A stretch of 64,000 nt of DNA. Origin: Liolophura sinensis. Lineage: Eukaryota > Mollusca > Polyplacophora > Chitonida > Chitonidae. A model generated the notes under the pieces. That model saw only the letters and a program-made list of their open reading frames with translations. It was not told where the DNA came from and made no database searches. Numbering within the stretch: position 1 is the first letter of the stretch; the number at the start of each line of letters is the position of its first letter. Positions 1-64,000 of this stretch are shown piece after piece. The translations under genes were made by a program, and so were the position numbers. The stretch spans positions 33,720,810 to 33,784,809 of the forward strand of contig NC_088304.1 of the NCBI RefSeq assembly GCF_032854445.1, written 5' to 3'.

Positions 1-97
1 GCAATGAAGGTAGCAAGTGAGAAATCAATCAAATAAACAGTTGTGAAGAAGATTGAAGGATATACTGACAGATATTTTCCTTTATAGCAGCACAATT

Positions 98-299
98 ACC
101 TAGGAGGCTTTCACCAATGCTGTAGCTGTGAGCTCAAGTCCAGCTCATGCTGGCTTTCTCTCCGGTTGTATGTGGGAAGGTCCTTCAGCAACCTGCGGAT
201 GGTCATGGGATTCCCCAGTTTCCTCCCACCATGACACCAGTCGTATAAGTGAAATATTCTTGAGTATGGCGTCAAACACCAACCAAATGAATAAATTAA
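98..299 (+). mobile_element. tRNA-derived SINE (family 1), 5'-truncated
   Basis: It matches the body and tail of the full copies at 41321 and 48468: a box-B-like GAGCTCAAGTCC, the CTGGCTTTCTCTCCGG segment, the TTTCCTCCCACCATGA core and the tail ATATTCTTGAGTATGGCGTC ending in AATAAATTAAT. The tRNA-like head is mostly missing. Confidence 0.8.
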
Positions 300-2460
300 T
301 CAGAATGATGTGATAGATATCAGGATTTCTGTCATAGATAACGTTAAGACAATGTGACTGCAACAGGGAAACACTGCTGTTAGTAATGATGTAACAGCCA
401 AAATAATGTTAGAATTGAGTTTAAACCCAAAGTATGTGAAAACGTCCTTTTCCTGTTGATTGTGCTCAGCGTGCTGATTACATATGTGTGTGTACAGCTA
501 TTTTGTCGTAGTTTGTCTTGTTGTTGCAAAACTTATGAAGGATGCTGATTTTTTTTTTTTATTACTTATGGGGGTAAACGTCGTGACTTCCAACAAGTCA
601 AGTATATTTTGTTTATTTTCTTGTCTCGATATGTGGAATAATTTACCTGTGTTGAGTATAACATGTCTGAACTCTTAAGCGCTGTGTAAGGGCATCACGA
701 CTCCCCTGTCTCCCCTGACGTGCTTTGAGAGAGTTATTACCCTTGGTAACATGACTCTTTTATTTGTGATATGTTACAGGGATAAAACAGGCCTGTTTTG
801 TTCTTTTCAGAGGTGCAGAAGCAAGAATCTCAGGATCTGTATGACAGGGGTTCAAAGAAGAGTTTGAAGTGTTGTAATTAAGGCATCAGTGGTTACCATA
901 GAAACGGTGTGAGAAGATGATTCCGTAGTTCCCATTTCTCATTATTCACTCCTCTGTTTGATCCAGCTGGGTCCATTGTCCAATTTTTAACTGAGTGAAA
1001 TCTTTAAAACATTTATTATCTTCACAAAAATCAATGTCTTTAAATGGAAAAGCGTGCAGTATACAGTTTTCTACCTGTATAAGAAAACAAATGGTCAACA
1101 TGAAACTTTGAAAACTTCTGTTTAAATGAGAGTCCTCAGAATTAGATATAGCAGAGAATAGCATCTTAGACTGTCTGCTGGTGGGCGTTTTCTACAAACC
1201 TGTTTGGCTCTTGACATCGTACTTGGCAGGTTTAGTACTGTTAGCAGAATTAATAATTCTTGTGATAATAAACACATGTACCGGTACATATTTTTGAGGA
1301 AATAGGAAAAAGTCATGTGGTAGTCCGTGCCCAGCACCGTTTGCATCAGAAAGCCCACCTTAAAACTCACTTATATGATTGTAGTTAACTCAGTTGAAGA
1401 AGTGTCCGAAGAAAATGTGACAATGTTATATGTCAGCTGATTCAGTGATATATGTATGTCTCATGACCATTACTACATTTTCAGCCCTCTTCCACTATAA
1501 AGGGGTACATAATCAACGCTGAGTGGCTGACAGTGGACTAAGGTTAGGCATAGCCTGGACTTGCCCATCTCTCACTTTAGTCAATTAGAATCGATTCTTT
1601 ATGCCTTCAGTATAATGTGACGTGATATGTTGCCCAGCAGCTGAGTTTGTCTTCAGTTAGTTTCTGATATTTTAAACTGAATGATGTTGACATATCAGTC
1701 TATTGTTTCGTGTATGTCAGTTCATGTACACGCTGTCTGCTGTCTTATATGATATGTGTATACTTACAGTTGTAATGGAATATTTGAAACTTTCTTTTAA
1801 CACGATGTGATATTACATAGTATGTTTTAAAGCAGAATGAGGTAAGTCATTACATACCTTGTGATGGTATGCCCAGTATACATTTGCATAATCAGATGCT
1901 ACAGTACTATTATACTTTACATGTAGTTCAAATGTGGAAGAAAAAGGTTTTGTTTAGCATGTTTAAATTTGTATATCTGGGGGGAAATGTGTTCATTCAG
2001 GCATTGTAAAATATCTATATTTACAAGGGCCTGCGGCAGTGGAATTACTGGCTTGCCGACCTACATTGTGTTCAGTTCTTGTAGCTGTTACCTGAAGGCC
2101 TGAAAATAGTGATCAGTATTCTCTTACTGTGTGTGGAACTCATTATTGCACTAGCATGTCAGTATACATAAATATTGTGTTATGTGTTTAAATGACTGAG
2201 AATTTCAAACTGCCACTTAAGTACACACGTGACCAAGAATAGTGAATACTGATACAAATGGGTTAGTGATACGTCCAAAACTAGTTACATGTTCTCAGTC
2301 CTTTTGTGATGTTATTGTGAATGGAATGAAGGGTAATGTCAGTTGTGAGACTAGACATTGGCCATGTGGTATCCAGCCTGCATGAACGCTGCTGAGTGGA
2401 CGTCTACATCATATATTCCAGTGCTTTCTCATATTTGTGCATACACTAAGCTTTGTGATA

Positions 2461-2669
2461 CTCTAATTCCTCAACCTTTTCACATATGTATAAGCAAAGG
2501 TCAGTGCAATTTATGCACATTTATAATCGAGACAAAACTACATTGGTTGGATTGGCCAATATCAGAGTTAGCAAAAAGGATAATTTTATCAATCTGCACA
2601 GAATAATGCCTTCAAAATATGCTTAAATAAACACCTTGCAAACATGCGAAAAGCTTGAAGAATTACAGG
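2461..2669. mobile_element. MITE-like element, copy A of a family with CTGTAATTCTTCAACC ends
   Basis: The left end (CTAATTCCTCAACCTTTTCA) and right end (GAAAAGCTTGAAGAATTACAG) are near inverse complements. The interior (GTGCAATTTATGCACATTT, GACAAAACTAC, TTGGATTGGCCAATATCAG) recurs at 55925-56137 in the same orientation and at 59857-60070 inverted. No coding capacity. Confidence 0.75.
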
Positions 2670-3983
2670 AAGGTTGAATAAAGACAATGAGGAAATCGTT
2701 TAATGCTGAGGGTGGCATTTTTTTTTGAAAATGCAGATTTAAAGTAATCTATTGAAGTAAAAATACAGAAGGTTCAGTTTGAATAGCTTATAAAACAAAA
2801 CTTCATGCGGAGTCTGTGGTATAAAGTTTAGCATAGGCGTAGAGAGTTTGAGGAGTATAATTGGCATTTTGTGTCACTATGTCATGGAGTTACATGCTAA
2901 GGTTGGCATTCTTCTGGTATTATAGGCCAGGGTAAAGAAGTGAATCTGTGTTTTCCTGAAACTTAATATTACATAATACATATATGTATATAGCATTAAA
3001 ACTGTACACTTTGCCTTTTGAAATTTAGGGTATAGTGCCTCAGTGCACTATAGTAAAGTAAGTGCGCATGAAGTCAAACATGTCTCCCAGAAGGTGCTGC
3101 TTATTTTTTCTTTTTAAATTCGGTAATTTCTGCCATTATCTGTCTATACGAAGAAGAAATGCCATAAGAGAAAAATATGTGATGTGCCACAAACTACCGT
3201 CCTCGAGGACGTCTCAGTTTTATGTGTTTTATCGTCAGTAGTGTTTACAATATTATAACTTTCTTGTGGGAATTTTTCTGTCTTACACAAAGATTTACGA
3301 GTATATTTACCATCTGAGCATTACATGTATATACATTCACGAGGTTGTGTTGAGCTGTGTAGAACTCTGTCCTGATCTACTCACATTCTCCTATACTCCA
3401 CTAGGTGGCAAAAACCTTACAGGAGAAAGCGGACATACTAAATACACTGCATGTGATGTGTTAAATTTCTTATCCTCCATAATTACCTTTCCTGTGATGT
3501 TTCCAGACTTATTTTGAATCTATTTTTGTTCTCTCTCTTTTTTTAATGTTATATCCTTTAAAATCTCATTTTCATTTATTAACTAGGTTACGTCCATCAA
3601 TGAATTTTTTTTACGATGGTCTTAATGTTCTGTCCAGGCATTATTTGTAATGCAGTGCACACTCCATCTTTATTATCCTTGAGGATTACCTTTCCTGTGA
3701 TGCTACCAGCCTTATTTTGAATCTCCAGTTCAATATTTTATTTTTGAACACCAAGGTGATAAGTTTTTGATTGAGCATTTTCATTGTGAAGTGCACTGAT
3801 TATGTTTACAGATTACTTTAGTGTCACCTGGCACCTGGGTTTTATTTTGTATAAAATGTACTGATAAAAATGGCACTAAAGTATTTTTACAGGGATTTTT
3901 ATTCATTTCCGGATGTTATTTCCTTTAAAATTTTATTTAAAAAAATGAAAGAATTTTCTGCCGACCCAATCGATATTCAGTGA

Positions 3984-4067
3984 TAGGTTTCAGGTTTCTC
4001 CCACCAAAGAATAGGTTTCAGGTTTCTCCCACCAAAGAATAGGTTTCAGGTTTCTCCCAGCAAAGAA
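3984..4067 (+). repeat. 28-bp direct repeat, three copies
   Basis: TAGGTTTCAGGTTTCTCCCA followed by CAAAGAA occurs three times head to tail with a 28-bp period. Confidence 0.85.
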
Positions 4068-4098
4068 TTTTTCACGGAAGGCCTTAATATTCTGTCTT

Positions 4099-4365
4099 AG
4101 CATTATATATAGACCAAACTCCTTACGGCGCATGCTATGCTCCCTAACATTAGCTGTACATCAGTGCCACCCCTTGCATATTTTGTACAGAAATCTTGAA
4201 CAACACTGAGGTCACTGTGTTCATGGTGATGAGACAGGAAGTGATGTCAGAAAACAGAAAAATTCCTGTCTCAGCCTGTATTTCTAATAATACTTCATAC
4301 ACGTGTGTTCTGTGTAACTAAAATATCCATGACATGATTCCAACCAATACCTGAAACAATTTAAT
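4099..4365 (+). repeat. Dispersed repeat, copy 1 (second copy near the right end)
   Basis: Segments such as AAATCTTGAACAACACTGAG, GAAGTGATGTCAGAAAACA, TTTCTAATAAT and ACCTGAAACAA recur in the same order at 61640-61900. The family is not identified and no terminal repeats are seen. Confidence 0.7.
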
Positions 4366-4695
4366 TGGCGTATGTTAATAAAGTAGTTTTGTGCGACGAC
4401 ACCAGTGCTGAGGTTAAGCCCAAAAGCCTACGTGCGTCGCTCAGGCCCCAGAGGTCAAGCTTGTCTAGTGGTGGCAGTGATGTAAAGCAATCGGAGAGAA
4501 ATGAACATACACTGTAAGGAGTATGTTTATAGACTTGTCACATAACATATCGATTTGAAGCTACAGACAAAACAATAAGTTTGTTCTCATAAGTTTGATG
4601 GGCAAAATATAAAGGCCACGTTCCCAATTAGTGAAAAGGTTTATAAGACTACATAGTTTTACAAAAAAATTTACACTCAAATTGTGAGAAGTTTG

Positions 4696-5200
4696 TGCTG
4701 GCATGTCTCTACTTGGGGCATTGTATCTCTCCTCGGGCATTTTGTTTCTGCCAGGAGCACTTTGTCTCAGCTTAAAGCATTTTGTCTAAGCCGAGGGCAT
4801 TTTGAATCTGCATGGAGCATTTTGTCTCTACCTGGAGCATTTTGTCTAAGCCGAGGGCATTTTAAATTTGCATGGAGCATTTTGTCTCCGCCTGGGGCAT
4901 TTTTTCTCTGCCTGGAGCATTTTGTCCCTGGTTGGGGCATTCTGTCTGCCGGGGGAATTTTATCTCTGCCGGGGACATTTTATCTCTGCCGGGGGCATTT
5001 TATCTCTGCCTGGGGCATGCTGTTTCTGCCGGGGGCATTTTGTCTCTGCATGGAGCATTTTGTCTAAGCCGGGGGCATTTTATTTCTGCATGGAGCATTT
5101 TATCTCTACCTGGGGCATTTTTTCTCTGCATGGGAGCATTTTGTCTCTACCTGGGGCATTTTGTCTCTACCTGGAGCATTTTATCCCTGCTGGGGCATTA
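4696..5200 (+). repeat. 20-bp minisatellite, about 25 copies
   Basis: The unit is GCATTTTGTCTCTGCCTGGG with variants (TCTAAGCCGAGG, TCTCTGCATGGA). Three units make 60 bp, and all three plus-strand frames stay open through much of the array. The resulting frames are not genes. Confidence 0.92.
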
Positions 5201-5487
5201 TGACAGAACAACATTATCAATATGATTGCATGAATACAATCCCGCTGAAGGGAGCCTTGCGATATGGACTGAGTGAAAAGCTACATGTATGTTATACCAC
5301 AAGTGTACTTGTTTTCAAAAGAAATGTTTTGTACGACTTACATATGGTCCCTTTGATCTTTCACATTGGGAAACGGCTGTATCTAACTTACATAACTGTT
5401 CATATCAAAATATAATAAACTAGCATAATCAGCCATGTTGTGTTTATCCCCCTTGAAGCTTTCATACTACATGTACATGTACCAGTA

Positions 5488-5850
5488 CTATAATTTGACA
5501 TGTAATTTTAATTTTGGTAAGGAAAGATCCAGTTCAGAATTATCATTTTGCTGCCAGAAAGGGTTGATCTTCGGCTTGGCTCGAGTTTGGACATTGATTA
5601 AAGGAGGATAACAGTCATAAGCCTTTCCCTTATTTCTAACGTATACAGGATCTCTGTTTGACGTAACTATTGTAATTCTTCTAATTTTGGGGACATCTTT
5701 GTAGCCTTTATACATGTAATTGTAACAAGAATACAGTTTTTCTTTTCTCATATGGTTGGTGCATCCAGTCAACAACATATGCATATTTTTATTTTTGTCC
5801 AAAACTGACATGCCTAAGAGAGATGTGAAATTTTTGGCTTTCAGCACCAC
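5488..5850 (-). CDS. Unrecognised 120-codon open frame, possibly a terminal exon
   Basis: This is the longest frame in the first 9 kb that is not built from a repeat. It encodes a varied, basic peptide with W, C and Y residues and stops at 5488. A CAG precedes the frame just upstream of 5850 and could be a splice acceptor. No domain is recognised and no partner exons were found. In DNA this AT-rich it may be chance. Confidence 0.15.
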   Translation of the reverse strand: MVLKAKNFTSLLGMSVLDKNKNMHMLLTGCTNHMRKEKLYSCYNYMYKGYKDVPKIRRITIVTSNRDPVYVRNKGKAYDCYPPLINVQTRAKPKINPFWQQNDNSELDLSLPKLKLHVKL

Positions 5851-5989
5851 TGCTTGTACAAATATCTGTCCTAGAAATTAGAACATTACAGTAGCTTATA
5901 ACACCCTAACTCTGTAATGTAGCAATAATGTGAAGTGTACCCAGTAGAAGTCATGATAGTACGATTCATCTTTCATAGTGTCAGTTGTT

Positions 5990-6268
5990 CCTGTCATCCT
6001 GACTTGTACCTCCGTCCACAAAATCAAAACCAGCTGTTATAGTGCACTATTTTGTAATAAATTTTATTTCTGAACCTAACTGATAAGAGGAAAAAGCATC
6101 TGGAAGTTGGTCCAATATCATGTTGTCACCACCTTCTTTTTTTAAATATTAAAATGTGATCTTACCTTTCTCATCGTCACCACACCTGTAAACATATTTT
6201 GTATCTCCGTCCGCAGAATAAAAACCGTTGCATTGTAGTGCTCTATTGTGTAATAAATTTTATTTCTG
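5990..6268 (+). repeat. Duplicated AT-rich segment, two copies
   Basis: Two blocks (about 6007-6070 and 6197-6268) share CTCCGTCC, then AATAAAAACC or similar, then TAGTGC and TATT, ending in the identical TGTAATAAATTTTATTTCTG. Confidence 0.65.
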
Positions 6269-6577
6269 TAGAAAAAGATTGTGTTCTATTTTGTGTGTTG
6301 ATAGTTTATAACTTCAGGAATGTGACAGAAATAATCTTTTAAGTAACCTGCTTAGCACAACAAGTGCTGCATTTAATTGTAACACTATCATAAAGCAGGT
6401 GAAGAGTTCAAATCCTGACCTGACAGATTTTGTTTTGCGCCTCTTGATCTGTTCAGAGACATCTTCACATATTAATTCCTGAGGTCAACAGTATATGGTA
6501 TAGTAATCCTGAGTTATGTGTATATTGTCATGATTGCTGTAGGAATTCTCAATGATCAAAGGTGAAGAGGGATGTAG

Positions 6578-6838
6578 CTCTAAGGTCTGTGACCAATGAC
6601 CATGAGGCACAGAAGATGTGGGTTCAGTCCCAGACTTGAACAGGAATTTTGTCAATTCATCTGCGCTCACTGTGCATTGGGCTTGTTCCTAACTTGTCTT
6701 CCGTCAATCTGTACATCATGTTTGTCAGTAACTTGCCAAAGGTCAGCAGTTTACCCAGGGCGCTTGCTTTCTCCACACATAAAACTGACATCCATCATAT
6801 TCTTGAGTATGGCATTGAAGAACAAGCAATCAGTCATG
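6578..6838 (+). mobile_element. SINE-like element, family 2
   Basis: It has a box-B-like GGTTCAGTCCCAGA, then a body (TTGCCAAAGGTCAGCAGTTT ACCCAGGG) shared, inverted, with copies at 54055-54160 and 55262-55560. It ends in the tail CATATTCTTGAGTATGGCAT, shared with family 1. Confidence 0.6.
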
Positions 6839-6879
6839 ATTGAGTGAGTAGTGTTCATGTATAATGCCTTTTGTTCAGA

Positions 6880-7065
6880 CCAAAGTGCTTTCGCCTGTGA
6901 GCTTTGGGAGTTCAAATCCAGCTCAAACTGGCTTCACTCTGAGATGGTGTAGTTTCCTTCATACTCAACATGGCTTTTCTCCAGACTTACCTCCTGAAAA
7001 CCTGATCTCTATCACCTGATTGAAATATTCTTCAGTGTGGCAGTGGAAAATATGCCAATTAATAA
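6880..7065 (+). mobile_element. Degenerate family-1 SINE
   Basis: It keeps GAGTTCAAATCCAGCTCA, CTGGCTTC and the tail GAAATATTCTTCAGTGTGGC, ending in AATTAATAAAT. The middle is strongly diverged. Confidence 0.6.
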
Positions 7066-7204
7066 ATAGAATACACGCCTAGTAGCAATTCTCAGAAATG
7101 TTTTAAACACATAATATATGTTATTTTTCTACGATTCCTCTGAACATTTACATCGGTTGATTCAACAGTTATCTTTGTTCAAATTAGAAGAAAAATGATT
7201 AATT

Positions 7205-7275
7205 TGACTGGAGTTTTACATTGTGCTCAATAATATTTCACTTATACCATGGCAGCCAGCATTTTGGTGACATGA
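7205..7275 (-). mobile_element. Family-1 SINE tail fragment
   Basis: GAGTTTTACATTGTGCTCAA, then ATATTTCACTTATACCATGG and CAGCCAGCATTTTGG, match the inverted 3' end of the full SINE copies. Confidence 0.5.
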
Positions 7276-8335
7276 AACTTGGCGCTTACCCACAGGCGTA
7301 GGAAGCAATTTCAAAGTGTGGGGGCCAAGAATCCCAGCAAAAAAGGTGAGGGTCCAGGGGCCGCCAAGACCCTGGAAGCTCTGGAGGAGCTATATCGCCT
7401 TAGAGATGATTTGCCGTATCTTAGATATGCCAATTCAGGTGTTATTAACTATTTAAGCCTGCCTGAAAAAATTGAAATAGACGTTTTGCTCAACTGTTGA
7501 CGCTTTTGCAGGGATAACCACGGGTCAACAAAGAAACTGAACCAATTTATCCAGAATTCAAAATTAAATTTATGCACGTCGGAGAAAGGTTGGTGTAGAT
7601 TGACTAATACAAGCATATAACTCGTATGGAGGATAATTGGTGGAAAGAAAGATCCATGTTTTTACTGGGCCTTATTGGTAAACTTGCCGGCCTATTCGCA
7701 CCGGCTTGCTATCGATTTTCGGTCATCCCTTTCTGGCCAATGAACATAGGCACATTATCAGAATAACTTTGTGCAACATAGGCCTATAGGCCCTATATCT
7801 TGAGATTGTATCTGTAGACGATGCATGTTTTTTATTATTATTATTCTTTAACTGCTGTGTGTATCTGATTCAAAACAATAATGATAGTAAAAAAAAGTTT
7901 AAAAAACGCCAATCGGGCTATAGGAGAGATTGCACGTCCTATGTATAGGCCTGCGCTTTTATCTAATATTAATTAGGTATTATACGCTAATTTTTTCAAA
8001 TATTTTGCCCTAAACTTCGCATATGATAACACTTTAGAAACTAGTATTAAGAAAAGCTGGGATTTTGTACATTAAATAATTCAGCACACACTTTTGACGT
8101 TTCATCCCTAGGTTATCACTGTGAGTAGACCAATTTTCAAAAATACAAATTTAGATTCCATAAAAAATTTTTTTTTTAAATTATACCCAGGCATATGACA
8201 AAGATGTCAGCAGTTCATAATATTTGTTTATAAATGTATTACGCTATAGTAGTTGTTGTTGTTGTTTATTTTGTTATTGTTTACCTCTTGATTTGCTGTT
8301 GACGGTGTAACTTCACTGTCTGACTTTGTTCGCTT

Positions 8336-8366
<31 letters not shown>

Positions 8367-8939
8367 GAGGGTATCGTAAAAAAGGAATCTATCGACCGTT
8401 GAACTCGACGAAGTTTGGTAACCGGCTCCATTTCAATCGACTGACGAGTCCCATCTAAGAGAGCATAAACATGTATAAATATGTAGGCCCAAGGACGGAA
8501 AAAACACGTAGGCCCTATATTAATAGTAATGTGCACTAGGAAAATTGCAGTTTACCATGTTTAGTTTACCGAGAAAATATATTTGCAATAGTGTGATGTT
8601 TTATTCGGCGAAGGGACCTGTTTGTGTTACAAGTATATATAATTTCCTGAACCTGAAAAGTGGGGGAGGACCAAAAGATATGCTCCCCCTCCCCGCTTTT
8701 GAAAGGTAAGCGGGGGGGGGGGGGGGGTACTTGCCACTTACCCCTCAACCCCCGCTTCCTACATAGGCCTATATGTGCACATGTAGGCCTACTAAATGGA
8801 CCAACGAAACAAAAGACTATGTCTTTTTGTTCAGTAACTTCTTGGATTTTCAGACAAACTTAGAATATGCAGGGACACGCACAGTTTTTTGGCAATTAAT
8901 TCGCCGGTTACACCGTGGGTTTGACATGAGGTTAACATA

Positions 8940-9119
8940 ATACAGCCAGCATGTGGTTGTCAACTTAACCACGTGGGTTTTGTTTTGGAACTCTTCTGTG
9001 TTCTGCGGTAAATTATGGTCGATAAAACGTACAGCATATGACGAAAATATCCACTAAAATGTTCAGTATTTTTACGTTATCCCTTGTTTTAAAGCACAGT
9101 TAAAGCCGTTTTCGTGACA
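8940..9119 (+). promoter_or_regulatory. Probable FBXW8 proximal promoter and 5' UTR with a CACGTG E-box
   Basis: This is the unique sequence directly before the FBXW8 start. A palindromic E-box, CACGTG, lies at 8970-8975, about 150 bp from the ATG; such sites bind bHLH factors of the MYC/USF type. There is no clear TATA box. The transcription start is not determined. Confidence 0.35.
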
Positions 9120-10909
9120 ATGGCTAGTGGAGATGAGTTGGAAAATTTTCGAAAGCAATGGGAAAGAGAATTGAAACATTCACGTCGGAGAAATTATGCG
9201 ATTTCCCAAAAGTCGAATTCGGATAACAAACCTGACATTGCCAGAGAAGATGAGCTTCGAGTTAAGGACGAATTAATTCGAAATCATCATCGTATTCCAA
9301 TAGAAATTCTTGAAAACAATGATTCCAACTCAACTGAGAATTACCACCCTTTCGTGATCGTTGACAATTTGCTCAAGAGTGGGCATCATCCTTCGTCAAC
9401 AGAGAAGACAAAGGGCAATTGTTATTTCAACCGTGAGAATGACGATGATGGCATGGTTACAACTGGAAACGTTCCTCGCCCGGACACAGATCTTACAAAC
9501 TGCTTATTGTCACCAGAATCAAAACGTAGAAAGCTATCCAACCCATCTCAAATTGCACATGTAAAAGACAAAAGTGGAGAGAAAGTAATAAATAAAAACC
9601 AAAGATTGCTGGATCAGTTAATATCAGATCTTGTGAGTACCGGTACCGAGATGTACAGTATGCTTGTACTTGTCACTGCTGTTGATTCTCAAATGGATTG
9701 CCCTTACATAACGCACATGTTGTTGTAGTTTGAGGTTGCTTTGATGTTCGGTTTGGCAAAATTTTGTTCGGCCAAGGATATGGCCCCCAAACAACTTCAT
9801 ATTCGGCATTTGGGACATTTTATTTAATAATGGTACCTCTCATATTTGTTTTGTTCTTTCAGGATGAAATAACAGAAATTCCTTTCTTTGACATCAACCT
9901 TCCGAGAGAACTTGCACTGAAGATTTTTCATCACCTGGATTTTGCTGATCTGTGCCGTTGTTCTCAGGTATGAAAGAAAATGAACCATCTTTATATACAT
10001 GTATGTCGTCAAATTGATTTGGAATAACTATTTTTAGATTTGAAAAACAAAATAAAAATTAGACAAACAGTTTTTGGATTCCTACATGCTCAGTTTATTT
10101 ACACTTGCTTGTACATTTTGTTTTTTGGAATATTGCTAAAATACATTGCTTGTTTTGCCTAACATCATAGTGAATGTATCAGTCTCATTTTGAATACTGT
10201 AGACCCGGGCTGAGTTGGTGACTAATTACATGCATATGAAAAAATAGATTGTTACATGCTGTGATAATAGTTGATAAGAGGTTGTGTATTTTGTATTTCC
10301 CAGGTGAGTAAAGCATGGAGAAGCTTGGCTGAGGATGAGTTACTGTGGTACCAAGTTTGTCACAGGTTAGGGGAACACAAGCAGATGACAGAGGGTGGAG
10401 ACTGGAAATCACATGCTAGGTACTGTGTGACCAGGAGGAGACAACTGCTAGCAAACTGGAAGGTAACTCTTTATGTAGACAAGAGATTATCATTTTATTT
10501 TTCTCTTTTTGTACCAAAATTTTTGTGTATTTATTTGCTTTTTGGTGTTTTATGCCGTACCCAAGAATATTTCACTTATGCAACAATAGGAAGTAGTAAG
10601 GTGGGAGGAAACTAGGCAGATCCTGAGGGAAAGCTACAACCATCTGCAGGTTGCTACCAGACCTTCTGAATTAAGCCCAGAGAGGAAGCCAGCATGAGCT
10701 GGACTTGAACTCACAGCGACCACATTGGTATCAGGCTCCTGGGTCATTGTGCTGCGCTGGCACACTAACCACGCTAATTTTAGATTTTTGTATGACCTGA
10801 CATGCCTGAAGTACATGTTCTTTGTTCTGACACATGCCTGATGTCTGAGTGTAACAGTTTAGGTGTCATACATGGTGTCCTCAGCATGTTATTCCAATGA
10901 GGCAGCCGT

Positions 10910-10950
<41 letters not shown>

Positions 10951-13900
10951 GTTGCCATGCAATACTATCTGATATGACCAAAATAATGTTAAATCTGAAA
11001 TTGAACTCCCTAAAAGGAACAAAAAGAAAAAAACCAAGACACATTTAAAGACCAGTCACATCCATAAAAATAATGAAATATGTGGTAGGATTTAATTAAA
11101 CTGCCTGATGTCTTTGGAAACTCAGATGTGTTGACTCCATGCTTTATTTGTTACAGAGCCGAGTGGGCAGTTTACAACAATTCCAGTACATAAAAGGTGG
11201 TGTTCTCTGTCATGTCAGCTCCAGCGAAGGAAGACTTGTGGCTGGGTGAGATCTCTACAAAACCTATAGACTCATGCTGTTTGCGATATGAAGTATACTT
11301 TCAGGTGTACAGAATTCATAATCATTTAATGTATTTATTTGTTTATTTGATGGGAGTTTTACACCACTCTGGCAGCCAGCATTATGGTGGGAGGAAACAC
11401 CCTACCTTCTGCAGGTTGCTAGCAGACATATTCTGTTAAACTTCAGACAGTCACTTGTGGCATATTTATATTGATTACCATATATTAAGGATTATTAATT
11501 CAGTACTGATATTTATGGATTAAAGGATTAAAGGCAGTTCATCCTGCTTGTTTCTCTGCTAGATACATGGATATATAAATAAATAAATGAATAGGAAATA
11601 ATTAAACTAATTCCGTAAATAGAATAAAGGAAGTAAATTGGAAAATAAACTAAATAAATGAATATGCAACAAATATAGACAACTAGGAAATAAGGTGTAT
11701 AAACTACTGCCTGTAAATGGTCTCATCTTTACAGGTATATACTGTTCATACCTGATGCAGTCATCAGAAAAAGAGAAATTACGTAAAATATGGCAAGAAA
11801 GTTAGGTAGTAATAAGGACGGAAATATATATGTAAAAAAATATGTTAAATATGTATTTATTACCAGGTACACTAATGGACAGGTAAAGATGTGGCAGCTA
11901 AAGTCTGGGGAGGAATGTGTCTTCCAGCCCTCCTCTACTGCCCTGGTGATAGACGAGGCTCAAGAGGAGGGGACACTGGCCAATCTGCTGATCTCCACAG
12001 CTACCTCAGATACACTGACAGCAGCAGGCTACTCACAAGGTATGAAGGTGTATGGTACATGGACAATAACATGTTACCTTGGATAATATTTTCATATTTA
12101 TAAGTTCATAATTTATATTGTCATTTTATAAGTCTTCATGTAGTCTTCATTTTTATACCCCTCCTGAGTAAAGGACATATTATGGTTAGGCGGTGTCCTT
12201 CAGTCTGTCTGTCTGTCACTCCATTCGTCTGTCACTCCGTCTGTTTGTCTGTCTGCCAGTCCGGCTTTCCATCGTATGTACAGGTATTGTAGACGTCTGG
12301 CAGAATGATGGCAGTACCCAGCCTATCCACACCATCCCCTGTACAGAAGGTGTGTCTCACCTCATCTGGTCTTTATGTACAGGTGTTGTAGACGTGTGGC
12401 AGAATGATGGCAGTACCCAGCCTATCCACACCGTCCCCTGTACAGAAGGTGTGTCTCACCTCATCTGGTCTTTATGTACAGGTATTGTAGACGTGTGGCA
12501 GAATGATGGCAGTACCCAGCCTATCCACACCGTCCCCTGTACGGAAGGTGTGTCTCACCACATCTGGTCTTTATGTACAGGTATTGTAGACGTGTGGCAG
12601 AATGATGGCAGTACCCAACCTATCCATACCGTCCCCTGTACTGAAGGTGTGTCTCACCTCATCTGGTCTTTATGTACAGGTATTGTAGACGTGTGGCAAA
12701 ATGATGGCAGCACCCAGCCTATCTACACCATCCCCTGTACAGAGGGCATGTCTCACCTCACCCTGGCTCCTGGCCAGCCTCTTGTCCTCACAGCCCATGG
12801 GCCGTACGTCCGCTTTGACTTAGGGAGGGGGAGGGAAGTCAGCTGCATCAGCTTGACCTATTGGATCTGAGAACAAAGGTGAGGAGGCCTTCTCTCATGA
12901 GACATTTCTTGTTGAGAAGTTCTGGCTTTTAAAGCATTAGATTTCATTTAAATTGGTTAAAAAAAAATACAGAAATAAAAAGATTTTAAAAACAAAGAAA
13001 AAAAAGAAGAAGAGAAAGGTAGTTTTGGGCATAGTTTTCAATGGTTTTTCCACTGATATTTATACTGGTTGTATGAGCATTCTTTCACCTAAATATTCAA
13101 TGCCATATTTAATGCCATACTTCATCAACTTAATTTTTGGGCTTCTTTTTTTTCATATAATTGTGTGTAGTCCATTGTTTTGCTTTTTGTTTCACAGTCA
13201 TGTGTACAATTGTTTCTTCTGATTTTGATCAGAAAAGGTATGACTTATACCTGTACCTGTCGTTAGCTTTTTCTCAAGTAAATTAGAATTTGACATTTCC
13301 AGGTATGATCTTAAGTCTTAAACCTAAATTTCTTTCATTTTTTTCAAGGTGAAACACGTTCGACTTTTAAGGTGCCCAGAGCCATACATTCCTGTATGGT
13401 ACAAGACTGTGGTAGCTACAAACAATGTGGTCTGGGTGCACAGGCCTGGCCATTCACATGACAGCATGACTGAGGTACACAATATAACAGAGGCCCCTAT
13501 AACTGCCATGGATGTCTCCCCTGACACTTACCAGTTGGCTGTAGGGGTCAGCATGCTGGGTGGACCTCAACAGTCTTGTAAGGTGAGTAGCTTTCCAGGA
13601 AGGGAGATAACTAGTCATTTTTTTGACATGATAATCATGATGACATGAGGTCATTTCCAGTCTGATTTCAGTCAATCCATGAAAGTTTCCCATCAGTTGT
13701 GGTGGATACCAATGTCTACACGTATGTATGGTAAATGACCTGAAATTTCATGCCAATAATTGCACATTTAAAGGCAAACAGTTGTCATTAAATATTATAT
13801 TCGGTGTTGAAACTTAAATTTTTCCATTTACATTATCAGTCTATCTTCCCAAGAAACCTCAAAACAACTTTCTAAGACAAACAGAATTCTCTGAATCAAG

Positions 13901-16900
13901 AAAAAGGTGGATTTTAACTTGGGTGAGATTTACTATATTCTGTTGTTTAACTATTAAAGGCATCATGCTGAAGACATCGGATATGACACACAGCTACATT
14001 TGTGGTTTACAGTTATTGTCTTCTAATGTTTAGTGTTTGGGAGAAGCCAAAATCACCATTTTAACTGAGACTAACCATCTGTGTATGTTGTTCATTCTGT
14101 CAGTTATTTTGTCAGTCATTCTGTCAGTGAATCTCTCAGTCAGTCAGTTTCTCAGTCATTCTCTCAGTCATTCTCTCATTCAGTCATTCTCTCAGTGAAT
14201 CTCTCAGTCAGTCAGTTTCTCAGTCATTCTCTCAATCATTCTCTCATTCAGTCATTCTCTCAGTGAACCTCTCTGTCAGTCAGTTTCTCAGTCATTCTCT
14301 CAGTCATTCTCTCATTCAGTCATTCTCTCAGTGAACCTCTCTGTCAGTCAGTTTCTCAGTCATTCTCTCAGTCATTCTCTCATTCAGTCATTCTGTTAGT
14401 GAACCTCTGTCAGTCAGTTTCTCAGTCATTCTCTCTGTATCTCTAAGTGAATGTCAGTCAGTTTGTCAGTCATTCTGTCAGTGAATCTCTCAGTCAGTCA
14501 GTTTCTCAGTCATTCTCTCATTCAGTCAGTTTGTCAATCAAATCTTTTACATTTGTACATCTTTTAACAAGGGCTGTTCATTTAAAGAAGAGCCTGAGTT
14601 CAAGATAACACAAAAAGTTTGACCTCATCACCACATCTGTGTTCATTAATTGTAGGTGAAGCTCTACTGCCTGAAGAGTGGGAGGTTACTGAGTACCCTG
14701 AAAGGTCACACATACTTCATCAGCTGTATCAACCTTCACTCGTCACCAGCCAATCATCTGGTCACGGGGTGTGGAGATAGGAAGTGAGTGTGGATGTGGC
14801 ATGGTGAAATCATGTAGAGTTAACACACATGTAGCTCTAGTCTCTCAAGTCCTTTATGTAGAGTTAACGCACATGTAGCTCTAGTCTCTCAAGTCCTTTA
14901 TGTAGAGTTAACACACATGTAGCTCTAGTCTCTCAAGTCCTTTATGTAGAGTTAACACACATGTAGCTCTAGTCTCTCAAGTCCTTTATGTAGAGTTAAC
15001 ACACATGTAGCTCTAGTCTCTCAAGTCCTTTATGTAGAGTTAACACACAAGTAGCTCTAGTCTCTCAAGTCCTTTATGTAGAGTTAACACACATGTAGCT
15101 CTAGTCTCTCAAGTCCTTTATGTAGAGTTAACACACATGTAGCTCTAGTCTCTCTACATGTCTCTACATGTATGACAAAAAGCAGCATCAGGTGAAGAAA
15201 ATTCTGTATCTAGCCTGCTGTAGAATTCAAGCATTGGAGTGCATTTAATTTGGTAAAAAATAATTCTCAAAATCATCAGGTTTTCTTTGGAATTTTTCAT
15301 CAACTAGTTGTCCTTCTGTATGAACTGTAGTACAGAACTGTGAATAGGTGGTAGACAATCTTGTTTATAGGTGAGCTGTAGTACAGAAGAGTTCTTAGAC
15401 AGTAGACAATCTTGCTTATAAGTGAACTGTAGTACAGAAGAGTGCTTAGGTGGTAGACAATCTTGTTTATAGGTGAACTGTAGTACAGAAGACTGCTTTG
15501 GTGGTAGACAATCTTGTTTGTAGGTGAACTGCAGTACAGAACCGTGCTTAGGTGGTAGACAGTCTTGTTTATAGGTGAACTGCAGTACAGAACCGTGCTT
15601 AGGTGGTAGACAATCTTGTTTTTAGGTGAACTGTAGTACAGAAGAGTGCTTTGGTGGTAGACAATCTTGTTTGTAGGTGAACTGCAGTACAGAGCCGTGC
15701 TTAGGTGGTAGACAGTCTTGTTTATAGGTGAACTGCAGTACAGAACCGTGCTTAGGTGGTAAACAGTCTTGTTTATAGGTGAACTGCAGTACAGAAGACT
15801 TCTTAGGTGGTAGACAATCTTGTTTATAGGTGAACTGTAGTACGGAAGAGTGCTTTGGTGGTAGACAATCTTGTTTGTAGGTGAACTGCAGTACAGAACC
15901 GTGCTTAGGCGGTAGACAATCTTGATTATAGGTGAACTGTAGTACAGAAGAGTGCTTTGGTGGTAGACAGTCTTGTTTGTAGGTGAACTGCAGTACAGAA
16001 CCGTGCTTAGGCGGTAGACAATCTTGTTTGTAGGTGAACTGCAGTACAGAACCATGCTTAGGTGGTAGACAATCTTGTTTATAGGTGAACTGCAGTACAG
16101 AAGAGTGCTTTGGTGGTAGACAGTCTTGTTTGTAGGTGAACTGCAGTACAGAACTGTGCTTAAATGGTAAACAGTCTTGTTTATAGGTGAACTGTAAGTA
16201 CAGAAGAGTGCTTAGGTGGTAGACAGTCTTGTTTATAGGTGAACTGCAGTACAGAAGAGTGCTTAGGTGGTAGACAGTCTTGTTTATAGGTGAACTGCAG
16301 TACAGAAGACTGCTTAGGTGGTAGACAATCTTGTTTATAGGTGAACTGTAGTACAGAAGCCTGCTTAGGTGGTAGACAATCTTGTTTGTAGGTGAACTGT
16401 AGTACGGAAGAGTGCTTTGGTGGTAGACAATCTTGTTTGTAGGTGAACTGCAGTACAGAACCGTGCTTAGGCGATAGACAATCTTGTTTATAGGTGAACT
16501 GCAGTACAGAACCGTGCTTAGGTGGTAGACAATCTTGTTTATAGGTGAACTGCAGTACAGAAGAGTGCTTAGGTGGTAGACAGTCTTGTTTATAGGTGAA
16601 CTGCAGTACAGAACCATGCTTAGGTGGTAAACAGTCTTGTTTATAGGTGAACTGCAGTACAGAAGACTGCTTAGGTGGTAGACAGTCTTGTTTATAGGTG
16701 AACTGCAGTACAGAACCGTGCTTAGGTGATAGACAATCTTGTTTATAGGTGAACTGCAGTACAGAACCATGCTTAGGCGGTAGGCAATCTTGTTTATAGG
16801 TGAACTGCAGTACAGAACCGTGCTTAGGTGATAGACAATCTTGTTTATAGGTGAACTGCAGTACAGAAGAGTGCTTAGGTGGTAGACAATCTTGTTTATA

Positions 16901-19900
16901 GGTGAACTGCAGTACAGAACCATGCTTAGGTGGTAGAAAATTTTGTTTATAGGTGAGCTGTAGTACAGAGGAGTGCTTAGGTGGTAGACAGTCTTATTTA
17001 TAAGTGAACTGTAGTACAGAACCTTGATTATGCGGTAGAAAATCTTGTTTATTTGATTGGAGTTTTACATCATAGGTGAACTGTAGTACAGAGCTGTGAT
17101 TATGCAGTAGAAAATCTTGTTCATAGGTGTCCTGTAGTAGGGAACCGTGCTTAGGTGGTAGAAAATCTTGTTTGTAGGTGAATTACAGTAGAGAATTGTG
17201 ATTAGGTGGTAGACAATCTTGTTTAAAGGTGAACTGTGGCGGTTGGTCAAATTTTGTGAGCAAAATTGTCACACTAGAGGTATCTGAAGCATGGAGCCAA
17301 TGGGATTTAAAGAAATAAAATCACTAGATGTTGTAAACAAACAATTTTTTTCAAGGCTCATAGGCCAAGTTTTATGAAGTTTGGTATTCTCTACGCGTTT
17401 ATCTGCCCTTGATGTCCCCCTAGTGTATGACGTCACAGTGGAGTGATGCCGTTTTGTGCAGTTATGAACTGTGTTAATTGCACACCGAATTATGCTGGGA
17501 TTAGTTTTCATGCCTTCCCATCGGACCCCATCGGTATGCACGATAATGGATAATCGCCAAGTGATGAGACCATTTTGTGCAGAATAAGCACTCTAAATTA
17601 TGCTACCAGCATTTTGAGAAGGCATGTTTTGACCCAGCTTACAGGCTAAAACTGGGGTTTGTAATTTGATTCCAAAGTGGAATGGAAAGTAAAAAAAATC
17701 TGACAATGTTTGAAACCGGAAGCAGTACCTACTATTTTCAACATTCCTGGTCACAGAGTTTTCTGGACAAAAAACATGGATCAAATCCAATGTAGCCCAT
17801 ATTGTATCTTTAAACCACAGCACCACTATTAAGTCACACATACTTGACACACTAGTGACATTTAAGGGCAGAGAAGAGATGTGAGTTTGTTGTTAGACTT
17901 TTTGGTGTTAATTATATTTTCAATTTCTTTTTTGAAAATTTATTTTCAAAGTAAAACAACTCACCAGATTTAGAAGTAAAATGAGAAGTAAAATTGGGAC
18001 ATTTCACCTTTAAGTTCACTTAGTACTTTAGGATGAAAAATTCCATTAAGTTACAGGTGACTTTAAATACCATGTTTGACCTTCAAATACCAGTTTTCTG
18101 CTGACACATGACATACAATATTCTTCTTGTTTGAACAAAATGGCCTAAGATATACAAAGTATCTCAATTTGTATCTTTATGTAGAGTTCGTGTGTATGAC
18201 CTGCGGTGCACGTCCCCGGCCATGACCCTGGCTGCACACACCCACGTGGTCTCTCAGGTACAGATGGATGACTGGAAGGTGGTGTCAGGGGGAGAGGATG
18301 GACTTACCTGTGTGTGGGACCAGAGGATGGCCCTTAAACTCTGGGACTGGCACAACAGGTGAGTGCACAATTTACATGTGCCTCTGTAAAAGTATCTGCT
18401 GTGGTAGTTTTCTCACAATGCATTTGTAGATTGTAAGCTGGACTTCCTGACCATGAGGTACATGAAGTGTGGGTTCAATCCCAGCCTCTGACAGGAATTT
18501 GTTGCAGTCTTCGGTCAACAGCACTTTGAAGGACATTGTCACAGTCCTACAATCTTTGAAAAAAGTTTGTAGGTAACTTAACAAAGATTGGTGGTTTACA
18601 CTGACTACTGACGATGACCTTGACCCATGAAAATGATCAACATTGTGAAGTGGAAAATCCTTAGTGTTAACATACATGTAGTTCATAAAAGTCAGTAAAA
18701 ATTTGCAAGTTTCATTGCATTATAACATTGTGAAGTCTTTTTCTTCGTAATACATTAATTGCCATGAAAAGTTAGATCAGATGAATTGGAACAGCTCCTT
18801 AACCGCTCCTTAACTTTTTCCGTCCATACAACTGTATCAGTGGAACATTTTGAATATGGCAATGAACCTCAATCAAATAATTACGTGTAACTACCCTAAA
18901 TGACCTAAAATTTTGCCCATGACTAACTTGCTCAATTTACCTTATTCTGAGAATTCTAATGATTCTAGAAAAAAGCTTTAAGGCTGGTTTGGAAGGTGTT
19001 ATGATATCTTAGTGGAAAAATGTATATGTATGTTTCGGCACCAAAAATGTTATTTTATGGCATTTGTTTGCCTAGGAAAGAGCACATTTGTGGGCGAAGC
19101 TTGGTGTCATTTAGGATAAATATGACCAAACAGGTTGTACTTTGATCACTGAGGACATTTTATATCCTGTGTGCTTTGTTTGTTTTATTTCTTGACAGGC
19201 ATCCAGTCAGGTACAGTCAGTTTGAAGACAGTCAGCTGGTTGTAGCTAACATACCAGTAGAAAAGTTCCCACAGACTGACCAGTTTGAAACTTCACTACA
19301 CAAGAGGTAAGCTCATCTGAGAGGTAATTGCTCTATGATTTGTTCATTAGTATGACTCCCTAGCCATTTTGTATGTAAAATGCCATGTTTTAACTGTTAT
19401 CTCTGCAATTTAATGAACTTTTTATATATAATTATTCATTTGTTGACTTAGTGTGCATTTTTTTTTTTGTTTTTTTTTTTTTTGTATAATTATTTATATT
19501 CTTTTTGTAAAAGAGTATAATTTATCCCCAATCTAGGCAGAGTACTGCTCTCAACTGAAATATATGTAGAATGTATAGGCTTGTTTTGATTAGAGACAAC
19601 ATCATCAACTGGATTTGCAAAATCACAATATCAGTGGAATAAAACATTAATTATGCTACATGTACATCACATTTTCCATCATATAAAGTAATATAGATGA
19701 ACATCGCCCTCAAATGTCAGGAAACGTTAAAGAATGACATTTGTACAATGAAAATCACCCTCAAATGTCAGGAAACGTTAAAGAATGACATTTGTACAAT
19801 GAAAATCACCCTCAAATGTCAGGAAACATTAAAGAATGACATTTGTACTATGAAAATCCCCCTCAAATGTCAGGAAACGTTAAAGAATGACATTTGTACT

Positions 19901-20432
19901 ATGAAAATCCCCCTCAAATGTCAGGAAACTTTAAAGAATGACATTTGTACAATGAAAATCCCCCTCAAATGTCAGGAAATGTTAAAGCATGACGTTTGTA
20001 CAATGAAAATCACCCTCAAATGTCAGGAAACGTTAAAGCATGACATTTGTACAATGAAAATCACCCTCAAATGTCAATGAAAATCTGTTAACCACATTTG
20101 TTGGAAATTTTATCATCTTATGCTGGCAAATGCTGATGATTTACTCATGGTTACTTCAGTGTCCTCGACCCAAGAGAATGACAGCCTTGGTATAAGTGAA
20201 ATATTTTCATGTATGTAATCCCTGGTATAGCCTTATCTTCCAAAAGCAGTTTTTAGTATAAATGTTTCTACATATCTGTAATATTTCCAGGTATCGGGGA
20301 TCAATCCAGCTGTATGACTTCCTGAGTGATCAGAGTACACAGGGTGTTCCAGAGAACTGTCTGTCCAACTACGACATCGCTGAGGGCTACGATTACAACA
20401 TACGACTGACAGTACCCTATGACATTGTGTGA
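9120..20432 (+). CDS. FBXW8: F-box/WD40 repeat protein 8, substrate receptor of a CUL7-type ubiquitin ligase (11 coding exons)
   Basis: Coding exons: 9120-9632, 9863-9967, 10304-10462, 11157-11245, 11867-12039, 12284-12878, 13349-13582, 14656-14783, 18185-18358, 19199-19306 and 20291-20432 (TGA). All junctions are GT-AG and keep phase. In mammals this protein binds SKP1 through its F-box and serves the CUL7-RBX1 ligase. Visible parts: a variable N-terminus opening MASGDELENFRKQWERELKH, like the vertebrate start; an F-box in exons 2-3 (INLPRELALKIFHHLDFADL, then CRCSQVSKAWRSLAEDELLW); and WD40 blades from exon 4 on (AGYTNGQVKMWQ, VRVYDLRC, VQMDDWKVVSGGEDGL, CVWDQR). The C-terminus ends in LTVPYDIV. 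The model gives about 806 residues with every exon-6 repeat, or about 674 with one copy; the human protein is about 600. The start is ATG at 9120; a GTG six bases upstream is in frame but unlikely. Exon 6 carries a 99-bp duplication and an apparent one-base deletion. Identity is strong; repeat inclusion is uncertain. Confidence 0.93.
10540..10778 (-). mobile_element. Family-1 SINE in FBXW8 intron 3
   Basis: Nearly complete inverted copy: tail (GGTGTTTTATGCCGTACC), GGTGGGAGGAAACTAGGCAG, CCATCTGCAGGTTGCT, GAGGAAGCCAGCATGAGCTG, then box-B complement GGACTTGAACTCACAG. It ends near a box-A remnant. Confidence 0.85.
10917..10946. repeat. TA dinucleotide microsatellite in FBXW8 intron 3
   Basis: About 15 TA units follow a TACATG stretch. 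Confidence 0.85.
11326..11440 (-). mobile_element. Truncated family-1 SINE in FBXW8 intron 4
   Basis: TTTATTTGATGGGAGTTTTA, then GGCAGCCAGCATTATGGTGG, GAGGAAAC and TTCTGCAGGTTGCTAGCAGA. The tRNA-like end is absent. Confidence 0.7.
12277..12771 (+). repeat. 99-bp tandem repeat, five copies, spanning the FBXW8 intron 5/exon 6 boundary
   Basis: Period is exactly 99 bp, with few substitutions between copies, mostly silent or conservative (IP/VP, H/Y). The unit holds the last seven intron bases plus about 85 coding bases, so each copy brings its own candidate 3' splice site. Since 99 is a multiple of three, every choice keeps the frame. The copies look young because they are nearly identical. Confidence 0.95.
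12284..12878 (+). CDS. FBXW8: FBXW8 exon 6, with five tandem in-frame copies of a 33-residue WD40 segment and an apparent frameshift
   Basis: A 99-bp unit begins at 12277, 12376, 12475, 12574 and 12673. Each unit starts with the intron-end motif TGTACAG and continues into codons for GIVDVWQNDGSTQPIHT, ending near EGVSH. The last copy runs on into unique sequence (LTLAPGQPLVLTAHGPYVRF). A single copy would give a 200-nt exon, about the size expected from vertebrate FBXW8; five copies give 595 nt. After RFD the reading frame hits TGA at 12868-12870. The frame shifted by one base is open to a strong donor (AAAG, then gtgagg, at 12878/12879) and fits the phase of exon 7. One base therefore seems to be missing from the G-rich stretch around 12820-12836. 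That could be an assembly error or a real indel. Confidence 0.85.
14078..14545 (+). repeat. CAGTCATTCTCT-type tandem repeat in FBXW8 intron 7
   Basis: Twelve-base words CAGTCATTCTCT and CAGTCAGTTTCT alternate, with a longer repeating block of about 60-65 bp. Pyrimidine-rich on the coding strand. Non-coding. Confidence 0.9.
14813..15157 (+). repeat. 44-bp tandem repeat, about 8 copies, in FBXW8 intron 8
   Basis: The unit is TGTAGAGTTAACACACATGT followed by AGCTCTAGTCTCTCAAGTCC and TTTA. Copies are almost identical. It starts about 30 bp after exon 8. Confidence 0.95.
15310..17240 (-). repeat. 51-bp minisatellite, about 38 copies, in FBXW8 intron 8
   Basis: The unit contains CTTAGGTGGTAGACAATCTT, GTTTATAGGTGAACTGCAGT and ACAGAACCGTG (51 bp), with point variants that recur in patterns. 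Since 51 is a multiple of three, long minus-strand frames of 17-residue repeats appear (such as 16923-15622). Two frames are open over the same DNA and both lack other protein features, so I read it as non-coding. The right end is more diverged and is interrupted by a SINE tail fragment at about 17049-17078. Confidence 0.95.
18411..18680 (+). mobile_element. SINE-like element, family 2, in FBXW8 intron 9
   Basis: It carries TGGGTTCAATCCCAGC (box-B-like), followed by CTCTGACAGGAATTTGT as in the copy at 6578. The 3' half is diverged. Confidence 0.45.
19699..20085 (+). repeat. 51-bp tandem repeat, about 7.5 copies, in FBXW8 intron 10
   Basis: The unit is ATGAAAATCACCCTCAAATG followed by TCAGGAAACGTTAAAGAATG and ACATTTGTACA. 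Again a multiple of three, so a 17-residue repeat frame is open. It is unrelated in sequence to the 51-bp array in intron 8. Lies about 200 bp before the last exon. Confidence 0.95.
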
Positions 20433-21334
20433 GAAGGGAAAAACAGTCCTGTGTGATGATGGAAAGTTTCACTGTCTGGATCTCAGTCACTGGACAGAAT
20501 ACATGTGCTCAGTTTAAATGAGCTACCCATAACCAGGTGCAGGTTCCACAAAGCCAATTCTAACTTAAATCAAAACTGAAAATAGGGTTTCAGGGCTTAT
20601 TTTTGGCTCAGAAATGGCTGTGCAGAATTAACAGCCTCTAGACTTCAAGCTGCCGCCAACTTGGCAAAATCTGGATTTGATCATGCAATATTATTGGTCA
20701 GAGACAGATTGGCAGTGAAGAGAAAAAAAGGCGTGAACTGATTAAAAAAACGAGCATCACATCTTACAAGGGAAGAAACCATCAATCAGCCTCACGAAAA
20801 TCTGTCGTAAATGACAATCTGTACAGTAAATTAAAATTTAGTGATAAGAAAACAAACTTGTCTTCTGAAAATCTGCTTAATACAAATGCAGATATTCCCA
20901 GGTTAAAGTGGTGTAGGTAAACGAAGCATAGATAAAAATGCGTTTTCACCTGTGAGATGTGATGAAACTAAAGAGAGCCAGAATTTGATCAAGACCAGGG
21001 GCTGACTCTGTACTTCCATTGTCATTGGAAGCCCGTTGAAAGAGGTGAGCATACAGCTACACTTAAGTTGTTATGTTCGTCCAATATGGCGAAAACAAAG
21101 GTAAATATAACTTAAAATTTCAAAAATGGCGCCACGGCGATTCTGATATTTCTGATATAAATACCACGTAAGTGGAAACGTTCAGTCCAGAATGACCGAA
21201 AATGTTTACCTCTCCAGCAGTTTCAACTTTACGGTCACACAGTATTTTCTAGATGTAAGCATGTTGTGTTATACATTTGTTATGCAAAACTTAGACCTAT
21301 CTTGTAGTACAATGGGCGTTGAAATGCCTGCCTT

Positions 21335-21340
21335 AATAAA
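21335..21340 (+). terminator. Candidate FBXW8 polyadenylation signal AATAAA
   Basis: This is the first AATAAA I see downstream of the FBXW8 stop, about 900 nt away. The intervening sequence has no competing gene and would form the 3' UTR. Confidence 0.35.
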
Positions 21341-22274
21341 GACCACTTCTGCTGCTCAAAGGCTGTATTGGGTGTGGCGTAGTAACACCATTTACACTTT
21401 ATCATTTGGAACCATTCCCACCTAAAGTAATTCTGCTACAAATAGTGTATTGACTGTTGATTCTTACCTTTGTTATGGCGTTTTCTTGGTAAATTGGTAA
21501 CATAATACTTCTGTTTTACCAGAGATTAACCGTCACTCTGACGTGCACCCGAGTTGCACTTGTGTGGGGAAAAGTTGGACCTGTGTTCAAACCAAGTGGT
21601 GATGACTTTCAGTGCAAATGTTTTCACATGCCTCCCGATTTCCCTTTTAATACCTGTTAAAAGTAAAACAGAGACATTTTTTTCAAGAAGACCCTTAATG
21701 AAATCAGTTTGCTGTGGAACTTCAAATCAGTTTTATGGGAGGGAAGGTGACCTCAAAGGTTTCAACGTATGAGGCGTAAACAATTCTGAGGTCGGCATGG
21801 GTTATAAAGAATTTTATTTTGAAAATTTTGTGGAGATGCACACATTAGTAACCTCATGTACTTTAAATGACAATGTACAACTTGTAATTATCTCTCATTA
21901 GTGTGCACATACATGTATATTTGTGTATGCACCTGTAGCATGTGTGATACTTTGATAAATGTATTTATTGTATGCATATTCGTCTGTTGAGTTTTCTCTT
22001 GAAACAAGGTGCAAATTCCTCCGGTGTTTTGATCTCTGTATTTATTTATTGGTGTTAAAACGCGATGTTTCAAGAATTCAAGTGGAGGAAACCGGAGTGT
22101 CCGGAAAAAACCCACCGAACTGTGCAAGGCACCTGATAAACTTTGTGAACTGAATTGAGCTTCTTTCCTATGTAAAACAGGGGGATATACTGAGAGTTAA
22201 TCCCTGGGGGTGCAAAACCATATATTGGAAATTGACGGCTCATCGGTTGATGTATAGGGACATTTTTCCTGTAC

Positions 22275-22490
22275 TCGTTTGATTTTTGATGCAGCGTATA
22301 CTCAGTACTTTTTCACGCATATGACACTGATTAAGATTATGGGACGGGGAACCACAGTAGTTCTCAAGGTGCCCGAACCTGCTAAAACTTCATACAAGCC
22401 GCAGCCGGAGAGGGAAAGCAGGATTCCAACTTGTGGCCTTATTGGTCATAGGCTTGGCAGTTGCTGACCGCCTGAACCATTCAGTCCCTT
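22275..22490 (-). mobile_element. SINE-like element, family 3 (degenerate)
   Basis: The sequence looks like an inverted tRNA-derived element: a tail-like GCGTATACTCAGTACTTTTT, CCGCAGCCGGAGAGGGAAAG, then GGATTCCAACTTGTGGCC as a box-B complement and a tRNA-like end near 22480. It resembles family 1 in layout but not closely in sequence. Confidence 0.4.
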
Positions 22491-25400
22491 ACCGATACTT
22501 GCAATAATTCCATATGTACTCACAGCTCTTAAATTGAAGTAGTGCTTGTAGTTAAATCTATTGTAACTAAAGTGCAAATTTCCCCATAATCACGGCATTT
22601 TCATTGGGCATTGCATTTATTATTCTTTAGATAAATGCAGAGAATTCATGACATCCATCTACTGGAGACATGTCTTAAAGATGTTGCCACAAAACTGTCG
22701 CACATTTTAGATTGTTGGGAATTTTGCACTTCAAAGGCAATGAAATAGCGTGCCGACCACGCAGGGCCCTGTCACACAAAGCGGTTATGTACCGACTGAT
22801 TATACTTGTCATACTTAAATGTTATATGCACAAAAAGAAAAAAAAGCAAGAGTAGACTGAAATATATGGTGATAAAAGAAGTACACGTAACAGAAAATCG
22901 CTTCTACCAAAAATATACATTTTTGGGGGAGGGAGGGAAGGGGCTGTTTGAATTGTGATATCGCCCTGTCCGGATAAATAAAGCACGGTTTGTTTGACGC
23001 AATTATCTCCGATCCATGAATTATCTTCAACATGTCGGGAGATTTCTGGGCACGTACAGACTTAATCAGGCCGGATTGTACAATATTTGATTACTTATTT
23101 CATTGGTGTTGAATGCCCTAATCTAGGCTGTTTCACGTTTTCGAAACGGAAGTAGCTGAGTGAACTATTGGCCTGTGACAAAAAACTGGAGAACTTTACA
23201 TTTGATTCACTTGTTTTCACCAATGTGCTTGCCGTAATGGTGGAAGGGACCACTACCACTCTCTTCATTCAACTTAACATGTCCGCCGAAATGATTACAG
23301 AAATCGATCACCTATTCTATTGTCTTCAAGAATTCGTAATTCGAATCAGCACAGCATGGAGAAGAAAAGACTTAGTCGGTACTATAATGTGCGTGTACTT
23401 TATACACTCCCTACACTCAAAATATCGAAATAAAGGGGGAAAATGGTAGGCAAAATGAAACTCCAATCAAGTCCTTTTGGAGGTGGATTTATGTTGTGTC
23501 AAGTACACTGCTACACGGAGTTTTCCTTGTTTTTCCTATTATTAAATTGTATGATAAAGATGATAAATGGTCTGTGTGTTGATGCACGTAATATTGCACG
23601 GGGGTTTCTGCTTCGAACAGAAGCATAAAACGTGATGTTCTTCTGTGCAGGGGGGGCATGGTCAGGCTTGCCTCTGAAATCACATGCTGACTGAACAACA
23701 GACGAGGAGAATTAGACAGGACTTAATGAATGGAAGGCACAGGACCGAAGCATCCAAGAAAATCAAGTGAAGACCCATAATAACCAAGATGCTATTGACT
23801 GTGGGGCCTTGAATCTTAAACTGTTATTACATTACCGGGCCATTCATCAACAGACGTTGACAAGGTGCAATTGCCATAGAATCCAAAGCGCGACCAGCGT
23901 CCTGCAAAGACAATTTGACAAACGCTGGCATTTCCGACCAGGGAAATTATCTTCTCTGAAATCGGAGAGCAGGACAAAGCTGTCGTCTTTCTGTCTAGCA
24001 GATAACGTCCAACCTAATTTTCCCCTTCGTTTGAATTTAATGAGGATTACACTAAATAATCGGGTCGCAAATAAAAAGGTTTGCTTTAGCGGCGTGGAGG
24101 AAATTGGCCTGATCAATGGGACGTGTTGCTGAGGTCAGGTCGGGCCAAAGCTCTCGGTCACCAGGGCCCGACCAAGGCGACACAAATATTCCCCTATTAA
24201 CAGCTTGGCTGGTTTCTTCCGCCCAAACCCATATTTACAGCTGTCTTACCGAGTTATTGGAAGAATTTCCGAAGAGTGCTATAATTGAATTAGATTTGGC
24301 GTTATAAAGAGTTGCCAAACTGTTGAAAGAGGCATTGAAGCTGTCTGAATAACGTTCTTGAAAGATCTACAGCAATTTCCGAAACCCAAATAATTCCTAC
24401 CCTGGCTCCAGTTTTATTATCCGCCAAGCGAGCGGAAACCTCTGGGGACTTCGATTACCCGATAAATATCGATCTCTTACTCGCCACAGCGATATTAATT
24501 CACGGGCCTGTTGCTTTGTGGTGACAACAGACCACCCAAGGGGAAAAGACAAAGCGTGTGAAATTTGATCGACCTGAATTTTGGCGTGACTCAATACGTT
24601 ACGATGATTTACTTCCACTACGGAATTTCCATTTTAATGATCTTAAAGCCCTGTGGCGCTTTGGGTACATAGCGATTTAGCTTCATATCGTTTAAACATT
24701 TTTATCTTCCCTGTGTTGTGTGTCGGCTAAAGCCAAGGAGAACAGATCGGGCACTGGGCTATACACTATAGTCTCTCGTAGTAAATTGTGTTTATAGTTG
24801 ATGTTTACAAAGAGTCACCATGTATTCTGATTTATCTGAAATGTCCACCGCATGACGTTTCAGTTATGTAGCACTAAAGATGCATAATCTTATTGGCACT
24901 CGCTTGGCGCGAAAAGACAACGCCGTAGTGTCTTCGAAGCAATGGTGTGTAATCAAGAAAACAAATGTTCAATGAAATTTGAATCTTCTGTTGCATGATA
25001 AATATATGCACACTATTTTTTTGTCAAAAACTAAATAAATTAATTAATTAAGTGATTATGTACATATACATCAAACTTACCTGCCATGACACCAAAATTA
25101 CTAATTTTGAATATTAGGAAGTATATAATCCACCCGAATTTGAGCAAAAGTGTTAGAATTGTAACAGTGTGTTATCGTTTCATAGTTTCGCAGTGTCGTG
25201 TCATCGCTTCGTCCCATCGTTCTATTGCTTTGCCCCATCGTTCCATCGGTTCGTTTCATCGTTTGTCTATGGAACGATAGTAAGATGATGGCCGCAACCA
25301 GCTTCCATCGTTTGGTGCATTTTTGAACAGTGTATATAAGGTGATATAACTTAAATTCATGTTTGGAATTCTGAACTTGAGTCACGTCTACGCGGTGTAT

Positions 25401-27508
25401 TTTTACAGCCCTTGGGGCAATTATTTTAACAGCCTTTTATCTCAAATGGCGCTGGTATAGATGCAAAAACCGAGAAAAAACGGATTAGAGTCTGCTGTAT
25501 TTGTCAGCTGCTAGGATCATGTCCACTGATCGCCCGATGGGAACGCCGCCAGGGAATAGCAGGGTGGTACTGTAGCTGATTCTAACCTACTCTGCCGGAC
25601 CTGACGCCGCATACTAATGACGTGGGGAGGAAACTTAATCTTAGATAAAAACAACCTTGGCTCTACTTGCTGAAGTGTTTGACGATTCTCTGCATTTTGA
25701 GAAAATGAAAAAAATGTCTTAGCAGGTTTATCTATCATCAGAAGTGATGATTTTGTTTCATTTTTATGTAGATGAATGCCTAAAAAAGAGTCCCGTTCTT
25801 GTGCAGTTTAGACATACACTACCCAGATCTCGGAAGAAACAGCTTCTTGAATTTATTGTACACCGCAGTTGTTTTACGTATGTCTAATAACGTTGAATGG
25901 TAACTGTAAGAACATTCGAATTTTCACCGAAACTTTCCTGTACAAAAACATTAGTATTTATTTATTTGACTGATGTTTTACGCCGTACTACGAAAGAAAA
26001 AAAAAAACATGAAAAAACTGTGTCTAGTTCATAACTTCACACTATGCGAAGGCCAATTCAAGAAATAAAACCTGACTGCATTGTTATTAAAGGTCGTCGA
26101 CTGAGGACTTTGATTGAGAGAGTGACTGATTGCACGATTTAATTGGACGATTCCGTTCAGGATCTTGAAGAATAGAAGTAAATGATTTCATAACTCCAGC
26201 GGTTGATTGATTAGCTATTGATCTCCTTAATTATTGAACTGATTGGCAGCATTGATGCATATTGTTGAATTGTTCATTTGTTTTAGGACTGGATATCTGA
26301 TTTATTGCCTGATAGAATTACTATGATTTATTAGCTGACGGCACTACTGGTCGATTGGCTATGTTCTAATCATTTAATGACTCAAATTCGTATCACCAAT
26401 GTTGCTGACAATACATAATGCTGGGCCGCCTATATTAACAGATATGCAGAAGACAAGAAGTACAAAAGTAGCCTACAGACAGCAAGTCGTCCTTATTGGA
26501 TGTCATCCGGCGATGCCATTGGTACTTGAGTAATCTCATTTTCAGTCCGATAAGCACAGTAACATGCCCTTGCATCATCTGGCCGATAGTCGCTGTCATA
26601 ACTGTAATCCTGTATCGCTCTCCTTCGGAGCACTCCATCAATAAATAGCCATTTGCTATTAACCTCCAAGATCCGTGTCGGATTATACCGAAGACATAGC
26701 GGATCAATACATGCAAATTCGTCGAGAACATCAATATTTCCAATACAATCCCTCCTGTTGTTTTTTCCCGGCTTTGGCGCCCTGGACTAAGACGCAAGCC
26801 ACGGGATCGGCCAATGGCTAACCTCAAACTCCAAATTTGCATACAATTTGACGGTTTCTTCAGGAACTGGCTGACCGAGCGAGTGGCGTTCATTGGCGAA
26901 CACCCCAAAATTAATCCCGTTCCGCGCGACCTTAGAGGGCTATAATTCAGATGCGAAGGGTTAACACATAGCGTCTTGCTTTAACAATCTCCTCGCACCG
27001 TGGAATTATCGGCGAAATCAAATTTGAATCAGATTCTAAGTGTTTCTGTTCCCCACCGGCATTACGTCTGGTCTCGGGCTAGCTGCGTCTGGCGACAAGA
27101 CGCCGTGGCGCCATTGCCCCAGACTCCTTCACCCTTCTTTCCAGAATAAAAGCCCCCCTCTCTTCCTGAAAATGTTTCCTGATGACCACCTACCTTTGAA
27201 GCAACCACGACATCTTGTCATGGATACGGCCACTGTTTCCTTCACTTTTATGTCTAACTTCATGTCGGCTGTTGTTGTAGTCCCACTTTCCTTGTTTCGG
27301 TGAAAGTTTTTCAGAATGGTTAGCTTCCACATAACGGCTTGCAAATCTAACGGCCTTCTGTAAGAAAGGGTTCTGTGGTAAAGCAATGGACCACAAATGG
27401 TACCAAGTGGGCACGCAGCTACGTTACGTGGCTGATAACTTTGACCGCGGTAAAAGTTTGGTCCGACCGGCGGTACAAGTGAAACTCGAGATTTCGGGAG
27501 CACTGACA

Positions 27509-27573
27509 ATGTCCGAAACAGGACTCCTTCTATCCCTACAACTCCTGTCTGTGCTGCTTGTCTTCATCAAAAG
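27509..27573 (+). CDS. Candidate first coding exon of an unidentified secreted or membrane protein (signal-peptide-like)
   Basis: ATG with A at -3 is followed by 21 codons plus two bases, then a consensus donor (AAAAG/gtagga). The peptide is MSETGLLLSLQLLSVLLVFI plus KR, a hydrophobic run typical of a signal peptide or signal anchor. The frame is also open upstream to an ATG at 27386, so the true start is unclear. No following exon was recognised up to 36 kb. The gene would have to continue with long introns, or the signal is chance. No family can be named. Confidence 0.3.
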
Positions 27574-27797
27574 GTAGGATCAAAATCTTCTGTCCTCTTT
27601 ACCTATTTTATTATTTGGAGTACTTTTTTTCTTCAACAACAATTCAAGATGGTTCCACATGGCATTGGTCATGTGCAAAGGAAGAAAAGTGTGACATGGG
27701 GCAACACAGAGTAATAGATCTATAACAAGACATCTGTTTCCTGTGCGATATATATACACATTAGGAAACTTAACTTTGCATTATTTTATACATACGA

Positions 27798-27966
27798 AAA
27801 AACACTTGTGTTGAAATTATTACAATAACTTGTGTTTCTTTCATTCAACACAGAAATTTATTTATGGAATACTACAAAAAACTTGTGTGTTCTGCAACAA
27901 GTATTGTGTATAACATCCAGCACATCTTGTATTCAATTCTTTCAACACAAGTGTTTGTAATTGTGT
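27798..27966. mobile_element. Small inverted-repeat (MITE-like) element
   Basis: ACACTTGTGTTGAAA on the left is matched by TTTCAACACAAGTGT on the right, about 130 bp apart. The interior repeats ACTTGTGT words. No coding capacity. No second full copy was seen. Confidence 0.5.
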
Positions 27967-28986
27967 GTAGAATATTTATGGACGACCAGTGTATGTTTTC
28001 AATTGTAACGTGAATTCGATTTTCTTCTCAAGAATGGCAAACCTTGCATAGTAACCCTTCTTATCAATAGCCTACAAATCTATAAATATTAAGAGGATAT
28101 TAGAGTTACAAATTACAGAGGACAGCAAGCAAAGTAACAAAACAACTAACCATTCCATTTGCAACACTTGTGCCGATAGGTTATGAGTTCGAGGCTCAAG
28201 CTTTCTAATTTGTTTACTCACTTTTATTACAGTAAAACATACGCATTTATCCTTTGACGTTAATTTTCTTTTTAAATACTTCTAGGGTTTCTTCAGGAAA
28301 ATATACCACCTACATGTACACCTCTATATTCTCAACTGCCTTTAACATCCATTAACTATAAGTAGGTATGTTCATTTTTTTATTTTAAGGTATAGTTTTT
28401 ATCAATCATGACAGTCGGTACGCGGATTTGGTGATAAAGACGAGCCCCAACAAACATTTGCTTGATATTTTACATCCCGGTGACATTTTCGAAAAGTTTT
28501 ACGCGTTTTTATGTGAGAAACAAAGCACGAGGAAGTGATTGATAAAGACCTACAAAACAGATACGAGAATACCGACTGTGCTTGATCGCACTTTATTATG
28601 CGTAAAGAAAACATGCCTAAATTCTACAGATTTAATTCTTTGTTTCACACCACACTCGAGAACATTTCACTTACATGGCGGCAGTCACGTTTATATGAGT
28701 GAATAGAATCCGATAAAAGCCCTGAAGGAACCACCGGGGTTCGTTATGTACCTGGCAATCCTGACCTAAAGCCGCATCCGACCCCATTGGTCAATTGACC
28801 AGCCAGTCGTCTTCCATGAGGCTACCGACGACAAACTGCCGCACCTGACTTTCCCTAACCCAGATTATTCTTCAGAACAGCGTAAAACTCCAATCAAATA
28901 AATAAATAAAGCTTCTTCCGCTAGGTGGACATTTCTAGAAATGACCAAAAGACTCAATTCGAAGGTTATCACTCACCAGAATCTCC

Positions 28987-30920
28987 ACAACAGATACGTA
29001 CAAAACATGTATAACGTCCTGGTCACTGTCATTTACAGCAGATGTCCCACAAATATGTATGACGTCCTAGTCACTGTCATGTACAGCAGATGTCCCACAT
29101 ACATGTATAACATCCTGGTCACTGTCATTTACAGCAGATGTCCCACAAATATGTATAACCTCAGGATCACTGTCATTTACAGCAGATGTCCCACATACAT
29201 GTATGACGTCCTGGCCACTGTCATTTACAACAGATGTCCCACAAACATGTATAACATCCTAGTCACTGTCATTTACAGCAGATGTCCCACAAATATGTAT
29301 AACCTCCCGATCACTGTCATTTACAGCAGATGTCCCACATACATGTATAACGTCCTGGTCACTGTCATTTACAGCAGATGTCCCACAAACATGTATGACG
29401 TCCTGGTCACTGTCATTTACAGCAGATGTCCCACAAACATGTATAACATCCTGGTCACTGTCATTTACAGCAGATGTCCCACAAACATTATAACATCCTG
29501 GTCATTCTCATTTACAGCAGATGTCCCACAAACCTGTATAACATCCTGGTCACTGTCATTTACAACAGACGTCCCACAAACATGTGTAACATCCTGGTCA
29601 CTGTCATTTACAGCAGACGTCCCACAAACATGTATGACGTCCTGATCACTGTCATTTACAGCAGATGTCCCACAAACATTATAACATCCTGGTCATTCTC
29701 ATTTACAGCAGACGTCCCACAAACATGTAAGACATCCTGGTCACTGTTATTTACAGCAGACGGCCCACAAACATGTATAACGTCCTAGTCACCTTGATTT
29801 ACAGCAGATGTCCCACATACATGTATAACATCCTAGTCACCGTCATTTACAGCGGATGTCCCACAAACATGTATAACATCCTGGTCACTGTCATTTACAG
29901 CAGATGTTCCACAAATATGTATAACGTCCTGGTCACTGTCATTTACAGCAGATGTCCCACAAACATGTATGACGTCCTGGTCACTGTCATTTACAGCAGA
30001 TGTCCCACAAACATGTATAACATCCTGGTCACTGTCATTTACAGCAGATGTCCCACATACATGTATGACGTCCTGGTCACTGTCATTTACAGCAGATGTC
30101 CCACAAACATGTATGACATCCTGGTCACTATCATTTACAACAGATGTCCCACAAACATGTATAACATCCTGGTCACTGTCATTTACAGCAGATGTCCCAC
30201 ATACATGTATGACGTCCTGGTCACTGTCATTTACAGCAGACGTCCCACAAACATGTATAACATCCTGGTCATTCTCATTTACAGCAGATGTCCCACAAAC
30301 CTGTATAACGTCCTGGTCACTGTCATTTACAGCAGATGTCCCACAAACATGTATGACATCCTGGTCACCGTGATTTACAGCAGACGTCCCACAAAACATG
30401 TATGACGTCCTGGTCACTGTCATTTACAGCAGACGGCCCACAAATATGTATGACGTCCTGGTCACTGTCATTTACAGCAGACGTCCCACAAACATGTATA
30501 ACGGCCTGGTCACTGTCATTTACAGCAGATGTCCCAGAAACATGTATGACGTCCTGGTCACTATCATTTACAGGAGACATCCCACAAACATGTATGACAT
30601 CCTGGTCACTGTCATTTACAGCAAACGTCCCACAAACATGTATGACATCCTAGTCACTGTCATTTACAGCAGATGTCCCACAAACATGTAGGACGTCCTA
30701 GTCACTTTCATTTACAGCGGATGTCCCACAAACATGTATAACGGCCTGGTCACTATCATTTACAGCAGATGTCCCAGAAACATGTATGACGTCCTGGTCA
30801 CTCTCATTTACAGGAGATATCCCACAAACATGTATGACGTCCTGGTCACCGTCATTTACAGCGAACGTCCCACAAACATGTATGACATCCTAGTCACTGT
30901 CATTTACAGTAGGTGGTGGC
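28987..30920 (+). repeat. 48-bp minisatellite, about 40 copies
   Basis: The unit is CATGTATGACGTCCTGGTCA followed by CTGTCATTTACAGCAGATGT and CCCACAAA (48 bp, 16 codons). Variants (ATAACATCC, TACATG) mix along the array. Several frames on both strands stay open for 100-230 codons only because of the period. No start context, splice partner or non-repeat coding sequence supports a gene. Confidence 0.95.
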
Positions 30921-31261
30921 AGTATTTATATTATATTATCAGAAAAATACCCGCTGCTGTTACTTTTTTTGATTTCAGTCGTTGTGCCGCTCCGTAATAG
31001 ACACTACAGCTATGGAAAAGAATCCGTTTTATACAATACTGAGACTGTTTGATACTAAGAATATCCATCTGTACAAACATCTTTCATTAACAATTAACAA
31101 ATAATTATTTTGAAAAAGAAATTCTGTAAAAACTGAACAATTTAGGGATTTCATTTATTTAAAAACTAATTACTTTGAATGCCACTTGGGCAAGAAGTAT
31201 ATATTTAACGACACCGTGTCTATAACTTCCACAATTTGTTTATAATTTTATAATCTGTTAA

Positions 31262-31268
31262 AACATGT

Positions 31269-31299
<31 letters not shown>

Positions 31300-31440
31300 C
31301 TCCACTGGTGTTTAACGCCGCGCACAAGAGTTTTCACTGACTGGACGGCGGGAAGGATTATGGTCGGAGGAAATCACCAGCCCTCGCCCAGTTCTATAGA
31401 CATACCTCCTGAGGGCAACCTGAAGCCGAAGGTCAAGAAC
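31262..31440 (-). mobile_element. Degenerate family-1 SINE with expanded TTTA tail
   Basis: About nine TTTA units are followed by CCACTGGTGTTTAACGCCG, GGATTATGGTCGGAGGAAAT and ATACCTCCTGAGG. Confidence 0.65.
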
Positions 31441-31719
31441 GTCACGTTTAGGAAAATCTGCCATCCTACATCAGTTTTTACCTGAAATGCTAACATTTGT
31501 ATTATGGATATGTATATACAAGTACAGCCCAAAGCGCGTATTCTGTATTTTATCGGTATTGATGAATACTTTGTAAATGGTCGTCAGGTCATTTGCGCGC
31601 AACAAAAGACTTGTGACGTGCAAGTCCTAATTCACACTAGCGCCACCTGTTGTGGGGAAGAAAACCCGCCGGTATCCCATTGCTTTCACAGGGAATGGAA
31701 CGAAAAGTAACTTTGTCAC

Positions 31720-31905
31720 GAGACGGGGTGGTGGGACATCGGATGTGTTGGATCCAAGTTCGCTGACGACCACTTGCCCTCCACCACTATGACCTGTGTA
31801 GCTGCACATGTGGGAGAGTTGGCCAGTAAACCGCCAAAGGTCAATGGTTTACTCCGACTTGCTCTATCCATAATACTGACCGCAAATTTTGTCAATTCGT
31901 GAAAA
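31720..31905 (+). mobile_element. SINE-like element, family 2 (partial)
   Basis: GTTGGCCAGTAAACCGCCAA, then AGGTCAATGGTTTACTCCGA and the tail CATAATACTGACCGCA, resemble the family-2 body at 6700-6800. Confidence 0.45.
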
Positions 31906-31924
31906 AAAATGAGAATAGTAAGTT

Positions 31925-32091
31925 ATATTCAACATAATATCCTGTTAGTCTAACAGAATCTTTACGTTGAATTAAATAGAACATATGTGTTATATTTAAC
32001 CGAACAACCTGCTGCAATAGTAGAATACATTCTAGCATCACTCAGACGATACATTTTCTGTTAAAATGAACAGATTAAGTTTTGAGTGCTT
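31925..32091 (+). mobile_element. Truncated copy of the inverted-repeat element at 62792-63052
   Basis: AGAATACATTCTAGCATCAC, TCAGAC, TGTTAAAAT and CAGATTAAGTTTTGAG match the right arm at 62980-63050. The block at 31965-32020 matches the inverse complement of 62870-62930. The left terminus is missing. Confidence 0.65.
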
Positions 32092-34536
32092 AAGAAAAAA
32101 ACGGAACATGCATTTGTTTTTTACAGGTGAAACCTTAGCCTGTGAAACGTTGGGATTTCGAGGTTTGGAGAAAATACGATATGTGCTAATCACTAAAGCG
32201 GAATTCAATGGTTGAGAAGACTGCTTGTTTCTTCCAGAAGCCGCATGGAATTCACAACATTTGAAGAGGCAAAATCCTTAGGCTTTGGAGATGCCGCAAA
32301 TGAACCCAGGCGGATTTCAAAACTCGTCGGCGTGCATGTGGAGCACATAATAAGCTCTGGTTTTTGTTTGGAAAATTGGTGTAAATAACTGTTATTTCTC
32401 GTACAAGGATTAGCTTCACGCGCAAAAACATTTCGCCACTGTGAGAGAAATGATGAGGGAGAAGGGTGATGAGTACAAGTGTCAGTGAAGCAATCTGTGG
32501 ACAGTTATGAGCTGTTTGGCACTGTCACTCCACTACGTCTGGATCCGTAAGCCGGACAAACTTTGAGAAAAGAATGACAGGAGTGGATGACAAAAGACGT
32601 AATCATGGACAATGGAATTGGCTGGCGAGCCGCAGGCAGACTCTTGTCGCCGTCTTGCTAGCCAGTGTCGCCATGCAGCTGTTGTTGGAGACACCAACTG
32701 GCAGCGGGAGACAAAAGGCACTTCATTTATCCCCTTGAACTGACTCAACTCGCTGTCCAAGAAAAGAGCCACTGTTAGACTCTGGCCTCATCCTTTTATT
32801 TGCTAAACCATCGGGCAATCAGGAAACTGATTTTACACGTCGTGTAATCTGATACAACCCCCGGCTGCGACGATGAAAGACAATCGGATTGTTGCTGATA
32901 GAGGAAATTGCGCGGAACAGACGTGTCCGAAGGCGACCACTGGAGATGGAAAAGACATGGACTGTGAAGAGACACAGGAGGCAGTTGTGGTGGGGTGGGA
33001 GTGGGTTGTGGGGGGAGCCATGTACAGTGTGTCTGAGAATGGGTGAGCTTGTAACCGTTGGCATAACATCGAAATTGCAATTCAAAAAGTTGATAAATAA
33101 ATGCAAAAAGTAAAAAAAAAAATATTGTGGAATCCTATTAAAAGAACAAACTCATGCAAGTGTAAAATCTATCACTTTAATTTAGTGTTAACTGTGGGCT
33201 GAGATTGTTTTAAGGGTTCTGGAAATTCATACTACATGTAGTAGTTCCATAATGTCACACACGAAGTTGTTTTTAAGATAAGTATAATGCTTAGCTTAAC
33301 TTTACAAAAAACCCAACTTGTCATAGATTTAACTGACCATAGCACATGTGAGTTGGAAGTTTTACTATCAGGACAGCGTTACATGTAAAAGTTAGTGTTA
33401 AAACTACGGTTCACGTTTGGATATCAAAACTAGCTTTGTGGATAATCGTACTCAGAAATACGTGTATCACATGTAACCATACATTGTTTTAGACACTATA
33501 GGTAAGTGAAAAAAAAACAAAAACACATTTCTAATTCACTCAAATGTGAGCCAGACTTGGCACGCAGAGCAATCAACTTGAACAATGTACGCTACCTTAA
33601 CTATAAAACATATTCGAATGTTTATGGGATATATTTTAAGAAAGTTTGTTAAAAGTTCACAAATTCACATATTTAACATTCGCATAACAAACTTGATTGT
33701 CAGTTTTTGCTCGTTCATTTTGCGCTATATACGAATGAAGAATGATCCTATTTTTGTAAAAATTAGATATTTTGCAAACGAAGAATTTCTTCTACCATCT
33801 AGACGTTATAACTGTAAATATATACATATAGATTTTCTGTAATTGTCGAATGTTTACAAAATTGACAAGGGTTGTGTCGGCAAAACTATTCAACATTTCA
33901 GATGAAAACTGTCACATTTCTGCTATGTCTGACATAGTGTTGTATGTATTTTAACGATGTGGCAGATCATACAGTTATTAGCTGAGAAAAACGAATTAAA
34001 TATAACTGTTATTTGCTGTGTCCAGCAATTTCTTGAACCACATTGTATATGCGTGTCATCTGAACCCGCGCCTGAATCAGAAAATCCGAAAGATTTGAAC
34101 GTTGAAGTTATCTTGAACTAATGTAGCACAATTCCACCTTCTGCAATTCTTTTTTCGAATTAAAGCGATTTTAAATTTCTTGAATTCAAAGGTGTACGAG
34201 TTCTGTTTTTTTTTAACTAATGGTTCGACGAAATCTGCTAATCATAACCTCATACAATTTTACGAACAGTGCGAAACATAATATAGTTGTCAGATGTTGG
34301 CTTTACAAATAATTGATCAACTGGCTGATTGACCGATATATATTATTGTATTAGCCCATATATGACAAACTTTCTCAAGTGACGTAGCGCATACAAACCA
34401 TATGATTGATGGACAAGTGGTCTTCAGCTAGCATAAGACGTTTTAAACGGCCCACAAGATATCCAACAAGCGTTGATGAACGAATGAACGAACCGAGATC
34501 AATGAAAGATGAGACTGGAGGAATCCTGAAGTCCTC

Positions 34537-35046
34537 TGTCCAAGTCCGAGAGCCCGTGCCTCATTGAGCCAGTGAGTGTAAGTCACCCACCACTACCACT
34601 TATTTCCTATGTCCAAGTCCGAGAGCCCGTGCCTCATTGAGCCAGTGAGTGTAAGTCACCCACCACTACCACTTATTTCCTATGTCCAAGTCCGAGAGCC
34701 CGTGCCTCACTGAGCCAGTGAGTGTAAGTCACCCACCACTACCACTTATTTCCTATGTCCAAGTCCGAGAGCCAGTGCCTCATTGAGCCAGTGAGTGTAA
34801 GTCACCCACCACTACCACTTATTTCCTATGTCCAAGTCCGAGAGCCAGTGCCTCATTGAGCCAGTGAGTGTAAGTCACCCACCACTACCACTTATTTCCT
34901 ATGTCCAAGTCCGAGAGCCCGTGCCTCACTGAGCCAGTGAGTGTAAGTCACCCACCACTACCACTTATTTCCTATGTCCAAGTCCGAGAGCCCGTGCCTC
35001 ATTGAGCCAGTGAGTGTAAGTCACCCACCACTACCACTTATTTCGA
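34537..35046 (+). repeat. 73-bp tandem repeat, seven copies
   Basis: The unit begins TGTCCAAGTCCGAGAGCCCG and ends CCACTACCACTTATTTCCTA. Copies are nearly identical (CCCG/CCAG, CATT/CACT variants), so the expansion is recent. Confidence 0.96.
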
Positions 35047-36367
35047 TCTTAAAGGCCCTTAAACACTTTTTCTGACGTACTTGGTATTAGTATAAATCAA
35101 CTTTTCATCAGGAATTCTAACCACGTCATGGGATACGCCATATGCAAATCGGAAACAACCCACGCACATAAATGTATGGTTAGAAGACAAACACGATTCG
35201 GCAGAGATAAGCGGATGGGGTATTATGTCTGGTGTCTTGGGCATGATGGTTCAGTGACAGCAGCACTGACGGCATGGACTCGCCCTGCCACAAAAAGACA
35301 CATCATATGTACATACACCATTTTCCTCATTGTCATTTGACAGAAAAAAATCTTAACCACGACTTTAAACGCCAAGTATACATATTGTACATTGTACATG
35401 CATAAAGCATTATATTTGTAGGCCTACGCCAGGTACATGTACCCTGGAGACGTTGGAAAACTAATGCCTTGAGGACGCAGGATAAGTCAGAAGATCATGA
35501 TGTTATCCTGCGGCCGCATTTGTCAGGATTAGACAGGACACCGCCGGATGTGTGTTAACACTAGACAGATCTGCAACCTTCATCTAGTATAGCCTTGGAG
35601 ATAATTAAATTAATTAAACTCGGATTAATTAGAACCATAGAAGACTGAAATCGTTTCGAAACCAGTAAAAGTTTATTTCAGAAGTATATACAACAGGAAT
35701 AATCCGCACTAAGAAGTCTGACGTACGTTCTAACAATGATGTAGCAACTGTTTCGCGGTTAAATAAGATTCCGCACCATGAAAGACGAGACCTTCATGTT
35801 TTCAAAACCTAAAGTGCTTATCTCTGAACTAGACAGTGTCTTTATTCACACAGCAATGTGCCGTTCATGCATGGTTTGTGCTACAGTCACTTTACATATA
35901 CTGTTGTAGCCTACACATCAATTTGAGGCAAAATTCATGAGGGTAACTGAACAGGCTAGCAAGCATTCAAGAAAAACGAGCATCAATTCCTTACAACATC
36001 TCCAGTGCTGCATGAACATCAACAGATGGCATTAATGCACTGAAAAACCAACCTATTGAGTATTAGACTCAATATCTCAGTGTTTCAGTTGACATACCTT
36101 CACACAAAAACAGTACAGATATGTAACAAACATACAGGCAGACTGTGACTTACAAGAATGGCCACATGCCTCACACACACACTGCTACAGTTGGCAGTTT
36201 GCCCTGCTTGTATTTCATGTACTGCAGATCTGGAAGCATATACGTGTCGATCAAAACAAAGACGAGAAGTCACTTTATGTCCATTAACTAATGATCACTG
36301 TGGACAGATGCCCTAACATCTTAGCACTGTTCTTATCCCTGGGGTTACTCAAACCTTCAGCCCGACA
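35047..36367. other. NDUFS8 3' flank and 3' UTR
   Basis: No exon seen. 35100-35300 and 35430-35600 are repeat-free and more complex than their surroundings, with an octamer-like ATGCAAAT at about 35149. 35650-36367 is probably the NDUFS8 3' UTR. Confidence 0.5.
35841..35846 (-). terminator. Candidate NDUFS8 polyadenylation signal AATAAA
   Basis: TTTATT on the plus strand reads AATAAA on the NDUFS8 strand, about 520 nt after its stop. A second one lies at 35672-35677. Either could serve. Confidence 0.35.
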
Positions 36368-46298
<9,931 letters not shown>

Positions 46299-46697
46299 TA
46301 TCACTAAGCCACGAAAGAGCGAGGCAAAGGGAGATAATGACAGTCAATAGGTCATTTTCGTGACCGTCATCTTCATATCGCCTCTCAACTTTTCAATCGC
46401 ATATACGATTTCTAGAAAAACGGTTAAATTTTTCTTGCCATCTTTCATCATAAAATTCATTTTTCTGGAAATATTACCATTGGTTAAAAATTAAGACGAG
46501 CCCAACAGAAATGAAAGCAGTAGGCCTACAGTAGGCCTATATTTTTTTGTTGCCGGCGATACCGTACTCAGTAATCTGTACTTCAAATGTTTGCCCGCAT
46601 CTGTTTTGGCTGAAAAATCTACCCTGTGGGTCATACCTGGATTTGTACTCAAACATAATCATTCGAAATCCAACATCAATGTCGTCAAAACCAAATA

Positions 46698-48115
46698 GTG
46701 TCAGCATAAATTATAAATGAAAAAGCGCTAAAGCAAACCAGCAGACACTATAAATGATAAAGCACTAGGGCAAACCAGCAGACACTATAAATGATAGAGC
46801 ACTAGGGCAAACCAGCTGACACTATACCTACATGATAGACCACCACAGCAAACAAAGGCACTATAAATGATAAAGCACTAGAGCAAACCAGCAGACATTA
46901 TAAATGATACAGCACTAGGGCAAACCAGCAGACACTATAAATAATAGTGCACTAGGGCAAACCAGCTGACACTATACCTACATGATAGACCACTACAGCA
47001 AACAAAGACACTATAAATGATAAAGCACTAGAGCAAACCAGCAGACATTATAAATGATACAGCACTAGGACAAACCAGCAGACACTATAAATAATAGTGC
47101 ACTAGGGCAAACCAGCTGACACTATACCTACATGATAGACCACTACAGCAAACAAAGACACTATAAATGATAAAGCACTAGAGCAAACCAGCAGACATTA
47201 TAAATGATACAGCACTAGGGCAAACCAGCGGACACTATAAATAATAGTGCACTAGGGCAAACCAGCTGATACTATACCTACATGATAGACCACTACAGCA
47301 AACAAAGACATTATAAATGATAAAGCACTAGAGCAAACCAGCAGACATTATAAATGATACAGCACTAGGGCAAACCAGCAGACACTATAAATAATAGTGC
47401 ACTAGGGCAAACCAGCTGACACTATACCTACATGATAGACCACTACAGCAAACAAAGACACTATAAATGATAAAGCACTAGAGCAAACCAGCAGACATTA
47501 TAAATGATAGAGCACTAGGGCAAACCAGCAGACACTATAAATAATAGTGCACTAGGGCAAACCAGCTGACACTATACCTACATGATAGACCACCACAGCA
47601 AACAAAGGCACTATAAATGATAAAGCACTAGAGCAAACCAGCAGACATTATAAATGATAGAGCACTAGGGCAAACCAGCAGACACTATAAATAATAGTGC
47701 ACTAGGGCATACCAGCTGACACTATACCTACATGATAGACCACTACAGCAAACAAAGACACTATAAATGATAAAGCACTAGAGCAAACCAGCAGACATTA
47801 TAAATGATACAGCACTAGGACAAACCAGCAGACACTATAAATAATAGTGCACTAGGGCAAACCAGCTGACACTATACCTACATGATAGACCACTACAGTA
47901 AACAAAGACACTATAAATGATAAAGCACTAGAGCAAACCAGCAGGCACTATAAACGATAGAGCACTAGGGCAAACCAGCAGACACTACAAATGATAGTGC
48001 ACTAGGGCAAACAAGCAGACAGTATACCTACATGATAGAGCACTAGGGAAAACCAGCAGACACTATAAATGATAAAGCACAAGAGCAAACCAACTGACAC
48101 TATAAATGATAAAGC
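46698..48115 (+). repeat. 150-bp higher-order repeat (four monomers of about 37 bp), about 8 main copies plus ragged edges
   Basis: Monomers resemble ACTATAAATGATAAAGCACT, AGGGCAAACCAGCAGAC. Four variant monomers form a 150-bp block: a landmark CATGATAGACCA falls at 46831, 46981, 47131, 47281, 47431, 47581, 47731 and 47881, exactly 150 bp apart. The edges (46698-46830 and 48000-48115) show single monomers. It starts 400 bp upstream of the NDUFS8 start codon. Confidence 0.96.
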
Positions 48116-48467
48116 AATAATAAATCAAATAGGTGACCAGACCCAAGCGATCAATTACACACGTGATCATTTAAGCTGCCAATCGATCACTGATGAATAC
48201 ATGAACTGACGAATCCATTGACTGATTAATTCATAAAGTGCTTTATTTTCTAGCAAAATTAAAAATATTGATCAAAAGACTAATCAATGAATCAAACAAC
48301 TAATCAATCAATCAACTGATAATCAGTTTAACCACAATCAATCAATCAACCACTCAAATGTTTCATACGAAAACATTTACCTGTAACAATCTAAGGACAT
48401 AATCTTTGACACATGATCCTAGAGAGGTAAAAATATTTAGTTAATATCTTTAGAATTGTAATAGCGG

Positions 48468-48716
48468 GCCTCCGTGGCTCAGTTGGTTAGCGCGCTAGTG
48501 CAGCGTAATGACCCAGGAGTCTCTCACCAATGCGGTCGCCGTGAGCTCAAGTCCAGCTCATGCTGGCTTCCTCTCCGGTCGTACTTGGGAAGGTCTGCCA
48601 GCAGCCCGGCTCTGCCCGGTTTCCACCCACTATAATGCTGGCCGACGTCGTATAAGTGGAATATTCTTGAGTACGGCATACAACACCAATCAAATAAATG
48701 AATTAATAAATAAATA
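48468..48716 (+). mobile_element. Family-1 SINE, full length with a small internal deletion
   Basis: GGCCTCCGTGGCTCAGTTGG head, GAGCTCAAGTCCAGCTCATG, then the body. The stretch between AGCAGCC and CGGTTTCC is shorter than in the copy at 41321. The tail ends in AATAAATGAATTAATAAATA. Confidence 0.9.
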
Positions 48717-48990
48717 GAATTGTAATAAATGAAGATTAACACAACATATATTTCTTTCCAATTTTTGTTTTATTCATGCAACCACTTTTCTTGAACAACA
48801 TATCCATATGTAGCATAGTTTATGTTTCTGAGGCAGAGACACATGGCATATACATGTCATCTGAAGCTATGGTCTCAACAGCCAAGCTCTGAGTGTCACA
48901 TCAAGCTTCCGAAACTAAAACTATTCATCAATGAGGGTTAGTAAGTATTTCAAACCAATCAGGTTAAAAAGTTCTCAGTTGTACATTGAT

Positions 48991-49343
48991 AGTTCACTTC
49001 CAGCATATTTGTAGCAGGCTACCAGTTCACCACTAGAACACTTGTACCAGGCTACTAGTCCACCAGTAGAACACTTGTAACAGGCTACTAGTTCATCACC
49101 AGAACACTTGTAACAGGCTACTAGTCCTCCACTAGAACACTTGTAGCAGGCTACTAGTCCACTACTAGAACACCTGTAGCAGGCTTCTAGTCCACCACTG
49201 GAGCATTTGTAGTATGATAGCAGTTCACCACTGGAGCATTTGTAGTATGATAGCAGTTCACCACTAGAACACTTGTAGCGGGCTACTAGTTCACCACTGG
49301 AGCATTTGTAGTGTGATAGCAGTTCACCACTAGAACACTTGTG
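48991..49343 (+). repeat. 33-bp tandem repeat, about 10 copies
   Basis: The unit is TAGCAGGCTACTAGTTCACC followed by ACTAGAACACTTG, with TAGTATGATAGC variants in the right half. Lies 0.6 kb downstream of the MRPL44 stop. Confidence 0.92.
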
Positions 49344-49576
49344 ACGGTCACAAGCTGGTTCTATATCTCACAAATGCACCTGTTTTATGTCATGTAGACA
49401 GTTTTGCCTTTCAGCCATATAAACATGGAGTTTGACTACTGTGACATCATATTTTCTCAAACATGGCCTAGTAAGAATTTTAGGCGAAAGTTGATTTTTA
49501 TAGTTACCATTCACATCCAATGACAATGTCTGTAGCCATTTATGTCTTTGTCCACCTATCTTCCTACATGACTAAT

Positions 49577-49843
49577 TTATTCATTTGATTGGTGTTTCAC
49601 GCTCTACACAAGAATACCTGTATTGACGATGGCGGCCAGCATTATGGTGGGAGGAAACTGTGCAGAACCCGGGAACGATTCACAACCATCTGCATGTTGC
49701 TTGCAGACTTTCCAACGTGCGGCTGGAGAGGAAGCCAGCATGAGCTGGACATGAACTCAGTCTCACAGCAATCCCATTCCTGAGAGGCTCCTCGGTCATT
49801 GCACCGTGCTGGCATGCTAACCACTTCGGCCATGGAGGCCCCC
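49577..49843 (-). mobile_element. Family-1 SINE downstream of MRPL44
   Basis: Full inverted copy: TTTGATTGGTGTTTCACGC, GGCGGCCAGCATTATGGTGG, CCATCTGCATGTTGCTTGCA, GAGGAAGCCAGCATGAGCTG, GACATGAACTCAG, then GGCCATGGAGGCCCCC. It may lie in or just beyond the MRPL44 3' UTR. Confidence 0.88.
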
Positions 49844-49985
49844 TATATGACTAACACTCATAATATGTTGTTCTTTTATGGCATAACAAAGTTCCAGTAA
49901 AAATGATACAAGCACGCAAATCATGAGACACATTTGACAAAATGAAGTAGTCTCCTTGCCATCTTTCTGTAGGAAATTGAAACAG

Positions 49986-52900
49986 CTAGCTATCCCTCAC
50001 GGACTGCTGAGGCTTCACATACTCTTCTAGTGACAGGTTCACTTTGTCAAAGTCAACTTCAAAGTTTTCCCCACGCCGACCAAACTTCAGCGGCTCTCTG
50101 TAATCTGCTGTCCTGAAAATATTCTTGAGGCTCTCACGGGCGGCCATTTCCTCAGCTATACTCACAGTCTCTCCTGGAGCTGCATGGGCAAACATGCAAG
50201 CAAAAACATTTAGTGAATATATGTTTACACCATGTTCTCAATTTTGGTATTTCACCAGGCTTTTATTTACACTCTTAACCTAGTTTTCATTTCTATCCTG
50301 ACACCAGAGTCTGATTTCCATCTTCCACCCACACTGCACTTCTAGCTTCACACCACTTTCACTGCTATTTTTACATAAAGTATAGCACAGGCTAAAAGTC
50401 AAAACCAGGCAGGAGATTAACCCGATCCTACAGGTCTAGCTTGTAGACAGACAGTCACCTGCTGACAGTCATCAGTGATCCGTCCACTGTGACTGATCAC
50501 ACACACGTGGCTGAGCATTGGTAGGCCAAAGCGCTGGCTGAAGGAAGCTGACGACCCAAAAATATACAGTTCTGTAGTTCTTTGTTAGAATGATTTAAAA
50601 ATTGTTTGAAAGCCTAACACAATACATGGAACTGAAGTAAAATAACAAAAGTGTGTGTGTGTGTTTTGATCGCAAAGTGACAATCTTCTTTTAAAGTAGT
50701 GATTTACATATCAGTGCATGCAAGATTTGTAATGGATAACAACGACTGTTAAAACAAGCTCATTTGGACAAATGTCTTTCATTTCTTTCGTAGAAGGTTT
50801 TAGTGGGAGTCATATGCCTGCAAAAAATTATCTGCCGCTCAGCAATTTACAAAACCAAATCGACACTTTCGTGCTGCAACAAAAACAACAACGCGGTATT
50901 ACAATATGGATTTCATGTACAGAAGTGGTAACAAATAAAAACACAACACAGGGCAAGATAGACTTTGTCCATATGACTACTGACCATTTGTAGTTTGTAC
51001 GAAAGCATGTGGAAAAGCACCCTCATAGCAAACTCATGAAGGGGAAAAAAATGATTTGTTCGAAAGGTTTTTCTCACAGAAAAAAATAATAATAACTTCC
51101 CAGTTCCACCAATTGACTTTTTTGGCATACCAGTCACACTGTACCTTTGTGGAATTCATTCCATGAATTCCACGTTAATTTAATTATGCTTTTTATAAAT
51201 GATTTGCACTAACACCCAGATGAATTCAGATATCAAATTTTACTTGTAAACTGGAATAAAAGTTGAGGCAAAATGTATGTGAATAACTTATACTTTTATC
51301 AATAAACATATGATTACTAGTCTGTTTTTTTTTTCAGCTGGACTGTAATGTTTTGGTGTTCACTATACTTGTGTGAAGAAATATTATAGGTGGTCAAATA
51401 AGCAGCAACAGCAAGGTGGATTATTGTAGGCTTAATTAAAATATTCAGTAATGTCATGATGAGACCTGGAAAAGAACTCACGCAGGGTTAGAGTCCAGCG
51501 GTGTCACTTTGCCAAGATTGAAGAACAACGAGCACTTTATATTGGATTTTATATTAGATCAGCCATTTCGGGTTACTTGTTGAAAACACCAATTGCTGCG
51601 GCTAGGCCTGCATGTCCGTCAACCGGGAGTAGCCTACAGTGAAAGGTCTGCAGTCTGGTGATGCCTGATGCTGACCTGAACATACGTGTTCAGGGTTGTC
51701 TTTGTTTTTGTTTTTTTTTTAGTTCTTTTGACAGGAGGCTTACACGATCTTTGCACTCATATAAATACATAATGCTATTTAGATGTCATCTCCATACAAA
51801 CGTAACAAGCGATAAGACATAAGTTTGAAGGATCACACAGAGGCACGGCCACACAAGACTGCTGTCCGCCAGTGATGGGGCGATGTCCTAGACGGGAAGC
51901 GTGCACTACTGCACGTGCTTTATTCACAAGAAAGTCGCGTTGGCTTGTGAAATTAATGGGAAGATTTGGCCAGTTTACTATAAAATATCTGTTGCATGGT
52001 TCTATAGGCCTGAAATAAATGTATATCAAAATTAGTGTGCCGATTGTTGACACCTGTTGATGACTTTGAATCGCATATTTCCTTCCTTAATCAGGTTGTT
52101 CAACTGATTTTGTTGTGCAGAAGTATGTTACATATCGCAAAATAAACTTTCCGCTCTTCACGGGTAACACATGCAGGCCTATGTTAACACAGCTGAATAC
52201 ACAGGTACTGCCGCTTTGCTTCCAATTATATTCACACCTTCTGACTTTAAATCTGCGCGCCTCAGCTGGTCTCCGACACAGCCCAGTAGAGGGTTTGTCA
52301 AGCACCAGCAGAGAGTTATTCAGTATCTTGGAGTGTGATAAGAGCGATAAACAATTGACTTTTAGCCTGAGCTATACTGTATGTTTTTTTTTTTAATCCT
52401 TTCACCATGCATGCTCTCGTTCGTATATTACATGGCGCTGGCAAATTTTCATGCGTGTACTTACATTCGCCAATTAACTCCTTGTTACAGTATATTCCCA
52501 CCCAATAAAGGGACATAACTGTGGTGGAGGCACTTTCTCGGAGAAGTCTGAAATAAGAAAATGGAAGATTTTAACCTTAGACATAATGTTTGATCAAAAG
52601 TATGGTCCCAGCACATTCATTTCTTAAAAATGTAGGAATGAACCCCTTCAACAATTTGTGAAATATCATTAAACTTTTTACAAGATTGAGGGTAGTACTG
52701 GGGATGTTGCTGACCCCAACATTGTTAAAAAAAAAAAAAACACCAATCAGAATTCATTTTATTCAGCTAAAACAAAATATAAAAAAGTGCATAAAAGCAG
52801 TTTTGTATGCAGTTTTCAATGTTTTTCCCCCCATGGTCCTGTTATTTACTTACTTTTTCTTTTTGGTTCTCTTTCGCTGAGATGGTTTTGAGTACAGCAT

Positions 52901-55900
52901 TTTATCAAAAGTTTAACATTTTTAAACGGCATATTTTGCTTCACTGATTGACTCATTTGGCCATTTAAAGAGTTTTATGTGAAGTTTGATTCATTTCTTG
53001 AATGAGAAAGTGAAGTGTTGCCATTAAAAGTATCATTTTAAGGTCTTCGTGTGTTTCTAAAAGTGCAATTTTACAGACTAAACTTTAGGTGAACTACAGT
53101 AACCTGATGCGGATCACAATTAAGGAACATATGCTCTGTCACTCACCTGGCCTCGGGGGCAGGATGTCCCTGGGCAGTGAGAATGTCAGTCAGCAGTCCC
53201 ATGGGGTTGGTGATCTCCCACATCTCATTCACATCCTTACCAATAAGCTGTGGTAGAATGAAGTCACGGACAAAGGTGTGAGCTCGCTCCTCGCTCTGAA
53301 ATTTACGATTCATACTCTTCTTACACTTCAACATTGCAGGTTTTTCAAAGCTTTTCCAATCCCAGATTACTTGGAATAAATATTATTCTACACTTACCAT
53401 ATTTGGAGCAGTATAATGTGACATAAATTATAATGTGACCTAAATTATTTAAAATGTCTTTCATTTAAATGTACATACAGCACCATACTACAATCAGAGT
53501 CTGATCTAGGGCAGTTTTGAACAAGATACAACAGGTTTGGGCGTCGCGAGGTTGGGCGCCCTAATGATAAACCGAAAGAAAAAGAATATACAATATACGT
53601 AAAAAGGTTTAATAACATAAATACAAATGTAAAAAGCCGGAGGTACCAGTCGGAAACTTAAAATATTTAACTGTCGAGTATGAATTAGAAAAAAAAAGCA
53701 CCAAGCACACACGGTTGTGTCACGCGACACCAATCAGTTTGATCTCTATGAAGGCACTGTACTATCACAACTTATTAGGCTCTGTCTGAATCTGTGTGGA
53801 GAGGAAAACTCTTCAGACAAAAAAGGTAAAGAAAACCCGCTCAAACCATAACCTCTGTGTAAGGTCAATGTGCATACGAATCGATCTCTAGTATGGTGCG
53901 TGATGACCCTGCATGCCCAGTGACCGGTGCAAAGCGCATATTTTACTAACTTTGAGTGACGCCAACAGTAAACTTGCCGCGACTGCAGTGGATGCATTTA
54001 TCTAATCTGGCTGTTGTATAATGCAATGCTTCAGAAATTTTCACAAGCACAGTGCTAATTTTATGAATGGTGAAGTTCCCAGGATAAACCATCAACTTTT
54101 GGCAAATTACAGACAAACTTTCCCATGTGTGACAACAGATATGTACACCATATTACTCGCGAACAAAAGGTGCTCTACGAACATAAAATGGTTACACAAG
54201 CGTTTCACATTTAATGCACAAAAATCAACAACAAACATCAGACAAAAAGTAGGATAAAACAGACAATGTTCTCAAGGAAAACTGACCTGACTCTCGCACA
54301 GTGCTCCAATGACGGCAAAGAATGTTTTACTGATCGTAGATTCAAGGGGAGGGAAATCCTGAAAACATTGAAATAAACACCATTTATCTCCCCTGATCAA
54401 GAGATTCTATTGCCAGGACTGATAACAAATTCTAACAATACCATTTAAAGCAAAACTGTAAATTAAGATCACTATATGTAAAAATAAAACACCAAAAAAA
54501 AAGTCAAACGTGCCACATCTTAAGTTATAAGTATAAGAAAACGCATTATTCAGCAATGTATTCATAAAATTTTGGTCAATAAATGTTTCAGTAGTAGAAA
54601 AAAAAAAGAGGTATAAACTGTACCTCAGAGAGTATGAGGTCCTTCAAACCCAGGTTACTACCAATAAAAGCTAACATTTCCTCTGTCATCAAAAACTCAC
54701 AGATACCGCTGAAAATATAAGAAAAAGTGTTTTTTAATATAATCATTACATATCTGGGAGATATTTTCACACTATAAATATAACTTCTGTAAACTGGAGT
54801 GGGATTATGTTTATAGAAATTCACAGAAAGGTTTGCTTTTTCTGTCCTGATGATAATATAAATGTGTCAGATATAATAAATGATGACTAGCACTGACTTT
54901 CAGGAAGATACAGTTTTTTTTACTATCTGTAGTGAAAATCTTTAACATGGTTGGCATGACTGGTGTTTAATGCCATTCGAAACAATTTTTTCAGGGTTAC
55001 GACAGCAGTCAGGTTTTATAGGAGGGGGAAAAAAAGGCAATATGCCTCATGTAAACCACCATACTTTTCCAGACACCCTATAAATCTCCTGACTTATAGC
55101 TACAGTGGATAAAGATACAGGTATGTAATACTGTAATGACTAATCCTGACCGTATTCCTTCCTCTGGCAGATACGGGTAAGAGGTGCGTAGAAATGCTTG
55201 AATGTACCGATGGGCTACCTCTTCTCCTGAAAAGAGAGCCATATATTTATTTAATTCTTTACTGAATTGTTTTATGTTGTGTTTCCCTTTTTTCCTTATA
55301 CAACGGTAAGTTGCTTTTAAGGGGAAGAAAACCAGGGACAAGGTGCTTGGAATAAACCACTGACCTTTGGTGAGTTACTGGTAAACTCTCCCATGTGTGC
55401 TAACTTCATGCAACACCACACAAGACAACGAGAGTACCGTCAACCAGTTATTGCCACCAAGGCCCGACGAACAATGGCAGCAACTGAATCTCGAAAATTC
55501 CCAACCACAAATGGGACTGAACCCAGGCGTCATGTGACCTAGATATAGGAAAACAAGCCCCTTTACGCTTCACCACATCCTACTCCCTCAATGAATACAG
55601 AACATTGCAGTGTGCTCAATACAACTAGTTTACTATTTATTACAAAATAATGCTTTGCTTTATTAAGTGTAAATCTCACACTCACATTGTCAAGCAGAGG
55701 CTGGAATCAATGTGCCCACAAAAACAATTACAAACAAAATTTAACCAGCCCATTTTTTTTTTTTTTAATTACCGCTGTGGTTTTCTCACCTCTACTTGTG
55801 AGCTCCTCATTGTCCTGCAGTTCCAGTGAGGCTAAGTCTGCTCCAAACCCTAGCTCTGCTCTCTTCCTGCCCTCTTTGTCTATGTAGGACCTGTCAACAC

Positions 55901-57721
55901 AACAACAGCATCAAATTGTACTACACTAATTCTTCAACCTTTCTGCATGTGAAAGAGCAACTTTCAGTGCAATTTATTCACATTTTTTAATTTGATTTTA
56001 AAGACAAAACTACTTTGTTTGGATTCGCCAATTTCAGGGCTTCACAAAAAATGTGATTTTCTACACAGACTAATGCCTTTAGAATATGCGTTAAAAAAAT
56101 ACCTTGAAAATATGTGAAAAGGTTGAAAAACTACAGTAGCTGACATGACTTAATTCAAATTAACTTGCCCAAAATTTTACTTTATAAATGACACATGAAG
56201 AAATAAGCACTAAAGAAAATAAAATAAAAAAAAACTCAAAACCCTGCAAAGCCTCGCCACAAACTGTACCTGTGAGTAAAAGCTTGTCTTAGAATATCCT
56301 CATCAAAGTCTTCACCAAGCCGCTTTCCAAAGGCAAATATTTCTGCATCGTAATTCCTACCAAAAAGAAAAAATAAAACAAAAATTTTTTTTAACAAAAT
56401 CTGAGAAACATGCACACATAATATGTTTGTCATAGTTAAAACACAACACATAGATAAAAGACAAATGAATGTTCATCGACTTGGACAATACAACCCTGCA
56501 TGTACTGCTCGACACTACATGTATGTGTTACTCTATGTTAATGACAGAACTAGAGACAACTAGCAAACCAAAACTATACTGGTAAAGCACAAACTGTCCG
56601 TCCAGCTGATACAAGACACACTCTTAAATTTGATTTATTCTTTAAATGACAGGCTTCTGGGTCATTGCACAAACCATGTTGGTCACAGAAACCCTAAAGA
56701 TTCAAGTGGCATGCCAGGCCAGTAGCCAACCAGTTAAACAATTTAAGGAAGCCACTAGCATACCATTCTCATGCACCAAGTGGTGTGTAGAAAAGATGAT
56801 AATTGAACTGAAACGTCCTTTTGGTCTTCCAAAATCATGCCACATGAGAACCATGGGAGGGCTAGAGGCTTGTCACTGTGTGGACTGTCAAGAACCATCT
56901 GTCAGTCTGCACAATACAACATTTTCTGCTACAAGTGTTTAACACAGTACCGGTATGTATGTATGCTTAGGCGTTTGTGTTGCACAGCCATGTGACAGCA
57001 AGGAGTCCTTAGGTGTGTGTACATATAATGTGTCTTCATGTGGTCTTGTTGTCACTTGTAAAGTATCAAACCGAAGACACCTGACATGACACAACACCCA
57101 GTCACATTATACTGACAATGAGACAATCAGTTCCGTTTCCTTGCGGAGACCTCTCGTTGCTCAGCGCCAAGTGAGGCAGCAATAAGGACTATTTCTAAAT
57201 TCATTGGTATGATCCGACCCAAGTTTGTATAACACAGTAGACAACAGCCAACTTGCCAGTTGATCCACGCAGATCTTGGTCTCTCGGGTTCTGGACCAAC
57301 CTCAAGTCGACGCTTGTACATCTGACTACGGTAAGGCCTTTCCCATTTCTTAAAATCACGTCGCTGGACACAAGCCAAAACTGTAACACATGAATTTAAT
57401 GAAAAAGAGTAGTTACTCTAACAAACTTTTAGTTCAATGCTTGTTTGTTATTCATCTCTTGAATACTGCATTGAGAAATATTTAACTCATGTGAATAGTT
57501 GTTACATTATTTAGGCCTACAGATTGTCAAGAGGCTTATTAGGTGTCCATATATCGACATGCAGTAGACATGCAGGTCAGTCAGTACTGTTATTGTGATT
57601 GATCTGGAGATGACGTGGGAAAACTTTCACTATCAAGATTACCTGCTGAATCAGACACTCGTGTTAAATTCATGGCTCTTCGTATTACGTGACAACATAA
57701 CCGTCTTCCCAGCGAAGCCAT
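49986..57721 (-). CDS. MRPL44: Mitochondrial large ribosomal subunit protein mL44, RNase III-like plus dsRNA-binding fold (10 coding exons)
   Basis: Coding exons on the minus strand, in order: 57721-57643, 57380-57257, 56356-56270, 55890-55790, 55226-55151, 54708-54624, 54358-54287, 53295-53147, 52547-52465 and 50179-49986 (TAG). They total 1050 nt (349 residues); the human protein has 332. Exon 1 encodes a basic presequence (MASLGRRLCCHVIRRAMNLT). The RNase III-like domain covers about residues 68-220 (NYDAEIFAFGKRL, SKTFFAVIGALCESQ). Next comes the family signature FILPQLIGKDVNEMWEITNP. A dsRBD-like end covers about 250-320 (LYWVGIYCNKELIGE, PGETVSIAEEMAARESL). The usual RNase III catalytic signature (ERLEFLGD-like) is absent; the matching stretch reads NEELTSRGEEV, so a structural role in the mitoribosome is expected. 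Intron 2 has a GC donor (57256-57255); intron 5 has a weak GTCAGG donor. All phases agree. It is divergent to MRPL57. Confidence 0.95.
54055..54160 (-). mobile_element. Family-2 SINE fragment in MRPL44 intron 7
   Basis: GTGAAGTTCCCAGGATAAAC, then CATCAACTTTTGGCAAATTA and ACAAACTTTCCCATGTGTGA. Confidence 0.5.
55262..55560 (-). mobile_element. Family-2 SINE-like element in MRPL44 intron 4
   Basis: It contains AATAAACCACTGACCTTTGG, then TGAGTTACTGGTAAACTCTC and CCATGTGTG, matching the inverse of the 6578 copy. A box-B-like complement (GGGACTGAACCCA) lies at its right end. Confidence 0.6.
55925..56137. mobile_element. MITE-like element, copy B, in MRPL44 intron 3
   Basis: Ends CTAATTCTTCAACCTTTCTG and GAAAAGGTTGAAAAACTACA. 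The interior agrees with copy A at 2461-2669 (GTGCAATTTATTCACATTTT, GACAAAACTACTTTG). Confidence 0.75.
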
Positions 57722-57990
57722 GCTTGCAGTTGAAAGCAAGCAGACAGCTTTGCTTCTTTACAGCCGCAGATACAAATACGATCTTTCTCGATGGAACGCG
57801 GTGTCGGACTTGAATTCAAAAAGCAACAAAATATGTAGTCCACATGACTAATGTTGTGACGACAATTCTTGGAAATCCATAATACTTTTCCAACAGATTT
57901 TTTTTCTCAAGTACGAAAGTTCGGTTTTCGCAATTGAAGAGCTAGCCCAGACTAAAAGAGCTCGGCATGGAAGACGAATGAAACAGAAAA
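57722..57990. promoter_or_regulatory. Probable shared bidirectional promoter of MRPL44 and MRPL57
   Basis: Only 269 bp separate the two divergent start codons, and both genes encode proteins of the same ribosomal subunit. The stretch has no repeats and no open gene. No TATA box is placed consistently for either side. I see no clear NRF-1 site. The transcription starts are not known; the call rests on geometry and shared function. Confidence 0.65.
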
Positions 57991-60259
57991 ATGAAGTTAA
58001 CACATGTATTACTGTTTTACAAGAACTTGATGAAAGTTCCTGGTAGTTTGTATGCAGGGTAAGTTTCCTTTGGGGAGATGTTAAGCCCAGGCTGCTCTCA
58101 CGTGGTAAAGTGATGTCAGTTCACTGAGGAACCAGCTTTTCATAGTGAACCTCTGATTCCCTTCTATTTACATGTGCAACCCCACACACCTCAACCCCCA
58201 AAACAAAAACAAACAAACAAACAAAAAAATGGCCATTTTCATAAAATATTGATACAGAAAATGAAAATTATTCTGCTGCCACCAGGAGTTTATCAAAATG
58301 TTCTGACAAGAAAACAAGGAATCTGTTACATGTAAGTGTCACTGGCTTTATAAGTGAAACATTCTTGAGAGTGACGCTAAACAACAATCCAGTAAATGTA
58401 ACAGGTAATATTTCCCAGTTTGGTCCATGTTAATTAGCCCCAGCTGTGTATAGGTGAGTGCGCTTATACATGTAACTGTGACCTGGCTAAGTGTCTGATG
58501 TCACTATTATAGTTCCTTCATGTCACGATATGTGTGTGATGTAAGTTTTGTGTCTTTAGTATGGTAAAACATTAGTGGAGATGAACTTGCTTAAGTCTAG
58601 GATCTGTCTGATAAACTGTAAAATTTGTAAATGTTATGAAAAGCTTAGGTAAACTTACTATTCCATGTTTCAATAACCAAATGAACTAAAATTTGTCAAG
58701 GAGTGTGAAATATTTGAGCAAGTTAATACACGTGTTGATTGTGACATGAAATCATGCCCTAATTTACAGACGTCGTGTTGAGAATTTGGTGCTGTCTCAT
58801 GCCTGAACAATCGGTTGTCTTCTTTTCTGTTATTTCACAGGAAACACAGAGTGTACAGACCTATCAAGATGAAAGACAGACGAGAGGCATTTAATCGCCT
58901 AATGAAAGAACAGCAAAACCTAGCAATTCTCAGTAGACCATACCTTACTATGGTGAGCCTTTTTGATTTATAGCATAGACATAGGTGTGACCACAGTCAT
59001 TCAAACATATTTATTTATTTGATTGGTGTTTCACGTCGCATTCAAGATTATTTCACGTATACCATAATGGTGGGTGGAAATCAGGCAGAGCCCATGGGGA
59101 ACCCACAGCAATCCACAGATTGCTGGCCGACCCTTGGAAACTGGAGTGGAATCCAGAATAATCTGGACTCCTCATCAAACACATATATACACATATTTAC
59201 TTGTAGACAAAGGTGCTTGGCTACTGTTTCATCGCATTATCACATCAAAATTTTAAGCTTTTGTGAGTGAGTGAGTGCTTGGGGTTTAACGTCGTACTCA
59301 ACAATTTTTCAGTCATGTGACGACAATTAAGCTTTTGTAGTCTGGAAACTGAGGACAGTCAAACTAACATGACATGTACGTCAGATGCCTTGTCTTCTTC
59401 TTAGTTAGTCAGTTTTTCAGAAATGTTTATAGCAAACTTGTGGTGTTTTAATTCTATCTGTATTTTTACTTTCACCTGGTTACTTTATTTAAAGCTGAAT
59501 TTCTGTCTAACATCTCTTAATGATTGTTTATTGGCCTGTGTGGCCTAGTGGTTACAGTACCATTGCAGCATGATGGCCTCTCACCAATGTGATCACTGTG
59601 AGTTCAAGTCCAGGTCATGCCGGCTTTTTCTCTGGTTTGCACGTTAGAAGGTCTACCAGCAACCCTGGGGATGGTCATGGATTTCCCTTGGGCTGAGCCT
59701 GGTTTCCTCCCACCATAATGCTGACCACTGTTGTATAAGAGAAATATTCTGGAGTGTGGGGCAAAATGCCAATCAGATAAAACAAATAAATCCTTACTTT
59801 AATTGCTGCAAATCAGTCAGAAGTTCAGTCATTGAGCCAATATACCACATATACTACTGTAATTCATCAACCTTTTTGCTTGTTTGCAGGGTGTTTATTG
59901 AAGCATATTCTGAGGCATTACTCTGTGTGGACTGATAAAATTATACTTCTTTTGAAGACCTGAAAATGGCCAACACAACCAATATAGTTTTGTCTCCAAA
60001 ATCAAATTAAAAATGTGCATGAATTGAACTGAAAGCTGCTATTTTATATGTGAAAAGGCTAAAGTAACAGGATAACTGATTATCATGTGTCATGATTTGT
60101 CTGTATTTGTAGGAGGAAGAACAGGGTCACATGAAAGCCATGGGACGGAACAGACTGGCATATGAAGCTCTAAAGGAACGCAATACTAGCAAGATGTTAC
60201 CTCATCGGACAATAGAGGATCATTTAGAACATGTGAATACAGGAAGGAAATGGGAATGA
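57991..60259 (+). CDS. MRPL57: Mitochondrial large ribosomal subunit protein mL63 (MRP63), 3 coding exons
   Basis: Coding exons: 57991-58058, 58841-58952 and 60113-60259 (TGA). They total 327 nt (108 residues); the human protein has 102. This small basic protein belongs to the mitochondrial large ribosomal subunit. The sequence starts MKLTHVLLFYKN, has GKHRVYRPIK where vertebrates have a GKHR-type motif, then ILSRPYLTMEEEQGHMKAM. It ends with the well-conserved TSKMLPHRTIEDHLEHVN and a terminal GRKWE. Phases are 2, 0 and 0, with good donors (GG/gtaagt, ATG/gtgagc) and acceptors. The ATG at 57991 is preferred; an upstream ATG at 57967 opens a short unrelated frame that stops within a few codons. 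Intron 2 holds two SINEs in opposite orientation and a MITE-like element. Confidence 0.93.
59010..59165 (-). mobile_element. Family-1 SINE, truncated, in MRPL57 intron 2
   Basis: TTTATTTGATTGGTGTTTCA, then CACGTATACCATAATGGTGG and GGCAGAGCCCATGGGGAACC. The tRNA-like end is lost after about 59165. A family-4 SINE tail in opposite sense follows at 59262-59330 (TGAGTGAGTGCTTGGGGTTT, AACGTCGTACTCAACAATTT). Confidence 0.8.
59533..59793 (+). mobile_element. Family-1 SINE, nearly full length, in MRPL57 intron 2
   Basis: GGCCTGTGTGGCCTAGTGGT head, GAGTTCAAGTCCAGGTCATG, a body with GGGCTGAGCCTGGTTTCCTC, and the tail AAATATTCTGGAGTGTGGGG. Opposite in orientation to the copy 370 bp upstream. Confidence 0.88.
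59857..60070. mobile_element. MITE-like element, copy C (inverted), in MRPL57 intron 2
   Basis: Starts CTGTAATTCATCAACCTTTT and ends ATGTGAAAAGGCTAAAGTAA. The interior is the inverse complement of copies A and B (GGCCAACACAACCAATATAG, TTTTGTCTCCAAAATCAAAT). It ends about 40 bp before the exon 3 acceptor. Confidence 0.75.
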
Positions 60260-60473
60260 TGAACTCTTAGCTGATAGTAACAAGGAGAACTATCTATAGG
60301 GGCACCAGGAAATGTACATGAATGTGGTACAGTGATGTGCTGATGACCATACCATGTGTAATTGTGAGGTTTTCTTTGCAATCAGTTGGTGCCTCTGGCA
60401 ACACAGTGCTGTACAATTTGAAAAATGTTTTGAATTTGAATTTCTTGGAGGCATAGTTCGTGTAGTGTATGTA

Positions 60474-60695
60474 CAGTAAATCTACAATTTTTTCAACCAC
60501 CTCTGCAACGAGTATTTTGAAAGATTCTGAGAGGGCTATGGTGTGTAGAGAAATAATTTGCAAAGTTTTATGAAGCTTGCATCTTTAATGACACAAAGGA
60601 ATCATTTTAGCATCATTTTTAATAATAATTGTTTGCTTGACTTCCATTAGAAAAGGAGATTTAGAAGTTGAAAAGGTTGAGGATTTACAGTAGCT
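60474..60695. mobile_element. MITE-like element, diverged copy D, in the MRPL57 3' UTR
   Basis: Left ACAGTAAATCTACAATTTTT, TCAACCA and right TTGAAAAGGTTGAGGATTTA, CAGTAG form the family's inverted ends. The interior is too diverged to align by eye. Confidence 0.5.
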
Positions 60696-60951
60696 AAGTG
60701 CTAGTGTCCTTTAAGACATGATGTGATATCATATGTGGTATTGCAGACAAACCTCTACTGGAGCCATTTGAAAGCTTATGCTGCATAGTACTTGTTTAGG
60801 TGTAGAGATAGTGAAGAAGATTTGGTAGCATTTTTGAGTAGGCCTATTTGTGTGCTGTGACCTATGAAATGATATGGGCCAACTTCACATACTCAGAACA
60901 TATAATTCTGGTTTTGTTGAGTATATAAAGTCAAAATGTACAGTTATGTTG

Positions 60952-60957
60952 AATAAA
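60952..60957 (+). terminator. Candidate MRPL57 polyadenylation signal AATAAA
   Basis: AATAAA lies about 690 nt after the MRPL57 stop, beyond a MITE-like insertion that would then be part of the 3' UTR. Confidence 0.35.
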
Positions 60958-61639
60958 AATATTACAGATTTCTTACATAAACTGTCGTGTTGGTATTACT
61001 GTATCAGTCAGTCATGCTTGAAAAATTACAATTTGGAAAGTATCAGCTATGTTGATAGTTGCATTCTCCATATAGTGTCAAAGTTACCTCCCCTGATATC
61101 CTCAAGCCTTACCCGTAATGAAGCGCAGGAAAATGAAGGGATTTAATCCTCGTCTTTCATGGAATTATTGACATTATCCTCGCCTTCAGTGTTCTAAGAA
61201 CTCTAAGGACAATAAGGGATTGAGAGCTCCTAAAGTCCACTGATGTGACATTGTGGTCTGTTAGTTGGAAATCGGTTAGAAGGGAAAATGGTATCATCAA
61301 ATGTGAGAATGTTTATCAGTTACTTGCTAAGGACGGGTGATTTTATGTACCTGTGGAGTCGATGATGGCTGAACAGTTACGGTGCTTTTTTCCCACTGCT
61401 ATTGTATAACAGAAAAATTCTTGGCGTTGTACTAGTCAATCATACTAAACAAAGCAATATATTTGAAATATTTTGAACTCAGAATTAATCAGATCATATT
61501 GCTGTAAAAGTCGAAATTTCTTTGCGCTGCTTAATATATTTATTAGGTTTAAATTTTTTTATTTTTTGCTTAGTATGGATTTGCAGTCGCGTTCAACATT
61601 CTTCAAGTCACATGTATCGGCCCTCTCACCAGAAATCAC

Positions 61640-61900
61640 CACTCATATCATACCGGTTACAGCGCGCGCACTCCTCTGTACGTTAGCTTTACATCACTGT
61701 CACCGCTAGCAAAATTTGTAGTCAGTGAAATCTTGAACAACGCCGAGGTCACTGGGATCACGGTGATGAAGCGGAAAGTGATGTCAGAAAACACAAAAAC
61801 TCTGTTTCAAAGTTTGTTTCTAATAATTCTTTACACACATGCATTCTCTTTATCTGAAGTGTGTACAGCAGGATTCTAACCACCTGAAACAAATGTAATG
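61640..61900 (+). repeat. Dispersed repeat, copy 2
   Basis: GAAATCTTGAACAACGCCGA, GGTCACTGGGATCACGGTGA and GAAAGTGATGTCAGAAAACA parallel 4180-4260 in the same order and strand. Confidence 0.7.
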
Positions 61901-62080
61901 ATGAATGTTCATGGGTTATAGACATAAGGGGCCTAACTCCCCCTATAATCGGCCGATTAGGATAACATCGTGGCACTTACGAGTTGCAAGTGTGCGGGGT
62001 TTGCCTTAGAGCTGCGATGACTTAGTTATGCACCATCACAAAAAAATACAAAAGTATTTTTAAATTGATACTTGATATAT

Positions 62081-62192
62081 ATCTATCTATCTATATATCT
62101 TGTCTATATATATATATGTGTGTGTGTGTGTGTTGTCTATGTATATATACATATAGACAACACACTATATATGTGTGTGTGTGTGTGTGTGT
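62081..62192. repeat. TATC/TA/TG microsatellite with an internal hairpin
   Basis: Two TG runs flank GTGTTGTCTATGTATA and its near inverse complement TATACATATAGACAACAC, giving a strong stem-loop centred near 62150. Confidence 0.85.
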
Positions 62193-62378
62193 GGGATAAA
62201 ATCTGGGAGGACTGGTTCGGGGGAGGGGTACCCACGACCATCTGCAGGTTGCTGGAATACCTTCCCATGTGCGGTCAGAGAGGAAACCAGTAGGAGCTGG
62301 ATTTGAACTAACAGCAACCGCATTGGCAAGGGCTCCTGGGTCATTACGCTGCGCTAACGCGCTAACCAACTGAGCCAA
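62190..62378 (-). mobile_element. Family-1 SINE, tail-truncated
   Basis: GGGGTACCCACGACCATCTG, CAGGTTGCTGGAATACCTTC, GGATTTGAACTAACAGCAAC, then GCGCTAACGCGCTAACCAAC and TGAGCC: a well-kept tRNA-like head on the minus strand. Confidence 0.85.
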
Positions 62379-62791
62379 AATAAATACATAAATCAGTCAA
62401 GGCCTAATGGGGTACCGGCAGATTTTCCTTTCACAAAAGCTGGCGAGGTGTGATATAGGACTTGCGTATCACAAGTCTTTTGTTGCGTGACGCAAAACAT
62501 GTTGCGTTCTGCGGTTTCATCTGTGACGTATTTGGTCTACCCACTTTGATGTCGCACTGTTCACGCCGAAACAGAATGTCCAGCGTCATTGAAATGACGT
62601 AATACGTCCCACTTCGAACTTCTGCATGTAAGCCATTGTCGAATAAATGACTAATATTTCCTATTGTCAGCTAGGTAATCAGGCCTCTGACGTAAGGGAC
62701 TACTCTGTTCTTATTTAAGTAGGCCTACATATATCCTATCTGTCTGTCCTGTGTAATTATAGCACAGTTCATATGTAGAAAAATAATCAGC

Positions 62792-63052
62792 TACACTCAA
62801 AAAATAATCTTCTAATTTTAATAGAAAGTCTGTTGCCTGAGTGGTGCTAGGATGTACTAGTATTCTGCTATTGCTGCAGATTGTTCTGTTAAATATAACA
62901 CACATATTCTATTAATTCAACATAATCATTCTATTACACTGTGGGGATATTATATGCTGGATATGACAGAATATTATGTTCTGACAACAGAATACATTCT
63001 AGCATCACTCAGACAATAGACTGTTAAAATAACCAGATTAAGTTTTTGAGCA
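62792..63052. mobile_element. Palindromic inverted-repeat element (MITE-like)
   Basis: The left arm (TACACTCAAAAAATAATCTT ... AGTGGTGCTAGGATGTACTA) and the right arm (TACATTCTAGCATCACTCAG ... AGTTTTTGAGCACA) are long imperfect inverse complements. A partial copy lies at 31925-32091. No coding frame. Confidence 0.65.
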
Positions 63053-64000
63053 CAGAAAATAAAATGTGATTTATTTTATTGTTAACATTGCGGGGCTTTC
63101 CACTCTGAAGATAACCTATAGGTCTAACATAATTAATACTGAACCAAGCGGGGTAATTTTATGAAAATGACTGACGTTGGGCCTATATGCATATTAGTCC
63201 ATAATGAGATGAACGGTGGAGGATTTACAAGTTTATTGCGTATACAGTCTGATGATAATCTTACACGTGCAGACAAATAGACTTAATTAAGGCAAATTGA
63301 CCACCGCCTGGTATGACCCTCATACGATACCTAGATATTATGTCCGGTTTTGAGCAGATAGCCTTCAAACCTACATATACATGTATATGTACTGCTGACC
63401 TGTAGACCCTGATTTATTTGGCCTTTGAGGCGATGTATATGCATTTTAAATCGACGTTTGATTTACACTTTAATTACATAACCATGTAACCTAGCTTTAT
63501 CTCCACTTTCCTGTAAGTACGTTCTGGTAGAAAATACACAGGTACATGTATACAGAGTCAAATATGCATGTAAGATCATGCAGGGTAACAAAAAAAGATC
63601 CTCCCTGCCACCGCTCTGTTTTTCTGACATTGTGATGTTTGTAAAACGAGTTTATTGTCACAGATTGGTCCACTGTATGTAAATATGTTTTCAGAATACT
63701 GTCAGCTTTATCTATGTCGATCAGAGATAACACAGATTTACATATAACGTGTAGTAATTTACTAAGGCGGATCTTGTTACTGTCAAATAAACATCCAGCT
63801 CATTTTGTGCTTCATCCGCTTTATGCATATCCGTTATTTTACTTACAGGTTTTTTTCCTGTCTAAATAAAGACACAGGAGGGCGTAAATAATTATGGTAT
63901 ATAGTTTAATATTGATCCAAATTATAACTCCCGGGGATGATGGTTAATTATAACACGGAATTAAGCCTATGTTGTTTCACAGTGGAAAAAATATATGTGT

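Follow-up and report, generated by a model that had tools for sequence, protein, structure and literature searches.

Human IFI6 (6-16, G1P3) reportedly contains a minisatellite with a short unit and multiple splice donor sites (Nucleic Acids Res 1995, 23:1854, cited in PMC2572611). The array that we describe here, in the FBXW8 gene of a chiton, resembles it in offering, through a minisatellite, several alternative splice sites at the edge of an exon, but the sites in the chiton are acceptors and the unit is 99 bp long.

Splicing of tandem repeats has been documented in other genes. Human introns that measure a multiple of a surrounding repeat are reported in 8.4-fold excess, and UBC yields a ladder of isoforms (Duan et al. 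2024, PMC10809524, available sections). In potato RdRp a tandem duplication copied the branch site, the tract, the 3' splice site and part of the next exon, as the chiton unit contains an acceptor together with an exon start, and a cryptic exonic donor was activated, which gave a well-supported new intron (Ma et al. 2016, PMC4974935, available sections). The same sections refer to two further cases. The fission yeast genes SPOG_01682/SOCG_00815 (Zhu and Niu 2013, via PMC4974935) resemble the chiton array in having several tandem AGGT copies, with introns spanning copies, but their unit is short (24 bp) and purely exonic, and the introns are backed by expressed sequence tags. The Rogers AGGT model, with ATP2A1 (Hellsten et al. 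2011, via PMC4974935), shares the joining of AG and GT at the unit border by tandem duplication; its starting segment, in contrast, is purely exonic. Prawn lectins (PMC7536079) were considered as a parallel and set aside: the available sections of that paper place the repeats in exon 2, while the splice variants described there concern exons 3, 5 and 6. Our literature search, with subscription papers mostly outside its scope, found no FBXW8 paper on molluscs and no in-frame tandem repeat with a splice acceptor in each unit.

Results

The window, that is the whole stretch of DNA analysed (64,000 nucleotides of Liolophura sinensis contig NC_088304.1), contains an orthologue of FBXW8, whose exon model was built by hand (Table 1). 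Human FBXW8 (7z8b_F) was the best PDB match for both halves of the protein (E = 2.8e-38 for the F-box half and E = 6.4e-34 for the C-terminal half), which bears out the gene identity given in the preliminary description of this DNA. With exon 8 included, the C-terminal part matched 7z8b_F with E = 1.1e-44, and the F-box was found by Pfam (PF12937, E = 6.6e-18). The protein shows the layout of an FBXW8 orthologue, an F-box followed by a WD40 region with human FBXW8 as the best match; an intact full-length reading frame is not present in the assembled allele. The end of exon 6 and the beginning of exon 7 correspond to human residues about 320-384, a part that lay outside the best stretches of all three FBXW8 alignments. 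Whole-assembly protein searches, in which a missing match does not equal absence, placed FBXW8 at this single locus (9 of 9 and 4 of 4 matches).

Table 1. Positions of the gene, the repeat copies and the frame break in the window. The first base of each copy is a possible start of exon 6.
Feature	Position	Strand	Remarks
FBXW8 orthologue, 11 coding exons	9120-20432	+	open frames, GT-AG borders, phases; human FBXW8 homology
FBXW8 exons 1-5	9120-9632, 9863-9967, 10304-10462, 11157-11245, 11867-12039	+	hand-built
Intron 5 (first array acceptor used)	12040-12283	+	244 nt; 640 nt with last acceptor
TCTG-rich tract in intron 5	about 12205-12264	+	
Minisatellite, 99-bp unit, across intron 5/exon 6 border	12275-12760	+	Tandem Repeats Finder
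Copy 1	12284-12382	+	acceptor TGTACAG 12277-12283; donor-like AAG|GTGTGT after 12349
Copy 2	12383-12481	+	acceptor 12376-12382; donor-like site after 12448
Copy 3	12482-12580	+	acceptor 12475-12481; donor-like site after 12547
Copy 4	12581-12679	+	acceptor 12574-12580; donor-like site after 12646
Copy 5 and remaining exon 6 (199 nt)	12680-12878	+	acceptor 12673-12679; strong donor AAAG|GTGAGG after 12878
G-rich run GGGAGGGGGAGGG	12823-12835	+	likely site of frame loss, judged from flanking open frames
TGA stop	12868-12870	+	reached by all counted splice paths in the assembled allele
FBXW8 exons 7-11	13349-13582, 14656-14783, 18185-18358, 19199-19306, 20291-20432	+	hand-built

Tandem Repeats Finder identified 4.9 copies with a period of 99, 94% matches and 0% indels (score 867). 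The copies lie head to tail and the unit exceeds 9 bp, as in other minisatellites. All five are in a single open frame (ORF 12190-12870). Together with the acceptor positions, these results confirm what had been reported before, namely five tandem in-frame copies, each with its own acceptor. Each copy begins right after the acceptor, at TGTACAG|GT. Bases 1-81 of the unit are common to copy 5, which is the true exon start, and bases 91-99 (TATGTACAG) are identical to the end of intron 5, with bases 82-90 in between. The unit does span the intron/exon border. It had also been stated that the acceptor was copied together with about 85 coding bases; the joint copying of acceptor and exon start stands, and the make-up is corrected to 81 nt shared with the exon, 9 further nt and 9 intronic nt. 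A homology of the unit tail to intron 5 beyond TATGTACAG was rejected, since 1836 of 5000 shuffles reached its score; because of this, only 9 nt of the tail are safely intronic.

The copies were described as nearly identical, and we observed pairwise differences at 3 to 5 of 99 positions among copies 1-4, hence they are probably young. Over the first 81 positions, 7 to 10 mismatches separate copy 5 from each of them, after which copy 5 continues as ordinary exon. Position 51 is A in the edge copies 1 and 5 and G in copies 2-4, the pattern that would be expected if the inner copies were the youngest. A DNA search with the unit through the whole assembly (609,464,459 bases in 632 contigs) gave five matches, all five in the array, with the reservation that a missing match in such a search is not absence. 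It is plausible that the copy number differs between individuals.

The unit of copy 4 translates as GIVDVWQNDGSTQPIHTVPCTEGVSHLIWSLCT. Aligned to human FBXW8, one unit comprises WD40 strands c and d and the first part of strand a, and strand b is missing. An extra copy is therefore not a WD40 blade. AlphaFold2 prediction, from a single sequence, of all five copies read through without a break (195 aa) gave a mean pLDDT of 54.7 and a pTM of 0.57, too poor to judge folding. Nine Pfam matches to the array protein were discarded, as none reached the curated cut-offs and they look like chance matches.

We scored the acceptors with two matrices. The general matrix consists of general animal values and is not derived from the chiton; the own-gene matrix was made from the nine other FBXW8 acceptors and, with nine sites, is rough. 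With the general matrix, the acceptors of copies 2-5 scored 5.33 and that of copy 1 scored 3.56. The nine other acceptors ranged from -0.02 to 9.4 (2.02 for exon 11, start 20291), and both array values exceeded five of the nine. A score of 5.33 was reached by 1.6% of the 832 AGs in 9000-20600, array copies and real acceptors counted. With the own-gene matrix, copies 2-5 scored 7.64 and copy 1 scored -0.97, compared with 0.01 to 7.34 for the real acceptors left out singly, and none of the 797 other AGs in 9000-20600 reached 7.64. A branch-point-like CTCAC, with its A at -24, precedes acceptors 2-5; no yTnAy was found within 60 nt of the copy 1 acceptor. The TCTG-rich tract does precede the first acceptor alone, as previously noted, but the view that only this acceptor is properly equipped is contradicted by the higher scores of copies 2-5 in both matrices and by their CTCAC. 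An extra in-frame AG (CTGCCAG, exon start 12260) lies 24 nt upstream of copy 1 and scored above it (0.69, own-gene matrix); it may be one more possible in-frame acceptor, outside the 16 splice paths counted below.

We propose, with moderate confidence, that a young and roughly neutral minisatellite copied a working acceptor, that acceptor use is mixed, and that the array is tolerated as splicing can drop the surplus. Ordinary slippage or unequal exchange would first have produced a tandem duplication of the stretch running from the final bases of intron 5 to roughly base 81 of exon 6, and would later have raised the number of copies to five. The unit includes the acceptor and measures 99 bp, so that every copy comes with a full 3' splice site, all in one phase; most likely more than one of the five would be used by the spliceosome. 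This explanation is supported by the presence of five acceptors in one phase, by their good scores, by the CTCAC at -24 and by the lack of a stop before YVRFD in the splice paths counted below. The single-copy product would be the form expected to fold and function, because an extra copy adds strands c, d and a without strand b. As the surplus can be removed by splicing without a change of frame, we infer that the array is tolerated and roughly neutral, on the model of a proposal made for repeat arrays with dual-specific splice sites. Its age and direction are suggested by the similarity of the copies in this single species. The weak AG|GT donor at the copy borders, chance matrix matches (up to 6.4 on the minus strand) and an excess of synonymous changes, all presented below, count against this explanation.

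It is unlikely, in our opinion, that the last acceptor is nearly always used and that copies 1-4 are effectively intron. Exon definition favours the shorter exon, and the last acceptor gives the shortest exon 6 (199 nt vs 298 to 595 nt). It is also the only simple choice that yields an FBXW8 of ordinary layout. The ordinary length of FBXW8 had been used to argue for the last acceptor, which is an argument about the protein alone. Acceptors 2 to 5, however, are identical over the 20 nt compared, so nothing local favours the last one, and five of the eight changes in copies 1-4 are synonymous (P for 5 or more = 0.018, 0.027 and 0.040 at assumed ts/tv of 0.5, 1 and 2; one small test, picked after the data were seen). 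This excess is a weak hint that copies 1-4 may be translated and constrained rather than hidden. The last 18 bases of the unit carry no change among copies 1-4.

The same synonymous changes are in accordance with inclusion of the whole array, in which the first acceptor would win and the protein would contain four extra 33-residue segments. The frame is open through all five copies, with no stop and no indel, intron 5 would be short, and acceptor 1 is better than five of the nine other FBXW8 acceptors by the general matrix. On the other hand, both matrices rank acceptor 1 last among the five, it has no yTnAy nearby, and the extra segments would come without WD40 strand b. The openness of the frame is weak evidence, as by our own estimate it would arise by chance about 1 in 4 times. 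This value follows from a period divisible by 3 (1 in 3) and six stop-free new codons (about 0.75), the exon part of the unit being in frame by descent; in our list of arrays, compiled by hand, the period is divisible by 3 in 8 of 14. Openness also means little in this gene, as is seen from the intronic 51-bp array at 15321-17052 (34 copies), whose minus strand is open over 480 aa. We consider inclusion of all copies improbable.

An open frame is also present in the array at 19697-20076 (127 codons, plus strand). Both this frame and that of the 15321-17052 array are likely meaningless and serve as useful controls.

It had been expected that any of the acceptors would keep the frame, with proteins differing in 33-residue steps. 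This holds through the array and fails past a frame break in exon 6, which had been overlooked. Counted from the last acceptor, exon 6 has 199 nt, while phase 1 at its start and phase 0 at its end need 200. The WD40 frame ends at the TGA, and the next frame is open from about 12823-12835 into exon 7. Because of this stop, no choice of acceptor gives a full-length product from the assembled allele. A homology search across the break gave no extension into it (best stretch 109-326), therefore its position was taken from phases and open frames alone. An earlier in-phase exon 6 donor that would avoid the stop was rejected: the best of five GTs, at 12690 and 12837, scored 0.32 and -0.48, compared with 7.71 for the real donor. 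The GT at 12690 lies close behind the acceptor. The break is either an assembly error, with a base lost in the G run, or a segregating null allele, and is a matter separate from the array.

A stop followed by several downstream junctions would be expected to lead to mRNA decay. The missing nucleotide and the stop are what would be seen if the assembled allele were null, or the gene decaying, and the array tolerated in a dead copy, a reading compatible with the others. The remaining ten exons, however, are open, with GT-AG borders and matching phases, and the gene has one locus and clear human homology outside its middle part. Moreover, the 14-fold HiFi coverage reported in the available sections of the genome paper on Liolophura japonica (heterozygosity 1.24%, PMC11068029) leaves room for an error of one base in a G run. 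Loss of function as the background of the array is hardly probable.

Copies 1-4 contain a donor-like AAG|GTGTGT, which had also escaped notice, in the same phase as the array acceptors. Copy 5 carries GAGGGCATG at this position and has no donor there. The site scored 5.44 with the general matrix, above 6 of 10 real FBXW8 donors; with the own-gene matrix it scored 6.99, and 8 of the 10 real donors, left out singly, were lower. Either it is there by chance in the exon copy or it was gained later. At the borders between copies, AG|GT was a poor donor: CAG|GTATTG scored 0.46 and CAG|GTGTTG (copy 2) 0.98 with the general matrix, compared with 2.9 to 9.1 for the 10 real donors, and the values were 0.12 and 1.24 with the own-gene matrix (0.17 to 8.06 for real donors left out singly). 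With introns shorter than 66 nt barred and the border AG|GT not taken as donor, 16 in-frame splice paths are formally possible, none with a stop before YVRFD. They give nine lengths, with 0, 22, 33, 44, 55, 66, 88, 99 or 132 extra residues.

We inspected both strands of the 14 hand-listed arrays, and a strong acceptor together with a strong donor in most copies was found on one strand alone, that of the FBXW8 border array. A strong acceptor in most copies is predicted by descent from a splice border. On the minus strand of this array most copies hold a donor-like site scoring up to 6.4, most likely by chance.

The AAG|GTGTGT of copies 1-4, joined to acceptors at least two copies further on, would produce symmetric mini-exons of 66 nt. 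The strength of this donor and its phase would suit such cassettes, as would introns of 132, 231 or 330 nt and the lack of the donor-like site in the true exon copy. A matrix match, however, does not equal use: 1.2% of the 921 GTs in 9000-20600 score as high, and the site on the other strand scores higher than 5.44. We regard cassette use as very unlikely. Still more doubtful is a regulated or stochastic splice dial, in which five acceptors and four internal donors would give a ladder from 0 to 132 extra residues, copies 1-4 would be translated and constrained, and a VNTR with a copy number that differs between individuals would tune a ubiquitin-ligase substrate receptor.

Arrays (period of 10 or more, 3 or more copies, TRF score of 100 or more) occupy 14.3% of the window and 31% of the gene (9120 to 20436); in 12 sampled 10-kb pieces they account for 8.0%. 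Seven of the 12 pieces have no arrays, and one piece, at 58.5%, makes up most of the sampled sum. Since the FBXW8 gene is crowded with arrays, an array touching a splice site needs no special cause, and selection should usually remove it.

One sampled piece consists mostly of a single 51-bp array of about 115 copies (12000005-12005858 of contig C6). Periods of 51 bp recur in FBXW8 introns and in another sampled piece (L006). A 44-bp array lies just past exon 8 (14812-15154, 7.8 copies) and contains at seven places CTTTATGTAGAGTT, which is identical to part of the exon 9 acceptor region. The copies of CTTTATGTAGAGTT make a row of decoy acceptors, perhaps by chance; the match has 14 nt, little more than the 10 to 13 nt of nine other acceptors, and was treated as chance.

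Although tandem repeats are a classic assembly hazard, a true copy number lower or higher than five is extremely improbable, because copies 1-4 carry eight distinguishing changes and HiFi reads with a mean of 8,347 bp (PMC11068029, available sections) would span the 486-bp array.

In the same assembly the mitochondrial genome (contig C99) appears as a head-to-tail multimer, in which seven COX1 matches recur at intervals of about 15.5 kb; the circular molecule was probably misassembled. Its gene order is nad3-nad2-cox1-cox2-atp6 on one strand, with gene names assigned from translations, and this order agrees with that of a chiton.

Discussion

The FBXW8 array is a natural experiment on the choice that the spliceosome makes between identical acceptors spaced at 99 nt. 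It also puts to the test a proposal about repeat expansions with splice sites of their own, namely that these evade selection since splicing can remove them. RNA reads of Liolophura japonica from digestive gland, foot, gill, gonad and heart (SAMN35319765-SAMN35319769) and HiFi reads (SRX20411988) have been deposited, according to the genome paper (PMC11068029). Further, it is a warning that gene models for such exons are arbitrary.

The array resembles human UBC and VCX3A as they are described in the available sections of PMC10809524: a tandem array, an AGGT in each unit, a unit length divisible by 3 and possible removal of units in frame. AGGT does stand at every unit border of the chiton array, as in arrays of the UBC type. 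The UBC array, however, lies within coding sequence, and transcripts demonstrate that its AGGTs serve as donor or acceptor (PMC10809524, available sections), whereas the chiton unit straddles an existing intron/exon border and its strong signal is the copied acceptor. At the border AGGT the acceptor score (5.33, general matrix) is good and the donor score is under all 10 real FBXW8 donors. Membership of the FBXW8 array in the dual-specific splice-site class is not established, because the AGGT is a weak donor and the array is known from DNA alone. Potato RdRp, in the available sections of PMC4974935, differs in having one extra copy, while the chiton gene has five, read from genomic DNA only. 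In summary, these comparisons suggest that the FBXW8 array would work like UBC and VCX3A and would have arisen like potato RdRp, and so would combine both in a splice border amplified five-fold.
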